Source of the DNA: Desulfatibacillum alkenivorans DSM 16219
GTDB lineage: Bacteria; Desulfobacterota; Desulfobacteria; Desulfobacterales; Desulfatibacillaceae
DNA length: 64,000 nt
Reading direction: 5' to 3'
Assembly: GCF_900142135.1 (NCBI RefSeq)
Contig: NZ_FQZU01000001.1
Location: forward strand, 347,653-411,652
A model generated the notes under the pieces. It worked only from the letters and a program-made list of their open reading frames with translations. It searched no databases and was not told the DNA's origin. Every line of letters starts with the position of its first letter. The first letter of the stretch is position 1. Positions 1-64,000 of the stretch are shown piece by piece. The position numbers were made by a program, and so were the translations under genes.

Positions 1-13
1 TTTTTACACGCAT
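1..13 (-). CDS. rplT: 50S ribosomal protein L20, first codons only (partial)
   Basis: Only the start codon and three further codons (M-R-V-K) lie inside the window; the gene runs off the left edge. A good ribosome binding site (GGGAGAAG) sits just upstream. L20 proteins usually begin M-x-R-V-K-R, and L20 follows L35 in the conserved infC-rpmI-rplT order seen here, so the identification rests mainly on context. Confidence 0.7.
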
Positions 14-78
14 GTTTCTTCTCCCTTGCGCGGAAAGCAAACAGCCTTCCGGCGGGTCAGTCTGTTAAAAAGAACTCT

Positions 79-276
79 CTACCAGTAAGGAAGGAGCCTT
101 TTGATGTTCTTCATGTTGGCGTCGTCCAGAATGTGGCTCTGGCGCAAGTCCCTTTTACGCTTCCGGGATTTTTTGGCCAAAATATGGCTTCCGAAGGACT
201 TGGAATATTTTACTTTTCCCGAGCCCGTCTTCTTGAACCGTTTGGCTGCCGCCCGGTTGGTCTTGATTTTTGGCAT
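79..276 (-). CDS. rpmI: 50S ribosomal protein L35
   Basis: This 65-residue, strongly basic protein is a component of the large ribosomal subunit. It begins [20 protein letters not shown], the typical L35 N-terminus, and contains the K/R-rich [10 protein letters not shown] segment and a C-terminal N-I-K-R-L-L-P-Y, all usual for the family. An upstream in-frame extension of ten codons is open, but the start was set at MPKIK because that is where the family begins and a GGAG-type site precedes it. It lies between infC and rplT, the standard translation-factor operon, and should be autoregulated through L20 in many bacteria, although only a candidate hairpin upstream is visible here. Confidence 0.95.
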
Positions 277-348
277 GCTTTCCATCTCCTTTGGGGCTCC
301 CGTCATGGGGAGCCGGGATATTTCTCATAAGCGCCTAAACACTAATAA

Positions 349-375
349 ACGCCCCGCCGTATTAGTACGGGGCGT
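349..375 (-). promoter_or_regulatory. hairpin in the infC-rpmI spacer
   Basis: The spacer between infC and rpmI holds a GC-rich inverted repeat: ACGCCCC on one side and GGGGCGT on the other, with inner CGTA/TACG pairing. On the minus strand it is followed by TTTATTAG rather than a solid T-run. It may be a leaky terminator or part of an L20-type leader; the sequence alone does not decide which. Confidence 0.5.
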
Positions 376-399
376 CAGGAATAAGGCTGCTCTGTATAT

Positions 400-915
<516 letters not shown>

Positions 916-1158
916 ACCTGTCACCTCCCACCTGATTAAAGTTTGCTCAAAAAACATACTCCATAGTGCAAGATGGTGTGGTAGATACAATACACCATGC
1001 CATAATGCAAGAGGAAAATAGTGCCCCGAGCCCCTTGGCCGGGCGGTCTATGGAGTGCGCTTCCCCAAGATGCGGGGGCCTTGTTTCATGACTTCCCGCA
1101 TTAAACCCTAAGGATGTCAGAAAAATGCTCTTTTGGCAAGCAAATGATTATTTTTCCG

Positions 1159-1887
1159 CTAATTTTTTTCCGAACCGTGCACCTTGCGAATCCGAAACAG
1201 CTCCTGAAACACAAACAGCGACTTGGCCAGACTGTCGTAAACGATCCGGGAATCCTCCACATGAGACCAGACCACCGGGAATTCCCCCACCTTATAGCCC
1301 CTTTGACGGGCCAGCCACAAAATCTCGGGGTCGAATATCACGCTGTGAAGCTTCTGGCGCGAAAAAAGATCCTGGGCCGCCTCTTTGGTGAACATCTTGA
1401 ACCCGCACTGGGTGTCCGGATGGCTGATCCCCAAAACCAGCCTTTGGATGATTTTATACACCTTGGCGGAAATGGCCCTGGGCAGGCTTTGGGCCTCCTT
1501 GACCACGGCGCCGGTCATGGCCCGGGAGGCGATGGCCGCATCAAACCCCTTGTCCAGAAGCTCCATAGGCTTGACGATTTCCTCAATGGGCACGGCGTAG
1601 TCCGCATCCATGAACAAAACCCGCTCCCCCTGGGCGCGCAGCATGCCGTATTGCACGGCATAGCCCTTGCCCCGGTTGGGAAAATACTCCAAAACCCGGA
1701 TTTCAGGCCCGCCTTCCCGGGAATAGCCCCTGGCCACGGCCACGGTGTTATCCTTGCTGCCGTCGCTCACCACCACCACTTCGCTGGAATAGTCCTGGGC
1801 GGAAAGATAGTCCACGGTTTTTTCCAAAGTCCGCACAATGCGGTCTTCTTCATTATATGCAGGAATGACGATTGATAATTTCGGCAT
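1159..1887 (-). CDS. family 2 glycosyltransferase (dolichyl-phosphate hexosyltransferase type)
   Basis: This GT-A fold sugar transferase of 242 residues starts with the GT2 signature L-S-I-V-I-P-A-Y-N-E-E (residues 4-14). It has the nucleotide-binding S-D-G-S-K-D-N-T (41-48) and the metal-binding D-A-D at 94-96. N-R-G-K-G-Y-A-V (71-78) is typical of the DPG-synthase subgroup, which charges polyprenyl phosphate with a sugar. No transmembrane segments are present at the C-terminus. It is the last gene of the lipid A/envelope operon, 15 bases after msbA, so a role in lipopolysaccharide or lipid-linked glycan assembly is likely. Acceptor and sugar donor cannot be read from the sequence. Confidence 0.85.
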   Translation of the reverse strand: MPKLSIVIPAYNEEDRIVRTLEKTVDYLSAQDYSSEVVVVSDGSKDNTVAVARGYSREGGPEIRVLEYFPNRGKGYAVQYGMLRAQGERVLFMDADYAVPIEEIVKPMELLDKGFDAAIASRAMTGAVVKEAQSLPRAISAKVYKIIQRLVLGISHPDTQCGFKMFTKEAAQDLFSRQKLHSVIFDPEILWLARQRGYKVGEFPVVWSHVEDSRIVYDSLAKSLFVFQELFRIRKVHGSEKN

Positions 1888-1902
1888 TCGCCATGTCTCC
1901 TA

Positions 1903-3663
1903 TCAAGCCTTGTCTTCGCTGAACTGCATGGAGTAGAGCTTGTGGTAGGCGCCCTTTTTCTCCAAAAGCTCGGCGTGGGCGCCTTCTTCCACCACTTGGC
2001 CGTCCACGATGACCAGAATGCGGTCCGCATGCATGATGGTGGAAAGCCGATGGGCGATCACAAAACAGGTCCGGCCTTCCATGAGGTTTTCCAGGGCCTT
2101 CTGGACCACCCTTTCCGCCTCGGTGTCCAGGGCGGAGGTTGCCTCGTCCAGAATCAGGATGGGCGCGTCCTTTAATATGGCCCGGGCGATGCACATGCGC
2201 TGCTTTTCGCCGCCGGACAATCTGGCGCCCAATTCGCCGATGGTCGTATCCAGGCCTTTTTCAAAACCCTGGATGAAATCCCAGGCGTAAGCCCCCTCCG
2301 CCGCTTTACGGATCTGCTCCTCAGTGGCTTCGGGCTGGCCGTAGGCGATGTTGCTCCGCACCGTGTTGTTGAACAGGATGGGCTCCTGGGTGACGACGGC
2401 GATCTCCCTGCGCAGCCGGGCCAGTTCCACGTCCCGAATGTCCACGCCGTCGATCTTGATGGCGCCTTCCGCCACGTCGTAAAACCGGGGGATCAGGTTG
2501 ACCAGGGTGGTCTTGCCGCCGCCGCTCATGCCCACCAGGGCGATGACCTCGCCCGGCTTGACCTCCAGGTTGATTCCCCGGAGCACCATGGCGGACTCGT
2601 ATTTAAAGCCCACGTTTTCAAAGCGCAGGGTGTGCGGGGTCCGGGCCAGGGGCGCGGGGTTTTTCGTCTCCACGACGTCCGGCTTTCTCTCAATAATGTC
2701 AAATATGCGGTCCACGGCCGCCATGCCCTCCTGGAGGGCGTTGTTCAGGTTGGCCACCTTTTTTACGGGGTCGTACAATAAAAGCACGGCGGTCATGAAG
2801 CCGAAGAACATACCCGGGGTGTATGACGGATCATGGATGACCTTGTGGCCTCCGTACCAAATAATAAAGGCGATGCCCACTCCCGCCAAAAACTCCATGA
2901 CCGGCGAGGACATGCTCCGGGCCAGGGCCTGGCGAATTTCCAGTTTTAACACCCTTTCGGTCTTTTGATAGAACCGCTCCTTTTCCGCTTTTTCCATGCC
3001 AAATGCTTTGACGATTTTGTTGCCTGCGAAGGTCTCGTGCAAAAACGCGGAAAGGTCGCCCATGGTTTCCTGAATGCCCGTGCTGGCTTTGCGCACCTTT
3101 TTGCCGAACCAGACCACCGGATAGTAGGCGATGGGCAGAATCAGGATGGCGCCTGTGGCCAGTTGCCAGTCCAGGTAGAATATGACGCCTATAAGCGCCA
3201 CGACCGTGAAAAAATCCCGCAGCGCCGCCGTCACCGCCGAGGACACCATGGTCTTGATGATGTTCACGTCAAAGGTGATGCGGCTCATGAGCGAGCCTGT
3301 TTTTTCCGCATGGAAAAAGGAGATGGGCAATTCCATGATGTGATGATACAGGCTGTCGCGCAGGTCCTTGATGATTTTTTGGCCCACGTAAGTCATGAAG
3401 TATTCCTGCATGAATCTTCCGATTCCCTGGACCAGAAACAGCACAACAACGGCGACCGGTATCACCAAGAGCATTTTTTCGTCTTTGTTGACAAAGATGT
3501 CATCCAGCACGGGCCTTACCATCAAGGGGATGGCGCCTTTGGCCCCCGCCATGAGCAGCATGCCGAACATGGCCAGGCCCAGACGGCCCCAGTTCTCCTT
3601 GATTAAGGCGTAAAGTCTCCTGTGCCGGTTGCGCACCTGGAATCGCTTGATATGGGACTTCAC
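1903..3663 (-). CDS. msbA: lipid A flippase, ABC exporter MsbA
   Basis: This is a half-size ABC exporter of 586 residues that flips lipid A-core across the inner membrane. The N-terminal ~330 residues form a six-helix membrane domain. The nucleotide-binding domain carries Walker A G-M-S-G-G-G-K-T near residue 380, the signature L-S-G-G-E-K-Q-R near 480, Walker B I-L-I-L-D-E-A-T and the H-loop H-R-L-S-T. The GTG start overlaps the TGA stop of the upstream acyltransferase gene, with GAGGTG as ribosome site, so the two are translationally coupled. The surrounding lpx genes support MsbA over other type I exporters. Confidence 0.92.
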   Translation of the reverse strand: MKSHIKRFQVRNRHRRLYALIKENWGRLGLAMFGMLLMAGAKGAIPLMVRPVLDDIFVNKDEKMLLVIPVAVVVLFLVQGIGRFMQEYFMTYVGQKIIKDLRDSLYHHIMELPISFFHAEKTGSLMSRITFDVNIIKTMVSSAVTAALRDFFTVVALIGVIFYLDWQLATGAILILPIAYYPVVWFGKKVRKASTGIQETMGDLSAFLHETFAGNKIVKAFGMEKAEKERFYQKTERVLKLEIRQALARSMSSPVMEFLAGVGIAFIIWYGGHKVIHDPSYTPGMFFGFMTAVLLLYDPVKKVANLNNALQEGMAAVDRIFDIIERKPDVVETKNPAPLARTPHTLRFENVGFKYESAMVLRGINLEVKPGEVIALVGMSGGGKTTLVNLIPRFYDVAEGAIKIDGVDIRDVELARLRREIAVVTQEPILFNNTVRSNIAYGQPEATEEQIRKAAEGAYAWDFIQGFEKGLDTTIGELGARLSGGEKQRMCIARAILKDAPILILDEATSALDTEAERVVQKALENLMEGRTCFVIAHRLSTIMHADRILVIVDGQVVEEGAHAELLEKKGAYHKLYSMQFSEDKA

Positions 3664-4346
3664 TCATCCACCTCGTGTCCGCACAATTTTTCCGCCAGGG
3701 CGGTGATGCGGTTTAGTTCGTCTTCAGCTTCCCTCCTTTTGGCCTCGAACTCCTGGGCCGACATTTTAGGGGGAACCATGATGGGTTTGCCGTACACGAC
3801 CACGTTGTCGGAAAAAGGTTTGGGAAGGATAAACCGGTCCCAACTGGCGAAGACCTTCCTGCGGGTCGCCGAGTAGGTGACGGGGATAAGGGGCGCGCCG
3901 GTTTTCCTGGCAAGGGAGATGGCGCCCGGCTGCAAAACCTGCCTGGGCCCCTGGGGGCCGTCCGGCACTATGCCGGCGGGCTGGCCGTTCTGCATTTTTT
4001 TGACAATGCCCTGCAAAGCCCTCACCCCGTGCCGGGTGCTGGAGCCCCGGACGCAGTCATGGCCCTGGCGCTCCAGGACCTGGGCGATGTACTCGCCGTC
4101 CTCGGAGGCGCTGACCATAATGGCGGCGTTCCAGCCTTTAAACAAATAGCTGACCATCAGAATTCTGGAATGCCAGAAAATCAGGATGAAATCCCTTTTG
4201 CTCTCCACAATGGCGCGCACGGGCTCGTACCCTTTGACGCGAATGCGGCAGGAAAGGAACAGGGCGTCGATGATGGTCTTGCCCAGAATCCCGACGGCCT
4301 TCCATTTAATCTTTTTGGATCTTTCCGGCGTGAATTCCTTGGTCAT
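3660..4346 (-). CDS. DUF374 lysophospholipid/lipid A acyltransferase-like protein
   Basis: This 228-residue protein matches the DUF374 family, a relative of PlsC-like acyltransferases usually encoded in lipid A operons. Visible landmarks are F-W-H-S-R (57-61), S-E-D-G-E-Y-I-A-Q-V-L (81-91), R-G-S-S-T-R-H-G (100-107) and the P-D-G-P-Q-G-P-R substrate-site motif. An N-terminal hydrophobic stretch suggests inner-membrane association. It overlaps lpxB upstream by ATGA and msbA downstream by four bases. It could add a secondary acyl chain to lipid A in place of LpxL/LpxM, which are not seen in the window; that is inference. Confidence 0.82.
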   Translation of the reverse strand: MTKEFTPERSKKIKWKAVGILGKTIIDALFLSCRIRVKGYEPVRAIVESKRDFILIFWHSRILMVSYLFKGWNAAIMVSASEDGEYIAQVLERQGHDCVRGSSTRHGVRALQGIVKKMQNGQPAGIVPDGPQGPRQVLQPGAISLARKTGAPLIPVTYSATRRKVFASWDRFILPKPFSDNVVVYGKPIMVPPKMSAQEFEAKRREAEDELNRITALAEKLCGHEVDE

Positions 4347-5491
4347 GAGGATTTTTCTCCCAAAAGCTCCAGGGCGAGAGAGGCGGCTTTATCGGAAGCC
4401 CCGGGTCCGCCCAGGAGCTTGCGGACTTCCTTCAGGTCCCGGTAGATCTCCGACAATTTGCGGGGATTCAATAAAATTTCCAATGATTTGGCCGCGATGT
4501 TCTCCGGATTGGCCTTGTCCTGGATTAACTCGGGCATGATTTCCTTTTTGCCGATGAGGTTCGCCAGGCCCACGTAGTCCACCTTAAGCATCGCCTTGCC
4601 CACCAGATAACTCAAGGGGGAGACCCTGTAAATGATCACCGTGGGCGCCAGAGCGAGAGCGGCTTCCAGGGTGACGGTGCCGGATGCGGCGATCACCAGT
4701 TGGCTTTGCTCCATGACCTCCCTTGCCTGGCCCTGCCGGACTTCCACGCAGGAATCGTCTTCCTTAAGGATTTTTCCCATGATGTCTTCGACCAAAGACG
4801 GGTCCACGGTGGGGGCCATGGGCAGGACGAATTGAAGGCCGGGGCGTTGCTCCCGCATGATTAACGCCGCCTCAAGCATGGCCGGAAGCAGCCCGGCGAC
4901 CTCTCTGTTCCGGCTGCCAGGCAGCAGGCCGATGAGGTTGGGATTGCGCTTTGCCGTGGGCTCTTTATCCGCACCTTCGTGATCCAACAGGGGATGGCCC
5001 ACATAGGTGACGGGCACGTTGTGGGCGTCGTAAAACTCTTTTTCAAAAGGCAGGATGACGGCGATGCGGTCCACCAGTTTCTTGATCGTCTTCACCCGTC
5101 CCTGGCGCCAGGCCCAAATTTGGGGGCTGATGTAATACAGGATTTTAATGCCCAGGCTGCGGGCGGTCTTGGCGACCATCATGTTGAACTCGGGAAAATC
5201 GATGAGGATGAGCAGGTCCGGCTTTATTTGACGCAGGATTTCCCGGGAGAACATGACCCCGTGCATCAGGGTTCCCGCCCTCTCCAGAATCTCCGTAATC
5301 CCGACCACCGAAAGCTCCTTGGCGTCCACGACAATGCGCACGCCTTCTTTTTCCATGGCCTGGCCGCCGACGCCGTAAAAGTACAGATTGGGATTGCGGG
5401 CTTTCATGGCCTTAACCAGACGGGCGCCGTGCACGTCTCCGGACGCCTCTCCGGCGATTATCATTACGCATTGTGTATCAGTTTCCTGCAC
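4343..5491 (-). CDS. lpxB: lipid-A-disaccharide synthase
   Basis: LpxB (GT19) condenses UDP-2,3-diacylglucosamine with lipid X to give the disaccharide 1-phosphate. The diagnostic M-I-I-A-G-E-A-S-G-D-V-H-G lies at residues 10-22, with L-L-P-G-S-R-N-R-E-V and the C-terminal donor site region I-A-A-S-G-T-V-T-L-E-A-A also clear. The length of 382 residues is normal. The first start is GTG; an ATG nine codons in (5464) would also give a family-like N-terminus, so the start is not firmly fixed. It lies between the Gfo/Idh oxidoreductase and the DUF374 gene. Confidence 0.95.
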   Translation of the reverse strand: MQETDTQCVMIIAGEASGDVHGARLVKAMKARNPNLYFYGVGGQAMEKEGVRIVVDAKELSVVGITEILERAGTLMHGVMFSREILRQIKPDLLILIDFPEFNMMVAKTARSLGIKILYYISPQIWAWRQGRVKTIKKLVDRIAVILPFEKEFYDAHNVPVTYVGHPLLDHEGADKEPTAKRNPNLIGLLPGSRNREVAGLLPAMLEAALIMREQRPGLQFVLPMAPTVDPSLVEDIMGKILKEDDSCVEVRQGQAREVMEQSQLVIAASGTVTLEAALALAPTVIIYRVSPLSYLVGKAMLKVDYVGLANLIGKKEIMPELIQDKANPENIAAKSLEILLNPRKLSEIYRDLKEVRKLLGGPGASDKAASLALELLGEKSS

Positions 5492-5520
5492 GGCGACTTT
5501 CCCGCTCTGAACAAAACCGG

Positions 5521-6459
5521 CTATTTTTGATCCTGTTTGACCTGAGCCATGATGGTAAGGGCGGTGGCCAGAGCGTCCCGGCCGACCTGGCCGGTTACCT
5601 GGGGCGCCTCTCTTTTGATGGAGCTGTTTATAAAAGCTCCGATTTCCGCGGCCAGGGCGTCGGCCGTTTCAAAGGTGGACTCTTCCGCACCAAGGCCCAA
5701 GCCTTCCTCGCCCTTGTCTTCGGGTTTGGTTATAGCCACCCTTCGATTGGCGAAATCCACGGAAATGCATGCGTCCTTTTGAAAGATCCTGAGCTTGCGC
5801 ATGTCGTTCTGGGACATGCGGCTGGCCGTCACGCTGGCCACGCATCCGTTTTCAAACTCCAACCGGGCGTTGGCCACGTCCAGATGTTCGGACACCACGG
5901 AAACGCCGGTGGACCGGATGTTCTGCAAACGGGCGCCGGCCAGGCTTTGGATGATATCGATGTCGTGGATCATGAGGTCCAGGACCACGCTGACGTTCAA
6001 AGCCCTGGGCTTGAAGGACGACATGCGCTGCGCTTCAATGAACAAGGGTTTTTTGACAACGCCGTCCAGGGCCAGCACGGCCGGGTTGAACCGCTCCAGA
6101 TGCCCCACCTGGATGATAAGGCCCTTGTGTTCGGACAGGTCGATCAGAGCGTCCGCTTCTTCCAGGGTGTTGGTCATGGGCTTTTCAATAAGAACGTCGG
6201 CTTCGTGCTCCAGGAAATCCTGGCTGATTTGAAAATGACGCCCCGTAGGCACGGCCACGCTCACGGCGTTCACCTTGCCCAGCAAGTCGCGGTAATCGTA
6301 AAAAGCCTGCGTCCCGCAGTCTTTGGCGACCCTGTCGGCTGCTTCCCGGTCCGAGTCCACCACGCCCACCAGTTCAGCTTCCGGGTGCGCGGCGTATTTT
6401 TGGGCGTGAAACTTGCCGAGATATCCCACGCCAATGACGGCTGTTTTAAGTTTGGCCAT
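5521..6459 (-). CDS. Gfo/Idh/MocA family NAD(P)-dependent sugar oxidoreductase
   Basis: This 312-residue dehydrogenase has a Rossmann fold with G-V-G-Y-L-G (10-15), the acidic V-V-D-S-D after strand 2 and the family E-K-P motif at 92-94 (catalytic Lys). It sits between lpxI and lpxB, a location also reported in other lipid A operons. In Acidithiobacillus and Leptospira, GnnA of this family oxidises the 3-OH of UDP-GlcNAc so that lipid A can carry an amide-linked chain at position 3. The GnnB aminotransferase partner is not present here, so a GnnA role is only a hypothesis. Confidence 0.85.
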   Translation of the reverse strand: MAKLKTAVIGVGYLGKFHAQKYAAHPEAELVGVVDSDREAADRVAKDCGTQAFYDYRDLLGKVNAVSVAVPTGRHFQISQDFLEHEADVLIEKPMTNTLEEADALIDLSEHKGLIIQVGHLERFNPAVLALDGVVKKPLFIEAQRMSSFKPRALNVSVVLDLMIHDIDIIQSLAGARLQNIRSTGVSVVSEHLDVANARLEFENGCVASVTASRMSQNDMRKLRIFQKDACISVDFANRRVAITKPEDKGEEGLGLGAEESTFETADALAAEIGAFINSSIKREAPQVTGQVGRDALATALTIMAQVKQDQK

Positions 6460-6468
6460 GAAAAAGGT

Positions 6469-7296
6469 CTACTCCTGATTATTATTTATCGCCACGATGG
6501 CTATGTTGTGACTATCCGCCAATTCAACCATGGCCTCCCGGTCGAACACAACGGCGGCTCCGGCCGCCAGGGCCAGGGCCGTGCACCCGTTGGGTATCAT
6601 GTTTTCGATGGTTTTGGCGCCTGCCGCCGGCAGGTCGAACCGGTGGTCCTGGTTGGGCTTGGGCATTTTGACCACCACGGCGTCACTGGCTTCAAGCTCT
6701 CCGGCCCTTTTAATGGCCGCGTCCGTGCCTTCAATGGCTTCCACGCAAATAACGCTTCCCCGGGTGAGTATCAGGCACTGGCCGATATCCAGCGGGCCGA
6801 TTTTTTGCAGCAGTTCATGGCCCAGTTTGATGTCTGCCGCTTCCTGCTCCGTGGGCCGCCGTTGGGTCCAAACGCCTTCGGGCGCCAGCAGATGAGGCAG
6901 AATGCTGGTGGCTGCAATCACCTGGATGCCGTGTTTTTCCACGGCCTGGGCCACGGCCCGAAGCACCATGTCGTCTCCGGTGGCGTCAATGGAGGCCAGG
7001 GCCTCCAGGGCCAGGGCGTCGGGTGCGAAGTCGGTCATGAGCCTGGCTTTGGTGATTCCTCCCAACATAACGGCTTTGGTCACGTTGTTTTGGAGGAAAA
7101 AATCCATGATTTTTTGCAGCTCGCCGATTTTCACCCACAGGATCCCGTCCGTTTCCTGGGCCAGATCCTCTTCGGTTTCGTTCGTGTGGGCTGCGGCGTA
7201 CACCTGCATGCCGGCCTTGCGGGCCGCCCGGGCGAAAAGTAAGGGGAACTGCCCGTTCCCCGCTACAATGCCTATATTGGATGATTTTTCTGACAT
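6469..7296 (-). CDS. lpxI: UDP-2,3-diacylglucosamine pyrophosphatase LpxI
   Basis: LpxI (DUF1009) hydrolyses UDP-2,3-diacylglucosamine to lipid X, replacing LpxH in many Alpha- and Deltaproteobacteria. The 275-residue protein begins M-S-E-K-S-S-N-I-G-I-V-A-G-N-G-Q-F-P, with the family G-N-G-Q-F-P at 13-18. The C-terminal domain has V-V-K-M-P-K-P-N-Q-D-x-R-F-D-L-P-A-A-G, where the conserved D-x-R-F-D-x-P site is expected. A longer in-frame extension to 7458 overlaps lpxA and was rejected. It lies between lpxA and the Gfo/Idh gene, and no lpxH is seen, consistent with LpxI being the step-4 enzyme. Confidence 0.93.
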   Translation of the reverse strand: MSEKSSNIGIVAGNGQFPLLFARAARKAGMQVYAAAHTNETEEDLAQETDGILWVKIGELQKIMDFFLQNNVTKAVMLGGITKARLMTDFAPDALALEALASIDATGDDMVLRAVAQAVEKHGIQVIAATSILPHLLAPEGVWTQRRPTEQEAADIKLGHELLQKIGPLDIGQCLILTRGSVICVEAIEGTDAAIKRAGELEASDAVVVKMPKPNQDHRFDLPAAGAKTIENMIPNGCTALALAAGAAVVFDREAMVELADSHNIAIVAINNNQE

Positions 7297-7348
7297 GATC
7301 AAGCGACTCCCAGCTTGGGGGTGCACACGCGCCGGAAGACCGGAGCGG

Positions 7349-8137
7349 TTAATCCCGGCCCGGCTTGCCCCGGGTGACCCCGCGCTTGGAGGATTCCAGG
7401 AATTGGAGGAACGTTTGCACTTCCGGCAGATCAGGAACTTCCGCCTTAACGCGTTCAATGGCCTCGTTCATGGTCAGGCCGATGCGAAAGATGATGCGGT
7501 AAGCCTTTTTCAGGGCGTCCAACACCTCGGGAGTAAAGCCGTGGCGCTTGAGGCCGACCTTGTTCAGGCCGTGCAGCCTGGCCCGGTCGCCGGCCGCCAG
7601 AACGTACGGAGGAATATCCTTGGGCACCGCGGATTTTCCGCCTACAAAGGCGTAGTCGCCCACGCGGGTGAACTGGTGGATGGCCACCAGACCGCCAATG
7701 GAGGCGTAATCGCCGATTTCAACGTGTCCGGCCAGGGTGGCGGCGTTGGAGAAAAGCACGCCTTTGCCGGTTATGCAGTCGTGGGCGATGTGGGTGTACG
7801 CCATCAAAAAGTTGTCGTCCCCCAATTTGGTGAGCCCGCCGCCGAAGCCGGTCCCGCGATGGATGGTCACGAATTCGCGCACCAGGCAGCGGTCGCCGAT
7901 CACTACATGGGATTCCTCTCCGGCGAATTTGACGGATTGGGGCGTCGCCCCGATGGCTGCGTGATGAAAAATCCGGCAGTCAGCCCCTATGGTGGTGAAT
8001 TCGTCAATGGTCACCATGGAGCCAATGACGGTGTTGTCTCCAATTTTTACGTTATTACCGATTACGGTAAACGGCCCAATGGAGACGTTTGCGCCTATTT
8101 CAGCGCCTTTATGAACAATAGCCTGTTCGTGGATCAT
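7349..8137 (-). CDS. lpxA: UDP-N-acetylglucosamine O-acyltransferase
   Basis: LpxA starts lipid A synthesis by moving a 3-hydroxyacyl chain from ACP to UDP-GlcNAc. The protein of 262 residues is made of hexapeptide repeats of the left-handed beta helix (I-G-x-x-x-x-I in residues 1-190). It carries the catalytic His in H-I-A-H-D-C (H119 by alignment with E. coli H125) and I-H-R-G-T (92-96), followed by a helical C-terminus. It is three bases downstream of fabZ. If the adjacent oxidoreductase makes a 3-amino sugar, this enzyme would have to accept it; that cannot be seen from sequence. Confidence 0.96.
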   Translation of the reverse strand: MIHEQAIVHKGAEIGANVSIGPFTVIGNNVKIGDNTVIGSMVTIDEFTTIGADCRIFHHAAIGATPQSVKFAGEESHVVIGDRCLVREFVTIHRGTGFGGGLTKLGDDNFLMAYTHIAHDCITGKGVLFSNAATLAGHVEIGDYASIGGLVAIHQFTRVGDYAFVGGKSAVPKDIPPYVLAAGDRARLHGLNKVGLKRHGFTPEVLDALKKAYRIIFRIGLTMNEAIERVKAEVPDLPEVQTFLQFLESSKRGVTRGKPGRD

Positions 8138-8140
8138 CAG

Positions 8141-8581
8141 TTATTTTCCCCAGCCCGCCATGAGTTCGGCCTCTACGGCCAATTGACCGTCTATGGTGGC
8201 TGTTCCCTTCATCTTCATGATGTTTCTTTTTTGTTTGTAGTCCCTAAGCTCAAAAATAATCTGGTCCCCAGGGAGGACCGGCTTACGAAAACGCACTTTG
8301 TCTATGCCCAGGAAGTAAATCGGCTCCCCGCGCTCCCGCTCCGGATGGGTTTCAAAAGCCAGCACTGCGGCCGTCTGGGCCATGGCCTCCAGCACCAGGA
8401 CGCCGGGCATGATAGGTTCGCCGGGGAAATGCCCCTGGAAAAACGGCTCGTTAATAGTGACGTTTTTCAACCCTTTTACATGTTCACCCGGGACCAGCTC
8501 CAGGATTTTATCCACAAGCAGAAAGGGATACCTGTGCGGGATGATTTCCATGATTTGCCGGACGTCAAAGAGCGAGGTCAT
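8141..8581 (-). CDS. fabZ: 3-hydroxyacyl-ACP dehydratase FabZ
   Basis: FabZ dehydrates 3-hydroxyacyl-ACP and competes with LpxA/LpxD for the same substrate pool. This 146-residue hot-dog protein has [10 protein letters not shown] (15-24) and the active site [20 protein letters not shown] (His51, Glu65). Its start overlaps the lpxD stop by ATGA and lpxA follows at once, the classic lpxD-fabZ-lpxA arrangement. A second, divergent dehydratase of the same family is encoded at 59354-59827 in the sigma-54-linked cluster. Confidence 0.96.
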
Positions 8582-9609
8582 GAGATTTTATCCTCTAAGT
8601 GTTTGATGCGTTTGGCAAGATTCCTGATTTCCTTGGCCAATTCCGGCAATTGGGGGATGATCCGCTGCACCCGCAGCCACAGTCGGTGGGGGATGCCCGG
8701 ACTTCCTGAAATAAATTGTCCGCCTTCCAGGTCCTTGGCGATGCCGGCCTGAGGCCCTATGACGGTATCGTCGCCAATGGTGACGTGGTCGCTGATACCC
8801 GCCTGTCCGGCAATGACCACGCGCCGGCCCAACTTGGAGCTGCCTGAAATGCCGGCCTGGGCCACCAGCAGGGTGTCGTCCCCCACCTGGACGTTGTGGC
8901 CTACGTGCACCAGATTGTCGGTTTTGACGCCATTGCCTATATAGGTGCTTCCAAAGGTCGCCCTGTCTATGGTGTTGTTGGCGCCGATTTCCACGTCATC
9001 GCCTATGCGGACGTTTCCAATCTGGGGGATTTTTTCATATCTTCCCCCGTCAGGCGCAAACCCGTAACCATCCGCGCCGATTACCGTCCCTGCGTGGATG
9101 ATCGTCCTGTCGCCCACTTGGCAGTTATCCAGGATGGTCACGTTGGGGTATAGGGTCACGTCGTCGCCGATTTTCACCCCATCGCCTAACACGACATTGG
9201 GCATGAGGATCACATTGGAGCCCACGGCGACGCCGGAGCCTATGACAACCCCGGGGGCGGCGGAAAAATTTTCGCCGCTGGAAAAATTTTCGCCCACATG
9301 AACGCCGGGGTGAACGCCCGGGGCCGGCTTGGGAGGCGGATTGTACAGGGCGATGGCCCTGGCGAAACAAGCGTAGGGATTTTGCACCCTAATGAGGTTT
9401 CGATCCGCATCCGGAGCGTTGGCCGCAACAATCACGGCGCCCGCCCGGGTTTCGGCCAGCCGCTTGAAATATTTGGCGTTGGCCGCGCAGGTGATATGCT
9501 GCGGCCCCGCCTCTTCAAAAGGCATGACGCCCGAAATTTCCAGGGCCGGGTCCCCCTGAACGGCGCCTCCCAAATATTCGGCCAAGTAATCCAGGGTGTA
9601 AGTAGTCAT
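8578..9609 (-). CDS. lpxD: UDP-3-O-(3-hydroxyacyl)glucosamine N-acyltransferase
   Basis: LpxD adds the second, N-linked 3-hydroxyacyl chain of lipid A. The 343-residue protein has the LpxD N-terminal uridine-binding domain (residues 1-105), then many hexapeptide repeats, then a C-terminal helix. H-V-G-H-N-V-Q-V-G holds the expected catalytic His. It follows the ompH/skp gene with a four-base gap and overlaps fabZ. The bam-skp-lpxD-fabZ-lpxA order is the same as in enterobacteria. Confidence 0.96.
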
Positions 9610-9613
9610 GGCT

Positions 9614-10132
9614 TTATTTTTTGTGCCTGGCGTTGATTTCCTTGATAACCTGGTCCGTGATGTTCATGCCGTCCAGGTTGAACATTACCCCGCCTTCCTG
9701 ACGTTCTATGATCAGAGTGTATTGCTCTTTTTTTGCGATTTCGTCCACCACGTCCAGGATGGCCTTGTGGAGGCCGGTGGTCAGGGTGTATTCCAATTGC
9801 TTGAGTTCATCCAGGTATTTTTTCTGCAGAACCTGAAAGTCGCCCGACTCGATGCGCAACTGGCGCATTTTCTCTTCTTTGACTTCGTCCTTAAGGAACT
9901 TGGCCTGGCTTTCCAATTGCTGCTTCAGGTTGTTGAGAGAGGTTTGGCGCGCTTCCAGATCGGCCGTTTTCTTCTCGGTTTCAGTCTTTAGTTGACTGGA
10001 ATAGTCCATGCCCATTTTGGAGGTTTCCATAATTTTTTGGACGTCCACGATTCCGATTTTGTTGGCCAGAGCGCAGGGAATTCCCATTGCAAAGACAAGA
10101 AGTAAAGACAAGATTGCTAATTTTGTACGCAT
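9614..10132 (-). CDS. OmpH/Skp family periplasmic chaperone
   Basis: Skp-type chaperones hold unfolded outer-membrane proteins on the way to BamA. The 172-residue protein starts at an ATG with AAGGAGG seven bases upstream (a TTG just before it was rejected). It has a signal peptide of about 23 residues ending A-L-A before N-K-I-G-I-V-D-V-Q-K-I. The middle (about 45-120) is highly charged and coiled-coil-like, as expected for the tentacles of the trimer. It lies between bamA and lpxD. Confidence 0.9.
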   Translation of the reverse strand: MRTKLAILSLLLVFAMGIPCALANKIGIVDVQKIMETSKMGMDYSSQLKTETEKKTADLEARQTSLNNLKQQLESQAKFLKDEVKEEKMRQLRIESGDFQVLQKKYLDELKQLEYTLTTGLHKAILDVVDEIAKKEQYTLIIERQEGGVMFNLDGMNITDQVIKEINARHKK

Positions 10133-10178
10133 CAAACAGCCTCCTTAATTATAATTGCGTTGCATCGTTTTTTTCTAA

Positions 10179-12836
10179 CTAAAAAGCGCCGCCCATGGTG
10201 AATTCCCAGCGGCCGTCAGAGTCTTCGTCTCCCTGAGGATCGATGATGTAACCCCTTTCCAGGCGAATGGGGCCGACCGGAGAGTACCAGCGAATTCCAA
10301 AGCCCCAGCTTTCGCGCAGCTTTTGCAGGTTCACGAGTTCTCCGTTATTGTACACGTCGCCTGTATCATAGAACGCCAGGCCGATAAGGCCGGCTTCCTT
10401 GACCAGGGGGAAGTGGAATTCCAGGTTGAACTGGACGAACTTGTTGCCGCCGATTAAAGCGCCGTCATCGTCCTCTGGGCTCAGGTCCTCCCATGTGTAC
10501 CCGCGCATGGAGTTGATTCCGCCCAGGTAAAAGCGTTCGTAGGTGGGCAGGTAGCCGTGGCTTTTATTCTCTTCCACAAAGCCCGCTTTGCCGTGGGCGA
10601 AAAACACCGTATCCCAAAACAAGGGAAATAACCAGCCGGATTCAGCCACATACTTGGTGAAAGCAAGGTCGCCTCCCATGGGGCCGCCTGCGTACTGGAC
10701 GCTGGCCTTATGATAAGAGCCCTTGGTGGCGTTAAAGGATTTGTTTCTCGAGTCGTAGGCAATGGTTCCCATGATGCTGGATTCCACGTTTTCGCCTTCC
10801 ACCGCCCATACAAGATCCGACGCGTAAACGCTGATGTCGTTGATGTCGGATATGTCGTAGGCATAAGACACGTAGGCGCGGGTGTAATTCCAGATGGGGT
10901 AGCCCAGGCTGAGGGTGCCGCCCACCCGGTCGCGGGTGTAGGTGTCATAGTCCCTGGTCCAATTATAGAGGTCCGCGCCTGCTGTCAAGCGGGAATCGAA
11001 AAGCCAGGGCTCGGTGAAGCTCATGGAAAACTTGCTGGAGCTGCCGCCCATCTGGGCTTTGAGGTCCAGGGACTGGCCGCGGCCGAAAAGGTTTTTCTGG
11101 CCGATGGAGACCATGCCGAAGGCGTCGTCCGTGTTGCTGTAGCCGCCGCCGAACATGAAGGCGCCTGTGGGCTTTTCCTTCACGTTGATTTTAAGGATCA
11201 TCTTGTTTTCGTCGCTGCCCTTGACCGTGTCCACCTTGACGTCTTCAAAAAAGTCCAGGCGAACCAGGTTGCGCACGCCGCGCTTCATCAGGCTGCCGTT
11301 GTATAAGGCCTGCTCCTGGATGGGCAGTTCCCGGCGGATGACTTTTTCACGGGTTTTCGTGTTGCCCGTGATGATGATCTTTTCGTAGTAAACTTCCGGA
11401 CCCTTGGTAATATTAAAGGTGATGTCCACCTCAAGCCTTTCCCTGTCCGGGCGAATGGCGGGATAGATTTCAGCGTAGGCGTAGCCCTGATCCATGTACA
11501 GGTCCGAAAGGGTCAGGATGTCCTTCTGCACGGTTTCGCGGCTGAAAACCTTGCCGGTTTCCTTGCCGGTGAGCAGGGGCTCCAAAATATCGTCCTGGGG
11601 CAGAATCAGGGATTCGCCGTCCGGAGTGGACAAGGAGATGCGGCCCACCTTGTATTGGGCGCCTTCCTTGATTTTCACCAGGATGTGGATCGACTCCCCG
11701 TCCACCTGAACTTCCGGCTCCGAGATGCTGGCCTCCACATAGCCGTGGTTATGATAAAACTGATTCAGCCTTGCGCCGTCCTGCCTCAGGTCTTCGGCGT
11801 TCAGTACGCCGGAGTCCGTAATCCAGGAGAAAAACCCCTTTTCCGAGGTTTTCATGACCTTTTTGAGCTTCCTGTCGGAAAAAGCCTCGTTGCCTTCAAA
11901 GGCGATTTCCTCGATCATGACTTTCTTTCCTTCCTCGATGTTGATTTCCAGGTCGGAAAGATGCTCTTTATAAGGGACTATCTCGTAAGTGACCTTTGCG
12001 TTATGATAGTTTTCCTCTTTGTACAGCTCCCTGACTTTATTAATGTTATCCTCAATCCTGCGGATATTGAGGATCGAACCGCGGGAGATGTCCATGGCGG
12101 CCAGGATGTCCTCATCCTCGATTTTTTTGTTGCCGACCAGCTTGATCATGTGGAGGGTGGGCTTTTCAAGGACCGTAAAGGTGATGATCACGCCGCCGGC
12201 GGTTTCCTGGGATTCCACGCGGATGTCTTCAAAATAGCCCATGGCGAAAATAGCACGGATGTCGTCGGCCATGGCGCCGGGGGAGTACATGTCTCCCTTT
12301 TTGGTCTTGATTTTCTCAATGATGGCGTCGCTTTCAATACGGCTGTTGCCCAGAACCTTGATGTCCATAACGGTTTTACGGCCCAGGACCTTGGAGGCGA
12401 CGTCTTTACTCAGCTCGCCCACCTTGCCCATGAGGGTCTCCATGCCGTAGCCTTCCACATAGGCGGCCTTGATGGGCGACTGCACATAGGTGGACAGCAC
12501 TTTGGCGTCCAGGCTGTAACGATTGCCCACCTTGGAAAAGCTGCCCCAAACCAGGTAATCGGCCGAGGCCTTCTTACCCAACTCCCTCAAGGCTTGAATA
12601 TCCATGCGGGCGGGGTCGGTTCTTTCCGGGACCGCTACGGAGCCCACCGAGGCGACAGCGCCTTCCCGGTCCAGATTCTTTTCCAGTTCCTTGGGGATCT
12701 GAGTGCTCAGATACCCCAGGTTCTCCATGGTATGGATGGAAAAGGGGAGGATTTCCACTTTTGGTGCGGAGTCCGCCCACACCATAGGGGTTGCCAGAAT
12801 GCAGAGAAACAGGGCGGCTAACAGGGGTTTTTTCAT
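10179..12836 (-). CDS. bamA: outer membrane protein assembly factor BamA with extra N-terminal domain
   Basis: BamA inserts beta-barrel proteins into the outer membrane. From the ATG at 12836 (GAGGTG upstream) the protein has 885 residues: a signal peptide ending A-D-S, then about 120 residues resembling a TolB-N-type alpha/beta domain (A-D-Y-L-V-W-G-S-F, Y-S-L-D-A-K-V-L). Then come five POTRA repeats (about 150-500, beginning D-I-K-V-L-G-N-S-R-I) and the Omp85 barrel. The barrel includes V-G-G-T-L-S-L-G and the signature G-G-x-x-S-M-R-G-Y-T, and ends M-G-G-A-F with a terminal Phe. The domain before POTRA1 is absent from E. coli BamA, which has about 810 residues. Confidence 0.95.
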   Translation of the reverse strand: MKKPLLAALFLCILATPMVWADSAPKVEILPFSIHTMENLGYLSTQIPKELEKNLDREGAVASVGSVAVPERTDPARMDIQALRELGKKASADYLVWGSFSKVGNRYSLDAKVLSTYVQSPIKAAYVEGYGMETLMGKVGELSKDVASKVLGRKTVMDIKVLGNSRIESDAIIEKIKTKKGDMYSPGAMADDIRAIFAMGYFEDIRVESQETAGGVIITFTVLEKPTLHMIKLVGNKKIEDEDILAAMDISRGSILNIRRIEDNINKVRELYKEENYHNAKVTYEIVPYKEHLSDLEINIEEGKKVMIEEIAFEGNEAFSDRKLKKVMKTSEKGFFSWITDSGVLNAEDLRQDGARLNQFYHNHGYVEASISEPEVQVDGESIHILVKIKEGAQYKVGRISLSTPDGESLILPQDDILEPLLTGKETGKVFSRETVQKDILTLSDLYMDQGYAYAEIYPAIRPDRERLEVDITFNITKGPEVYYEKIIITGNTKTREKVIRRELPIQEQALYNGSLMKRGVRNLVRLDFFEDVKVDTVKGSDENKMILKINVKEKPTGAFMFGGGYSNTDDAFGMVSIGQKNLFGRGQSLDLKAQMGGSSSKFSMSFTEPWLFDSRLTAGADLYNWTRDYDTYTRDRVGGTLSLGYPIWNYTRAYVSYAYDISDINDISVYASDLVWAVEGENVESSIMGTIAYDSRNKSFNATKGSYHKASVQYAGGPMGGDLAFTKYVAESGWLFPLFWDTVFFAHGKAGFVEENKSHGYLPTYERFYLGGINSMRGYTWEDLSPEDDDGALIGGNKFVQFNLEFHFPLVKEAGLIGLAFYDTGDVYNNGELVNLQKLRESWGFGIRWYSPVGPIRLERGYIIDPQGDEDSDGRWEFTMGGAF

Positions 12837-12844
12837 AATCACCT

Positions 12845-13531
12845 CTACTGCTCTAGGATCAGCTTGCCTTCGCTAACGGTCACTTGGCGTTGCATCATTT
12901 CAGCCAGTTGCATATTATGGGTGACCACTACCATGGTCATCTTTTTTTCTTGGTTCAATTCGCACAGCAATTCGTGGATCAGGGCGCCGGTCTTGACGTC
13001 CAGGTTGCCCGTGGGTTCGTCCGCCAGCAACAGAGGCGGATCCATGATCAGGGCTCTGGCCACGGCCACCCTTTGCTGCTCGCCGCCGGAAAGTTCTCCG
13101 ATGCGGTGGTTCAGGCGATGGCTCATTCCAACCCGCTCCAGCATGGCTTCGGCTTTCTCCTCCGCCTGTTTGGCGTTCAGGCCGCTGATTCTCGCCGGCA
13201 TGGCGGCGTTTTCCAGAGCGGTGAATCCGGGCAGCAAATGATGGAACTGAAAGACAAAGCCCACATTCTTGTTGCGAAACCGGGAAAGCTGAGCGTCCTG
13301 CATGGCAAAGACGTCCCGGCCGTTAATATGGAGCTCGCCCGCATCCGGCCTGTCCAGGGCGCCCAGGATGTGAAGCAGGGTGGACTTGCCAATGCCGGAA
13401 GCCCCCACCACAGCCACGCTTTGGCCCGCCGGCGCCGTAAAATCCAGGCCGGACAGGATGGTCAGCGTATTGTCGTCCGTTGCAAAACGCCGGACCAGCC
13501 CTTTGGCTTCTATGCACGGAACCTCAACCAT
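12845..13531 (-). CDS. lolD: lipoprotein-releasing ABC ATPase LolD
   Basis: LolD powers release of outer-membrane lipoproteins from the inner membrane. The 228-residue ATPase has Walker A G-A-S-G-I-G-K-S-T (43-51), a Q-loop, the signature L-S-G-G-E-Q-Q-R-V-A near 140, Walker B L-L-L-A-D-E-P-T and an H-loop His. The start was set at MVEVPCIEA because it overlaps the lolC stop by eight bases; a longer reading from 13555 lies deeper in lolC. It is followed three codons later by bamA, linking lipoprotein export and barrel assembly in one transcript. Confidence 0.93.
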   Translation of the reverse strand: MVEVPCIEAKGLVRRFATDDNTLTILSGLDFTAPAGQSVAVVGASGIGKSTLLHILGALDRPDAGELHINGRDVFAMQDAQLSRFRNKNVGFVFQFHHLLPGFTALENAAMPARISGLNAKQAEEKAEAMLERVGMSHRLNHRIGELSGGEQQRVAVARALIMDPPLLLADEPTGNLDVKTGALIHELLCELNQEKKMTMVVVTHNMQLAEMMQRQVTVSEGKLILEQ

Positions 13532-14771
13532 ACCGGATGATCTCCACGGGATCAAGGCGGGAAGCCCGCCATGCCGGATAAAGGGTGGCCAAAAGGCAAA
13601 TCAGCAAGGCCGCTCCGGAGATCACCAGCACGTCGAACATTTCCATTTTGACCGGCAAACGGTCGAACAAATACACAGACCCGTCCAATTTAATGAACTG
13701 GTACTTTTCCAGGATGGTGCACAGCAGCGTCCCGATGCTTATGCCGAGGGCCGTGCCAACGATTCCGATGAACATGCCGTTTAGCATAAAAATTTTTAAA
13801 ATGCTGCTTTTCGTGGCGCCCATGGCTTTCAGAATGGCTATGTCCTTGCGCTTTTCCGTCACCATCATGATCAGGGTGGTGGAAATATTGAAGGCCGCCA
13901 CCAGCACGATCAAAATCAAAATCACGAACATGGCCCTTTTTTCCATCTTAAGGGCTTCAAACAGGTTTTTGTTCATGCGCATCCAGTCCGTGGCCCAGAA
14001 CATGGGCCCCAGGGCGCGGGTGATTTCCGAAGCAATCTTGTCGGCCTTGTAAATGTCCTTCACCCGGACTTCCATGCCGGAGACCGCATCCCCCATGCGC
14101 AAAAACTTCTGGGCCTGCTTCAGGTCCATCCAGGCCAGGGTCGAGTCGTACTCGTACATGCCGCCTGAAAAAACGCCCACCACTTCCAGCCTCTGCATGG
14201 TGGGCATCATGCCCACCGGAGACAAGGTCCCGGACGGGGAGATGATGCTAATCACGTCCCCGGGGATGACGTTCAGGTTGCCGGCCATTTCCTTGCCCAG
14301 AATAATCCCCGGCCGTCCCTCCGGATTGGAGGCCTCATCCGGGACCAGACGGTCCCAGGCCCCCGGCGGTTCCACTTTATCTTTAAGGTCGAATATCTCG
14401 TTGCTCAGTACGGGGTTCACGCCCCTCAGCAAAGCGCCGGACGCGCCGCGCCTGCTGCGAATCATGGCCTGACTCTGGATGAACGGCGCCGCTCCCGAGA
14501 CTCCGGGAACCTGCAAAATTTCCTTCCTGGCTTCCATATATTCACCCATGCCCTGGGCCATGCCGCCCGGCATGACGATGACATGGGGCGTGGAGCCCAG
14601 AATGCGCTCCTTGATATGGGCTTCGGCGCCGGTCATGACGGCGATGACGACGATAAGAGCCGTCACCCCCAAACCCACCCCGCACAAAGACAGGACCGTG
14701 ATCAAGGACGCAAAGGCTTCCCTGCGTTTGGCCCTCAGGTAGCGGCCGCCGATAAATACCTCAAAGGCCAT
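13524..14771 (-). CDS. lolC: lipoprotein-releasing system permease LolC/LolE
   Basis: This inner-membrane permease of 415 residues works with LolD to extract lipoproteins. It begins M-A-F-E-V-F-I-G-G-R-Y-L-R-A-K-R, the usual LolC/E start, has one N-terminal transmembrane helix (about 22-46), a large periplasmic MacB-like domain, and three C-terminal helices. The C-terminal domain has F-N-I-S-T-T-L-I-M-M-V-T-E-K-R-K-D-I-A-I-L, typical of the family. Only one permease gene is present, so it probably acts as a single LolF-like subunit in a homodimer. It follows lysS after 12 bases. Confidence 0.92.
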   Translation of the reverse strand: MAFEVFIGGRYLRAKRREAFASLITVLSLCGVGLGVTALIVVIAVMTGAEAHIKERILGSTPHVIVMPGGMAQGMGEYMEARKEILQVPGVSGAAPFIQSQAMIRSRRGASGALLRGVNPVLSNEIFDLKDKVEPPGAWDRLVPDEASNPEGRPGIILGKEMAGNLNVIPGDVISIISPSGTLSPVGMMPTMQRLEVVGVFSGGMYEYDSTLAWMDLKQAQKFLRMGDAVSGMEVRVKDIYKADKIASEITRALGPMFWATDWMRMNKNLFEALKMEKRAMFVILILIVLVAAFNISTTLIMMVTEKRKDIAILKAMGATKSSILKIFMLNGMFIGIVGTALGISIGTLLCTILEKYQFIKLDGSVYLFDRLPVKMEMFDVLVISGAALLICLLATLYPAWRASRLDPVEIIRYG

Positions 14772-14783
14772 AATCTAAAGGAA

Positions 14784-16298
14784 TCATCCTTCCTTTTTAT
14801 TCGGCGCCTCGTCCCCGGTTTTCAGGGAAGCGGCATGGCGCATGTGCGGGAAGAGAATCACCTCCCTGATGGACGCGGCGTCGGTCAGCAGCATGGCAAG
14901 GCGGTCAATGCCCACGCCCTGGCCCGCGGTGGGCGGCATGCCGTATTCCAGAGCCTCCACATAGTCTTCGTCCATCCAATGGGCTTCTTCGTCCCCGGCT
15001 TCCTTATCCGCCACCTGTTGCAAAAAGCGGCCCCTCTGGTCGTCGGGATCGTTCAATTCGGAAAAGCCGTTGGCGATCTCCTTGCCGGCAATAAACAGTT
15101 CAAAGCGCTCGGTAAGATCCGGCTCCTTCTGGCTTCTGCGCGAAAGCGGCGATACTTCCACGGGATAGCTGTGGATGAAGGTGGGCTGGACCAACTCCGG
15201 CTCCACCAAGGCGTCAAAGAGCTTGGTGATGATTTTCCCCGTGCGCGCTTTTTTATCAATGGGCACGTTCTTGGATTCCGCAAAGGCGATGAGCTTGTCG
15301 CGGTCTTCCAGGACTTCCTTGTCCGCTCCGCCGATGGTTTGCAGGGCGTTGAACATGGAGATGCGCTTCCAGGGGCCTTCAAAGCTGATTTCCTGGCCCT
15401 GATACATAAAGGTCGTGGCGCCCAACACCTCTTTGGCCACGTGCTGAAACATCTCTTCGGTCAGGTCCATAAGGTCGTGATACGTGGCGTAAGCCCAGTA
15501 GAACTCCAGCATGGTGAACTCGGGGTTGTGCCGCGTGGACACCCCTTCGTTGCGGAAGTTGCGGTTGATCTCGTACACCCGCTCCAGGCCGCCGACCACC
15601 AGGCGCTTCAGGTAAAGCTCCGGGGCGATCCGCAGATACAGGGCCATGTCCAGGGCGTTATGGTGGGTCACAAAAGGGCACGCCTCGGCGCCGCCGGGAA
15701 TGGGCTGCATCATGGGCGTTTCCACTTCCAGAAAATCCCGTTGGTCGAAAAAGCTGCGCAAGGCCCGGACGATCTTGCTGCGGCGGATGAACGTCTCCCG
15801 GGTTTCCTCGTTCATGATCAGGTCCAGGTAGCGCTGACGATAGCGCTTTTCCGGATCTTTGAGCTTGTTGTATTTTTCCGGCAAAGGCCTGAGGGACTTG
15901 CAAAGGAGCGTCAACTCCCGAGCCGCCAGGGTCCATTCGCCGGTCTTGGTCTTGAAGATGGTTCCCTTAAGGCCCACAAAGTCGCCCACATGCAGGGTTT
16001 TGAATACTTTAAAGGCCTGCTCGTCAACCTGATCCTTGCGGATGTAAGCCTGCATCTGGCCGGTTCTGTCCTTGAACCGCACAAAGGCCGACTTTCCAAA
16101 CTTATTGATGGCCATGAGCCTGCCTGCCACGCCGAACACAGGGCCTTCGTCCGTCAGGCTGTCGGGGGCTTCTTCGGTTAGGGCCAATATTTCCGATATG
16201 GTGTTTTCTACGACATATCCGCTGGGATAGGGCTCTATGCCTTCTTCGCGAAGGGCTTCCATTTTCTCCCGGCGTATGTCCAGTTCCGTTTTTTTCAC
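14784..16298 (-). CDS. lysS: lysyl-tRNA synthetase, class II
   Basis: LysRS charges tRNA-Lys. The 504-residue class II enzyme has the N-terminal OB-fold anticodon domain (about 55-150, with F-V-R-F-K-D-R-T-G), motif 2 [15 protein letters not shown] and motif 3 G-x-G-I-D-R-L-A-M-L. The start is GTG with AAGGA ten bases before it; the N-terminus ([19 protein letters not shown]) fits the family. It is the first gene of the envelope operon, so lipoprotein export and lipid A synthesis probably share its promoter. Confidence 0.96.
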
Positions 16299-16578
16299 TT
16301 GTCTTTGTTCCTTGTCATTCCGGCGGTGCGTCCCGCCTTTTCATCCGGGCTGCAAGCTAATGAATCATCCTGGATTGCAGCATAGTCTATCGTCCATAAG
16401 CACGTTAGCTTCTTTAAACCGATACTGTTAAAACATAGGCTTTGCCAGTGTCAACCCGGATTATTGAGGCGTGCGCTGCATGAATTGCATAATTGCTTAA
16501 AAAACAAAGATTTGCAACAAAGAATCCTATCTTGAAAAAAGATTTCGCCATGTCTCCGGGTTTTGAAGGGTTTGGGGA
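16299..16578 (-). promoter_or_regulatory. spacer upstream of lysS with a candidate promoter
   Basis: No gene is seen in these 280 bases. On the minus strand a perfect -35 TTGACA occurs at 16449-16454 (read as TGTCAA on plus) about 150 bases before lysS, but the -10 region 17 bases on (TTAACA) is poor. This would give the long lysS-lol-bam-lpx operon a leader of roughly 120 bases. No clear terminator for the pilS-side transcript is visible. Confidence 0.3.
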
Positions 16579-17919
16579 TCAATCCGGGGCCGAGACAGGG
16601 GGGGCGGCCCGGCGGGCCATGACGGAAAAGGTGCTGCCTTTTTCAGGCACGCTGTCCACGTCCAAAAGGAAGCCGTAGGCCTCCAGAATCCGGTATACAA
16701 CGCACAGCCCCAAACCGCTGCCCTGGGATTTGGTGGTGAAAAAAGGCTCGAAAAGGGATTTCATGGTGTTTTCATCTATGCCTGAGCCGTCGTCCTTAAC
16801 CCGAATGGCTATGGTCTCATTATCGACGGCCTCTGTGATAATGGTCACATGGCCTTCGCTTTCAATGGCCTGGGCCGAATTTAAAAGGAAGTTCCAGATC
16901 ACCTGCCTTAAATGGGAGGCGTCCATGGCGATCCAGTGGGACGGGTCCAGTTTGACGTCGATGGTCAGCCTGTCCGCGGCCATGCGGTCCCGGCGGAAAA
17001 GCTCCACAATTTCGTTCAAATGATTGGCCAGGCAGATGGGGGTCGGGTTTTTGGGCACAGGCCTGGCGAACTGCAGAAATTCGTTGACCAGGTCCCCCAG
17101 GCGGTCAGCCTCTCTCAAGATAATGCGCATGAGCTTTTCGTTGGCCGGCTCCAGGACCAGGTCGTCGTGAAGCAATCGCACCGACCCCACAAGGGCGGCA
17201 AGGGGGTTTTTGATTTCATGGGTCAGGCGGGCCGCCATTTCGCCGATGGCCGCCATTTTTTCCACCCGCTGCATGTGCTGGCGGACGGAGCGCAGCTCCT
17301 GCCGGGTTTTGTATTCCTGTTCGGAGAGAAGGCTGCTGAGGCCTGCCACCAAAAAACAGGCTACGGTGGTCATCAAGATTTTGAAGACGATCTGGTTCCA
17401 GGGGACCTCGCCCGTGGAGATGCCCGCCCCTTTGTCAAAGGCTTCCAGAAGCCCGAAATACTCCAGGTCGATCAACAGGCCGTATTGGATGCTGCACAGG
17501 GCTGCAATAATAACGGTTCCGTTCCGCTGGAGAAAGAGGCTGGAGTATATGATAATTACCAGATATAAAAAGGAGAAAACGCTGGAATAGCCGCCGGTTA
17601 CATAAATAACGAGGGTTACCAGCACGGTGTCCAGCGCCAATTGCACGTAGGAGAAGATGTGCAGGGGAATGGTGGAAAACAGCAGGGCGTAAAAAAAGGT
17701 CAGGAGATAGGTGCCTGCTATGATGCCGTACAATACCAGCAGGGGAGGGGTGGCGTCCAGGGGCGGGTCCTGCCACTGGGCCACGATGGTCGCTCCCAAA
17801 AGAAGGGTGGTGAAAACCACCCTCAGGAGCATGAGCCATTGGAGCCGGGGCCTTAACTCATGTTCGGATGCAGGCCCCGGCCCTCTTCTTTCTTGAAATG
17901 TTACCCGTGCGGTTGACAA
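16579..17919 (-). CDS. PilS-like membrane sensor histidine kinase
   Basis: This 446-residue kinase has about six N-terminal transmembrane helices (30-195), a short coiled linker, then HisKA with A-R-L-T-H-E-I-K-N-P-L-A-A-L (phospho-accepting His) and a HATPase domain. The HATPase domain has an N-box, G1 D-D-G-S-G-I-D, F-box F-E-P-F-F-T-T-K and G2 G-S-G-L-G-L. The layout matches PilS, which with PilR controls type IV pilin transcription, and it lies 23 bases after pilC. No pilR is found on its 3' side, where lysS follows. The proposed TTG start (GGAG ten bases before) is uncertain. Confidence 0.85.
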   Translation of the reverse strand: MSTARVTFQERRGPGPASEHELRPRLQWLMLLRVVFTTLLLGATIVAQWQDPPLDATPPLLVLYGIIAGTYLLTFFYALLFSTIPLHIFSYVQLALDTVLVTLVIYVTGGYSSVFSFLYLVIIIYSSLFLQRNGTVIIAALCSIQYGLLIDLEYFGLLEAFDKGAGISTGEVPWNQIVFKILMTTVACFLVAGLSSLLSEQEYKTRQELRSVRQHMQRVEKMAAIGEMAARLTHEIKNPLAALVGSVRLLHDDLVLEPANEKLMRIILREADRLGDLVNEFLQFARPVPKNPTPICLANHLNEIVELFRRDRMAADRLTIDVKLDPSHWIAMDASHLRQVIWNFLLNSAQAIESEGHVTIITEAVDNETIAIRVKDDGSGIDENTMKSLFEPFFTTKSQGSGLGLCVVYRILEAYGFLLDVDSVPEKGSTFSVMARRAAPPVSAPD

Positions 17920-17941
17920 TGATCCGTCTCTCCGGAGGAGT

Positions 17942-19153
17942 CTAACCAGCCACGGCGCCGGCCATCTGGAACACGGGGAGATACATGGAGATAACCAGGC
18001 CGCCGACGACCACGCCCAAAAAGGCCATCATAAAAGGTTCGATCATGGAGGTCAGGTTGTCCACCGCCTGATCCACTTCGTTGTCGTAAAAGTCCGCGAT
18101 TTTTTCCAGCATGGTGTCCAGGGCGCCTGTTTGCTCGCCCACCGAAATCATCTGGACGACCATGGACGGGAAAACCCCCGTTTCCGCCAGGGGGTCCGCC
18201 ATGGTGCGGCCTTCGGTGATTCCCGCCCGGACCGAAAAGATAGCTTTTTCAACGGTTTTGTTGCCCGAGGTTTTGGCCACGATATCCAGGGAGTCCAGAA
18301 TGGAGACGCCCGAGGACATCATGGTGCCCATGGTGCGGGTGAACTTGGCCACCGCCACTTTTCTGAGCAGTGGACCGAAAACCGGGGCTTTGAGGATGAC
18401 GTCGTCAAACAGGGCCCGTCCCTTATCCGTGCCCAGAAAGCGTTTGAACGAAAAGATGCTCAGAACAAGGGTGACGATAATGTAGACTATGTTTGATGTT
18501 GTAAAGCGGCTCAGGTCGATGCACAACTGGGTTGGCGCCGGCAGGGCCTTGCCAAAGTCGGCGAACATTTTTTCAAATGTCGGGATGACGAAAACCAGGA
18601 TGACGCCGACCACGATGGCGGCCACGATGATAACGATGACGGGATAGGTCAGGGCGCCCTTGACCCTGGCTTTAAGGGCGGCCGCCTTTTCCATGTAGGC
18701 TGCAAGGCGTTGCAAAATGGTGTCCAGGATGCCGCCGATCTCGCCGGCGGCAACCATGTTGACGAAAAGGTCGTCGAACTGGTTGGGATATTTGCGCAAG
18801 GCGTCCGCCAGGGTGGACCCTCCCTCCACCGAGCTTTTGATATCTCTCAGGGTTTTCTTGAAAGTCTTGTTTTCCTCCTGGCTGTGGAGGATGTCCAGGC
18901 ACTGAATCAGCGGAAGGCCGGCGTCAATCATGGTGGAGAACTGCCGGGCGAAAATAATGACGTCGTCCTGCGACACCTTGGGCTGGAACAACTCCACCCC
19001 TTCAAACAAGTCCTTTGGTTTTTTCTTGATTTTTGAAGGCGTGATTTGAAGACGTCTAAGATGCAGCCGTACGGCGTTTTCGTCCGGCGCCTCGATTTCG
19101 CCCTTTTGAGCGATGTTTTTCCTGTTTTTACCTTCCCAAAGAAAAATCGGCAT
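17942..19153 (-). CDS. pilC: type IV pilus inner-membrane platform protein PilC
   Basis: PilC is the inner-membrane platform of the type IV pilus/type II secretion machinery, contacting the PilB and PilT ATPases. The 403-residue protein starts M-P-I-F-L-W-E-G-K-N-R-K. It has two GspF/T2SSF domains (about 70-193 and 275-395), each with F-A-R-Q-F-S-T-M-I-D-A-G-L-P-L or the equivalent F-T-R-T-M-G-T-M-M-S-S-G, and three transmembrane stretches near 170-195, 220-240 and 378-398. GGGAGG precedes the ATG. pilB and pilT are not in the window. Confidence 0.93.
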   Translation of the reverse strand: MPIFLWEGKNRKNIAQKGEIEAPDENAVRLHLRRLQITPSKIKKKPKDLFEGVELFQPKVSQDDVIIFARQFSTMIDAGLPLIQCLDILHSQEENKTFKKTLRDIKSSVEGGSTLADALRKYPNQFDDLFVNMVAAGEIGGILDTILQRLAAYMEKAAALKARVKGALTYPVIVIIVAAIVVGVILVFVIPTFEKMFADFGKALPAPTQLCIDLSRFTTSNIVYIIVTLVLSIFSFKRFLGTDKGRALFDDVILKAPVFGPLLRKVAVAKFTRTMGTMMSSGVSILDSLDIVAKTSGNKTVEKAIFSVRAGITEGRTMADPLAETGVFPSMVVQMISVGEQTGALDTMLEKIADFYDNEVDQAVDNLTSMIEPFMMAFLGVVVGGLVISMYLPVFQMAGAVAG

Positions 19154-19210
19154 GGTTTTCCTCCCATCATGGATGGAACACGAAGCAATCGGGGCTCCCC
19201 GTTAGTGCTT

Positions 19211-20236
19211 CTATCCCTGGACAGCCCTGTAAAACATCCCGCGAGTCTGGGGTTGCAAAACGACCTTTCCCGCCTGTTCGAGACCGGCCAGGTGTTTTCT
19301 CACCTGGGCCTCGTGCATACCCAAGGCCTGAGCCAGATCCTGGACTGTGCAGGGCCTGCGGCGGATGGTCGCCAAAATTTGCTCTTCCTGATTATAGATT
19401 GCTTTGGCCTCTTTGGAGGCGGCCGCCGCTTTTGCTATGATTTCTCCGCCCAGCATTTCCCGGGCGCGCTCCAAGGTTTCGGGCGAGGCCGGATTCACCC
19501 AATCCTCGGTTCCGGGGCGATCCAGGGTGTTGATCTGCACCTTGTCAGGTTTTATCCTGTCAATGGCGCCCCGGATAAGCTCCAGTTCCTTGTCGCCGTC
19601 ATTAATGCCCTGGGCCAGAAAGACCTCCACCCATAACTGGCCCGAGTATGCGTTGCGGAAGGCCTCCAATCCATCCACCATGGCCGGAACGGTCAGGCGG
19701 GGATGGGGCCGGTTGACCTGTTGAAACTTTTCCTGGCTTCCAGCGTCAATGGAGGCGATGACAAGGTCCGTCATGGCGGCGTCTTCCCGCACGTCCTCCA
19801 AATAAAACAGGGCGCCGTTGGTCAACAGCGCCAAATTATAATCCGGGTGGTTTTGCTTGATGTAAGCCGCTATCCGCCCCAGCCCGCTATGCAGCGTGGG
19901 CTCTCCGGAGCCGGAAAAGGTGACGTAGTCCAACGCGGGGGCTTGTTCCAGGCAATGGCGGATTTCATCAAGCACTTCCTGAGTCGGAACGTATTCTTTT
20001 CGCTTGACTGTCAAGTGGGTGGTGGAGCCGCATTCGCAATAGACGCAGTCGAGCGAACAGGTTTTTGGCGGTACCAGGTCCACCCCCAGGGAAATGCCCA
20101 GGCGCCTGGAAGGGACGGGACCGAAAATATGTTTGTATTGCAACAGCCTGTTCTCCAGAAAACTAACATGCTGAAATAAATCAGCAGAAAGAATATTGTC
20201 CCGATCCGTTTTATGAACATAACATAAGGGAATCAT
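19211..20236 (-). CDS. radical SAM protein with C-terminal helical domain
   Basis: A 341-residue radical SAM enzyme. The cluster-binding C-S-L-D-C-V-Y-C is at Cys60, Cys64 and Cys67, preceded by F-G-P-V-P-S-R-R-L-G-x-S-L-G-V-D, a signature of the MoaA/wyosine-like subgroup of unknown function. T-F-S-G-S-G-E-P-T is the GGEP-like SAM-binding motif. The last about 75 residues look like a winged-helix domain (C-T-V-Q-D-L-A-Q-A-L-G-M-H-E-A-Q-V-R-K-H-L). No ribosome site precedes the ATG at 20236, and the true start may be a few codons further in. The substrate is unknown. Confidence 0.8.
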   Translation of the reverse strand: MIPLCYVHKTDRDNILSADLFQHVSFLENRLLQYKHIFGPVPSRRLGISLGVDLVPPKTCSLDCVYCECGSTTHLTVKRKEYVPTQEVLDEIRHCLEQAPALDYVTFSGSGEPTLHSGLGRIAAYIKQNHPDYNLALLTNGALFYLEDVREDAAMTDLVIASIDAGSQEKFQQVNRPHPRLTVPAMVDGLEAFRNAYSGQLWVEVFLAQGINDGDKELELIRGAIDRIKPDKVQINTLDRPGTEDWVNPASPETLERAREMLGGEIIAKAAAASKEAKAIYNQEEQILATIRRRPCTVQDLAQALGMHEAQVRKHLAGLEQAGKVVLQPQTRGMFYRAVQG

Positions 20237-20533
20237 AATGACAAGGAAATGACCCAGAGGGGATTAAATCAGTTGTTTTTTCTTTTCTTCCATCCCAAAA
20301 AACGGTATCCTCAGTCCCATACCCGGAAACAGTTTGAATAAAATCCGCGCTTCAATGGCTTGCTTTCCCAGGCGCTCAATAAAAAAAGGGTGGATTTTCC
20401 ATGGCGTTTTGTACTAAGGACTGTAACAGAGTTTGACGGGAAAAATAAGGTATGCAACTTGCGCTCTTCATCCTGCGGAAAGAGGCTGCGGGAGAGTGCA
20501 ACAATTTTCACATCAGGTAAAAGGAGGAACACT
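20237..20533. other. intergenic region between two divergent genes
   Basis: Nothing clearly coding is present in this 297-base spacer. It should hold promoters for the radical SAM gene (minus) and the outer-membrane protein gene (plus), but no convincing -35/-10 pair could be fixed. AAAAGGAGG immediately before 20534 is the ribosome site of the plus-strand gene. Confidence 0.5.
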
Positions 20534-21193
20534 ATGAAAAAGATCTCTGTGGTAATGGTTGTTGGCATGATCGGCCTGATGCTCATGGCTGGCTCTGCAA
20601 TGGCCGCGGACACGGCGGGCAAAATCGGAATCGGCCTGGAACTGGGGTATAACCAGATTTCCGACACCAGCATTCCGGATGCTCCCGGAATTGACGGGGA
20701 GTTTGACGGCGCTTTTATTTTTGGCGCCAATGCGGATTATTTCTTCACGGATTTTTTCAGCCTGGAAATGTTCCTGGGCTACACCGCGACCGATATGGAC
20801 GCCTCGGGTTTCGGAGTTTCCATTGACGTGGGTGAAGTGACCCAGGTGCCTTGGACCCTCACGGCCCGCCTGCATTACCCCAATGACTCCATTGTCAGCC
20901 CCTATATCGGCGCGGGCGTGGGCTACTACTTCAACGACTTTGACATTTCCAGCACCATGGTGAACAATGCTGCTCCCCAGACTTATGGAATTGACCTGGA
21001 AAATAGCTTCGGCTTCCACGTCAACGGCGGCGCTGAAGTTTTTGTGGACGAAAACGTGGCCTTTGATCTGGATCTCAAATACACGTGGAACAATGCTGAT
21101 TGGGATGAAAACGTGAACGGCGTCACCATTACCTCCGGCGACATTGACATGGACGCCTTCACCGCCACCGTGGGCGTGAAGTACTACTTCTAA
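20534..21193 (+). CDS. small outer-membrane beta-barrel protein (OmpW/OmpX-like)
   Basis: This 219-residue protein has a clear signal peptide (M-K-K-I-S-V-V-M-V-V-G, cut after A-M-A near residue 24). Alternating hydrophobic beta strands follow and the C-terminus is V-G-V-K-Y-Y-F, the terminal-Phe signal recognised by BamA. D-Y-F-F-T-D-F-F-S-L-E-M-F-L-G-Y and Y-I-G-A-G-V-G-Y-Y-F are typical of small eight-stranded barrels of the OmpW type. The start was placed at the ATG after AAGGAGG; a 58-codon upstream extension was rejected. It is monocistronic, closed by a strong terminator. The transported or bound molecule is unknown. Confidence 0.85.
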   Translation: MKKISVVMVVGMIGLMLMAGSAMAADTAGKIGIGLELGYNQISDTSIPDAPGIDGEFDGAFIFGANADYFFTDFFSLEMFLGYTATDMDASGFGVSIDVGEVTQVPWTLTARLHYPNDSIVSPYIGAGVGYYFNDFDISSTMVNNAAPQTYGIDLENSFGFHVNGGAEVFVDENVAFDLDLKYTWNNADWDENVNGVTITSGDIDMDAFTATVGVKYYF

Positions 21194-21251
21194 TTCCATG
21201 GTTGCAGGGACAGCCTGAAAAGGCGGTCCGCCAGCAGTTTGAAAATGACAA

Positions 21252-21295
21252 GCCCCCGGCGATTAAATCCATCGCCGGGGGCTTTTGCTTTTTGC
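21252..21295 (+). terminator. rho-independent terminator
   Basis: A perfect 12-bp stem (GCCCCCGGCGAT / ATCGCCGGGGGC, 21252-21263 and 21271-21282) with a seven-base loop is followed by TTTTGCTTTTTG. It lies 59 bases after the outer-membrane protein gene. Confidence 0.92.
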
Positions 21296-21349
21296 ATCTC
21301 ATACCAAAGAGCCATCAAGCAAGTAATCATCTTTCAGAGCAAGTCTATG

Positions 21350-21412
21350 AACGACGCTGGGTTCCGGCTTGCGGACGATCCTGAAAGGCGGATCGCCCTT
21401 GCCGGGATGACG
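21350..21412. repeat. degenerate copy of a GACGCTGGGT...GGATGACGG repeat
   Basis: The stretch begins GACGCTGGGTTCCGGC and ends GCCGGGATGACGGC. A related sequence (GACGCTGGGTCCCCGC ... GAGGATGACGG, read on minus) occurs twice at about 62326-62365 and 62788-62827 inside the phosphopantetheinyl transferase gene. It appears to be one of several short dispersed families in this genome. Confidence 0.55.
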
Positions 21413-21454
21413 GCCTTATAAGGCTGACAGATAGTTTTCGGGGCGCAAATCCAT

Positions 21455-21672
21455 TTGTTGGGTTTCGCGCGTATGTTTCAGGCGTTAACCACTATTCCGG
21501 CGGGGGATGGACATCCCTTCTTTGAAAAAATTCTGCAAGCTCTACCCAACCTACTATTTTTTTGATAAAACGTAGGTTGGGTAGAGCGCTGTAATAGCTA
21601 TTTGAAGTAAAAAAGTGCATCCAGCCAAGATCGATTTTTTAACGTTCACGTCGCCGCCGCGAAACCCAACAA
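21455..21672. repeat. composite palindromic element with nested inverted repeats
   Basis: The 218-base unit is bounded by 15-bp perfect inverted repeats (TTGTTGGGTTTCGCG at 21455-21469, CGCGAAACCCAACAA at 21658-21672). It contains an inner 16-bp perfect inverted repeat (GCTCTACCCAACCTAC at 21539-21554, GTAGGTTGGGTAGAGC at 21572-21587). It has no open reading frame. A 33-base fusion of the inner and outer right arms recurs at 62095-62127 and 62557-62589, and a similar composite lies at 38852-39002. It looks like a non-autonomous, REP- or MITE-like element. Confidence 0.75.
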
Positions 21673-22013
21673 TGCAGCACGGCTGCTACGGCCGCCATAC
21701 TCCGTCATCCCCGTGGAGGGAGCCGGCGGGATGAGTTGGGGGGACATGACCTTATCTCGGAGATAGCGAACCTAATCAGCAAGGACTCCGATGAGATAAG
21801 GATCGTGTCCCCCCAACTTTGCACTCCCGGAAACGGGGACCCAGGGTCATTGTGGAATAGCGCCTGGTTATGGTCCAAAAGCCCGGAAGGTGAATGTGTA
21901 AGTTGCTTGAATGACAGTAATCTTGGATGATTGGCGGAGTACATCCGAACTTTATGCAGATTGGCCGGAGGCAATCAATGCGCCGGAGAAAACTGCGGCT
22001 GACCGCGACAAAA
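21673..22013. other. non-coding remainder of the intergenic region
   Basis: No gene with a plausible start and codon bias is seen. A short inverted pair, GGGGACATGACCTTATCTC at 21739 and GAGATAAGGATCGTGTCCCC at 21793-21812, can fold into an imperfect hairpin and may be another repeat remnant. Confidence 0.5.
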
Positions 22014-24044
22014 TCAGGGTAAAGGCCGGGGCGGCCATTTGCCGTGATAGGCGTAGTACATTTTCGCCCCTTTGACCCCCCAGAGCAGCCGAACTCCAAA
22101 GAATGCGCATAATGCGAAAACCCGCAGGGGAAAAGGCTCCCAGCAATAAATCAGCTGCCGCAGCATGATGATGTCCGCTGCCAAAGAGACCGCGGTCCCG
22201 CCCCACAGCTCGTTCCACAAAAACCAGTATTCCGGAAAAATAAAGGCGGAAACAATAAAGCGGCCTCCTTTTTCCGGGGGCGTGTGCAGCTTTTTTTTGC
22301 GTTCAAAAATATCAAAAGGATTAATGATCAGATAGAACAGGATTTCCTTTACGCCAACCCCTTCAAACGGCCCAAGGGGGCTAAAGATCGGGGGCGTTTT
22401 AAACGCCTTGAACAGGCTGAAAGCCAGGGCGTCGTTGATCAGTTTGCTTTCCGAAGGGTCGGCGCTTAGTTCTGCGGCGTCTGCGCTGCATTTTTCCACA
22501 TTGTCATTGTATTCAACGGAAAGGGGCGCGGTGGAAATTTTTACGTGGACGCCGTCTTCATGCTCTTTGATGGCGATGCGAATGGCGGCTCCGGACTCCC
22601 GGTCGGCGGCCATGGCTGTCTGCGACGGCAGTAAGCCTGATACAAAACCAATATCAGACCGGCGACGGCCCCAGATGACGACGCCGTCATTTTCCAGGTC
22701 GGCGGAAGTCTGCTCGATCTTTTGCTCCTCCAGCAATCCGAAGGCCCTTTGCTCAACCCTTTTAAGCTCCGCCTCGGGCAGCACAGTTTCCCGCTCCAGC
22801 CAGCAGACATCCTCCTTTGGATAATCGACGGCTGATGGGGCATTGCCAAGCTCGGGATCCGGAGACGAAGGAGGAGCCTCTGCTGTAAAAGGGACAGGGG
22901 CGCAGGACTCTTTTTCGGCAATGATTTGGGTTGATGGGTTAGCTTTTGCATCCGCCTTAGGGGCGCAGGCGGGCTGAGGTTGAACAAAACTTTCGGACAA
23001 CCGGGATTCTTTGGGATACCACCATTTGGCTTCCACCCGGGCGCACATCTCCCGGTTCAAGGTTTCCAAATGGGCGTTCATGGGCTGCAATTCAAAGGCC
23101 AGCATTTTGGTCCTTTGATTTTTGGTGAATAAAGCCTTGAAGCGCTTGGCGCGTTCAATATCCTCCCGCGTTTTTTGACGGCTTTTGAAGACGGAGCCGA
23201 AAAAACGCTGGATCAACGGCAGGTTTTTTTCCTTGGTTATGAATCTTCCGCACGATGGGCACTGGTGCAGAGATATTCTGCCGATTTTATATTCCGGCTT
23301 ATCCGCTTCGTTCAGACACGCCGGACACTTGACGCCTTTTTGCGGGATGGGTTTTGCCATGCGGACCGCCTCTTCCAAAGATATCCGAAAGGGCGAATTC
23401 GCAGTGGTGTATTCCACCAGCATCATGGTTAACGCGTAGCAAGCGCCGATCATGATCGCCATAACGAACAGGTTGGGATAATTGGAGACCAGCCAGTCAT
23501 AAGCGGCGTGGGTCAGCACTGCGTAGGCGAAGGCCGCTGAAAGCATCTTGAGTCCCGCCCCATGACGCAGGGCGGTGTACACGCCCAGACCCATGGGAAC
23601 GCTGAAAAGCATATGCATGGGCGTACACAGGATGGACCTTATGTGAAAAACCGCCAGGCCGGTTCTTGCGGAGTAGGCGTAATTTTCCACCAGGGAAAAG
23701 CCGAGCGCAATGCAGCACATATATACCAGGCCGTCCACGGGCTCGTTCATTTTTTTATAAAAAAACCAAAGCCCGGAGCAAAAGGCCGCCAGTTTGGCGA
23801 ACTCCTCCACCAAACCCACTATCAGGGGGCCGTGTATACTCTGCAGGCTGATTTCCACTCCCCAGGATGCAACCAGCACATACAGAAGCGAGGCCAGAGC
23901 AATGGAGACCCCGCCGCCCCAGGCGGTGACGGCGATGAGATAACGCCACGGCTCTTTTTCATGGAGTTCATACTTGCGGAGTCTTGCGATAAATAAGAGC
24001 CCTACCACAGTGGAGAGGGCGATCAATATATAATGATAGGGCAT
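22014..24044 (-). CDS. PrsW-like intramembrane protease with zinc-ribbon and long C-terminal extension
   Basis: Residues 1-220 form a multi-helix membrane domain with the PrsW motifs: L-V-E-E-F-A-K (Glu80-Glu81), E-P-V-D-G-L-V-Y...G-F-S-L-V-E-N (101-121) and T-P-M-H-M-L-F-S (His near 144). These are the presumed glutamyl-protease residues of the PrsW/CPBP-related clan. A four-Cys ribbon (C-P-A-C ... C-P-S-C) follows near 240-270. Then comes a long charged, Pro/Ala-rich segment (to about 560) and two further hydrophobic stretches at the end. PrsW proteins cleave anti-sigma factors in Bacillus. At 676 residues this is far longer than the usual about 220-400. Substrate unknown. Confidence 0.75.
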   Translation of the reverse strand: MPYHYILIALSTVVGLLFIARLRKYELHEKEPWRYLIAVTAWGGGVSIALASLLYVLVASWGVEISLQSIHGPLIVGLVEEFAKLAAFCSGLWFFYKKMNEPVDGLVYMCCIALGFSLVENYAYSARTGLAVFHIRSILCTPMHMLFSVPMGLGVYTALRHGAGLKMLSAAFAYAVLTHAAYDWLVSNYPNLFVMAIMIGACYALTMMLVEYTTANSPFRISLEEAVRMAKPIPQKGVKCPACLNEADKPEYKIGRISLHQCPSCGRFITKEKNLPLIQRFFGSVFKSRQKTREDIERAKRFKALFTKNQRTKMLAFELQPMNAHLETLNREMCARVEAKWWYPKESRLSESFVQPQPACAPKADAKANPSTQIIAEKESCAPVPFTAEAPPSSPDPELGNAPSAVDYPKEDVCWLERETVLPEAELKRVEQRAFGLLEEQKIEQTSADLENDGVVIWGRRRSDIGFVSGLLPSQTAMAADRESGAAIRIAIKEHEDGVHVKISTAPLSVEYNDNVEKCSADAAELSADPSESKLINDALAFSLFKAFKTPPIFSPLGPFEGVGVKEILFYLIINPFDIFERKKKLHTPPEKGGRFIVSAFIFPEYWFLWNELWGGTAVSLAADIIMLRQLIYCWEPFPLRVFALCAFFGVRLLWGVKGAKMYYAYHGKWPPRPLP

Positions 24045-24200
24045 TGAACAGGCCTACGGCGGGAGCATGACTCCGCCGCCTTTCCCGCCAAGAGAAGCTG
24101 TTTTTATGAGCGTCATGGATGCCGGAATACTTTGGCATATTTTCGGCGGATTTTCCACACAAAGACAATAATAAAACAGCATTAACAAGGATGGAAACGA

Positions 24201-24234
24201 AACAGGCCGGACGCCTGACGGCGCCCGGCCTGTT
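24201..24234 (-). terminator. terminator downstream of metF
   Basis: A long inverted repeat (AACAGGCCGGACGCC / GGCGCCCGGCCTGTT, one mismatch, four-base loop) lies 13 bases beyond the metF stop. On the minus strand it is followed by TCGTTTCC, a weak T-rich tail. Confidence 0.7.
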
Positions 24235-24246
24235 GGATAAGATCGG

Positions 24247-25122
24247 CTACAGAAGGTTTTCTTCGCGCAGGGCGGTGATAATCCGGGTGGTGGAGGGCGC
24301 CCGGTTCATGGTGTAAATATGCAGGCCGGGCACGCCTTTTTTCAACAGGCCCCGGCATTGATCCAGGGCGAATTCCACGCCGTAGTCAAAAACCGCCTGG
24401 GCGTCGGCGCCTTCCAACTTCTCAAGATTGGCGGCCATGCCGTCCACAATGGTGGTTCCGCAGATTCTTGCGAGCATGCGGGTGAGCTTGACCGTGTACA
24501 CCGGCATGATTCCCGGAATGATGGGAACCTGGATTCCGGCGGCCCGGCATTTATCCACATAGGCAAAGAACACGTTCTCGTCGTAGCAGTATTGGCAGAC
24601 CACGTATTTGGCGCCGTTATCCACCTTGCGCTTTAAGTATTCGATGTCCTTGTCCAGGGATTCGGCGTCTATGTGGCCTTCGGGATAGCCCGCGCATCCC
24701 AGGTCGAAATCATACTTGGATGCGATGAATTCGATGAGGTCGCAGGCGTAGGGGAAGCTGTCCGGGTGAGGCTGAAAGTCCTTTTCCCTGGGTTCGTCCC
24801 CCCGGATGGTGAAAATGGTTTCCACGCCCAATTCCTTATAGCGGTCCAGAACCTGAGTGATGTAGTCCGGGCTCAGGCCGAAGCCCGCCAGGTAGGCCAC
24901 GGTGGCGATGTCCCGGCCCATGAGATTTTTCACCGCCTGATAAGAGCCGTCCTTGGTGGACCCTCCGGCGCCGAAGGTCATGGTCATGAAATCCGGGTTT
25001 AGGGGCTTCAAGGCGTCGATGGTCTTGTCAAAGGCCTGGCCCGCCTTTTCGTCCCGGGGCGGAAAAAATTCAAAGGAAACGACGGGTTTTTGAGAATCTT
25101 GATACAACTTGGAAACACGCAC
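24247..25122 (-). CDS. metF: 5,10-methylenetetrahydrofolate reductase
   Basis: MetF reduces methylene-THF to methyl-THF, for methionine synthesis and, in sulfate reducers, the methyl branch of the Wood-Ljungdahl pathway. The 291-residue TIM-barrel protein shows V-S-F-E-F-F-P-P-R-D (15-24), T-F-G-A-G-G-S-T-K-D-G (50-60), the FAD-site G-C-A-G-Y-P-E-G-H (about 145-152) and Q-Y-C-Y-D (Q near 177). The start is GTG with AAGGAG ten bases before it. It lies 97 bases after the DUF2520 gene. No MetV-like partner is seen next to it. Confidence 0.94.
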   Translation of the reverse strand: MRVSKLYQDSQKPVVSFEFFPPRDEKAGQAFDKTIDALKPLNPDFMTMTFGAGGSTKDGSYQAVKNLMGRDIATVAYLAGFGLSPDYITQVLDRYKELGVETIFTIRGDEPREKDFQPHPDSFPYACDLIEFIASKYDFDLGCAGYPEGHIDAESLDKDIEYLKRKVDNGAKYVVCQYCYDENVFFAYVDKCRAAGIQVPIIPGIMPVYTVKLTRMLARICGTTIVDGMAANLEKLEGADAQAVFDYGVEFALDQCRGLLKKGVPGLHIYTMNRAPSTTRIITALREENLL

Positions 25123-25219
25123 GGTTTACAATCTCCTTCCTTAATATATAGGGATTCCGTCTCCCGGCGACTGAAATGGCTGTATAATTAAGGATAAGTC
25201 CCTGGTTAAAAAGGATGCA

Positions 25220-26092
25220 CTATTTTAAGACGGCCTTTAATTCATCCGCCCGTTTTTCGTCAATGGAGCCTTTGGCCAGGGCGATGTCCACGGTCTGGGC
25301 GCCCAGGGTCTGATACAAGGCCAGCATTTGGGGCGTCTTCGCCCTGATTTCCTCCACGTGCCGGCGGACGATGCCCACGTCCCCCCGGGCGATGGGGCCG
25401 GTGAGGGCGTTGGGAATGCCCTGGACCTCGATGTTTTTCAAGGTGCCCTGGATGAGCGGCATAAGCCCCGCCAAAGATTCCTTGGGCTCGATGCCCGCGC
25501 CCTGATTCAACTCAAAGGCCAAATTCAGCAGGGCCACCAGATAGTTGGAAGCCGCCACGGCGGCTGCGTGATACAGCATTTTGGAGTTGGTGTCCACTTG
25601 GGCGCACATGGCTCCCAGATCCTCGGCCGCCTGTCTTGCCATATCCCGGGCCGGCGCGTCCCCTTCCACCGAAACCAGGATGCCCTCGAAAAGATTCACT
25701 CCCGGTTTGGCGGCCGCAAAGCTCTGGAGGGGATGCATGGAGCCGGCGTAGGCGCCGCAATCCCGGGCGGATGCAAGGAGCTCGGAGGACAAGGCGCCGC
25801 TGCAATGGAGGACCACGGCGCCATTTTTAAAGCCTTTTTTGGAGGAAATGTCCTGACAAACAGGACCGATGGCGTCGTCCGTGGTGGTGATAAATACCAT
25901 GTCTCCGGCAAGGGCGGCGTCCTCCACCTTATCGAAGACCTGGCCTGCCCCCACAACGGCGGCGGTTTTCTCCGCCGAGGCCCTGGTTCTGCTGGCCAGT
26001 CCGGCCGCGGGGTAGCCCAGGCGATGCAGCAGGTCCGCCAGGCAGGTCCCCACGGTTCCGCAGCCGATGATGGAAAATGCGGGCTTTGTCAT
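25220..26092 (-). CDS. DUF2520 Rossmann-fold oxidoreductase, candidate ketopantoate reductase
   Basis: This 290-residue protein starts F-S-I-I-G-C-G-T-V-G-T-C-L-A, an NAD(P)-binding Rossmann motif, followed by T-T-T-D-D-A-I near 70 and H-C-S-G-A-L-S-S-E-L-L (about 97-107). It also has S-M-H-P-L-Q-S-F, the hallmark of DUF2520. The C-terminal half is helical, like 6-phosphogluconate dehydrogenase-type reductases. It follows panB after 23 bases. As PanE supplies pantoate from the PanB product and no panE is seen, this gene may fill that step; the neighbour relation is direct, the function inferred. Confidence 0.75.
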   Translation of the reverse strand: MTKPAFSIIGCGTVGTCLADLLHRLGYPAAGLASRTRASAEKTAAVVGAGQVFDKVEDAALAGDMVFITTTDDAIGPVCQDISSKKGFKNGAVVLHCSGALSSELLASARDCGAYAGSMHPLQSFAAAKPGVNLFEGILVSVEGDAPARDMARQAAEDLGAMCAQVDTNSKMLYHAAAVAASNYLVALLNLAFELNQGAGIEPKESLAGLMPLIQGTLKNIEVQGIPNALTGPIARGDVGIVRRHVEEIRAKTPQMLALYQTLGAQTVDIALAKGSIDEKRADELKAVLK

Positions 26093-26115
26093 GGTTTGGC
26101 TCCTCCCTGGAAAGA

Positions 26116-26907
26116 TTATTTAAAACTGTGTTCCTTGGTGGGAAAAGCCTGGCTTTTGACTTCGTCCACGTATTCGGTGATGCCTTCCCGGGCGATTTTC
26201 GCCAGTTCCTTGTATTTTTTGACAAATTTGGGCACATGGCCTTCGTTGACGCCCAGGGCGTCGTGGATCACCAGAACCTGGCCGTCGCAGTGGACCCCGG
26301 CGCCGATGCCGATGGTGGAGATGGACAGGGTTTTGGTTATTTTTTCTGCAATTTCAAAGGGAATGCCTTCCAGAACCACGGAAAAGGCGCCCGACTCCTG
26401 CACAATGCGGGCGTCTTCCAACAGCCTCTCCTCCTGGCGCTGGACCTTGAAGCCGCCCATCTGATGGACGGACTGGGGGGTGAGGCCGATGTGGGCCTGG
26501 ACCGGAATGCCGGCCTCGGAAATGGCTTTGATGCGGTCGGCCACGGCGGCGCCGCCTTCCAGCTTGACGGCTGCAGCGCCCGCTTCCTTGATGAAGCGGC
26601 CGGCGTTTTTCACGGCGTCCTTCACCGAGGTCTGGTAGCTCATGAAGGGCATGTCCCCCACGACCATGGCCCTCTTGGCGGCCCGGGCCACCAGGGTGGT
26701 GTGGTAGACCATCTGGTCCATGGTGACAGGCAGGGTGCTTGACTCCCCCTGGACCACCATGCCCAGGGAGTCCCCCACAAGGATCATGTCCACGCCGCAT
26801 TCGTCCACCATGCGTGCGAAAGGATAGTCGTATGCCGTCAGCATGGTGATTTTTTCGCCTTCCGCCTTCATTTTCGCCAGAACGGTAACCGTGACTTTTT
26901 CAGCCAT
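26116..26907 (-). CDS. panB: 3-methyl-2-oxobutanoate hydroxymethyltransferase
   Basis: PanB makes ketopantoate from 2-oxoisovalerate and methylene-THF, the first step toward pantothenate and CoA. The 263-residue TIM barrel has [12 protein letters not shown], the metal-site [18 protein letters not shown], the K-L-E-G-G catalytic region and [13 protein letters not shown]. The start is the ATG with AAGGGGG upstream, not the TTG at 26928. Its folate substrate ties it to metF, two genes on. Confidence 0.95.
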
Positions 26908-26973
26908 ATCTCGAACCCCCTTGTTCAAGTGTGATTGTTAGGTTTTTGTTGGCGTACAGGACAAAATCCTGTT

Positions 26974-27372
26974 TTACGGTACTTCCACTAGCCGGAGTAT
27001 TTTTTCTTCTTTAATCGCATCCACAATATCAGCGCAGCCTGAAAAGGCAATATCCCGTGTGACCGCCGACACAGCAACAAATAACACGTCATCCCTGGCA
27101 TGGATCTCGCCTGTGCGGTGCACGATAAAAACCTGGTTGAGGCCATATTTTTTCAGGATATTTTGGCCTATTTGTTGCATGCCTTTCTCAGGACTTGGGA
27201 GGACAGGCTCCAACAGCACCCGGGAAAAATCCCGCACCACCTTCCCAGGCCGCTTGACCTTGCCGTGATGCATCACAATGGTTCCCGTGGAATCGTCTTC
27301 GGCTTCCCGGAACCGGTCCATGAATCCTTGAAGGTCGAACGGCTCTTTGGTGGTGAATGCTGTAACGCCCAT
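26974..27372 (-). CDS. MoaE-like protein lacking the usual C-terminal catalytic segment
   Basis: The 132-residue protein resembles molybdopterin synthase large subunit MoaE: G-T-I-V-M-H-H-G-K-V-K (about 30-40), a V-F-I-V-H-R-T-G-E-I (near 95) and V-A-V-S-A-V-T-R-D-I-A-F. It stops after D-A-I-K-E-E-K-I-L-R-L-V-E-V-P, where MoaE proteins continue with P-x-W-K-K-E, the segment holding an essential lysine. It may be a divergent or regulatory homologue. It lies 66 bases upstream of panB on the same strand, and no moaD or other moa gene is near. Confidence 0.7.
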   Translation of the reverse strand: MGVTAFTTKEPFDLQGFMDRFREAEDDSTGTIVMHHGKVKRPGKVVRDFSRVLLEPVLPSPEKGMQQIGQNILKKYGLNQVFIVHRTGEIHARDDVLFVAVSAVTRDIAFSGCADIVDAIKEEKILRLVEVP

Positions 27373-27523
27373 TATTTGTAACCCCCTCCCGGGCTGCGGC
27401 CCTTGTGGTTGGTTTGGTGATTTGATTCTATGGACATTTTACATCGGAATGGCTTTTTGTGCAATCCCGGCAAGCGCGAAACTTGCCCATTGATTTTTTG
27501 GATAAAAATTTGCTTTCCTAATG

Positions 27524-27553
27524 TTGACACCTATTATCACCAGATGATACCAT
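27524..27553 (+). promoter_or_regulatory. promoter with internal palindrome upstream of the PAS-LuxR gene
   Basis: TTGACA (27524-27529), an 18-base spacer and TACCAT (27548-27553) form a sigma-70-type promoter. TATCA-CCAGA-TGATA (27535-27549) is a 5-5-5 palindrome inside the spacer, a place where a LuxR-type dimer would block or alter initiation. The rest of the 283-base gap (27373-27655) shows nothing else clear. Confidence 0.5.
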
Positions 27554-27655
27554 GCCTACAGAAAATGCCATCCGCCCGGACATTACACCGACAATGGCGG
27601 GCACAACTTGAGTACCTTTCAAATTTACTGCGTGGATTCATAAGGAGGTTCACAC

Positions 27656-28567
27656 ATGTCAGACAAACCTAAGTATGAGGAATTAGAACAAGAACTGAAT
27701 GATTTGAAGGCGCGCGTCGCCGGCGACAAATTTACCATGGCTTTTAAAGTCGCGCCTTATTCCATGGCCATCGTCCGGCTCATCGACGGGCTTATCATCG
27801 AAGCAAATGCTCGATTTTGCCAGATGACTGGACTGATGCGTGAGGAATTACTGGGACGCACAACCCTGGAATTGGGGATGTGGGACGATCCCAAGGAACG
27901 GGAAGTTATCAGGAAGATTGTGGAGAGAGATGGCAGTATCCGCAACTTCGAGATAAAAGACCGCTTCGGCGGCAAGTTGAAACACGGCCTGTACTCCGCG
28001 GAAAAGATCATCGTCAACGGAGAATCCTGCATGGCCACCACGGTTGTGGATGTCAGCGAGTTGAGGGAAGCCCAGGAAGCCCTGGCCCAATCCACTCCGG
28101 CCGGCCCCGCTCCCATGACCAACCCTGAGCTGGAAGTGAAAACCAGGGAGCTGGAAGAAGTCAACAAAGCTCTCCGGACCCTTTTGGATCAAACCAAAAA
28201 TGACGCCAAGAACTTCGAGCAACGCATTCTGGCCAATGTGGAAGACCTCATCCTGCCTTACGTATCCCGCCTCAAGAACACCCCCTTGGACATCAACCAA
28301 AGGGTTTATTTAAATGTTGTGGAAACCAATTTGACGGACCTGATTTCGCCCTTCATGCGCATGATCGGTGAAAAGCATAATGAACTGACTCCCAGGGAAA
28401 TTGAAGTGGCCAATCTGGTGCGCATGGGCACCACCAGCAAGGAAATCGCCAAGCTGCTCAACATTTCCAAACGGGCCGTGGAATTCCACCGCGACAGCCT
28501 GCGGACCAAACTGGGACTGAAAAAAAGCAAGAAAAACCTCCGGGCTTACCTTGCTTCCCTGAACTAA
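27656..28567 (+). CDS. PAS domain / LuxR-type helix-turn-helix transcriptional regulator
   Basis: The 303-residue protein starts with a short coiled coil (E-E-L-E-Q-E-L-N-D-L-K). A PAS domain follows at about 25-140 (I-I-E-A-N-A-R-F-C-Q-M-T-G, R-E-E-L-L-G-R-T), then a linker with a helical stretch. The C-terminal LuxR domain (about 238-300) has E-L-T-P-R-E-I-E-V-A-N-L-V-R-M-G-T-T-S-K-E-I-A and K-R-A-V-E-F-H-R-D-S-L-R. ATAAGGAGG precedes the ATG. It is a single-gene unit with its own promoter and terminator; the PAS ligand and target genes are unknown. No receiver domain is present, so it is not a response regulator. Confidence 0.88.
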   Translation: MSDKPKYEELEQELNDLKARVAGDKFTMAFKVAPYSMAIVRLIDGLIIEANARFCQMTGLMREELLGRTTLELGMWDDPKEREVIRKIVERDGSIRNFEIKDRFGGKLKHGLYSAEKIIVNGESCMATTVVDVSELREAQEALAQSTPAGPAPMTNPELEVKTRELEEVNKALRTLLDQTKNDAKNFEQRILANVEDLILPYVSRLKNTPLDINQRVYLNVVETNLTDLISPFMRMIGEKHNELTPREIEVANLVRMGTTSKEIAKLLNISKRAVEFHRDSLRTKLGLKKSKKNLRAYLASLN

Positions 28568-28594
28568 AAAAATTCTGCATCCCAAAAGCAGAGC

Positions 28595-28633
28595 GGCCGG
28601 CCGCCTCCCCAAGGGGCGTCCGGCCTTTTTTTT
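28595..28633 (+). terminator. rho-independent terminator after the PAS-LuxR gene
   Basis: GGCCGG ... CCGGCC with further CGCC/GGCG pairing (28595-28625, one mismatch) is followed by eight T residues (28626-28633). Confidence 0.9.
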
Positions 28634-29027
28634 ACCTCGACAGGCCGCTGTCCGCCCGCCGGACATTCCGGAATGCAATTATCTCTCCGGGCCGCTCCTT
28701 TTGCGCTGGCGCGTCCAGGAAAGCAAGTTTCCTGGGCCACCCTGGCAGGCCCAAGATGCAAGGGCGTGATGTGGGCTATATTGCCGCAGTATATTTGTTT
28801 AAACCTGGGATAAATGCGCAAGCCAAAGGGGCGGTCGAGGCCCGAGGCGCATCGGGTGGCCCAGGCAGAGCGGTATCCTGCCTGGGTGCGGAGCACAAAA
28901 GGCGCGTCCTAAAGTGATGCTTGAGATATAAAATGCATCGCGTCCCGAAAAATAATGCTGAAGCGCGGCCGGCTATCGCATCGTCAGTTGCAAGGCCTGT
29001 GCAATGGCGAAATTGTGTAAGTTGAAA
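28634..29027. other. structured non-coding region of unknown role
   Basis: This 394-base gap has no convincing gene. A 110-codon minus-strand frame exists but starts without a ribosome site and runs through the terminator. Several hairpins are visible: CCCAGGCA ... TGCCTGGG (28862-28888), TGGGCC ... GGCCCA (about 28732-28753) and GGAAA ... TTTCC (about 28718-28732). It may be a decayed repeat or an RNA gene; no family was recognised. Confidence 0.4.
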
Positions 29028-29645
29028 TTAGTCGGTAACAGCCAGTCTCACCCCGAAAAAAACGAACACCGCCCCGGCCGCCCGTTCTATGCGAGTCCTG
29101 AATCGCTGGTAGGCTTCCCGAGCCCGGTCCAGGGAGAATACCAAGGCCGCAAAAGAATACCACAATGTCGACACGGTGCATATGGTCAGCGCGCAGAGCC
29201 CTCCCAATTCCAGGGAAGCCTGGGCAGGAACCGCCGCCGCGAACAGGCTGGCCATAAAGGCCGCTGTCTTGGGGTTTAATATATTGGTGTTGAACCCAAG
29301 CCGAAAGCAGCCAAAGGACGAAAGACGCTTTTTTTCCGCCGGAGCGCCGCTGTTTTTCCTTTTGCCCCGCAACAGGTTGAAGCCCAGATAGATCAGATAC
29401 AGCCCGCCGGCGATCTTAAAGGTGTAATAAAGCGCCGGAACCGTTGTGAAAATCAGTGAAACCCCAAAAAAACCAGCCAGGGCCCACAAAAGCGTGCCGA
29501 ACACGATTCCTCCGACCACAAACAGGGCTGACCTGCGGTTTTGGGCCACGGCCGTGTGCACGGTAATGAAAAAATTCGGCCCCGGCGTTACGGCGGCCAC
29601 GGCCCAGATTACGGCCACAGGCAGCAATACTTCAAGGCAACTCAT
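29028..29645 (-). CDS. LysE/RhtB family amino acid exporter
   Basis: The 205-residue membrane protein starts with T-P-G-P-N-F-F-I (20-27), the family hallmark, and has about six transmembrane helices. G-G-L-Y-L-I-Y-L-G-F-N-L-L-R (about 90-103) and L-N-P-K-T-A-A-F-M-A-S-L-F (about 132-144) are also typical. LysE/RhtB proteins export basic amino acids, threonine, homoserine or related metabolites; which one cannot be told. It overlaps the DUF2007 gene by 14 bases. Confidence 0.88.
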   Translation of the reverse strand: MSCLEVLLPVAVIWAVAAVTPGPNFFITVHTAVAQNRRSALFVVGGIVFGTLLWALAGFFGVSLIFTTVPALYYTFKIAGGLYLIYLGFNLLRGKRKNSGAPAEKKRLSSFGCFRLGFNTNILNPKTAAFMASLFAAAVPAQASLELGGLCALTICTVSTLWYSFAALVFSLDRAREAYQRFRTRIERAAGAVFVFFGVRLAVTD

Positions 29646-29979
29646 TGTCGCTCCTTATTTTTTTGCGCGGAGGGATGAACCAGGAAAGCAGGAGAAATTC
29701 CATAATAACCCGGACCTTTTCCTTCCACGGGTATGCAGTCCTCCCCCGTTCTCCCGTTTGATGAGGTTCTATAACCAGATCCGTGATAAGGTTCCGCGCC
29801 TTTTCGTACATTTCCTCCGGGACGAGCACCGTCTTTTTGTTGTACAAATAGATGGACGGGCCGATTTCCAAAGACCCGAAATGATCGTTATGGATATAAA
29901 ACGGGATGCCTTCCCCGTTAAACAGGCTTTTGATAAAGGCCGTTTCAAGCTCGCCATTCGGGCTGAACACTTTGATCAT
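29632..29979 (-). CDS. DUF2007-like small protein
   Basis: A 115-residue protein. The first about 65 residues (M-I-K-V-F-S-P-N-G-E-L-E-T-A-F-I-K-S-L-F, then N-D-H-F-G-S and V-L-V-P-E-E-M-Y-E-K-A) match the DUF2007 pattern of a small ferredoxin-like fold, thought to bind signal or regulatory ligands. The tail has a hydrophobic stretch, F-L-L-L-S-W-F-I-P-P. The start was set at M-I-K-V; a longer frame to 30066 overlaps the upstream gene deeply. Confidence 0.7.
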   Translation of the reverse strand: MIKVFSPNGELETAFIKSLFNGEGIPFYIHNDHFGSLEIGPSIYLYNKKTVLVPEEMYEKARNLITDLVIEPHQTGERGRTAYPWKEKVRVIMEFLLLSWFIPPRKKIRSDNELP

Positions 29980-29993
29980 TTTTGCAGGCCTCG

Positions 29994-30572
29994 CTATTCC
30001 TTTATATAGGCGATGTCCGGCAGGTTGGCGGCCACGGCCTCCCATCCTGTATGTTTTTCCAGGCATTCAATCACCACGGGAGCGGGGTCGGGCCAGATCT
30101 CCCAAAAATCCATTTCGCCTTCCTCGGTCACGGGAAAGGCCAGCTTTTCCCGGGGCGGGCAAAATTGGGCGTCGCACCCCGGCCTTTGTCCCCGGGAGTC
30201 GATCCGATGCCACCCGAATTCGGGCAAGAACACCGCGTTCAGACCGTGAAGGGTGAAGCCCTTGCCGTCGTCCCGGCATAAACGTTGATAGCACAATCCG
30301 GCCGGAATGCCGTTGGCCCGGAGCAGGGCGGCCAGTAAATGACTTTTGGCGAAGCACCATCCTGTCCCGTGCTCCAAAACCTCCGAGGCCTTGACGGTCG
30401 TGACCTCCGCCTTGCAGTCCCCGCTGTGCTTGATATTATCCCGCACCCACTCAAAACAGGCCTTGGCGATTTTTACGGGATCGGAGCAATTTCCTTTAAG
30501 TTTCATCGCCTGTTCCAAAACGGCCGGATGATTCCAGTCTATGATGTTTGTCGCTCTGAGGTATTTTTTCAT
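29994..30572 (-). CDS. transglutaminase-like cysteine protease-fold protein
   Basis: A 192-residue protein with the transglutaminase-like core: G-T-G-W-C-F-A-K-S-H-L-L-A-A-L-L-R-A-N-G-I-P-A-G (Cys near residue 69), L-H-G-L-N-A-V-F (His near 110) and W-H-R-I-D-S-R-G (Asp near 123), which form the Cys-His-Asp triad. AAGGA lies six bases before the ATG, and the start is one base after the stop of the upstream gene. There is no signal peptide, so it probably acts in the cytosol; the substrate is unknown. Confidence 0.8.
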   Translation of the reverse strand: MKKYLRATNIIDWNHPAVLEQAMKLKGNCSDPVKIAKACFEWVRDNIKHSGDCKAEVTTVKASEVLEHGTGWCFAKSHLLAALLRANGIPAGLCYQRLCRDDGKGFTLHGLNAVFLPEFGWHRIDSRGQRPGCDAQFCPPREKLAFPVTEEGEMDFWEIWPDPAPVVIECLEKHTGWEAVAANLPDIAYIKE

Positions 30573-30573
30573 T

Positions 30574-30918
30574 TTATCCTTCGATTTCCAGTCCAGCAAT
30601 TCTTCCCTTAAGAATGGAAATGCTTTTACATTGGACAAGTCGATGCCCGGCATTGGTTTCAATGCGCAGCAAATAGAACCCGTATTCATCCATAGTCAAA
30701 AGATCAGTCTGTAGAATTGTGGGGGAACCGTTAAAAGGTCCCTCATGAATTTCATAACGCTTGAGGTCTTCAAATTTAATGATACGAATTTCCCACCTTT
30801 GGCTATCCCAATCCTCCGGATAGTCCACCTCAAAAAGCAATTTTGATTCCGATGGAATTTCCAAAGCTTTGTGGATGACCGTGTCGTGCCAGCAAATCTT
30901 CTCAATCATTGTTTTCAT
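30574..30918 (-). CDS. hypothetical protein, coupled to the transglutaminase-like gene
   Basis: A 114-residue acidic protein (M-K-T-M-I-E-K-I-C-W-H-D-T-V-I-H-K) of no family I recognise. Its pattern of alternating strands (F-E-V-D-Y-P, R-W-E-I-R-I-I-K-F-E) suggests a small beta-rich fold. Its stop is one base before the next start, so the two are translated together. The GC content is lower than in the flanking housekeeping genes. Confidence 0.65.
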   Translation of the reverse strand: MKTMIEKICWHDTVIHKALEIPSESKLLFEVDYPEDWDSQRWEIRIIKFEDLKRYEIHEGPFNGSPTILQTDLLTMDEYGFYLLRIETNAGHRLVQCKSISILKGRIAGLEIEG

Positions 30919-30966
30919 CGTATTTAAATTGGCGGAAGATAGGATTGCTTGAGTATTTTCATTGAG

Positions 30967-31230
30967 TTATTCATAGTGGCTCCACATGCGGACTACTTTG
31001 ACTATACGAGATTCCTCAATGACCTGATAAATCAAACGATGCTGGATGTTGATTCTGCGAGAATAGGAGCCTTTCAGATCGCCAAGGAGTTTCTCATAGG
31101 GAGGCGGCGTCTGATAAGGATTGTCGGAAAGGATGCGAAACAGCGCCTCCGCCTTGGGTTTTAATCCTGCGGCCGAAATCTTTCTGGCGTCTTTTTGGGC
31201 TTGTTTTGAAAAGACAATGCGCCATTTCAC
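30967..31230 (-). CDS. yoeB: YoeB-family toxin (mRNA interferase)
   Basis: The 87-residue protein (V-K-W-R-I-V-F-S-K-Q-A-Q-K-D-A-R-K) is a RelE-superfamily ribosome-dependent endoribonuclease of the Txe/YoeB group. It has P-P-P-Y-E-K-L-L-G-D-L-K-G-S-Y-S-R-R-I-N-I-Q-H-R-L-I-Y-Q-V and ends V-V-R-M-W-S-H-Y-E, matching the YoeB catalytic tail with His and Tyr. The start is the GTG overlapping the antitoxin stop (GTGA), with GAGGAG eight bases before. Confidence 0.9.
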   Translation of the reverse strand: MKWRIVFSKQAQKDARKISAAGLKPKAEALFRILSDNPYQTPPPYEKLLGDLKGSYSRRINIQHRLIYQVIEESRIVKVVRMWSHYE

Positions 31231-31469
31231 CAATCAAGCTCCTCGGAGCATTCTTCAATCGGGGTATTCATGCCTTCCAGAATGGATTCCCTCATGCCTG
31301 GAATGCTTAGTAAGTACAAAGTTTCCTGGATAGACCGCCAGTCATCTTCCGATATTAAAACCGCATTGCCCCTCTTGCCCGTAATGAGAATAGGGTCGTG
31401 GGACTCGGTCGTTTCGTCTATTAGGCGGTAAAGATTGGCCCGGGCTTCTGTGGCGGATAACGTCGGCAT
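31227..31469 (-). CDS. yefM: YefM-family antitoxin
   Basis: The 80-residue Phd/YefM antitoxin (M-P-T-L-S-A-T-E-A-R-A-N-L-Y-R-L-I-D-E-T) has the N-terminal DNA-binding Phd fold and a C-terminal toxin-binding tail (E-E-C-S-E-E-L-D-W). AGGAGGTG precedes the ATG. It would both neutralise YoeB and repress its own promoter; possible operator half-sites lie in the upstream promoter. Confidence 0.93.
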   Translation of the reverse strand: MPTLSATEARANLYRLIDETTESHDPILITGKRGNAVLISEDDWRSIQETLYLLSIPGMRESILEGMNTPIEECSEELDW

Positions 31470-31484
31470 AATGCACCTCCTATA

Positions 31485-31524
31485 TTTCTTATAAAAAGTA
31501 CGTCATAACGTACGCCTTGTCAAG
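31485..31524 (-). promoter_or_regulatory. yefM-yoeB promoter with GTAC operator repeats
   Basis: On the minus strand a perfect TTGACA (31519-31524) is followed 17 bases on by TACTTT as -10. The spacer holds an inverted repeat GTACG-TTATGA-CGTAC (31498-31513). YefM operators are known for TGTACA-type cores, so these GTAC sites are good candidates for autorepression. Confidence 0.6.
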
Positions 31525-31539
31525 CACGAAGGATGCCTC

Positions 31540-32310
31540 TTATATTTCAGGTTGAATTTTCCCCCTGCCCATGGCCAGGGCCTTTTCCACGTGGGGCCGG
31601 AACATGCCTACCAGGGTTTCCTCCACCCATTCGCGGTATTCAAAGGAATGGAAGTCCATGCGCATGACCTGGGCCTGGCAAGAGGTTCCCACGTACATGA
31701 ACAAGAGGCTGGTAAAGCTGTATATAAGTTGGTCCGCTTCCTTTTCCGAAATCCAGGCGGGAAATTTTTCCACAAAGGATTTGCGGACCATGCCGAAGAC
31801 TTCCGGGATATAGTGGTATCCCGGGATTTCTTCAATATTGGAGGTTTGGGCCAGGTTTTGGGTGAGCACTCCCAGGGGCTCCAGGTTAGCGAAAGCCCGG
31901 GTGAGAGCCCGTCCGATAAAGACTCCCGTGATTTCCAGGGGATCGACTTTTTCCAGGCCTTCGGCCAGCCAGTCCCGGGTTTCCTTGAACTCCTCGAACA
32001 TTTCCCGGGCCACCTCCCCGAATAAATCGGCCTTGGTGGGAAAGTAATAGTGGATCAGGGGATGGTCGAATCCGCCCTCCCTGGCGATCATGCGAATGCT
32101 TGCCGCATGATAGGGGTGCTTGGAAAAAACCGTGCGCGCGGCCTTGAGTATCTTCTCCCTCGCAACTTCGCCCTTTGCCGCGGCCTTGCGCTTTTTGGGT
32201 GAAAGTCCCTTGGCTGCGGAAGGCGGTTTCCCTTTCGCCCGGCCGATTTTCCTTTTAATGGAGCCTTTCCCGCCGGGGGCTGCGGCGCTATGTTCAGTTT
32301 TTTCATTCAT
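31540..32310 (-). CDS. TetR family transcriptional regulator
   Basis: A 256-residue repressor-type protein. The first about 45 residues are Lys/Ala/Pro-rich and probably disordered. The TetR helix-turn-helix follows (about 47-95: R-E-K-I-L-K-A-A-R-T-V-F-S-K-H-P-Y-H-A-A-S-I-R-M-I-A, then H-Y-Y-F-P-T-K-A-D-L-F). The C-terminal ligand domain spans 100-256. It is alone in its unit; no obvious target gene is divergent from it. Confidence 0.87.
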   Translation of the reverse strand: MNEKTEHSAAAPGGKGSIKRKIGRAKGKPPSAAKGLSPKKRKAAAKGEVAREKILKAARTVFSKHPYHAASIRMIAREGGFDHPLIHYYFPTKADLFGEVAREMFEEFKETRDWLAEGLEKVDPLEITGVFIGRALTRAFANLEPLGVLTQNLAQTSNIEEIPGYHYIPEVFGMVRKSFVEKFPAWISEKEADQLIYSFTSLLFMYVGTSCQAQVMRMDFHSFEYREWVEETLVGMFRPHVEKALAMGRGKIQPEI

Positions 32311-32725
32311 AGGAGTTTTCTAGTAAGATAAGACGGTTATGTCAATTGAAACCTTTACCGATTGTTCAGGGTTCAGTGACGCGCCGCGTTAATTACACCC
32401 CTTGGATCGCCCATCCTTTTTTCCGCCTTACCGCGCCTAAGGCAATGCCCAAGCCCTATGACGCAAAAAAGGACGCACCAGTTTGTCCCCGTCGGCTGCG
32501 TCAAAACTTTTTTATTCCAACCACGGTTTGTTTGATGAAAAAACTATTATTTTTGCGAAAAAACGCCTGATAAACCTGTCAATGGCCGGTTTTGAAAAAA
32601 CGGCGTCCAGGCTATGGCGGCGTCGCTCCTTAAGAAAGGAAAGGTTTGGCGTGCAGTCGCGGCAGGCAATGCCAGGCGCTCGTTGGAAGGGCGCCTTGGC
32701 ATGGGCTGAATGGGTTGACAAGGGA
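32311..32725. other. intergenic region, no gene recognised
   Basis: These 415 bases hold no frame with family similarity or a ribosome site. Near the tatA stop an imperfect hairpin (TGCCAGGCGC / GCGCCTTGGCA, about 32669-32701) could limit tatA transcription, but it lacks a T-run. Confidence 0.45.
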
Positions 32726-32917
32726 CTATTCTTCGATTTTTTCTTTTTCTTCCGGTTCGGCTTTTTCGTCGATCTCTTTTTTGGACGTGGCGTTCTTGAA
32801 ATTGCGGATGCCTTTGCCCAGACCGGCGCCGATTTCCGGGATTTTCTTTCCTCCGAACAAGATAATCACAATGCCCAGTACGATTAAAAGTTCTGTGGAG
32901 CCGATTCCACCCATCAT
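32726..32917 (-). CDS. tatA: twin-arginine translocase subunit TatA/TatE
   Basis: TatA oligomers form the pore for folded proteins carrying twin-arginine signals. The 63-residue protein has one N-terminal helix ([17 protein letters not shown]), the F-G-G-K-K-I-P-E hinge, an amphipathic helix ([12 protein letters not shown]) and an acidic tail rich in E and K. GGAGG is just upstream; of the two adjacent ATGs the first was used. tatB/C are not adjacent. Confidence 0.93.
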
Positions 32918-33074
32918 AACGTCCTCCTTGGAACAGCGATCCGGTTTTTATCTGTTCCTGAAAAGCGGCCAAATTAATCAGGCGGCGCCCTTGGCGCCTC
33001 CCCTGAGAATCATCTTAATACCACCGGGTTTATAGGGTGTCAATTATTTAGGGCGTTTCTTTGCTTAACGGGAC

Positions 33075-33103
33075 TTGACACCGGGGCCTCCCTGGCATAA
33101 AAA
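33075..33103 (+). promoter_or_regulatory. candidate promoter of the ileS operon
   Basis: TTGACA (33075-33080), a 17-base spacer and TAAAAA (33098-33103) lie about 118 bases before ileS. The remaining leader has an AAGATATCTT palindrome near 33168 but no recognised riboswitch. The 300-base gap also serves tatA on the other strand. Confidence 0.5.
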
Positions 33104-33220
33104 ATATGGTTCTTTGAACGAGTATTGGCAAAGCCGCGAAGGCGCGGCGGTTCAAAACCCTTCATCCAAGATATCTTGAGCGATATCTTAAGCATACATT
33201 AAAAGGTCCCGGAGGATGTG

Positions 33221-36019
33221 ATGGACTACAAAAAAACCCTGAATTTGCCTAAGACCTCTTTTCCCATGAAGGCCAACCTTTCCCAGAAAGAGCCTGTCAT
33301 GCTGGAAAACTGGGATAAGGCCGACATGTACAACTCCCTACGCAAAGAAGCTGAGGGACGTACGCGCTTTATATTGCACGACGGCCCTCCATACGCCAAC
33401 GGCAATATTCACATCGGGACCGCCCTGAACAAGATTTTGAAGGACATTATCATCCGTTCCCGGAACATGGCCGGATTCGACGCCATTTACGTGCCCGGCT
33501 GGGACTGCCACGGCCTGCCCATCGAGCATAACGTGGACAAGGAGCTTGGCAAGAAAAAGGCGGACATGACCCAGGTCCAGATCCGCCAGGAATGCCGCAA
33601 GTACGCGGAACGCTTTATCGGCATCCAACGCGGGGAGTTCAAGCGTTTGGGCGTCTGGGGCGAGTGGGACAACCCCTACCTGACCATGAACTACAAGTAC
33701 GAAGCGGACATCATGCGCGAATGCGGCAAGTTCGCCGACAACGGCGCCTTGTTCCGCGGCAAAAAGCCCGTGTACTGGTGCAACCGCTGCCAGACCGCCC
33801 TGGCCGAGGCCGAGGTGGAGTACGAGGACGAAAAAAGCCCGTCCATCTTCGTGAAGTTCGCCGCGGACGACGATTTCGCCCAGGCCATTCCCGAACTGGC
33901 CGGCAAAAAGGTCTTTGTGGTCATCTGGACCACCACGCCCTGGACCCTGCCCGGCAACCTGGCCATCTGCCTGCACCCGGATTTTGAATACTCCGCCGTG
34001 GAAGTGAACGGAGACGAAGTCCTGATTCTGGCGAGCGACCTGGTGGAATCCAATATGAAGGATTTCGGCATCGAGGATTACAAGGTTCTGGCGACCTTCG
34101 CCTCTTCGCTCCTGGAAAAGAAAACATGCCGCCATCCCTTTTACGACCGCGAATCCCTCATGGTCCTGGGCGCCCACGTGACCCTGGAAGCGGGCACCGG
34201 CTGCGTGCACACCGCCCCCGGCCACGGCCGCGAGGACTATGAGGTCGGCCTGGCTTACGGCCTGGAGCCGTACTCCCCGGTTAACGACAAGGGCTGTTTT
34301 GAAGACGACGTGGAATTTTTCGCCGGCCAGTTCGTGTTCAAGGCCAACGAGAACGTCATCGCCAAGCTGGAGGAGAACAACGCGCTCATCCTCTCCAAAG
34401 GATTGGAGCACTCCTATCCCCATTGCTGGCGCTGCAAGCAGTCGGTCATCTTCCGGGCCACGCCCCAATGGTTCATCTCCATGGACAAGACCGGCTTGAG
34501 AAAAGCCGCGCTTACGGAGATCGACCAGGTCAAATGGGTTCCCCACTGGGGCCGCGACCGGATTTACGGCATGATCGAAAACCGCCCGGACTGGTGCGTT
34601 TCGCGCCAGCGCTCCTGGGGCGTGCCCATCGTGGCTTTTTACTGCGCGGACTGCGGCGAGTTGCTGGTCAACATGGATGTCGTGGAAAACGTGGCCAAAA
34701 AAACCGAAGAGCAGGGCGCGGACGTATGGTTTGCGGAATCCGCCGCGGACCTGCTGCCCGAAGGAACCAAGTGCGCCAAGTGCGGAAGCTCCTCCTTTGA
34801 AAAGGAAACCGACATCCTGGACGTGTGGTTCGACTCCGGCGTCAGCCACGCAGCGGTTTTGGAGGCCCGCGACTATCTGCGCTGGCCCGCGGACATGTAC
34901 CTGGAAGGCAGCGACCAGCATCGCGGCTGGTTCCACAGCTCCCTGTTGTCCGCCGTGGGCACCCGGGGCAAGGCGCCTTACAAGGCGGTCCTCACCCACG
35001 GTTTTGTGGTGGACGCCAAGGGCCGTAAAATGTCCAAGTCCGTGGGCAACGTCATCGCCCCCGGCAAGGTGATCAAATCCCATGGCGCCGAAATCCTGCG
35101 CCTGTGGGTTTCCGCCGCCGACTATCGGGACGACATCCGGATTTCCGACGAAATCCTCAAGCAATTGTCCGACGCGTACCGGCGCATCCGCAACACATGC
35201 CGGTTCATTCTGGGCAACCTGGGCGATTTCGATCCTCAAAAAGACGCCGTGGAACAGGACATGATGCTGGAAATCGACCGCTACGCCATGCACAAGCTGC
35301 AAGGGCTCATCCGCCGCTGCAGGGCCGCATACGACGAGTTCGAGTTCCACGTGATCTATCACGCGCTGCACAACTTCTGCGCCGTGGACCTTTCGGCCTT
35401 TTATCTGGACATCCTCAAGGACAGGCTGTACGTGTCCCCTCCCGGCTCCCACGCCAGGAGAAGCGCCCAGACCGTGCTGTACAAACTCATCGACGCCATT
35501 GTAAAGCTCATGGCGCCCGTTCTTTCCTTCACTGCGGAAGAGGTTTATGAGTATATGCCCCAGGTGGAAGGCAAGAAGCAAAGCGTGCACCTGGAATTGT
35601 TCCCCGAAGTGGATCCCGATTGGCAGAACGAGAAGCTGGCCGCCCAATGGGAGCTTATCCGCAAGGTTCGCGGCGAAGTGACCAAGGCCCTGGAAGAAGC
35701 CCGGGCCGCCAAGGTCGTTGGCCATCCTTTGGACGCTTCCGTAACCCTGTACGTGGACGAGGACCTGTTCAAGTCCCTGTCCCCCTACGAGCACGAGCTC
35801 AGGCGCTTGTTTATCGTGTCTGAAGTCGTCCTGACCACGGATGCGGCGCCCGAAGACGCCTTCAAGAGCGAAACCCTGGCCCTTGCCGTGGGCGCCAAGG
35901 CCGCGCCCGGCGAAAAATGCCAGCGCTGTTGGGTTTACGACACCACCGTGGGAGACGACGCCGAACAGCCCACGGTGTGTCTGAGATGCCGTGACGCCCT
36001 GGCTCAAATGGAATCATAA
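33221..36019 (+). CDS. ileS: isoleucyl-tRNA synthetase
   Basis: IleRS charges tRNA-Ile and edits mischarged valine. The 932-residue class I enzyme has the HIGH motif in P-Y-A-N-G-N-I-H-I-G (about 57-66), the editing domain (about 200-400, with W-T-T-T-P-W-T-L-P and D-Y-E-V-G), KMSKS in G-R-K-M-S-K-S-V-G-N (about 600-609) and a C-terminal zinc knuckle C-Q-R-C-W ... C-L-R-C. The ATG five bases after GGAGG was chosen over a GTG three bases earlier. lspA follows at once. Confidence 0.97.
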   Translation: MDYKKTLNLPKTSFPMKANLSQKEPVMLENWDKADMYNSLRKEAEGRTRFILHDGPPYANGNIHIGTALNKILKDIIIRSRNMAGFDAIYVPGWDCHGLPIEHNVDKELGKKKADMTQVQIRQECRKYAERFIGIQRGEFKRLGVWGEWDNPYLTMNYKYEADIMRECGKFADNGALFRGKKPVYWCNRCQTALAEAEVEYEDEKSPSIFVKFAADDDFAQAIPELAGKKVFVVIWTTTPWTLPGNLAICLHPDFEYSAVEVNGDEVLILASDLVESNMKDFGIEDYKVLATFASSLLEKKTCRHPFYDRESLMVLGAHVTLEAGTGCVHTAPGHGREDYEVGLAYGLEPYSPVNDKGCFEDDVEFFAGQFVFKANENVIAKLEENNALILSKGLEHSYPHCWRCKQSVIFRATPQWFISMDKTGLRKAALTEIDQVKWVPHWGRDRIYGMIENRPDWCVSRQRSWGVPIVAFYCADCGELLVNMDVVENVAKKTEEQGADVWFAESAADLLPEGTKCAKCGSSSFEKETDILDVWFDSGVSHAAVLEARDYLRWPADMYLEGSDQHRGWFHSSLLSAVGTRGKAPYKAVLTHGFVVDAKGRKMSKSVGNVIAPGKVIKSHGAEILRLWVSAADYRDDIRISDEILKQLSDAYRRIRNTCRFILGNLGDFDPQKDAVEQDMMLEIDRYAMHKLQGLIRRCRAAYDEFEFHVIYHALHNFCAVDLSAFYLDILKDRLYVSPPGSHARRSAQTVLYKLIDAIVKLMAPVLSFTAEEVYEYMPQVEGKKQSVHLELFPEVDPDWQNEKLAAQWELIRKVRGEVTKALEEARAAKVVGHPLDASVTLYVDEDLFKSLSPYEHELRRLFIVSEVVLTTDAAPEDAFKSETLALAVGAKAAPGEKCQRCWVYDTTVGDDAEQPTVCLRCRDALAQMES

Positions 36020-36039
36020 GCCGGGACCAGCGAACGCGA

Positions 36040-36555
36040 ATGGAAAACATGGCCTTGAAAAAATGGCTGCGGTTCATCGCCGTGGTCCTGCCTATTGTGA
36101 TTGCGGATCAGGCCGTCAAAATGGCGGTCCTGGTCCGCATTCAATACGCCGACAGCGTGGAGATGATCCCGGGCTTCTTCTACCTGACCCACTTGTACAA
36201 CACGGGCGGGGCCTTCGGCCTGGGAGCGGACGCGGCCTCGTGGGTTCGCATCCTGCTTTTTCTGGGCGTATCCAGCATCGCCGCAATCATCGTGCTTGTG
36301 CTCTACAAGAAGACGCCTTATGAAAGCCGATGGTTTTCCCTGGCTTTGTGCTGCATTTTCGCCGGGGCTATGGGCAACCTCATAGACCGGCTTTTCAGGG
36401 ACGGCAAGGTGGTGGACTTTCTGGAGTTTTACATTCCGGCGGTCCCCATGAACCTGTTCAATCCCTGGCCTCCGTTCAACATAGCCGATATGGCCATTTC
36501 CATTGGGGTGGCCGTGCTTATGCTGTATTTTCTCACGGGCAAGGACCCTTTGTGA
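36040..36555 (+). CDS. lspA: lipoprotein signal peptidase
   Basis: LspA (signal peptidase II) cuts prolipoprotein signal peptides after Lgt has added diacylglycerol. The 171-residue membrane protein has four helices, the D-Q-A-V-K motif early, N-T-G-G-A-F-G, G-N-L-I-D-R-L and F-N-I-A-D-M-A-I with the catalytic Asp pair in the last two. An ATG three codons on (36049) is an equally possible start. It sits between ileS and lgt, an order (ileS-lspA) shared by many bacteria. Confidence 0.95.
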   Translation: MENMALKKWLRFIAVVLPIVIADQAVKMAVLVRIQYADSVEMIPGFFYLTHLYNTGGAFGLGADAASWVRILLFLGVSSIAAIIVLVLYKKTPYESRWFSLALCCIFAGAMGNLIDRLFRDGKVVDFLEFYIPAVPMNLFNPWPPFNIADMAISIGVAVLMLYFLTGKDPL

Positions 36556-36580
36556 TTCCCGCCCGGCTTGGGAGCCGTTC

Positions 36581-37348
36581 ATGCATCCTGTTCTGATCCA
36601 AATCGGACCGCTTACGCTTCACTCCTATGGATTCATGATCGCCGTGGGTTTTCTGCTGGGCATGTTTCTGGCCTCCAGAGAAGCCCGGCTGCAAAATGAA
36701 TATCCCGAACGCATCATGGACCTGTGCTTTTATCTGGTCCTGGTCGGCGCCCTGGCTTCCCGGGTTCCTTACGTCATATTCAATTGGCATGAGTTCGCCG
36801 GCAATCCTGTGGACATCATAAAAATCTGGAAGGGCGGCCTGGTTTTTTACGGCGGGTTCATAGGCGCTCTGGGCGTGTTCGCCTTTTTTGTCAAAAAGTA
36901 CTCCATGGACGCCTGGAAGACCATCGACATCCTGGCGCCTTCCGTAGCGTTGGGACACGCCTTCGGCCGTATTGGCTGTTTTTGCGCCGGATGCTGCTAC
37001 GGCAGGCCCACGGACCTGCCCTGGGCCGTGACCTTCACCAACCAGCAATGCCTGGCGCCTTTGAACATTCCCTTGCATCCCACGCAACTGTATTCTTCCC
37101 TGGGCTTGTTCTGCATCTTCGCGCTATTGTTTTTCATCGTCAGGCCGCGCAAAACCTTCCATGGCCAGGTTTTTTGGACGTATATCCTGGTTTACGCAAT
37201 TTTCAGGTTCTGCATTGAGTTTCTGCGCGGGGATGACCGGGGGGCTTATTTTTTGGGGCTGCTTTCGCCGTCTCAGACTGCGGCGGTCGTCCTGGTCGTC
37301 CTGGCCGTCGTCTTTTTGCTGAAACTCCGTAAACGGAAGATCGCCTGA
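36581..37348 (+). CDS. lgt: prolipoprotein diacylglyceryl transferase
   Basis: Lgt moves diacylglycerol from phosphatidylglycerol to the lipobox Cys of prolipoproteins. The 255-residue multi-helix protein starts M-H-P-V-L-I-Q-I-G-P-L-T-L-H-S-Y-G (His-containing family start) and has the signature H-A-F-G-R-I-G-C-F-C-A-G-C-C-Y-G-R with several extra cysteines, then H-P-T-Q-L-Y and F-C-I-E-F-L-R. The start was fixed by the family N-terminus and GGGAG upstream. Confidence 0.95.
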   Translation: MHPVLIQIGPLTLHSYGFMIAVGFLLGMFLASREARLQNEYPERIMDLCFYLVLVGALASRVPYVIFNWHEFAGNPVDIIKIWKGGLVFYGGFIGALGVFAFFVKKYSMDAWKTIDILAPSVALGHAFGRIGCFCAGCCYGRPTDLPWAVTFTNQQCLAPLNIPLHPTQLYSSLGLFCIFALLFFIVRPRKTFHGQVFWTYILVYAIFRFCIEFLRGDDRGAYFLGLLSPSQTAAVVLVVLAVVFLLKLRKRKIA

Positions 37349-38808
37349 TGGAGATCAACCACGCCAATTTGAATTCCGTTCTAAAGCCAAAAGACGGCTT
37401 TGCCCCGGCCTACCTGATTTACGGGGACGAAATGCTGTACAAGGAGGCCTTCGCCAAACTCCTGGACGCCATGGTCCCCAAGGAGCAGCAGGGGCTTAAC
37501 TACGATCCCCTGGACGGCAGGGACGCCCCGGCCTCGTCCGTCGCCGCCAGCCTCCAGACCTATCCCATGTTTCCGGGAACCAAGGTCACAGCCTGGCTGG
37601 ACTCCAAAGTGTTTTACTCCCAAAAGCAAACCATCGCCCTGTTGGAAAAGGCGGAGGACGCTTTCAAGAATAAAGGCGTGGCGCGGGCCGCACGCTTTGT
37701 CCTGGATTATTTGAGCATCAGAAAGATCAGCCTGGAAGACCTTAACCGGGCCGACCCCGTAGCCAGCCTGAACCTGCCCGAGGATCACAAGGGCCTGGCC
37801 GGAGACTGGCTGGAGGAATCCCTGGCCCATTGCATCGACGAGGGCAAAAAGGTCCCCGTCTACCTGGACGAAGGCGAAATGATCGTCCAGGTTCTGGAGC
37901 AGGGATGCGGGGATAACCACCTGATCATCACGGCCGACCTGGCCGACAAACGCAAAAAGCTTTTCAAGTACATCAAGGACCACGGCGTGGTGGTGGACTG
38001 CTCCGTGCCCAAGGGCAACGTCCAGGCGGATAAGCAGGCCCAGGCTCAGGCCCTGACCGTGCAGATGAACAAGGTGCTGGACGCCCGCGGCAAATCCATG
38101 GAGCCCCGGGCTTTTTCCATGATCCAGGAACGCATCGGCGCGGATTTGCGCACCTTCACCAATACCCTGGAAAAGCTGGCCTCCTACGTGGGCGACCGGC
38201 CCGTTATCACGGCAAGGGACGTGGAAGCCGTGGTCTCCCGCACCAAGGAAGACCCCATCTTCGCGTTCACCAACGCCCTGGCTTCCAAAAACGCCCAGGA
38301 ATCCCTGGCCTTGCTGGATCGACTCCTTGCCGGGGATTTTCATCCCCTGGCCGTAGCCGCGGCAAGCGCCAACCACTTGCGCCGGTTTTTGGCCATCAAA
38401 ACCTTTTTGGCCGGCCCCTTTGGAAACCGCTGGAACAAGGGCATGAATTTCAATGCCTTTAAAAGCACGGTTATGCCGGCGATCTCTGATCACGACGCCC
38501 GCACCCAGGCGGTTTTGGACGCGTGGGATGATCAATTAAAGGTGGAGGAAAAGGAAGAACCGGGCAAGAAACCCAGGAAAACCAGGAAAGCCGCCAAAAA
38601 ACTCACCACAGACCTGTTTGTGGCCCCCCCAGGCCGTAATGCCTATCCCATCTATTTGGCGTTCAAGGAATCGGAAAACTTCACCATGGACGAATTGACA
38701 AACGCCATGGATCTCCTGATCCAGGCGGACCGGGACATCAAACGCTATCCCCCGCATTACGACAAAATGATCATGGAAAAGGTCATCCTGGGCATTTGCG
38801 CCCGCTGA
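37348..38808 (+). CDS. holA: DNA polymerase III delta subunit (HolA-like)
   Basis: This 486-residue protein resembles HolA, the clamp-loader subunit that opens the beta clamp. Features are P-A-Y-L-I-Y-G-D-E-M-L-Y-K-E (about 20-33), I-I-T-A-D-L-A-D-K-R-K-K-L-F-K near 195 and L-R-T-F-T-N-T-L-E-K-L-A-S-Y near 270. It is longer than the usual about 340 residues, with an insertion about 90-180 and a charged K-E-E-P-G-K-K-P-R-K segment near 400. Its ATG overlaps the lgt stop (TGATG). Identification is moderately sure because delta subunits vary strongly. Confidence 0.82.
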   Translation: MEINHANLNSVLKPKDGFAPAYLIYGDEMLYKEAFAKLLDAMVPKEQQGLNYDPLDGRDAPASSVAASLQTYPMFPGTKVTAWLDSKVFYSQKQTIALLEKAEDAFKNKGVARAARFVLDYLSIRKISLEDLNRADPVASLNLPEDHKGLAGDWLEESLAHCIDEGKKVPVYLDEGEMIVQVLEQGCGDNHLIITADLADKRKKLFKYIKDHGVVVDCSVPKGNVQADKQAQAQALTVQMNKVLDARGKSMEPRAFSMIQERIGADLRTFTNTLEKLASYVGDRPVITARDVEAVVSRTKEDPIFAFTNALASKNAQESLALLDRLLAGDFHPLAVAAASANHLRRFLAIKTFLAGPFGNRWNKGMNFNAFKSTVMPAISDHDARTQAVLDAWDDQLKVEEKEEPGKKPRKTRKAAKKLTTDLFVAPPGRNAYPIYLAFKESENFTMDELTNAMDLLIQADRDIKRYPPHYDKMIMEKVILGICAR

Positions 38809-38851
38809 TTCATTTTAGCGGATGGGCGGCTCGCGGGCGCTTGGCTGGTTT

Positions 38852-39002
38852 TTTTGTTGGGTTTCGCGGGGCTCTACCCTACGTCGCAACAAGAAAAGCC
38901 GTAGGGTGGTTCTGCTATGGTAAAATATCTAAAATCCAATATGTTACAACTATGTAGGCAATCCTCGAAGCCGCCGAAGCTGTGCAGGTTCACCCAACAA
39001 AA
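38852..39002. repeat. composite palindromic repeat element
   Basis: The 151-base unit is bounded by TTTTGTTGGGT (38852-38862) and ACCCAACAAAA (38992-39002), and holds an inner inverted repeat CCCTACG/CGTAGGG (38877-38883, 38900-38906). It is the same design as the element at 21455-21672, with more decay. It fills the convergent gap between holA and the TPR gene. Confidence 0.65.
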
Positions 39003-39008
39003 TTTGGT

Positions 39009-41135
39009 CTAACGAAAACCATCCCAGACAAATTTGTTTTCATACGGCGTGAGAAACGCAGCCAATTGCTCACGCCCTCCCGAAAATGACCCAATGCACT
39101 CGCCTAATTCAAATCCTTCCGCCGGAGCAGGGCGGGCTTGGGAGCGCGAAAGCAATAATCCTACTTTTCCGGAATCCTGCTTCATTATAAAATAAAGCCG
39201 CCAAACAGGCGCAGCGTCTTTGGCATTCTCTTGCTGAAATGATTTTAAAGCCCTGCCAAGGCGCTTGGCGCTCCTTATTTTGTCCCCTTGCTCCAAATAC
39301 ACCATCCCCAACCCCAGGTTGGCCCTGGCTGTTTGCTGTTTGGAACTCAAGGCTCGCTGGAAGTATTTCTCCGCCCGGGTCCAATCTTTTTCCGAAAAGG
39401 ATGCCTCGCCTAATGTTACGATGGCTTCTGAGTCATTGGGATCGTATTGCAGTATTTCCTCACAGATCGCCCTGGCCTGATGCGCCATGCCCTGTGCTAT
39501 GAGCAAACCGCCCAGGTTCTTGTATTTGGCGGCCATTTCCCGGCTGGCGCGAGCAATCTCTTTGGTTTTGTGGCGGGCCTGTTCCTCCATGCCCATCGCC
39601 TTCATGGCGGCGATCAGGTTGGCGCCGTCCTCCGCATACAGCTTTTCGGCGAACCGGGCCATCTCGTAATGCCGCATGGCATGGTAGATGTCGCCCTTTT
39701 GCTCACTGCTTTTAGCCCTTGCAATCCTTCTGGCGTGAAAATCCTTATACAGCGCCAGGGTTTTACCCAGGGCGGGGACCGCCTCGGCGTATCGTTGCGA
39801 GTAAAACAAGGTTTCCGCCCAATGGCGCATGGGACGCAGGAGGTTGGGCGACTTGACCGCGCAATCCTTCCTCAAGGCCTTGGCGTCCGCCCAGACGTGG
39901 TTTCGTTGCCAGGTCCAGAAACTGAAAACCGCGGCAAGGCAGCACAGCATGGCGACCGCCCGTTTGTTACTCAAATAGGTGAAGGAGAGAAAGCTGACGA
40001 GCAGGCAGGCGAACAGGGACGGCAAATACAACCTGTGTTCGGTCATGAGATGCAGAGGCAGGACGGAAGACTCGATAGCCAGGGTTCCGAGAATCCACAA
40101 TATGCAAAACGCGGCGATGCGCCGTTTTTTGGCGTTTAAGACAGCCCAGATAATGCAAGAGGCGATTACAGCCATGAACAATAAGGTCCAAGGCGGGGCC
40201 AGCAGGGAGTTGGAAAGGGGAATGTCGTGATCCGCATTCAGGCGCGAGGGATGAGGAAACATAAACAAGGACAATAAAGTCAGCACCGCCCGGGGCTGGG
40301 TGAAGAGCCTTTGGGCCGGCGTGAAGTCCATGACCACGAATCGCTCCGTCAGCCAATTCATGGGGGCGAAATCCATAACCGCAAGCGCTGAAAAAACTCC
40401 CAGCAGAGCCATGCCCGCCATAAGCGCCAGGCTTCGAATCAGGCTTTTCCGGCTCATGTCCTGTATGAAAAAGCAGTCGTACAGCACAATCAAAAAGGGC
40501 AGGGCGGCCATGTTCTCCCTGGACCCGATGGTGAACACGAACAGGACTCCGGCAGCGGCCCAAAGCGCAATCCTCTTTCCACCCGAAGAAGCCAGGCGCG
40601 CCTTTACGTAAAAAAGCATGCATAAAAGGGCTGTCAGGGCGGGCAGAATGCACTTGCGTTTGACGATGTAGGATACCGCCTGGGTTTGCACGGGCTGAAC
40701 CAGAAAAATCAAGGCTGCAAAAAAGGCGATCAGCGCGGCTTTGTGTGCGTCCAGCCCTGCGCCCGGCAATTGAAGCGTCGTCTTAAGCAGCAAAAAGAGG
40801 AAAAACGCGGCAAAAATATGGATGACGACATTTGTAAATCGGAACCAAAAAGGATTGGGGCCGTGGACGTAATAGCTCAGGGCCAGGGAAAGCTCGGAAA
40901 ATGGATGGGTGGAATTGGCCTTGACTAATTGAATGACCGAATGCAGGGAAGGGGTGAATGCTTTCAGGTTCGGGTTGGACGCAACCATGGGAAGGTCGGC
41001 CTGCACAAAGGGGCCGGGCAGGGCGCTGGAATAGCATAGCAATGCGACGGCGGCGAAAAACAGAAGCACCGCCCAGGATCGCCGTCCCGGCTGCTCCGGA
41101 AAACCTGCTAAAGTTTTGGCGGATGATTCACTCAT
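39009..41135 (-). CDS. membrane protein with C-terminal tetratricopeptide repeats
   Basis: The 708-residue protein has about ten transmembrane helices over residues 20-400, with a first periplasmic loop after P-G-P-F-V-Q-A-D. TPR-like helices follow from about 420 to 650 (A-K-Y-K-N-L-G-G-L-L-I-A-Q-G, A-I-V-T-L-G-E-A-S-F-S-E-K-D-W-T-R-A-E-K-Y-F). This matches the bacterial TMTC-like/PMT-superfamily glycosyltransferase layout, but no transferase motif is certain. The start is unclear: the ATG at 41135 has no good ribosome site, and a TTG at 41165 is open. It lies 74 bases after tyrA on the same strand. Confidence 0.7.
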   Translation of the reverse strand: MSESSAKTLAGFPEQPGRRSWAVLLFFAAVALLCYSSALPGPFVQADLPMVASNPNLKAFTPSLHSVIQLVKANSTHPFSELSLALSYYVHGPNPFWFRFTNVVIHIFAAFFLFLLLKTTLQLPGAGLDAHKAALIAFFAALIFLVQPVQTQAVSYIVKRKCILPALTALLCMLFYVKARLASSGGKRIALWAAAGVLFVFTIGSRENMAALPFLIVLYDCFFIQDMSRKSLIRSLALMAGMALLGVFSALAVMDFAPMNWLTERFVVMDFTPAQRLFTQPRAVLTLLSLFMFPHPSRLNADHDIPLSNSLLAPPWTLLFMAVIASCIIWAVLNAKKRRIAAFCILWILGTLAIESSVLPLHLMTEHRLYLPSLFACLLVSFLSFTYLSNKRAVAMLCCLAAVFSFWTWQRNHVWADAKALRKDCAVKSPNLLRPMRHWAETLFYSQRYAEAVPALGKTLALYKDFHARRIARAKSSEQKGDIYHAMRHYEMARFAEKLYAEDGANLIAAMKAMGMEEQARHKTKEIARASREMAAKYKNLGGLLIAQGMAHQARAICEEILQYDPNDSEAIVTLGEASFSEKDWTRAEKYFQRALSSKQQTARANLGLGMVYLEQGDKIRSAKRLGRALKSFQQENAKDAAPVWRLYFIMKQDSGKVGLLLSRSQARPAPAEGFELGECIGSFSGGREQLAAFLTPYENKFVWDGFR

Positions 41136-41238
41136 CAGGTTGACGACGGCCGCTTGCGCCCCCAAGGCCGCGGGGAGGATTTTACAGGCGCGCGTCCGTC
41201 CGGATGTCCTTCGCTAATAGTAATTGTCCGGTCCGTCT

Positions 41239-42081
41239 TTACACCGCCCGTTCCTTGAATTTGGCCAAGGTCTCCAGGCAGGCGTCGCTTTCGATCATGC
41301 CCTGCTCCGGGAAGGTTCCCAAAAACGCGTCAATGGCCGCCATGATTTCCGGGTCATGGCAGATATTATTTTTCACCTCATCGGCGGAGGAGAGAAACTG
41401 GTCCAAGACCTCGGACGCCATGGGATTTTTGCAGATGAGGTTCCGGTAAAGCTCCGTGTCCTGGGCGAACATGCGGCCCAAAAGCCCCAGTTTCAAACGG
41501 AATATGGGCGTGGCGTACGGCCGGATTTCCTTGGGATCCACCCCCAACTGCAACAGGGTTTTGCCGAAGGAAATGGTCATGAAATGGGTCAGGGCCTGGA
41601 CGACCGCCATGTTGCGGTCGTGGGTGTCGCCGTCCGTGATGGTCACCACGGCGCCTTTGGCTTCCAACTGGCTTTCCAGCCAGGGGAGCCAGGGGCCTTC
41701 GCCCATGGGGCAGACGATGACGTTTTGGCCGGCCATGCCCGCCGTGCTGGGGCCGAACAGGGGATGGGTTCCGATGACCTGGGCCTGGGTGGACTCCTTC
41801 ATGGCCTGGTTGATGTCGTGCTTCATGGAGCACATGTCCATGAGGAGTTGGTCTTTGTTCATGAGGGGGCCGACTTGATGGGCCATGTCAATGGAGGCGT
41901 CCAGGGGAAGGCTGATGATAACCACGCGGCATTGTTGGGCCAGGTCCCTCCAGGTTAACTCGGTTTTTCTTCCCGAAACCAGGACCGTATGGCCCAGGCT
42001 TTCAAAATACTCTTTGAACCACTGGCCCATCTGGCCTGTGCCTCCAATAATGCCTATGGTCGTAAACCCCGGTATTTCCAC
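41239..42081 (-). CDS. tyrA: prephenate dehydrogenase
   Basis: TyrA turns prephenate into 4-hydroxyphenylpyruvate for tyrosine. The 280-residue protein starts M-E-I-P-G-F-T-T-I-G-I-I-G-G-T-G-Q-M-G, an NAD-binding Rossmann motif. It has the M-C-S-M-K, T-H-P-L-F-G-P (His and Pro of the active site) and V-Q-A-L-T-H-F motifs, in T-protein-like form without a mutase domain. The GTG at 42081 with AAGAGG at proper distance was preferred over the GTG at 42087. Last aromatic gene of the operon. Confidence 0.92.
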   Translation of the reverse strand: MEIPGFTTIGIIGGTGQMGQWFKEYFESLGHTVLVSGRKTELTWRDLAQQCRVVIISLPLDASIDMAHQVGPLMNKDQLLMDMCSMKHDINQAMKESTQAQVIGTHPLFGPSTAGMAGQNVIVCPMGEGPWLPWLESQLEAKGAVVTITDGDTHDRNMAVVQALTHFMTISFGKTLLQLGVDPKEIRPYATPIFRLKLGLLGRMFAQDTELYRNLICKNPMASEVLDQFLSSADEVKNNICHDPEIMAAIDAFLGTFPEQGMIESDACLETLAKFKERAV

Positions 42082-42095
42082 ATCCACCTCTTAAA

Positions 42096-43178
42096 TCAAT
42101 CTGCTTTTTTTGCAAACAACTCCAAAGCCCTTACCTGGGCCTGTCTCAATACGAAGTCGGCCAATACCAGATTCAGCATAGCCTCGCATACCACGTTCAC
42201 CCTGGGGATGGCGGAGATGTCGTGCCGGCCTCCAACCTGGATGGTATCCTCCTTGCCGTCCACATCAATGGTTTGCTGGGGAACGCTGATGGACGGAATG
42301 GGCTTGACCGCCACCCGAACTACAATATCCTGGCCGCTGGAAACGCCGGCCAGGGTTCCGCCCGCGTTATTTGTTTCAAAGCCGTCTTCCCAAATCGGAT
42401 CGTTATTGACCGAGCCGGTCAGCCTCGCCGCTTCAAAGCCCGCGCCTATTTCCACGCCCTTGACCGCACCGATGCTCATCATAGCCTTGGCGATCTGCGC
42501 GTCAATCTTGTCAAACACAGGCTCCCCAAGCCCGGCCGGAACGCCTGCGGCCTGCACCTGCACCACGCCGCCCAGGGAGTCTCCGTCCTTGCGCACGTCG
42601 TTCACCCGGGCTTCCATTTTTTCCGCCGCTTCCATGTCCGGGCAGGCGAAAGGATTCTTGGCGACGGCTTCCGGGTCAATGGTTTTCGCCTTTACGCTGC
42701 CAAGCTCCAGGGTGTAAGCAAAGGTCTTGATCCCCACTTGCTCCAAAAGCAGCCCGGCCACGGCGCCTGCGGCCACCCTGCCTGCGGTCTCCCGCGCGGA
42801 AGCCCGTCCGCCGCCCTTGTAATCCCGGATGCCGTATTTTTTCTGATACGAAAGATCTCCGTGCCCCGGCCGGAACAGGTTTTTAAACCGATCGTACGAG
42901 GACGACTTGGCGTCCTTGTTCTTGATCATGAGGCTGATGGGCGTGCCTGTGGTGAGTCCTTCAAACACGCCGGAAAGAATATGCACAAGGTCTTCTTCCT
43001 TCCGGGTGGTGCTGGCCGCGGAAGCGCCCGGCTTGCGCCGGTCCATCATGACCTGGACGGCTTCCTCGGTCAGGGGAATTCCCGGAGGGCAGCCGTCCAC
43101 AACCGCTCCAATGGCGGGTCCGTGAGATTCTCCCCAGGTGGTGACGCGAAAGGCTTTTCCAAAAGTGTTACCTGACAT
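42096..43178 (-). CDS. aroC: chorismate synthase
   Basis: AroC eliminates phosphate from EPSP using reduced FMN to give chorismate. The 360-residue protein has the signatures [37 protein letters not shown] and the C-terminal Q-x-T-I-D. AAGGATG precedes the ATG. It lies 10 bases after aroK. Confidence 0.97.
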
Positions 43179-43188
43179 TGTTACATCC

Positions 43189-43719
43189 TTAGTCTGAGTC
43201 CCGGCCGGCGGCCAAATCCAGAATCCTGCGGCAAATTTCGTCCACGCCGATCCCTTCCGTGGAGACCGTCAGCATGGCCGCCTTTTTATACAATGGCATG
43301 CGTTGTTCAAGCACGGTGTTGATTTCGTCCAGGACGCCTTGATCCGTTAGGGCGGGACGTTGAGTCTCCGTCTTATCATCACCGGCAAGGCGATTGCAAA
43401 TAACTTTCGGGTCCGCGGTCAGCCAGACCACCAAACCGCTGCCTTGCATGGCCTGTACATTGCCGGAATCCAGAATGGCGCCGCCTCCGGGCGCAATGAT
43501 ATGCCGCTCCATGCCGGACAGCCGTTTCAGGATCTCCTTTTCCAGCCTGCGGAACTCCTCCCAGCCCCCGGCCTCCACGATTTCCGCAATGGTGCGGCCT
43601 TGCTCCCGCTCCAGCATTTCGTCCGCGTCCACAAAGGGGCGGTCCATGGCTGCGGACAGCGCCTTGCCCACAGTGGTCTTGCCTGTGGCCCGGTATCCTA
43701 TAAGATAGATGTTTTTCAT
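43189..43719 (-). CDS. aroK: shikimate kinase
   Basis: AroK phosphorylates shikimate at the 3-OH. The 176-residue P-loop kinase has G-Y-R-A-T-G-K-T (8-15), the shikimate-binding F-V-D-A-D (about 29-33) and A-P-G-G-G-A (about 77-82), and a lid region. No ribosome site is obvious. It is now the first gene of the downstream half of the aro operon, with the Rhs/RAYT island between it and aroA; its promoter is not clear. Confidence 0.95.
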
Positions 43720-43787
43720 AATATCATTTTTAAGGAGTTAGTTTTTAATTGGCTAAGGTGCGAAGGCGAGCTTTGAAAGGTCCGATT

Positions 43788-43820
43788 TTGTTGGGTTTCG
43801 CATGCTCAACCCAACCTGCG
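43788..43820. repeat. short copy of the TTGTTGGGTTTCG / CCCAACCTGCG repeat
   Basis: The 33-base unit reads TTGTTGGGTTTCGCATGC then TCAACCCAACCTGCG, a palindrome-like form of the dispersed repeat seen at 21455-21672, 38852-39002, 62095-62127 and 62557-62589. Confidence 0.7.
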
Positions 43821-44109
43821 CCGCGTAAAAGTAGGTTCTAGGCCGGGCTACCAAGTCCGGCTTTGCGCTTTTCATGGGCGAAATCGCTTGTGGACTTCAA
43901 ACCCGGCATTAACCTTGGTTCAAGCGATGTCATTTTTCCGCCGGCCCAGGGTTTCCACATTCCTTCCAGGCCGCGCCTCATGCCGCTTTACGACTCTGGC
44001 TGGGCGCCGCTCCGCCAGGGCCGCCCCAAAAAAAGCAAGAATGCCTCCAATTGCCGCCGTCTCGTTCCCATGCTGTCAGCCCGCGTCGCGCAGCAGCTTT
44101 TTTGCGGCG

Positions 44110-44231
44110 CGGCTGTCGCGCGGGAATGCATAGGGGAGCTGCAAACCTTCTCAAACGCCAAACCTGGATTTGACCCCATTTCCCTTCAAACTTTCTCAAA
44201 CGTCAAACGTAGATTTGACCCCATTTCCCTT
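44110..44231 (+). repeat. left flanking direct repeat of the island
   Basis: A copy of GGGAATGCATA...CTGCAAAC at 44122-44146 is joined to two tandem units ending TTTGACCCCATTTCCCTT (44141-44186 and 44187-44231). The same arrangement, with one unit, is found at 48388-48465 in the same orientation, on the other side of the Rhs and RAYT genes. Confidence 0.75.
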
Positions 44232-44379
44232 GCGGGACGACCCGCTGAATCTAATGCACATGGCTGGATGAGTCAAATACTTTGTCCCGAATGCCCAGGA
44301 GCGAGAGCAAACATGCCTTTATACCTATGACAATCTGCATCGCCTGACTTCCGAGACAGGCTCGGGCGGTACGGACAAC

Positions 44380-46491
44380 ATGGCTCTCACTTACGACGCC
44401 ATGGGCAATATTCTGACCAAGTCCGTAGGCTCCGACGTGTTAACCTACGCCTACGAAATGAACGGCTCTGTGCAAACCCAACGGCTCAGTTCAGTTGCCT
44501 ACGGAAGCAATCCCGCCAAATCTTTCGTCCATGACGCCAACGGCAACATGACGCAAGGTTGGGATTTTTCCGATCCTGCAAATCCCGTTCAACGCACCAT
44601 TCAATACAATGCCGACGACAAACCCATTTCCATCACCATGGGATTGGACACAACCCTATTCACCTATGACGCCAACGGAGACCGGGCAATCAAGGAAATC
44701 GCAGGCGGCGACATTACCTATTACGTATCCGGAGGGTATGAGGTCACCAACGGCGTCCCGGTAAAATATATTTCCGGCGGCGGGCTAAGCATCGCCAAAA
44801 TCGAAAATGGGGTAACTACCTATCAGCACTCGGATCACCTGGGAAGCTCCACCGTCGTCACCAATGAATCCGGCCAGGAAATCGAGAAATCCGACTATCG
44901 GCCTTTTGGGGAAGAACGGAACCATTGGGGCGTCACCAATGACAAGCACCGCTATACCGGCCAGGAGAAAGACTTTTCCACGGGCCTGTATAACTATAAC
45001 GCCAGGCTGTACGATCCCATTTTAGGAAGGTTTACTTCCGCGGATATATTCGTTCCCGACCCATTGGACCCTCAAAGCTATAACCGGTTCGCGTATTGCC
45101 GGAACAACCCTTTATCCTATACCGACCCAAGCGGCCATTTTGTTGTGGAAATGATTGTCGGCGCCGTTATAGGCGCCTTGATTGGCGGCGCGACGGAGGC
45201 AATACTTGGAGGGGACATCCTCCAGGGCATGGCGACCGGCGCCATATCGGGGGCCATATTCTTCGGGGTCGGACAGCTGGGCCTAACCGGAATTGAGCAG
45301 ATAACGGCCCACGCCTTGGGAGGGGCGCTATCCGGGGGGATAAGCAGCGCCATATCAGGCGGGGATATCGGCCTGGGCATGCTGACCGGCGCCATTGCCG
45401 CCGGGGTGGGGCAGTATGCAGGGAGCTCCGGACTTATCCACGATGACTTCTGCAGCCAGCTAATCGGAAGAAGCGTTGTCGGCGCCGTGACCGGCGGTGT
45501 TGCGTCCACCATTTGCGGCCAGGATTTCTTTGACGGCTTTATGCAGGGCGCCAAAACCGCGGCCATTGGTTTTTTATGCAATCATATGTTGCACGAAGCA
45601 GGCAGGTTTGTCGGCGCCTCGCAGGGTGAAGCAGCTACTCAATGGTATGCTGAAAAATATAATGAAACCGGCAATCCGATATACCTTGTCGGGGGAACCG
45701 TAGCAGCCCTCTGGACTCCGGAAACCTATGCAGACACCGCCATGACTTTGTTTGGAGGCAAGGCGATAGGCTGGGCCGGGAAGGTTTTGGGCAGGTGGCG
45801 TAACGCAGGGCAAGCGGCCAAGATGGCCAAAGGAACCATTCCCGGCTGTTTTGTTAAAGGCGTACCTGTTGAAACAGCAGTCGGCTTGGTCGCTATTGAA
45901 AACATTCAGGTAGGCGATTTTGTGCTTGCACGGGATGAAGTAACCGGGGAGTTTGCTTATAAGGAGGTTCTGGCGACCTTCATCAGAGGGAAGCAACCGG
46001 TTATTGACTTGAAATTCGAAGATGAGCAGGGACGGGAAGAGATCATCACCGCCACGGTGGAACATCCCTTTTGGGTGAAAGGACAGAGATGGGTAGGGGC
46101 CTCAGACCTTGTTCCAGAGGATCAAATCTTTACTTCCCAAAACCAATGGCTTACACTGATATCAGCTACCCTAACGCCTGAACTGGAAACGGTCTATAAC
46201 TTTGAAGTGGATCAAACCCACAATTACTTTGTGGGCCAGTCCGGCGCCTGGGTGCATAATAACTGTGGTAATGGAAAAAAGATAACCCATAAAATTATTA
46301 AAAGGGCTTCCAAGGGGGCTGATGGTGGTGAATCGGTGCATATAATTGAACAGGCAGGGGGAGAAACTATCTCAGTTACCCATCGCGTAACAAAGGCTGG
46401 ACAAGTTGTTCATCAGCATCAAACTCATATTGGGAAATACGGAAGCTCAAGGGTTTTTCCTGAGTCATGGATAACCAATAAGACAATGTGA
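44380..46491 (+). CDS. Rhs/YD-repeat polymorphic toxin, N-terminally truncated, with Hint domain and toxin tail
   Basis: A 703-residue C-terminal part of an Rhs toxin. Residues 1-210 are YD repeats (L-T-Y-D-A-M-G-N-I-L-T, Y-N-A-D-D-K-P-I), and the core end G-R-F-T-S-A-D ... N-P-L-S-Y-T-D-P-S-G-H is near 210-252. A Gly-rich hydrophobic region (255-400) follows, then a pretoxin Hint (intein-like) domain from Cys490 to His626-Asn627. A 75-residue tail (629-703, H-Q-H-Q-T-H-I-G-K) is the likely toxin. The frame is open back to 44272 and still codes YD repeats, so the gene lost its 5' part. No delivery gene is near. Confidence 0.85.
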   Translation: MALTYDAMGNILTKSVGSDVLTYAYEMNGSVQTQRLSSVAYGSNPAKSFVHDANGNMTQGWDFSDPANPVQRTIQYNADDKPISITMGLDTTLFTYDANGDRAIKEIAGGDITYYVSGGYEVTNGVPVKYISGGGLSIAKIENGVTTYQHSDHLGSSTVVTNESGQEIEKSDYRPFGEERNHWGVTNDKHRYTGQEKDFSTGLYNYNARLYDPILGRFTSADIFVPDPLDPQSYNRFAYCRNNPLSYTDPSGHFVVEMIVGAVIGALIGGATEAILGGDILQGMATGAISGAIFFGVGQLGLTGIEQITAHALGGALSGGISSAISGGDIGLGMLTGAIAAGVGQYAGSSGLIHDDFCSQLIGRSVVGAVTGGVASTICGQDFFDGFMQGAKTAAIGFLCNHMLHEAGRFVGASQGEAATQWYAEKYNETGNPIYLVGGTVAALWTPETYADTAMTLFGGKAIGWAGKVLGRWRNAGQAAKMAKGTIPGCFVKGVPVETAVGLVAIENIQVGDFVLARDEVTGEFAYKEVLATFIRGKQPVIDLKFEDEQGREEIITATVEHPFWVKGQRWVGASDLVPEDQIFTSQNQWLTLISATLTPELETVYNFEVDQTHNYFVGQSGAWVHNNCGNGKKITHKIIKRASKGADGGESVHIIEQAGGETISVTHRVTKAGQVVHQHQTHIGKYGSSRVFPESWITNKTM

Positions 46492-46499
46492 GGTCGACA

Positions 46500-46781
46500 A
46501 TGAGTGGTGGTTATTTTGAATATGTCAATGAGGCACTAAGATTGACCAAGGCGATACTATCAGATTATTCTATGAGCTGGTCTGAACTTTTACTTGATGT
46601 TCAGATTAATTTTCGTGATCCTGAAATTCAGATATATTTCTTCAAGGAGAGTTCTATTGAGGATGTGATAGAATTCGATATTGGGTCATGTGAAAATCCT
46701 GATCGGTCATTGCAGGAAATTTCGACATATTTAAGAGAGACCATTTCAGATGTCATTTTTCGTCTTTCGAAGACCACATAG
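46500..46781 (+). CDS. putative immunity protein of the Rhs toxin
   Basis: A 93-residue acidic protein (M-S-G-G-Y-F-E-Y-V-N-E-A-L-R-L) starting nine bases after the Rhs stop, with GAGG upstream. Its AT-rich codons differ from the neighbours, which fits horizontally moved toxin/immunity pairs. I know no family; the immunity role rests on position, size and acidic nature (E-D-V-I-E-F-D-I-G). It ends only 15 bases before the RAYT element. Confidence 0.6.
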   Translation: MSGGYFEYVNEALRLTKAILSDYSMSWSELLLDVQINFRDPEIQIYFFKESSIEDVIEFDIGSCENPDRSLQEISTYLRETISDVIFRLSKTT

Positions 46782-46795
46782 TATTTTTGTAGTTT

Positions 46796-47927
46796 TTGGG
46801 GACGTCCCTTAATAAGTTAGTAACTTGACAACCAAAGCATAGTGAGGTAGGGTTGGGCATCATGCCTCGCAAATCCCGAATAGACGCTCCCGGCTTGTTG
46901 CATCATGTCATGATCCGGGGTATTGAGCGTAAGCCCATTTTCTTGGACGACCAGGATCGGAACGCCCTTGTGGATCGTCTTGCATTGGTTTTGCCTGAAA
47001 CCCAGACCGCCTGCTACGCCTGGGTTTTCATGGATAATCACGCCCATTTTCTGTTCCGCAGCCCGCCTGCCGGAATCTCTCATGTCATGCGGCGCCTCAT
47101 GACGGGGTACGCCGGATATTTCAACCGCAGGCATTTTCGTCACGGCCCCCTGTTTCAAAATCGTTTCAAGTCCGTGCTCTGCCAGGAAAACGCCTATTTC
47201 AAGGAGTTGGTGCGGTATATCCATCTTAATCCCTTGCGAGCCGGGGCGGTTGATGATTTAAAAAGCCTCGCCGCCCTTCCGTATTGCGGGCATGGCGGGC
47301 TTTTGGGGAAAAATCTTCGCCCCTGGCATGATGCGGATTTCGTCCTGTCCGGGTTTGGCGACTCTGTGCGAGCTTCCCGCAAGCGCTACATTGATTTCAT
47401 GAAAGCCGGGCTGAACATGGGCAGACGGGACGACCTGACCGGCGGAGGACTTGTACGGAGCCTGGGAGGTTGGGAGGCGGTTAGAGCGGCGTTTCCCTCC
47501 AAGGAATCCCGCCAGAAAAGCGATCAGCGGATTTTGGGGGATGGGGATTTTGTGCAGTCGATCCTGAACCAGGCCAAGGAAAACCTTTCCGGCAAATACC
47601 TTTTGGCTGCCAAAGGCATCGACAAGAAAACCGCGTTGGAAAAGGCCTCGGCCCTTTTTGGCGTCGCGCCGGAGTGGGTTCTCGCCAAATCGCGGCAGCG
47701 GCCCCTGGCTGACGCCCGAAGTCTTTATTGCTATTGGGCGGCGAAAAAGTTGGGGGTGTCCCAGGCAGAACTTGCCTGTGAGCTGAGTATGACCAGTGGA
47801 GGGGTAACCCATGCCGTGAATCGCGGCCGGAGAATAGCCATGGAAAACAAGTATATATTGGATGGTTAAATCTCTGGCAAATATTCTCCAAACTCTAAGT
47901 TAGTACTTTATTAAGGGACGTCCCCAA
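46796..47927 (+). mobile_element. RAYT (IS200-like Y1 transposase) element with 20-bp terminal inverted repeats
   Basis: TTGGGGACGTCCCTTAATAA at 46796-46815 is exactly inverted at 47908-47927, giving a 1,132-base unit with one transposase gene. Each end is itself palindromic (GGGGACGTCCC), as in REP-like hairpins. No target duplication is evident. The gene to the right continues open directly across the right end, so the element landed beside or inside AT-rich island genes. Confidence 0.88.
46862..47869 (+). CDS. REP-associated tyrosine transposase (TnpA-REP, HUH family)
   Basis: A 335-residue Y1/HUH single-strand transposase. It starts M-P-R-K-S-R-I-D-A-P-G-L-L-H-H-V-M-I-R-G-I-E-R, with the HUH pair in M-D-N-H-A-H-F-L-F (near 60) and the presumed catalytic Tyr in E-N-A-Y-F-K-E-L-V-R-Y-I-H-L-N-P-L-R-A-G (about 110-128). 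The C-terminal about 120 residues include a helical D-A-R-S-L-Y-C-Y-W-A-A-K-K-L-G-V-S segment resembling a DnaA-like HTH, as in longer RAYTs. A TTG three codons upstream was not used. Confidence 0.9.
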   Translation: MPRKSRIDAPGLLHHVMIRGIERKPIFLDDQDRNALVDRLALVLPETQTACYAWVFMDNHAHFLFRSPPAGISHVMRRLMTGYAGYFNRRHFRHGPLFQNRFKSVLCQENAYFKELVRYIHLNPLRAGAVDDLKSLAALPYCGHGGLLGKNLRPWHDADFVLSGFGDSVRASRKRYIDFMKAGLNMGRRDDLTGGGLVRSLGGWEAVRAAFPSKESRQKSDQRILGDGDFVQSILNQAKENLSGKYLLAAKGIDKKTALEKASALFGVAPEWVLAKSRQRPLADARSLYCYWAAKKLGVSQAELACELSMTSGGVTHAVNRGRRIAMENKYILDG

Positions 47928-47961
47928 GAATCCGGAAGAGATAAAAAGTAAAAGGGCGGTA

Positions 47962-48372
47962 TTGATAGATATTGGTGAGTCGATAATAAATGAGCCGCTT
48001 GTTCGCCAAATCAACGAGGATGAGTCTTGGCCAAAAAACATCTACGAGTATTTAAAAGAGATGCAGCCTGATCGTAGCGATAGATATGAGATTTACTTCG
48101 AATTAATGCGAAAAAATATTGTTGATAACAATCTATTTAGCTCCTTTAAAGGTATTATGGAGCAATTTGGCTGTCGAATAACTTTACAAGAGTATTTTAT
48201 CGATGGGCTTTTTTTAAGTGAAAGTCAAAATATATCCAAGCAATATTTAATAATAAAGGGAGTTTTTACGAAAGAAGAAGCAAAGAAAGATTTCTATCCG
48301 GCGTTTAAAAGCGGCATATCCTTTGATCTACACTGCGCTGACGACTCCCAAGAATCGACGATCCAGGAATAG
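47962..48372 (+). CDS. AT-rich hypothetical protein, possibly truncated by the RAYT element
   Basis: A 136-residue acidic protein (I-D-I-G-E-S-I-I-N-E-P-L-V-R-Q) of unknown family, with much lower GC than the surroundings. The only start is TTG without a ribosome site, while the frame is open upstream through N-P-E-E-I-K-S-K-R-A-V-L, which looks coding, and into the RAYT right end. The 5' part was probably lost or displaced. It may be a second immunity or orphan gene from the Rhs locus. Confidence 0.5.
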   Translation: MIDIGESIINEPLVRQINEDESWPKNIYEYLKEMQPDRSDRYEIYFELMRKNIVDNNLFSSFKGIMEQFGCRITLQEYFIDGLFLSESQNISKQYLIIKGVFTKEEAKKDFYPAFKSGISFDLHCADDSQESTIQE

Positions 48373-48387
48373 GGGCCCTTCAGGCCG

Positions 48388-48465
48388 CGCCGTCGTCTCG
48401 TGGGAATGCATACGGGACTTGCAAACTTTCTCAAACGTCAAACGTAGATTTGACCCCATTTGCTT
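48388..48465 (+). repeat. right flanking direct repeat of the island
   Basis: GTGGGAATGCATACGGGACT followed by GCAAACTTTCTCAAACGTC and ending TTTGACCCCATTT (48421-48460). It parallels 44110-44231 at the left of the island and lies directly next to the aroA stop. Confidence 0.75.
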
Positions 48466-49725
48466 TTAATACAATTTTTCCCATTCCTCCCAAAAATTGG
48501 GAAAGGATTTATCCACGCAGGACGGATTGTTGATGACTACCCCCGGGGTTAAAAGCCCGGCCACGGCAAAGCTCATGGCAATGCGGTGATCGTCGTAGGT
48601 GTCGATGACCGCGCCTTCTGGCTTGCCGCCCATGATGGTCATGCTGTCGTCCGTGCACGAGGCCTGGACGCCCATTTTTTTAAGCTCCGTGACGACGGCG
48701 GTAATCCTATCGCTTTCCTTGGCTTTTAAATGCCCCACGTTTTCGATGCGGGTTTCCCCCTTGGCGAATGCCGCCACAACGGCCAGGGTAGGGGCCACGT
48801 CCGGCATATTGCCCATGTCCACGGTGATTCCCTTGAGGTCGCGGCCGGCGACTGCCAGGCCTTCCTGGGTTTCGTCCAGGCGGCATCCCATGGATTTCAG
48901 GATGTAGGCGAACCGGCTGTCCCCCTGACACGAGGCGGAATGGGTTCCGGCCACTCTGATCGTGGCGCCGGTAATGGCCGCCGCTCCCCAGAAATAGCTG
49001 GCGCCCGAGGCGTCGGCCTCCACCATGTATTCCCCCGCCTGATATTGGGATTGGCCGGGCACGGAAAACCAGGTGTGGCCGTCCCGTTTAATTTCCACGC
49101 CCATGGCTTTCATGACCGATACGGTCATGTCAATATAGGGTTTGGAAACCGGACCTTCCGTGACCGCGATTTCCATGCCGTCCTGGGTGTAAGGCGCAAT
49201 AAGCAGCAGGGCTGAGAGATATTGGCTGGACACGCCGCAATTGATGGAAACCTTTCCCCCCTTGACGGCTGTGCCCTGGATTTTGATGGGAGGGCAGCCG
49301 TTCGTGGTCTCCACCGGAACGCCAAGCTGCTCCAGGGCCTGGGCCAGGTCCAGGATGGGCCGCTGCTGCATGCGTTCCGTCCCTGTCAGGGTGTAAGTTC
49401 CCACGCCCATGGCCGCCACGGCGCACATGAGGCGCAGGGTGGTGCCGGAATTGCCAAGATGGATGGGGTCTTCATACCTGCCCAGGCTGCCGCCGAGACC
49501 GTTCACCCAAAATCCGCCCCCCTCGTTCCGTACGCTGACGCCCATTTTGTTCAGGGCGTTCATGGTCAGGAGGGTGTCTTCGCTTACCAGGCCGTTTTTC
49601 ACCTGGGAAAGGCCGTCCGCAAGGGCCGCGCATATCAGCATGCGATGGGTGTAGCTTTTGGACCCCGGAACCGTGACTGTCAAGTCGGTCTTGCCCATGG
49701 GCCGGATTGTGATTTGAGACTCCAT
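48466..49725 (-). CDS. aroA: 3-phosphoshikimate 1-carboxyvinyltransferase (EPSP synthase)
   Basis: AroA joins shikimate-3-phosphate and PEP to EPSP. The 419-residue protein has G-S-K-S-Y-T-H-R (22-29), H-L-G-N-S-G-T-T-L-R-L (about 88-98) and L-K-A-K-E-S-D-R-I and D-D-H-R-I-A-M near the C-terminus. AGAGGT precedes the ATG, one base after the aroE stop. It is the last gene before the island that splits the operon. Confidence 0.96.
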   Translation of the reverse strand: MESQITIRPMGKTDLTVTVPGSKSYTHRMLICAALADGLSQVKNGLVSEDTLLTMNALNKMGVSVRNEGGGFWVNGLGGSLGRYEDPIHLGNSGTTLRLMCAVAAMGVGTYTLTGTERMQQRPILDLAQALEQLGVPVETTNGCPPIKIQGTAVKGGKVSINCGVSSQYLSALLLIAPYTQDGMEIAVTEGPVSKPYIDMTVSVMKAMGVEIKRDGHTWFSVPGQSQYQAGEYMVEADASGASYFWGAAAITGATIRVAGTHSASCQGDSRFAYILKSMGCRLDETQEGLAVAGRDLKGITVDMGNMPDVAPTLAVVAAFAKGETRIENVGHLKAKESDRITAVVTELKKMGVQASCTDDSMTIMGGKPEGAVIDTYDDHRIAMSFAVAGLLTPGVVINNPSCVDKSFPNFWEEWEKLY

Positions 49726-49726
49726 A

Positions 49727-50551
49727 TTACCTCTGGCCTAAGATTGTTTCCACGGTTTCCCGCATTTGGGCGACGGGCGCTTCCTTGCCGGTCCACCATT
49801 CAAATTGCGAGGCCCCCTGATACACGAACATGGCGATTCCGTCCACTATTGTGCATCCGGCGCTCCTTGCGTCGGACAAAAAACGGGTCAGCAAAGGCCG
49901 GTACACAATGTCCATGGCTAGCATGTCTTTGTTAAAAAAGGATGCGGGCGCCGGACTGTCTTGCACATTGGGGACCATGCCCACCGAAGTGGCGTTGACC
50001 GCAATGCGGCAATTCAGGTTGCCCAAATCCTCCATGGGCCGGAAATCAACGCCCAATTCTTCAGCCAGCCTGGCGCCTTTTTCCATGGTGCGATTGACGA
50101 TGGTCACCCTGGCGCCTTCCTGCTTCAAGCCGTAGATGACGGCGCGCGCCGCGCCCCCTGCGCCGATGACCACCACGTCCTTGTCCTTAACCGGCGTTTT
50201 TTCCTGGATGGCCTTGACCGCGCCCAGGCAGTCGGAGTTTTTTCCGATCAACCGGCCCTGGTCATTGATGATGGTGTTGACCGCGCCCATGGCCCGGGCC
50301 GTTTCGTCCACCTCGTCCAGATGCTCCATGACCGAAATCTTATGGGGGATGGTCACGCTGGCGCCGCCCATGTCTAGTGCGCGGATAGCCTGGACCGCCC
50401 CCTGGACGTCCTTGACGCGAAAAGCCATGTACGCCGCATTTTCGCCGATGTGCGCAAAGGCCCGGTTATGCATGGCCGGGCTGAGGCTGTGGGCCACGGG
50501 ATCGCCGAACACGGCGTACAACCGGGTCAGGGAATTGACTTCCACGGTCAT
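49727..50551 (-). CDS. aroE: shikimate dehydrogenase
   Basis: AroE reduces 3-dehydroshikimate with NADPH. The 274-residue protein starts M-T-V-E-V-N-S-L-T-R-L-Y-A-V-F-G-D-P-V-A-H-S-L-S-P-A-M-H-N. It has V-T-I-P-H-K-I (catalytic Lys), G-A-G-G-A-A-R-A-V and N-R-T-M-E-K NADP motifs and N-A-T-S-V-G-M. The ATG overlaps the pheA stop (ATGA); an upstream extension was rejected. No aroD/aroQ dehydratase gene is in this operon. Confidence 0.95.
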   Translation of the reverse strand: MTVEVNSLTRLYAVFGDPVAHSLSPAMHNRAFAHIGENAAYMAFRVKDVQGAVQAIRALDMGGASVTIPHKISVMEHLDEVDETARAMGAVNTIINDQGRLIGKNSDCLGAVKAIQEKTPVKDKDVVVIGAGGAARAVIYGLKQEGARVTIVNRTMEKGARLAEELGVDFRPMEDLGNLNCRIAVNATSVGMVPNVQDSPAPASFFNKDMLAMDIVYRPLLTRFLSDARSAGCTIVDGIAMFVYQGASQFEWWTGKEAPVAQMRETVETILGQR

Positions 50552-51645
50552 GGCCTGTCCCCCACCGGGTACGATCCCAGCCATTTTACGAAGGAGCACA
50601 GGGTGCGCATTTTATCCACCACTTTTTTGACAGGCTCATCCTTCATGTGCCCTTCCAGGTCAACGAAAAAGAGGTAGTGCCAGCTTGCGCTCTTGGACGG
50701 CCGCGACTCCAGCTTGACCATGTTCAGCCCTTCTTCCGAAATGGGCTGCAACACGCTGTGCAAAGCGCCCGGAATGTGAGGTATGGCGAAGAGCAGGGAG
50801 GTTTTATCCCGCCCCGTGGGCTGGACCTTGTCCCGGCCGATGACCAGAAATCGGGTGATGTTGGTCGTGGAGTCCTGGATGTTATCCGCCAGGGTGTTCA
50901 ACTCGTAAGTGATGGCCGCCTCCGAGCTGGCAATGGCCGCGCCGCCCGGGGTGTTGACCGCCATGCGCGCCGCCTCGGACGTGCTGGAGCATTGGTTCTG
51001 CAAAATGCCTGGCAGGTTTTTGCCCAGCCACTTGCGGCATTGGGCGATGGCCTGGGGATGGGAAAACACCACCATAATCTGGTCCAGGGAGTCCTCCGCG
51101 GACAGCAGGTCGTGCCGGATGGGCAGGTAGATTTCGCCGCAAATCCTGACGTCGCTTTCCTGGAACAGGTCCAGGGTCAGGTTCACGGCGCCTTCCATGG
51201 AGTTTTCCACCGGGACCACGCCAAAAGGCCTCCGCCTTTTATCCACCTCCTCGAACACGTCCGAGATGGTTGCCAGGGGCGTAAAATTGGTGGAGCGGCC
51301 GAAATGCTTCATGGCCGCCATGTGGGTGAAGGTCGCCTTGGGGCCCAGGTAGCCCACTTCCAGGGGCTGCTGGATCCTGCGGGACGCGGCGATGATTTCC
51401 GTATACAAAAGCAGCAGGGTTTCGTCAGGCATGGGGCCTTCGTTCAACTCCTGCAGCTTGTTCAGCACCGCCCGTTCCCGGGAGAAGTCCACCACCGGCA
51501 GGCCCTTGCCCTGCTTGATTGCGCCGATTTTCCGGGCGATGTCCAGGCGTTCGTTGACCAGGGCCAGGATCTTTTGATCCGTTTCGTTGATAGCCTGCCT
51601 TAAGGGTTCCAATTCGGGGAGGCCGTTTTTGTTGGATGGTTTCAT
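50548..51645 (-). CDS. pheA: bifunctional chorismate mutase / prephenate dehydratase
   Basis: PheA carries chorismate through prephenate to phenylpyruvate. The 365-residue protein has an N-terminal AroQ mutase domain (about 8-95: R-Q-A-I-N-E-T-D-Q-K-I-L-A-L-V-N-E-R). A prephenate dehydratase domain follows (about 98-275: G-Y-L-G-P-K-A-T-F-T-H, G-V-V-P-V-E-N-S-M-E-G) with the T-N-I-T-R-F catalytic Thr, and an ACT domain at the end with the G-A-L-H-S-V-L and E-S-R-P-S Phe-binding motifs. It overlaps aroB' by ATGA. Confidence 0.95.
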   Translation of the reverse strand: MKPSNKNGLPELEPLRQAINETDQKILALVNERLDIARKIGAIKQGKGLPVVDFSRERAVLNKLQELNEGPMPDETLLLLYTEIIAASRRIQQPLEVGYLGPKATFTHMAAMKHFGRSTNFTPLATISDVFEEVDKRRRPFGVVPVENSMEGAVNLTLDLFQESDVRICGEIYLPIRHDLLSAEDSLDQIMVVFSHPQAIAQCRKWLGKNLPGILQNQCSSTSEAARMAVNTPGGAAIASSEAAITYELNTLADNIQDSTTNITRFLVIGRDKVQPTGRDKTSLLFAIPHIPGALHSVLQPISEEGLNMVKLESRPSKSASWHYLFFVDLEGHMKDEPVKKVVDKMRTLCSFVKWLGSYPVGDRP

Positions 51646-52634
51646 TTTTCCGTTATGGTCTCCTTGATTTTATGGCCGAAGTGACGCCCGCCTTCTTCCA
51701 GGCTGGCCAGCACTTTATCGCCGGGCTTGAGAGCCACCACGGAAAGGGGCTTGCCGTCGGTCGCCACAAGGCGGATGGTTTCGGCGTTTTGGCAAATGGT
51801 GGTTATCTTTTTATCGCCTGCCTTGGCGGTAATCAACAGCAAAGGCCGTTTTTCGATTTTCAGCCTGCCCACAACGCCGATGGAGCACTTGCCCTTGTAA
51901 TCCGTAATAAGCACTTCATCCCCTGCGCTGAGCTCGGAAAGATACCGGGTTTTGTTGCCCGGAACCTTGGTGTAGGCATGAACCGCCCCTGCGTTCACTC
52001 TGAAAGGACGAGCCGCCACATAGGGATTCTCAATGCTTTCGGAGTGAATCAGAAACATGGCCGCCGAGGAATTGCCCACCAGCATGCCTTCTCCGGGCTT
52101 CATGTCCGTGCAGGTGTCCACGCACACCCGGTCGCCCATGCCCACGGCCTTGACTTCCGTAATCTCCACCGGAACCACCGGGGCGCTTATCCCTTCGCCT
52201 TTTAAAAAGGCCAGAGTGCGTTTAAGCTCGGCCGGGTCCGGCGTGTCGATCAGCACGCCCCAGACCCCGTGCTCCAGAATGCCGGCGGCGGTTTTGGCTT
52301 CGTCCAGGCTCTTGGCCGGGTGCACCACCCTGGCGCCTTTGGCGATGAGGTTTTCCAGGGGGATGATGCTCCAGTCCGGCGTATCCACAATGACCGGCCC
52401 CATGGCCTGAGCCTGGATAATCTGGTCTTCGTCGTCCATGCCGGTAATGGTGATGGTGCTCAGGTCCTTGCCGGGAATCAAATCCCCGTCCGGGGCGATG
52501 GTGGTTATCCGGCCCAGTTCCTTGACTTTTTCAGCGTATCCCTCGGGAACCATAAGCGCGTCCGCGCCGCCCTCCAGGGCGGTGGTGACAAGGTCTTTGT
52601 TCCAGGGATCCACTTTTACCCAAATGGTTTTCAT
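51642..52634 (-). CDS. aroB': 3-dehydroquinate synthase II (archaeal-type)
   Basis: This enzyme makes 3-dehydroquinate by oxidative deamination of 2-amino-3,7-dideoxy-D-threo-hept-6-ulosonate, the Methanocaldococcus route that bypasses DAHP. The 330-residue protein has the family start W-V-K-V-D-P-W-N-K-D, E-G-G-A-D-A-L-M-V-P-E, D-T-C-T-D-M-K-P-G-E-G-M-L-V-G and F-R-V-N-A-G-A-V-H-A-Y. It follows aroA' after 14 bases. No DAHP synthase or classical AroB is in the window. Confidence 0.94.
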   Translation of the reverse strand: MKTIWVKVDPWNKDLVTTALEGGADALMVPEGYAEKVKELGRITTIAPDGDLIPGKDLSTITITGMDDEDQIIQAQAMGPVIVDTPDWSIIPLENLIAKGARVVHPAKSLDEAKTAAGILEHGVWGVLIDTPDPAELKRTLAFLKGEGISAPVVPVEITEVKAVGMGDRVCVDTCTDMKPGEGMLVGNSSAAMFLIHSESIENPYVAARPFRVNAGAVHAYTKVPGNKTRYLSELSAGDEVLITDYKGKCSIGVVGRLKIEKRPLLLITAKAGDKKITTICQNAETIRLVATDGKPLSVVALKPGDKVLASLEEGGRHFGHKIKETITEK

Positions 52635-52648
52635 GAGACGCCTTTCGC

Positions 52649-53443
52649 TTAGAGGAGTTCCAGGGCTTGTTCAACGGATGCATCATCATGCACAATGGAT
52701 GAAATGGCGCGAACGATTTTTACCGGAGCGGCGTGCTGGAACACGTTCCGGCCGATGGAAACGCCTGCGCCGCCGGCTTCCACGGAGCCCTTGACCATTT
52801 CCAGGATGTCGCGGTCCGAATCCATTTTGGCTCCGCCTGCAATGACGACCGGGATGGCGCAGCCGGAAGTGACTTCGTGGAAGGAATCAGGCGTCCCGGT
52901 GTATGGCACCTTGACGATGTCGGCGCCCATTTCATGGCCCAGGCGGGCGGCGTGCTTGACGTATTTAACGTCGTATTCATCCACGATTTTCTCGCCGCGA
53001 GGGTAGATCATGGCAAGCAGAGGCATGCCCCATGTGCGCGCCTGGTAGCTGATTTCGCCGAAATCCCTAAGCATGTCCTTTTCCAGGCCGTCGCCCAGAT
53101 TCACATGGATGGACACGGCGTCCGCGCCCAGTTTGATGGCTTCTTCCATGGTGCAGATAAGGGTTTTTGCGTTGGGGAAAGGGGAAAGGGAGGTGGATGC
53201 CGAAAGGTGGATGATCAGCCCGATGTCAGGTCCGTCGCCCCGGTGGCCTTCCATAACAAGCCCTTTGTGGACCACCACCGCGTTTGCGCCGCCCGCGGCC
53301 ACGGAATTAATGGCGGTTTTCATGTCCTGCAGCCCGTCAATGGGGCCGACCGAAATGCCGTGATCCATGGGAACCAACACGGTGCGGCGGGTTTTTCGGT
53401 TGAGAATGCGTTCCATCCTGATTTGTTTTCCAACGAAGGTCAT
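52649..53443 (-). CDS. aroA': 2-amino-3,7-dideoxy-D-threo-hept-6-ulosonate synthase
   Basis: A class I aldolase-like enzyme that condenses aspartate semialdehyde with a deoxy-ketohexose phosphate product in the archaeal shikimate entry. The 264-residue protein has [12 protein letters not shown] (about 25-36), V-V-H-K-G-L-V (55-61), [11 protein letters not shown] (Schiff-base Lys) and [12 protein letters not shown]. FbaB/DhnA relatives are the main alternative, but coupling to aroB' supports this call. AAGGAG precedes the ATG; it is the first structural gene behind the attenuator. Confidence 0.92.
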
Positions 53444-53533
53444 TTTTCCTGCTCCTTTGATTTTGGTTGCCTTCCCCGGAAAAAGGGAAGGGCCGTGAAG
53501 CCTTTTTTCGCTCCACAGCCCTTTCCGAAAACC

Positions 53534-53571
53534 AAAAAAGCCGTGGAGACTTTTCGGTCCGCCACGGCTTT
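53534..53571 (-). terminator. attenuator terminator in the aro leader
   Basis: On the minus strand AAAGCCGTGG (53571-53562) pairs with CCACGGCTTT, with an inner GGAC/GTC stem and CGAAAA loop, followed by TTTT. It lies about 90 bases before aroA', ahead of the operon rather than after a gene, so it is an attenuator. The bases at 53556-53563 (GGCGGACC) can instead pair with GGTCTGCC at 53613-53620. Confidence 0.85.
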
Positions 53572-53593
53572 GTTGTGTTTGATGGGTTTCAGC

Positions 53594-53686
53594 TCACCCT
53601 CGCGCACCTCCGGGCAGACCGGTGCTAAAAAAATAATAAAAATAAAAATAGCACTTGTTAAAAAGTCTGCCGAAATTGGTAATCAC
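53594..53686 (-). CDS. Tyr/Phe-rich leader peptide of the aromatic amino acid operon
   Basis: A 30-codon frame with a GTG start (53684-53686) and GGAG nine bases before it (53696-53699). Residues 13-20 read Y-F-Y-F-Y-Y-F-F, eight aromatic codons in a row, all TAT/TTT, and the peptide ends S-T-G-L-P-G-G-A-R-G-stop. A segment before the run (GGCAGACT, 53664-53671) can pair with GGTCTGCC (53613-53620) after the run, which in turn can pair with the terminator. This is the classical layout of ribosome-stalling attenuation, sensing charged tRNA-Tyr and tRNA-Phe. It is too short for ordinary gene finders. Confidence 0.88.
   Translation of the reverse strand: MITNFGRLFNKCYFYFYYFFSTGLPGGARG
53594..53686 (-). 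promoter_or_regulatory. Phe/Tyr attenuator: pause, antiterminator and terminator segments
   Basis: Segment 1 GGCAGACT (53664-53671) and segment 2 GGTCTGCC (53613-53620) pair over eight bases with one G-U. Segment 2 and segment 3 (CGGTCTGCC with GGCGGACCG at 53555-53563) pair over nine bases with one G-U. Segment 3 forms part of the terminator at 53534-53571. A ribosome stalled on the Tyr/Phe codons would cover segment 1, free segment 2 and favour antitermination. Confidence 0.8.
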
Positions 53687-53730
53687 GTAAATGGGCTCCG
53701 TTAGCTGAAAATTAACCTCAAGTTGGCTCT

Positions 53731-53760
53731 GTGATACGGGATGCCGATAGAGTGTGTCAA
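53731..53760 (-). promoter_or_regulatory. promoter of the aromatic amino acid operon
   Basis: On the minus strand a perfect TTGACA (53755-53760) is followed after 18 bases by TATCAC (53731-53736). Transcription would begin near 53725, about 40 bases before the leader-peptide start. Confidence 0.65.
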
Positions 53761-53838
53761 GGGATTTTTTTCCTGTAATGAATTTTTAACAACTTTTTTC
53801 ATGAAAAACATCCGCGAAACAGCGCCTTTCGCCTTCAT

Positions 53839-54693
53839 TTACAAGGCTGTGCTTTGCCTCAGGATAATTCCGCCCATGGGCGCGCCCATGTCGCGCTCAA
53901 TGACCGGGCACTTGATTTGGAGCAGGCAGAACACCTTGGGACCGGCGTTGTTCAGGGTCTCGTAATTGCCCTGGCCTTTGGCGATGATCACCGGCGCTTT
54001 GTTATAGGCCTCCACGAATTCCGGCTTGCACAGGGACAGGATGGTGCCCGGGGCGTCCGCGCCGTTGTCAAGGAGGGTTGTTGCGGCCTTGTCCAGGCCG
54101 GCGGCGATTGCGTCCTCCATAATGGCGTCGTTGAGGATGGGCCTGCCCCTGACCGCATAGACCACGGGCTTGTCCAGGGTTTCGATGAGCACCCGGTCGA
54201 ACACGGTTTCTCCCGCGTTATCCCCCAAATACAAAATATGATCCGCCATTTCCATCTCCCGGCGCAAAATCGCTTCGTCGTCCACGGCGTAATCCTGGGC
54301 CAATACCCGGTCCACCGTATGCCACAGGTCCTCGTGCTCGTCGGACACGCCCAGGTCGATGATGTTACCCGCAATGGCGAGGCGCAGGGCCGTCCCCAAA
54401 GGATCGGCGCTGGCCGCGACCATGGCCTTCAGGTCGTCATACAACTCCATGGCCGCCCGGGTGCAGCGGGCTTTGGCTTCCTTGTACGGGTCCGGGTTGT
54501 TGCTGTATGCGCGGATAATGCCGTGAACGGCCTTGGCCACGTGAGGCGGCGTGGTTTCCGGGCTTAGGTTTTGCAACAGTTCCAGAACCTTGACCATGAT
54601 TTTATGCTGAACCGGATCGTCGCAACCCGCGTGACGGGCTGCGTTGATGGTCTGGCGGACGAAACATGCGTAGCAATCCAGGTAAAACTTCAC
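53839..54693 (-). CDS. DUF89 (ARMT1-like) damage-control phosphatase
   Basis: The 284-residue protein starts M-K-F-Y-L-D-C-Y-A-C-F-V-R-Q, with the Cys pair typical of prokaryotic DUF89 proteins. It has Y-L-G-D-N-A-G-E-T-V-F-D (about 153-164, metal and phosphate site) and ends C-P-V-I-E-R-D-M-G-A-P-M-G. DUF89 proteins are metal-dependent phosphatases of sugar phosphates or damaged cofactors. The GTG start has GGGAG six bases before. It lies 32 bases downstream of the sigma-54 activator on the same strand. Confidence 0.85.
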   Translation of the reverse strand: MKFYLDCYACFVRQTINAARHAGCDDPVQHKIMVKVLELLQNLSPETTPPHVAKAVHGIIRAYSNNPDPYKEAKARCTRAAMELYDDLKAMVAASADPLGTALRLAIAGNIIDLGVSDEHEDLWHTVDRVLAQDYAVDDEAILRREMEMADHILYLGDNAGETVFDRVLIETLDKPVVYAVRGRPILNDAIMEDAIAAGLDKAATTLLDNGADAPGTILSLCKPEFVEAYNKAPVIIAKGQGNYETLNNAGPKVFCLLQIKCPVIERDMGAPMGGIILRQSTAL

Positions 54694-54725
54694 TTTATAC
54701 TCCCATGAACATTTAAGCTAAGAAA

Positions 54726-56216
54726 TTATTCCTCATCCTGCTGGTCCCACTCGCTGATGTACTTGGTCACCGTGCGGCGGTCCAGGCTGATCCTCCGGGC
54801 CACCTCCTCAAAGGTTCCGTGGCGCGCGTGCAACAGCTTGCAATATCCGGCCATGAGCATCTGGGCGGGCATGTCTCCTGTTTCCAGGGCCGCGGCCAGT
54901 TTGGACTGGAGATCTGTGGGCGCGTATTTTTTGTCTCCGCCGTAATCCTTTTTCAAAAGCACCCGGCGCACGCATTGCTCCAACTCACGGACGTTGCCGT
55001 ACCAGGGGTATTCCGGCCCCAGGTTTTTTTCGATGACCTTTTTCACCATGTTTACAAGCTCCGGCGAGGGCTTACCCACGGTTTTGCTCACAATGTGGGA
55101 CAGGAGATCGTCCAGCTCCAGGGGATCCTCCTGGATGCGCCGGCGCAAAGGCGGCACGGTGATAACGTCCGAACACAGGCGATAAAAGAAGTCGTCCCGA
55201 AACTTGCCGCTGGAACGCAGCTCGTTCAGCTTTTGATTGGTGGCGCCAATGACCCTGCCGTGAAAGGGCGCCTTGATGTGGCTGCCCACGGGATGGAAAA
55301 AGCGCTCCTGCAAGACTTGCAGCAGCTTGATCTGCACGGGCTGGCTGATTTCGCCGATTTCGTCCAGCAAAATGGACCCGTGCGGGCTGCAGTTTTCCAA
55401 CACGCCGATATGATTTTCCACCGCGCCGGTGAATGATCCTTTTTTATGGCCGAAAAGCTCCGACTCTATCAAATTTTCAGGATATTGGGACAAGTTGATG
55501 GACTTGAAGTTGCTGGTGAAGCTCTCGGTGAACACCCGCCGCTTCATATTAAAGGGAATGTGCCCGGAGCGGCCGATGGCGGCTGCCACGGTTCCCTTGC
55601 CCGTGCCGGTCTCTCCTAAAAGCAGGGTGGAAAAATCCTCCATCCTCCCCCGAAGATATTCGTCATACAAGCTCAGGTTATGGGTGAATATATTGTTCCA
55701 TAAATCAAACCGCAGCTTTTTCATAATCTGACTGCGGCCAATCAGGCTTTGATTGATGAAGTAAAACGCCCGCCGCAATTGATAGCCCATCTCGATGGCG
55801 TGCTTGATCTCAGAAGGATTGAACCCCCTGGACTGAAGCACGGCGATGGCCTCTCCGGCGAAGTTCAATTTAAGAATTTTGTCATCCGCCTTTATTTGGG
55901 CGCGGATGTGATCGTCGAATTTTTTGCGGAACCGGTAGAAGAAGTCGAAAAGGAACACGTCTTCCAGCAACTTCTTATCTTCGCCGGAATAAGCATTCAG
56001 GTCGTCTCTTCCCGAATCTCCCAAAGCCAGCAACTGATCTTCCAGCACACGCAGGGTTTTGTCTATCTGGTGGCTTCCATTGGAATCGCCCTCCCCGGAG
56101 GCTATTTGCAAGTCGAGGCTAAGCCTCTGTTCTCCAAAGGGATTGGCAATCGCCGCCTTTTGCACCAGGGTGAAAAATTCCCGTTCCTGGGAGGTCAGGC
56201 TTTTTTCTTGGGGCAT
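54726..56216 (-). CDS. sigma-54-dependent transcriptional activator
   Basis: A 496-residue enhancer-binding protein. Residues 1-190 show no receiver, PAS or GAF domain that I recognise and may be a new sensor. The AAA+ domain has Walker A G-E-T-G-T-G-K-G near 205, the sigma-54 loop as G-S-F-T-G-A (usual G-A-F-T-G-A) near 260, Walker B I-L-L-D-E-I near 280 and an R-finger region. The C-terminal Fis-like HTH is F-E-E-V-A-R-R-I-S-L-D-R-R-T-V-T-K-Y-I. An upstream extension to 56315 was rejected. It is divergent from the FAS-like operon and probably its activator. Confidence 0.88.
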   Translation of the reverse strand: MPQEKSLTSQEREFFTLVQKAAIANPFGEQRLSLDLQIASGEGDSNGSHQIDKTLRVLEDQLLALGDSGRDDLNAYSGEDKKLLEDVFLFDFFYRFRKKFDDHIRAQIKADDKILKLNFAGEAIAVLQSRGFNPSEIKHAIEMGYQLRRAFYFINQSLIGRSQIMKKLRFDLWNNIFTHNLSLYDEYLRGRMEDFSTLLLGETGTGKGTVAAAIGRSGHIPFNMKRRVFTESFTSNFKSINLSQYPENLIESELFGHKKGSFTGAVENHIGVLENCSPHGSILLDEIGEISQPVQIKLLQVLQERFFHPVGSHIKAPFHGRVIGATNQKLNELRSSGKFRDDFFYRLCSDVITVPPLRRRIQEDPLELDDLLSHIVSKTVGKPSPELVNMVKKVIEKNLGPEYPWYGNVRELEQCVRRVLLKKDYGGDKKYAPTDLQSKLAAALETGDMPAQMLMAGYCKLLHARHGTFEEVARRISLDRRTVTKYISEWDQQDEE

Positions 56217-56282
56217 GGAAAATCCTCTAAAACGCCAGGGGCGATGCAACCGGGTTTCAAGGTTAGGGAGCGCATACACTCC

Positions 56283-56301
56283 GTGTACATGGCCTGTGCA
56301 C
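56283..56301. promoter_or_regulatory. inverted repeat, candidate activator-binding site
   Basis: GTGTACA-TGGCC-TGTGCAC is an imperfect palindrome (six of seven pairs) about 100 bases upstream of the sigma-54 promoter, the usual place for an enhancer-binding protein. It also lies just before the activator gene, so it could serve autoregulation. Confidence 0.45.
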
Positions 56302-56396
56302 AACATGCGTATCACAAAGCATAGCCACAGGGCGACGTGAAAAGCAAAATATTTTTATGTTCAGTTAAATTAGGCGGTTAACGAAAAATTTCGATT

Positions 56397-56415
56397 CCGG
56401 CACGCATCTTGTTTA
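56397..56415 (+). promoter_or_regulatory. sigma-54 (-24/-12) promoter of the FAS-like operon
   Basis: CCGGCACGCATCTTGTTT matches the consensus TGGCACG-N4-TTGC: GG at 56400-56401 and GT at 56412-56413, ten bases between, with the -12 GC replaced by GT. Transcription would start near 56425, about 45 bases before fabD. The divergent gene encodes a sigma-54 activator. Confidence 0.7.
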
Positions 56416-56468
56416 ATAACAGACACAAAGCCGGGAACAGGAATGCCCGGAATTATGAAGGAGGAAAC

Positions 56469-57407
56469 ATGAAAACGCAGACAACAGCCATTGTTTTTCC
56501 GGGGCAGGGCTCCCAAAGGCCGGGCATGGGCAAAGATTTCTTTGACCAATGCCGGGAAAGCGCCCGGGTTTATGAGGAAGCCTCGGACGCTCTTGGCTGG
56601 AGCACGGCGGACATGTGCTTTGGAGAAGACGACAGGCTTAACCTGACCGAGTTCGCCCAACCCTGCATTGTGACTACGGAAATCGCCATGCTTCGGGCCT
56701 TGGAAGAGGAGTTCGGCTTGACCGCCCAATTTTGGGGCGGGCACAGCCTGGGCGAATACACCGCCCTGACCGCGGCCGGGGTATTGCCCTTGGCCTCCGC
56801 GGTTAAAATCGTGCAAGCCAGGGGAAGGCTCATGCAGGAAGCCTGCCCTGTGGGTATGGGCGCCATGGCCGCCGTAATCGGAAAAGGACTGGACGTTCAA
56901 CTTCTCTCCGAAACCCTCAACGGCCTGCCCGTGGATCTGGCCAACATCAATTCGCCGGATCAGGTGGTTATCAGCGGCCGGGCCGACTCCATGGAACAGG
57001 CCCGGCAGGACATCGAGGCTGCCTTTAACGGCGCCGCCCCCCGGTTCGTTCCTTTAAACGTAAGCGCACCCTTCCATAGCCGCTTTATGAAAAGCATCGA
57101 ACAATCTTTCAGGCAGGTCCTGGAGCAGGAAGCGGGCGATTTCAAGCCGGAAGGCGCCGCCGGCGCGGCCTGCAACTATACGGGTGTGTTTCATACCCCG
57201 AAGGGCTCGGCCATTATTGACGCCCTGGTGAGCCAGTTGAGCAATCCGGTCCGGTGGACGGACAACATGGACCTTTTGGCCCAGGCTGCGGACGAGATCG
57301 TGGAGCTTGGCCCCAATCGGCCGCTGCGGGCATTTTTCAAGGCCATGGGCGCCGCCTGTCAATCCATTACCGGCATGACCGCCGCGAAGAAAGTTTTTGG
57401 AGGATAA
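56469..57407 (+). CDS. fabD: malonyl-CoA:ACP transacylase
   Basis: FabD loads malonate onto ACP. The 312-residue protein has V-F-P-G-Q-G-S-Q (9-16), the active Ser in G-H-S-L-G-E-Y (Ser92), a catalytic H in A-P-F-H-S-R-F-M (about 203) and N-x-V-R-W near the end. GAAGGAGG lies before the ATG; a 20-codon extension was rejected. It is the first gene of the sigma-54-linked cluster. Confidence 0.94.
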   Translation: MKTQTTAIVFPGQGSQRPGMGKDFFDQCRESARVYEEASDALGWSTADMCFGEDDRLNLTEFAQPCIVTTEIAMLRALEEEFGLTAQFWGGHSLGEYTALTAAGVLPLASAVKIVQARGRLMQEACPVGMGAMAAVIGKGLDVQLLSETLNGLPVDLANINSPDQVVISGRADSMEQARQDIEAAFNGAAPRFVPLNVSAPFHSRFMKSIEQSFRQVLEQEAGDFKPEGAAGAACNYTGVFHTPKGSAIIDALVSQLSNPVRWTDNMDLLAQAADEIVELGPNRPLRAFFKAMGAACQSITGMTAAKKVFGG

Positions 57408-57410
57408 TTC

Positions 57411-58346
57411 ATGAAATTCGACTCAGGATATTGGGCGATCATAATCGGCGCGTCCAGCGGGTTTGGCCTGGCCGCGGCAAAAAAGCTGGCAGGCCACGGC
57501 ATGAACCTGTGCCTGGTGCATCGGGACCGGCGGGGCGCCATGAAGAACATCCAGCCTTCCTTTGACGAAATCGCCGCAATCGGCGTGCAAATGCTGACCT
57601 TCAACCTGGACGCCTTGTCCCCCGAAGGCCGCGCCAAGGCTTTGGATGAGCTGGCGGAGAACCTGGGCGAGTCCGGCTCCGTGCGTCTGCTCATGCATTC
57701 CCTGGCCTTTGGCAACCTCAAGCTCCTGGCGCCTTACCAAGCATCCGGAGAGCCCGCCAGGGCACGGGCGAAGATGGCCGATTTGCTGGGCGTCATGCCC
57801 CAGGCCGTGGACGAAGCTGCGGCCGGCCTGTTCGCTCAAGGGTGTCCCCCCATGCATGCCCTGGCGGACGAGGCCGAATTCAACAACCGGTTTTTGCTGG
57901 AGGAGGATGATTTTTCCCGCACCATCCACGCCATGGGAACCAGCCTGGTGGAATGGGTGCAGGACGTTTTCAACCGGAAGATGTTCGCTTCTGACGCCCG
58001 GGTGCTGAGCCTGACTTCCGAAGGCAACGCCGTGGCGTGGCGGGGATACGCTGCGGTTTCCGCGGCCAAGGCCGCCCTGGAATCCGTGTCCCGGGCCATT
58101 GCCGTGGAGTTCGCCCCTTACGGAATCCGTTGCAACGTGGTCCAACCGGGGGTGACAGACACCCCGGCTTTCCGGGCCATACCGGGGAATCCGCAAATCG
58201 AGGCCAAGGCCTTGTTGCGCAACCCCATGGGGCGCCTGACCACTCCCCAGGACGTGGCTAATCTGATTTTTCTGCTGTGCCTGGACGAGGCGGGGTGGAT
58301 CAACGGCAGCCTCATTCCCGTGGACGGCGGAGAAAGGATTGCCTGA
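57411..58346 (+). CDS. SDR-family enoyl-ACP reductase-like protein (FabL type)
   Basis: A 311-residue short-chain dehydrogenase with G-A-S-S-G-F-G (about 13-19) for NAD(P)H and the active site Y-A-A-V-S-A-A-K, in which Tyr and Lys are separated by six residues. This is the enoyl-reductase spacing (FabI/FabL) rather than the three of ketoreductases. An insertion of about 60 residues between strands 4 and 5 (about 95-165) makes it longer than FabL. It is 3 bases from fabD. As the cluster has no other ketoreductase, a double role or another FabG elsewhere is possible. Confidence 0.8.
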   Translation: MKFDSGYWAIIIGASSGFGLAAAKKLAGHGMNLCLVHRDRRGAMKNIQPSFDEIAAIGVQMLTFNLDALSPEGRAKALDELAENLGESGSVRLLMHSLAFGNLKLLAPYQASGEPARARAKMADLLGVMPQAVDEAAAGLFAQGCPPMHALADEAEFNNRFLLEEDDFSRTIHAMGTSLVEWVQDVFNRKMFASDARVLSLTSEGNAVAWRGYAAVSAAKAALESVSRAIAVEFAPYGIRCNVVQPGVTDTPAFRAIPGNPQIEAKALLRNPMGRLTTPQDVANLIFLLCLDEAGWINGSLIPVDGGERIA

Positions 58347-58347
58347 T

Positions 58348-59364
58348 ATGCTTTTTATTCACGGCATGGGCCATTATCATCCCGAAAACGTGATCACCAA
58401 CCGGTTTTTAAGCAGCCTGGATATCGGCAGCAACGAAAAGTGGATCATGGAGCGGGTGGGCATTGAGGAACGGCGCACGAGCCTGGATCTGGACTACATC
58501 CGCCTCACCCTGAACCGGGACGTCAGGGCCGCCGCCGAAGCAAGCATCTGCACCCGCGCATGGTGCGGCGCCCAGGCCGCCCGCATGGCCCTGGAAAGGG
58601 CCGGCCTGAAGCCGGAAGACGTGGGCATGGTGATTTCCGGGTCTTCCAGCCCGTATATCGTGTGCCCGGCGGAGGCATGCTCCGTAGCTGCGGAGTTGGG
58701 CGTGGAAGCGCCTTGCTTTGACGTCAATTCCGCGTGCAGCACGTTCATCGTTCAATTATGCAACCTGGCCGCCATGCGCAGGGATAGCCTGCCCCGGTTC
58801 GTCCTGGTGATCAACCTGGAGCACGTAACCCATTCCGTGGATTATTCGGACCGCAACTCCGCCCCCTTGTTCGGAGACGGCGCCGCGGCCGCCGTGATTT
58901 CCCTGGAGGAATCGGCCCCTGTGGAGTTTTTCGGCGCCGGGTTTTTCTCCATACCCGCCTCCTGGGACAAAGCCGTCATCCCCCAGGGCAAGCACTTCTA
59001 TCAGGAAGGCCGGGCTGTTCAGGGCTACGCCATCCGCAAGACCACGGATTGCCTGCGTTATTTGCAGGAGCAATACGGGGCCGAAGCTCCGGTCTTTCGG
59101 TTCATAGGCCACCAGGCCAATTACATGATGCTTGCTCACGTATGTCAACGCTGTGGAATCAATGATCAAGACCACTGGCACAGCGTGCGGGAGTTCGGAA
59201 ACGTCGGATGCAGCGGCGCGCCTTCCGTGTTGAGCATGAACTGGGACAAGCTCGAGCCCGGAGACCACACGGCCATGGTCGTGGTGGGCGGAGGCCTGAC
59301 CTACGGCCGGGCCATGCTGCGGATGAACGGCTTGGAGGAACAAGGAGAATATTATGCAGCCTGA
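58348..59364 (+). CDS. 3-oxoacyl-ACP synthase III-like protein
   Basis: A 338-residue KAS III (FabH-like) thiolase-fold enzyme that would start chains by condensing an acyl-CoA with malonyl-ACP. The active Cys is in N-S-A-C-S-T-F (about 130), the His in G-H-Q-A-N (about 254) and the third residue in E-F-G-N-V-G-C-S-G (Asn). E-R-V-G-I-E-E-R-R (about 33-41) also fits. The ATG two bases after the upstream stop was preferred to the TTG at 58339. The primer substrate is unknown. Confidence 0.88.
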   Translation: MLFIHGMGHYHPENVITNRFLSSLDIGSNEKWIMERVGIEERRTSLDLDYIRLTLNRDVRAAAEASICTRAWCGAQAARMALERAGLKPEDVGMVISGSSSPYIVCPAEACSVAAELGVEAPCFDVNSACSTFIVQLCNLAAMRRDSLPRFVLVINLEHVTHSVDYSDRNSAPLFGDGAAAAVISLEESAPVEFFGAGFFSIPASWDKAVIPQGKHFYQEGRAVQGYAIRKTTDCLRYLQEQYGAEAPVFRFIGHQANYMMLAHVCQRCGINDQDHWHSVREFGNVGCSGAPSVLSMNWDKLEPGDHTAMVVVGGGLTYGRAMLRMNGLEEQGEYYAA

Positions 59365-59827
59365 TAAAGAGTTGAAAGAGCAAATACTGGAACTGATCCC
59401 CCAACAGGCGCCCTTCCGGTTTGTGGACGAAATCCTGGAAGTGGACGGGGACCGGATTGTGGGAACCTACCGATTCAAGGAAGACGAGTTCTTCTATCCC
59501 GGCCATTTTCCCGGCGTCCCCATCACCCCCGGGGTGATTCTGATCGAAACCATGGCCCAGACCGGCGCCGTGGGCCACGGCATCTATCTCATGATGCAAA
59601 AAGGCATGTCCCTGGACGAGATAAAAAGCCAGGCGACCGTTTTCTCCCTGGCCGATCAGGTGGAGTTTTTCACCATGGTTCCTCCGGGAGCCCGGGTGAT
59701 CGTCACGGGCGAAAAAATGTTCTACCGCCGGGGCGCCCTGCGGTCCAGCGTGACCATGGCTTCAGAGGACGGAAAGCCCATTTGCCGGGGAATCCTTACG
59801 GGAACGGGAGTGCGTTTAAATGGATAG
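59354..59827 (+). CDS. 3-hydroxyacyl-ACP dehydratase (FabZ-like)
   Basis: A 157-residue hot-dog dehydratase with I-P-Q-Q-A-P-F-R-F-V-D (15-25) and the active site P-G-H-F-P-G-V-P-I-T-P-G-V-I-L-I-E-T-M-A-Q. Compared with FabZ at 8141-8581 the catalytic Glu motif is L-I-E-T rather than L-E-A. AAGGAG precedes the ATG; it overlaps the KAS III gene by 11 bases and the KAS II gene by 8. Confidence 0.9.
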   Translation: MQPDKELKEQILELIPQQAPFRFVDEILEVDGDRIVGTYRFKEDEFFYPGHFPGVPITPGVILIETMAQTGAVGHGIYLMMQKGMSLDEIKSQATVFSLADQVEFFTMVPPGARVIVTGEKMFYRRGALRSSVTMASEDGKPICRGILTGTGVRLNG

Positions 59828-61097
59828 TCGCGGAGTCGTCATAACGGGCCTGGGCGTTGTCAGCCCTATCGGAAACGATGTCGCGGAGTTTATGGAATCC
59901 CTGAAAAGCGGCAAGCCCGGCGTCCGGTATATTCCGGAACTGGAGGAGTTGAAATTTTCCTGCTGCATTGCAGGGGTTCCCCAGGATTTTGCACAGATCA
60001 GGGAAAAATATTTTACGGACCGGGAGGCCTCCGTCATGACCGAGGCCACGGCCTACGCCGCCGTCGCCGCCCTGGAAGCGTGGAAGGACGCAGGCCTGGA
60101 AATTCCCAATGAAGACAGCCCCGTGGATTGGGACACCGGCGCCATCATCGGCACCGGCATAGGAGACATGGAAACCATCGCCCAGCGGATCGTGCCCATG
60201 GTCAACGATAAAAAAGTTCGCCGCATGGGCAGCCGGATCGTGGAGCAGGTCATGAACTCCGGGGCCAGCGCCAAGGTGTCGGGTCTTTTGGGCCTGGGCG
60301 CCCAGGCCACGGCCAATTCCTCGGCGTGCAGCACCGGAACCGAAGCCGTGGCCGAGGCGGTCTGGAAAATCCGGGCCGGACTCGCCAAACGCATGGTCGT
60401 GGGCGGAACCGAAGGACCTTCCCCTTATACCTGGAGCGGGTTTGACGCCATGAAGGTGCTGCCCAGGAAGTTCAACGACCGTCCCGAGACTGCGTCCCGC
60501 CCCATGAGCGCTACGGCCGCCGGGTTTGTGCCCGGCGCTGGCGCGGGAATTCTCATTTTGGAAGACGAACAGACCGCCTTGGCGCGCGGCGCCCGGATTT
60601 ACGCCAAAGTGGCGGGCGTTCACGTGAACTGCGGCGGTCAAAGAAACGGCGGCTCCATGACCGCCCCCAACAATCAAGGTGTGCGTCGATGCATTCACGG
60701 GGCTTTGCAGGACGCAGGCGTACAGGCAAAGGATGTCGATTCCATATCCGGGCATTTGACCGCCACCTTTGCAGACCCCATCGAAGTGCAAAATTGGGCG
60801 AAAGCCCTGGGAGTCGCACCGGGCGACTTTCCCTTAATCAACTCCGTCAAGTCCATGACCGGGCATTGCCTGGGCGCGGCGGGCGCCGTGGAATCCATTG
60901 CGGCGGCCCTGGAGTTGCACCACGGGTTTTTGCACCCCTCCATCAATTGCGAGGACATCCACCCGGAAATAGCCCCATTTGAGGAAAAGGTCGTTAGAAA
61001 ATACACGGACTATCCCGAACTGCAATGCCTGGCGAAAGCCAGCTTCGGATTCGGGGATGTGAACAGTTGTCTAGTGTTCACAAAATGGAATGCCTAA
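59820..61097 (+). CDS. 3-oxoacyl-ACP synthase II-like protein
   Basis: A 425-residue KAS I/II (FabF-like) elongating synthase. The active Cys is in S-S-A-C-S-T-G-T (about 170), and the two histidines are in S-G-H-L-T-A-T (about 312) and K-S-M-T-G-H-C-L-G-A-A-G (about 347). The first His motif is usually A-H-G-T-G-T, so this is an unusual variant. It starts inside the dehydratase gene. It should do the chain elongation of this cluster. Confidence 0.9.
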   Translation: MDSRGVVITGLGVVSPIGNDVAEFMESLKSGKPGVRYIPELEELKFSCCIAGVPQDFAQIREKYFTDREASVMTEATAYAAVAALEAWKDAGLEIPNEDSPVDWDTGAIIGTGIGDMETIAQRIVPMVNDKKVRRMGSRIVEQVMNSGASAKVSGLLGLGAQATANSSACSTGTEAVAEAVWKIRAGLAKRMVVGGTEGPSPYTWSGFDAMKVLPRKFNDRPETASRPMSATAAGFVPGAGAGILILEDEQTALARGARIYAKVAGVHVNCGGQRNGGSMTAPNNQGVRRCIHGALQDAGVQAKDVDSISGHLTATFADPIEVQNWAKALGVAPGDFPLINSVKSMTGHCLGAAGAVESIAAALELHHGFLHPSINCEDIHPEIAPFEEKVVRKYTDYPELQCLAKASFGFGDVNSCLVFTKWNA

Positions 61098-61113
61098 GAA
61101 AAGGAGATACCAC

Positions 61114-61380
61114 ATGGAACTGCAACAAGTATTTGATAAAATGGTCGAAATTCTCAAACCTTTCGTGAAGGATCCGGCCGCCCTGGCGAACGCCGACAAA
61201 GACACCCATCTGATCGACGACCTCAAGGTCAATTCCGCCCGCATGGTGGACATCATCATCGAGTCCGAGGACGCCTTTGAGGTGGAAATCGACGACGACG
61301 AAGCAGACTCCATCGAAACCATCGGCGACGCCGTCCGCGTCATCATGGGCAAGATGGATCCCATAGCCAACCCCAGCTAA
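61114..61380 (+). CDS. acyl carrier protein
   Basis: An 88-residue acidic four-helix carrier protein. The phosphopantetheine Ser is Ser41 in K-V-N-S-A-R-M-V-D, where most ACPs have D-S-L. E-D-A-F-E-V-E-I-D-D-D-E-A follows as helix II/III. AAGGAG precedes the ATG (a longer frame from 61090 was not used). The changed D-S-L motif suggests a dedicated partner rather than the housekeeping ACP. Confidence 0.92.
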   Translation: MELQQVFDKMVEILKPFVKDPAALANADKDTHLIDDLKVNSARMVDIIIESEDAFEVEIDDDEADSIETIGDAVRVIMGKMDPIANPS

Positions 61381-61392
61381 AAGGCGAAACGG

Positions 61393-61422
61393 GAAGAACG
61401 GCCCCCTCCCTCGCCGTTCTTC
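61393..61422 (+). terminator. hairpin between the ACP and phosphopantetheinyl transferase genes
   Basis: GAAGAACGGC and GCCGTTCTTC (61393-61402 and 61413-61422) form a ten-base stem with a C-rich loop, but no T-run follows. It may lower expression of the next gene relative to ACP, or stabilise the ACP mRNA. Confidence 0.4.
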
Positions 61423-61440
61423 TCGTTCAGGCTTGCCGTT

Positions 61441-63432
61441 ATGGGTATAGGCAACGACATAGTGGACCTCCTGGCGCCAGAGGCCGGGAGCAAACATCTG
61501 GATCAGCGATACGCGGGCCGGGCTTTTACTTCCAGGGAATTGGACGCGATACAAAATTCCCCCAAGCCCGGCCCTTTGTTTTGGGCTATCTGGGCGTGCA
61601 AGGAGGCTGCGTACAAGGCGCTCAGCCAGGATTGTCCCGGGATAAGCTCCTGGCCGAAAAAATATGATGTGGAGTTGCAGACGGAAGGGAATAAGGGGGA
61701 GGGAAGGGTGAAAACGCCTAAAGGCGAGGTTTTCGTCCGGGTGGATTTTTTTGAGGAATTCGTTCACGCCGTCGCCGCGACGAACCGGAACGATTTGGAT
61801 GTTGTGATTTTTAGCGTTGCGGAGAGCATGCCGGGTGACGGCAAGTTTTGTATGCATTCCCACGCAAAGCATGGGAACGAGCAGGATGGGGCTGCCGGAG
61901 TTTTCAGGAAGCGCCATGGGAGTGATGGCAGGTGTAGGGGCAGGGTTTCCCTGCCCATTAGTGACGTAGGTTGTATAGAGCCTGCGAAACCCAACAAACA
62001 ACTTCCGTCGGGTTTGAAGTCCATCAGCGTTCTCGCCCAAGAGCAGCGCAAGGCCGGATTAGGTAACCCGGCCTGCGACCTTCCCAATGGAAGCGTAGGT
62101 TGGGTAGAGCTCCGCGAAACCCAACAAGCCGATTTGGATAATCCGCCCGACATGCATGAACCTCCGCAGGAGAGGCTTAGGGGCAGGGTTTCCCTGCCCA
62201 ATGGGCGTTTCTTGGCGCCTGATGAAGATCATATCCATGTCGGCGCCCATACCCCCTCTCCCTTGACGGGGGAGGGTAGGGGTGGGGGTGACGATAAAAT
62301 CAACCCTTGCCTTAACGAATCGCCTATGACCCCGTCATCCTCGCGCACGCGGGGACCCAGCGTCCTTCCCTCATTCCCATGCTGTGCGTGGGAATGCATA
62401 CTTATGGAACCAGAAGACCGATTGTCCGTAGTTGGTTTAGAGCCTGCGAAACCCGACAAACAACTATTGTCGGGTTTGAAGTCCATTGGCGCCTTCGTCC
62501 ATGAAAAGCGTAACGCCGGACTTCTTAACCCGACCTACAATCGTTCCAGGGAGGACGTAGGTTGGGTAGAGCCCCGCGAAACCCAACAAGCCGATTTGGA
62601 TAATCCGCCCGACATGCATGAACCTCCGCAGGAGAGGCTTAGGGGCAGGGTTTCCCTGCCCAATGGGCGTTTCTTGGCGCCTGATGAAGATCATATCCAT
62701 GTCGGCGCCCATACCCCCTCCCCCTTGACGGGGGAGGGCTGGGGTGGGGGTGGCGATGAAATCAACCCTTGCCTTAACGAATCGCCTATGACCCCGTCAT
62801 CCTCGCGCACGCGGGGACCCAGCGTCCTTTTCGCTTCGGGGCAGGGGCGCTCATTCAACGAATGCGATCCCCCCCATCCTGTCCTTCCCCCGCCAGGGGG
62901 GAAGGGACGAAGGCCCGTCGGCTTTGGCTCCAACATGTTGTTAAGGCGCGAACTTGCTCCTGCCTCCTATGATGACGCCGCAGCCGAAAATTTCGAGGCC
63001 GAAGTAACCCCGGTCCAAGAAGGCAAGTTCCGTATGCATTCCCACGCAAAGCATGGGAACGAGAATGCCGCAACCGAAAGTTCTGAGGAGGAAGGATGCG
63101 CCGCACAAGACGGCAAGTCTTGTATGCATTCCCACGCAAAGCATGGGAACGAGAACCCAGGCGGCCTTTTTGACCCTGGCGGCTGCGAAACCCCCTCCGC
63201 CTTGGTCAGGCGGCTGGCCCTGCAGCACCTCTCTTGCTTTTATGGTTTGGATGATTCCGCTTTGCGGATTGTCCGGAAAAAGCGGGGCGGAAAATTAGGC
63301 CCCCCTTTGGTGCAATGCGGCGACGCCGACCTGCCCGTATCCCTCAGCCTCAGTCATGACGGGCCTTATCTGGCCTGGGCGTTTCTTATTAATTCGGATC
63401 AACGGCTTTGCGATACCGCACAGCCGGATTAA
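61441..63432 (+). CDS. 4'-phosphopantetheinyl transferase with a repeat-derived in-frame insertion
   Basis: A 663-codon frame. Residues 1-136 and about 583-663 together make a normal PPTase of about 217 residues: G-N-D-I-V-D-L (4-10), F-W-A-I-W-A-C-K-E-A-A-Y-K-A (about 47-60, Mg/CoA site) and S-L-S-L-S-H-D-G (about 635-642). Between them lie about 446 codons formed by dispersed repeats, giving H-S-H-A-K-H-G-N-E, G-R-V-S-L-P, G-W-V-E and T-P-S-P-L-T-G-E-G. No stop interrupts the frame. The enzyme would activate the ACP encoded just upstream; whether it folds and works is unknown. Confidence 0.75.
   Translation: MGIGNDIVDLLAPEAGSKHLDQRYAGRAFTSRELDAIQNSPKPGPLFWAIWACKEAAYKALSQDCPGISSWPKKYDVELQTEGNKGEGRVKTPKGEVFVRVDFFEEFVHAVAATNRNDLDVVIFSVAESMPGDGKFCMHSHAKHGNEQDGAAGVFRKRHGSDGRCRGRVSLPISDVGCIEPAKPNKQLPSGLKSISVLAQEQRKAGLGNPACDLPNGSVGWVELRETQQADLDNPPDMHEPPQERLRGRVSLPNGRFLAPDEDHIHVGAHTPSPLTGEGRGGGDDKINPCLNESPMTPSSSRTRGPSVLPSFPCCAWECILMEPEDRLSVVGLEPAKPDKQLLSGLKSIGAFVHEKRNAGLLNPTYNRSREDVGWVEPRETQQADLDNPPDMHEPPQERLRGRVSLPNGRFLAPDEDHIHVGAHTPSPLTGEGWGGGGDEINPCLNESPMTPSSSRTRGPSVLFASGQGRSFNECDPPHPVLPPPGGKGRRPVGFGSNMLLRRELAPASYDDAAAENFEAEVTPVQEGKFRMHSHAKHGNENAATESSEEEGCAAQDGKSCMHSHAKHGNENPGGLFDPGGCETPSALVRRLALQHLSCFYGLDDSALRIVRKKRGGKLGPPLVQCGDADLPVSLSLSHDGPYLAWAFLINSDQRLCDTAQPD
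61852..61881. repeat. ATGCATTCCCACGCAAAGCA repeat, copy 1
   Basis: The unit is a hairpin (TTCCCACGC-AAA-GCATGGGAA) that codes M-H-S-H-A-K-H-G-N-E in the PPTase frame. Further copies lie at 63034-63063 and 63124-63153, and an inverted copy at 62373-62399. Half-units lie at 44122 and 48400 beside the Rhs island. Confidence 0.85.
61938..61956. repeat. GGGCAGGG-TTT-CCCTGCCC hairpin, copy 1
   Basis: A perfect 8-bp stem with TTT loop, repeated at 62181-62199 and 62643-62661 inside the same gene. It codes G-R-V-S-L-P. Confidence 0.85.
61966..62889. repeat. 462-bp tandem duplication inside the PPTase gene
   Basis: The copy near 61966-62427 and the copy near 62428-62889 are offset by exactly 462 bases (154 codons), as seen from GTAGGTTGGGTAGAG at 62095 and 62557, and the hairpins at 62181 and 62643. 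About 250 bases (62095-62365 versus 62557-62827) are nearly identical; the first third has diverged. Boundaries are approximate. Confidence 0.8.
62095..62127. repeat. short GTAGGTTGGGTAGAGC / CGAAACCCAACAA repeat, copy 1
   Basis: The 33-base unit joins the inner and outer arms seen in the composite element at 21455-21672. A second copy is at 62557-62589 and a worn one near 61966-61998. Confidence 0.8.
63034..63153. repeat. two ATGCATTCCCACGCAAAG units in a 90-bp direct repeat
   Basis: Units at 63034-63063 and 63124-63153 are 90 bases (30 codons) apart, each preceded by GGCAAG and followed by GAGAA, so the spacer was duplicated with them and the frame was kept. Confidence 0.8.
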
Positions 63433-63444
63433 AAGGCCGGTCAT

Positions 63445-64000
63445 TCACCCCAAATGCCCGTTGATGAATTCCTTGATGCGCTGGGTTTCGGCTTCCAGGG
63501 TCGCCAGGATGTCGGCGGCGTCGGCGAGTTCGTCATTCTTCCCCATGGTTTCCAATTGGAAGGCCAGGTCGGAAGCTATGTCAGCGCAGATGTATTTCAA
63601 GGTTCCTTTGTATTTATGGGCCGCAGCGTGCAAGGCTTCGGCGTCCTGGGATTTTAGGCTGGCGGCTATATTGCCGACCGAGACGTCCACGTCATTCATA
63701 AAGGTTTTCAGGCAGTCGTCCAGGAGCTCCTGATCCCCTCCCATGATTTCCAAAGCGGCCTCCATGCTTAAGGGCGGCGCTGTTTCTTCTTCAGGCTGGA
63801 CGAACGGGGCTTGCTCCTCCTGAGCGCCGGCTGCCTGCTGCGCCGGAGGCCCTTCCATTTTTTCGGCGGCGTCTTTTTGCGCCTCCGCCTGAGCTGTTTG
63901 CGCGGGTTCGCTGTCTTTTTTGCTTGTCATCACATTTTGGATGACTTTGGTCAGGGCGTCTCTTTGCAGGGGCTTTGTCAGATAATCGTCCATTCCGGCT
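63445..64000 (-). CDS. C-terminal part of a hybrid sensor kinase: receiver end and Hpt domain (partial)
   Basis: The gene enters from the right edge. The visible residues begin A-G-M-D-D-Y-L-T-K-P-L, the last strand and Lys of a receiver domain, then an Ala/Pro/Gln-rich linker of about 60 residues. An Hpt domain follows with A-L-H-A-A-A-H-K-Y-K-G-T-L-K-Y (phospho-accepting His) in about the last 110 residues. It is probably a multi-step phosphorelay kinase. It converges with the PPTase gene with 12 bases between stops. Confidence 0.85.
   Translation of the reverse strand, partial: AGMDDYLTKPLQRDALTKVIQNVMTSKKDSEPAQTAQAEAQKDAAEKMEGPPAQQAAGAQEEQAPFVQPEEETAPPLSMEAALEIMGGDQELLDDCLKTFMNDVDVSVGNIAASLKSQDAEALHAAAHKYKGTLKYICADIASDLAFQLETMGKNDELADAADILATLEAETQRIKEFINGHLG

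Follow-up and report, generated by a model that had tools for sequence, protein, structure and literature searches.

The question raised by this locus is what kind of transcriptional control a short translated leader, dense in codons for aromatic amino acids, would exert on an archaeal-type aromatic operon, and whether the classical attenuators of E. coli are a sufficient model for it. The E. coli pheA and trp attenuators each respond to one amino acid (Phe or Trp) and act on one terminator, and the single leader of E. coli ilvGMEDA serves a branched pathway and answers to several of its end products. The his attenuator of Salmonella and E. coli is built of six segments that pair as A:B and E:F in the off state and as B:C and D:E in the on state; when the ribosome is slow, B:C and D:E form, so that the terminator E:F is prevented (PMC4046918). 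A tandem second terminator with a potential antiterminator is described for the rimP leader of Gammaproteobacteria in the main text of a survey of premature terminators (PMC2965389). In an Rfam-based survey of regulatory RNAs, the leaders of this kind that were covered are those for His, Leu, Thr and Trp only, and a possible origin of amino acid attenuators in Gammaproteobacteria, followed by few transfers, was proposed (PMC3766115).

Genomic context and leader peptide

The DNA analysed is a 64 kb stretch (hereafter the window) from a sulfate-reducing bacterium. The attenuator and its operon lie on the minus strand, as do all features given below without a strand. The operon is tightly packed in the order aroA'-aroB'-pheA-aroE-aroA and encodes 2-amino-3,7-dideoxy-D-threo-hept-6-ulosonate (ADTH) synthase (aroA', 52649..53443; TIGR01949, 375.9 bits), 3-dehydroquinate synthase II (aroB', 51642..52634; NF002627, 514.8 bits), prephenate dehydratase with a chorismate mutase-like N-terminus (pheA, 50548..51645; NF008865, 280.5 bits), shikimate dehydrogenase (aroE, 49727..50599; TIGR00507) and 3-phosphoshikimate 1-carboxyvinyltransferase (EPSP synthase; aroA, 48466..49725; TIGR01356). 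All five matches are above the respective cut-offs; models of the chorismate mutase domain score under theirs at the pheA N-terminus. The preliminary description of this locus had placed the whole pathway under the control of the leader, which goes too far, the operon comprising five pathway genes only. The upstream gene (53839-54693) resembles damage-control phosphatases at scores under the model cut-offs and stops short of the promoter-like site of the leader. A second AroA' paralog in the same genome (G000:C40:207169-207945) is 53% identical, and neither an aromatic leader nor tandem hairpins were seen in the upstream sequence inspected for it. On the far side of the operon, a 703-aa open frame on the plus strand (44380-46491), RHS/YD-repeat-like by eye and with a HINT-like segment, is adjoined by a possible transposase (46853-47869), also recognised by eye.

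A promoter-like site, TTGACA-N18-TATCAC, can be read in the sequence at 53731..53760 (TTGACA at 53760-53755), as previously proposed. It is followed by a GGAG ribosome-binding site (53696..53699), 9 nt 5' of a GTG codon, and by a leader ORF of 30 codons, (V/M)ITNFGRLFNKCYFYFYYFFSTGLPGGARG, which extends over 53594..53686 with its GTG at 53686 and its stop at 53594. The frame reads VITNFGRLFNKC-YFYFYYFF-STGLPGGARG* and has eight consecutive codons for Tyr or Phe (Y F Y F Y Y F F) as its control codons at 53627..53650, in agreement with the first description. The predicted peptide is rich in codons for the amino acids that the operon would produce, as in an attenuator. Among 2000 shuffles of the 450 nt upstream that preserve dinucleotides, none reached a density of nine aromatic codons in twelve, and a six-frame scan of the 64 kb window returned just one further site with eight aromatic codons in twelve, at 32717-32760 on the plus strand.

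Architecture of the leader RNA

Downstream of the GTG, the RNA contains segment 1 (core GGCAGAC, 53665..53671), segment 2 (CGGUCUGCC, 53613..53621), which codes for G-L-P, and segment 3 (GGCGGACCG, 53555..53563), which lies within the 5' arm and loop of terminator 1. The latter (3:4, 53534..53568) consists of a stem at 53568-53540 followed by a U6 tract at 53539-53534 and folds, with its flanks, at -21.7 kcal/mol; a predicted intrinsic terminator of stem and U6 thus precedes the first structural gene, as an attenuator would require. For segments 1-3 and terminator 1, the coordinates first proposed prove right to within 1-2 bases.

Directly downstream of terminator 1 lies a tandem, terminator-like second hairpin (hairpin 2, 5:6; 53490..53521). 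The 3' arm of terminator 1 is segment 4, whose core (CUCCACGGC, 53540..53548) can pair with that of segment 5 (GCUGUGGAG, 53511..53519), so that segment 5 has either segment 4 or segment 6 as its partner; in the window, 53548-53540 and 53519-53511 form nine contiguous pairs. The U-tract after hairpin 2 is interrupted (UUCCCUUUUU, 53489-53480), and this hairpin may be a weak terminator in the window.

Conservation of the leader among relatives

A close AroA' is present in 170 of the 389 genomes of the order, the window's protein being 92% identical to that of Desulfatibacillum sp. MAG7. Upstream DNA was read at 142 distinct loci, mostly from Desulfobacterales, four of which were too short, leaving 138 usable regions. 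A short leader frame with a dense Phe/Tyr/Trp run was found in 132 of these 138, so that the outcome named beforehand as refuting the attenuator, a loss of the aromatic run in relatives, was not seen. The run is broken by a stop in L031, and five regions (L042, L060, L061, L188 and the archaeal L068) gave no accepted leader. In L031 the stop falls inside the run (...YRYFF*), approximately 165-209 nt upstream of its aroA', and the hairpins are intact; this leader is decayed or wrongly assembled. At least seven aromatic codons in twelve occur in 89% of the relatives' upstream regions, compared with 0.9% of shuffles and 5% on the opposite strand, and the mean over 79 non-redundant loci is 9.2 aromatic codons per leader. 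In 83 of the 132 relatives, the 130 nt upstream of the leader contain a TTGAC-type site together with a TA-rich -10; in the examples inspected, the site lies some 60-75 nt ahead of the leader.

The mixed Tyr and Phe sensing initially put forward is too narrow for most relatives, as 54 of the 79 non-redundant leaders contain Trp codons besides, a few of them in the tail only. Judged roughly by eye, leader Trp codons may tend weakly to go with the absence of a separate DAHP synthase, a tendency that is confounded by phylogeny and on which no claim is built.

Covariation of the alternative pairings

The pairings were assessed by comparing the duplex energy of the two segments of one locus with the energies obtained when the segments came from separate loci. 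As these statistics ignore kinship on the tree, the weight is carried by a control pairing, 3:6, which shares its phylogeny and its kind of sequence with 4:5. Pairings 1:2 and 2:3 covary with z -12.3 and -9.6, respectively (n=79 non-redundant loci), and 3:4 and 5:6 with z -12.7 and -15.4 (n=65). The mutually exclusive 1:2, 2:3 and 3:4, on which the likeness to the trp and pheA leaders was originally founded, are therefore each maintained. Counting of pairs in alignments likewise backs 1:2, 2:3, 3:4 and 5:6; for 2:3, 86.7% of the cells are paired, with 9 double changes against 2.6 in shuffles.

For 4:5 the z value is -7.8, compared with -1.4 for the 3:6 control (n=65 non-redundant loci). With the loci thinned by clustering of the leader DNA (n=72, 29 and 8), 4:5 gives z -8.6, -5.0 and -2.3 and 3:6 gives -1.4, -0.7 and -0.5. 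Against partners matched for GC and length, the difference for 4:5 is 1.3 kcal/mol (t -6.6). In a 52-locus alignment, 4:5 is paired in 82.4% of cells (78.5 +/- 0.7 when shuffled) and shows 40 double-change cells compared with 21 +/- 5 in shuffles, the corresponding figures for 3:6 being 16 and 14 +/- 3; sliding this alignment by one column abolishes the 4:5 pairing. Hairpins of the same DNA, paired at random, were also tried as a null for 4:5 and were uninformative. Since such unrelated, GC-rich arms pair at a mean of -11 kcal/mol, the strength of 4:5 is by itself unconvincing and the case rests on its covariation.

The second alternative pairing of a his-type system (D:E, here 4:5) would thus have its counterpart in both pairing potential and covariation. 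The first reading of the locus had overlooked hairpin 2 (53521-53490) and the covarying 4:5, and with these two features the architecture extends beyond the plain trp/pheA type. From its sequence, the element looks like a six-segment relay in which 1:2, 3:4 and 5:6 make up the off state and 2:3 and 4:5 the on state.

Natural variants and alternative origins of the second hairpin

The second hairpin was recognised in 37 loci in a first pass and then in 118 of the 132 leaders, which were initially typed as 105 type A (both hairpins), 13 type B and 14 type C, the last with the first hairpin only and the second not recognised. A check of the U-tracts moved L176 and L181 from type A to type B and showed a weak tract in L035, which had been called B. 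The resulting 14 type B leaders, in which hairpin 1 lacks a U-tract and hairpin 2 has one, belong to families f10 (L185), f18 (L056, L153, L162, L168, L176, L180, L181, L186), f21 (L134) and f27 (L057, L164, L166, L183); losses of the U-tract were counted by family (four families). In these leaders the stem of hairpin 1 is kept, and sequences such as ACUCCAG, AAUACAG and GAGACUA take the place of the U-tract behind it. The window leader is of type A, with its second U-tract interrupted. The arrangement of his, in which only the last hairpin is a terminator, is that of the 14 type B leaders and not that of the window or of most relatives.

These variants bear on the simplest competing account, a plain trp/pheA-type attenuator in which 1:2, 2:3 and terminator 1 would be regulated and hairpin 2 would be uncoupled, serving as a back-up or leaky terminator or protecting the 5' end. 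The absence of the second hairpin from the 14 type C leaders, which with the predicted terminator 1 only can work in the classical manner, and the interrupted tract in the window are in its favour. Such a scheme leaves the covariation of 4:5, not shared by 3:6, without an explanation, and a strong uncoupled second terminator would shut the operon in the on state. In type B, moreover, hairpin 1 is not built as a terminator. A trp/pheA-like scheme would leave these operons without regulation and a relay through 4:5 would not; the type B pattern is the one to be anticipated for a signal handed on by 4:5. An uncoupled hairpin 2 is for these reasons an unlikely account, albeit one to be taken seriously. 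A second possibility is that the likeness of the two hairpins stems from duplication or gene conversion of one terminator, with the 4:5 complementarity as a by-product. A GCCGUGG-like core is indeed common to both stems in most loci, but concerted evolution should raise 3:6 like 4:5, and 3:6 is hardly better within than between loci, which makes this origin of the complementarity improbable.

Proposed mechanism

Very probably, the element is a transcription attenuator that works through the leader ribosome at the head of aromatic amino acid synthesis, with a relay to terminator 2. From the leader, the five pairings, their covariation and the natural variants, we infer a course of events involving ribosome stalling, termination, the relay and a kinetic competition between 4:5 and 5:6. 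With Phe-tRNA and Tyr-tRNA charged, the ribosome would get to the stop codon and mask segment 2, upon which 3:4 and 5:6 would fold and RNA polymerase would be released at terminator 1 or else at terminator 2. With charged tRNA scarce, the ribosome would stall on the Tyr/Phe run and mask segment 1, leaving segment 2 free to form 2:3 and thereby to block terminator 1; the freed segment 4, the 3' arm of this terminator, would capture segment 5 as it emerges and so disarm terminator 2. If the leader were not translated, 1:2 would form and both terminators would fold.

Partition-function folding with the ribosome footprint masked, averaged over the non-redundant two-hairpin loci, is consistent with this scheme. 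The mean probability of 3:4 is 0.96 for a ribosome at the stop codon and 0.84 when the leader is not translated, and drops to 0.46-0.51 for a stall early or midway in the run (0.46 midway); that of 5:6 is 0.90, 0.86 and about 0.70 (0.69 for a midway stall), respectively. With 2:3 locked, segment 4 holds segment 5 (~0.7) until about three quarters of segment 6 has emerged; at full length, 0.44 of segment 5 joins segment 6, compared with 0.77 when segment 4 is unavailable. The switch is visible in this mean over relatives and not in the equilibrium folding of the window alone, whose own sequence gives 0.90 for 3:4 and 1.00 for 5:6 with a stalled ribosome and favours the terminators in every state. 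According to this model, the switch would have to be kinetic, that is, to depend on the order of folding, as equilibrium keeps the terminators even under a stalled ribosome. A dependence on folding order is generally assumed for such switches.

Other modes of sensing fit the leader less well than slow decoding of aromatic codons. It might be argued that the leader encodes an arrest peptide whose conserved TGLPG-R tail senses a free aromatic metabolite, and this tail is well kept in most relatives. The tail overlaps segment 2, however, and RNA pairing accounts for its conservation; in some lineages it differs (FTGPECASTFKR, TYPRGLSMA, IGVPRHAL) with the aromatic run retained, and an arrest peptide is accordingly very improbable. 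A metabolite riboswitch, a T-box or a protein-binding leader can hardly be entertained, having no point in its support, as such elements need no conserved translated aromatic frame and none of the Rfam families was found at threshold in the window or at 12 relatives' loci.

Distribution beyond the aroA' operons

A covariance model spanning segment 2 to hairpin 2 (R1) was run at permissive thresholds and gave matches in 105 of 116 genomes at the level of the order and in 198 of 297 at that of the phylum; the weak matches include other tandem hairpins and are not to be counted as members. In genomes without a close AroA', strong R1 matches precede genes for an AroFGH-type DAHP synthase, AroB and aroE, as identified in L226, and similar gene starts follow in L229-L234, L242 and L243. 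Farther away in the phylum, the leader occurs ahead of a B. subtilis-type DAHP synthase (L238, L241) or of an AroA'-like gene (L237). The tie to archaeal-type genes drawn in the preliminary description is thus not upheld: as the leader also precedes an AroFGH-type DAHP synthase and AroB, it is tied to the head of the pathway and not to the archaeal-type enzymes. The same predicted regulation is conserved in L226, L229-L234, L242 and L243 above different enzymes for the same steps.

Two further leaders were found with R1 in the window's genome. One (G000:C28:119390-119523; L251, L257) is a weak match with a WWWQVW leader (...NNCWWWQVWMRCARVLGRS) ahead of a B. subtilis-type DAHP synthase-trpE pair, from which it seems that Trp is sensed apart from Phe and Tyr in this genome. 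The other (G000:C40:460552-460684; L224, L250) is an aromatic- and Leu-rich leader (...VWYLFFLFLFYQVCS). It has two hairpins, of which the first lacks a U-tract, and precedes a phenylacetate-CoA ligase homologue scoring just below the curated PaaK cut-off. The genes behind this leader also include one for a 143-aa protein and one for a possible transporter binding protein. In related genomes, Trp-rich leaders (NWWWLSS and ICWCWQ) with tandem hairpins were noticed on trpE-trpG-trpD-like operons (L226:663-790 and L240:698-822, oriented coordinates).

Comparison with known attenuators

With the E. coli pheA and trp attenuators the element shares a translated leader with control codons and the exclusive pairings 1:2, 2:3 and terminator 3:4; it differs from them in its codons for Phe and Tyr (Phe, Tyr and Trp in relatives), its second hairpin, its 4:5 pairing and its position upstream of the pathway head. 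E. coli ilvGMEDA resembles it, in a likeness drawn without sequence comparison, in that several end products act on one leader, those of ilvGMEDA being branched-chain. The closest parallel in mechanism is the his attenuator, a six-segment relay from a leader ribosome to a downstream terminator, which the type B relatives match. His is sensed there, whereas aromatic amino acids appear to be sensed here, and in the window and most members 3:4 is also built as a terminator, so that two terminators would be coupled. The rimP leader likewise has a tandem terminator, but precedes another gene, and an amino-acid-specific leader peptide is not described for it in the main text of the survey, which makes no mention there of aromatic amino acids or of Desulfo- genera (PMC2965389).

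None of the Rfam 15 leader families, including Trp_leader and His_leader, scored above the gathering score in the window or in 12 related loci, and at a permissive threshold the window gave just weak sub-threshold matches to unrelated families. No description of attenuators in Desulfobacterota or of an aromatic leader of such design was found in the open-access literature. Three points appear to be new here: two terminators coupled in the majority of members, the sensing of Phe and Tyr (and Trp) at the pathway head, and the taxonomic home. Together, we consider it reasonably probable that these leaders form a widespread, undescribed class of attenuators in Desulfobacterota, in which a single leader ribosome, decoding Phe, Tyr and in many cases Trp, acts on both tandem terminators by way of 1:2/3:4/5:6 versus 2:3/4:5, at the head of the aromatic pathway and over either AroA'/AroB' or DAHP synthase/AroB.

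Biological significance

A leader class with an architecture of its own is present in the majority of the Desulfobacterales studied and, with less strength, throughout the phylum. Its design would be compact, the codons for two or three aromatic end products being read at the entry of a branched pathway and acting on two terminators by one relay. The natural variants, in which terminator 1 is lost, the second hairpin is absent or a Trp codon is present or missing, open the mechanism to direct testing, and as a new RNA family the leader is a concrete candidate. It also supplies a hypothesis on how bacteria might regulate an aromatic pathway of the archaeal type.
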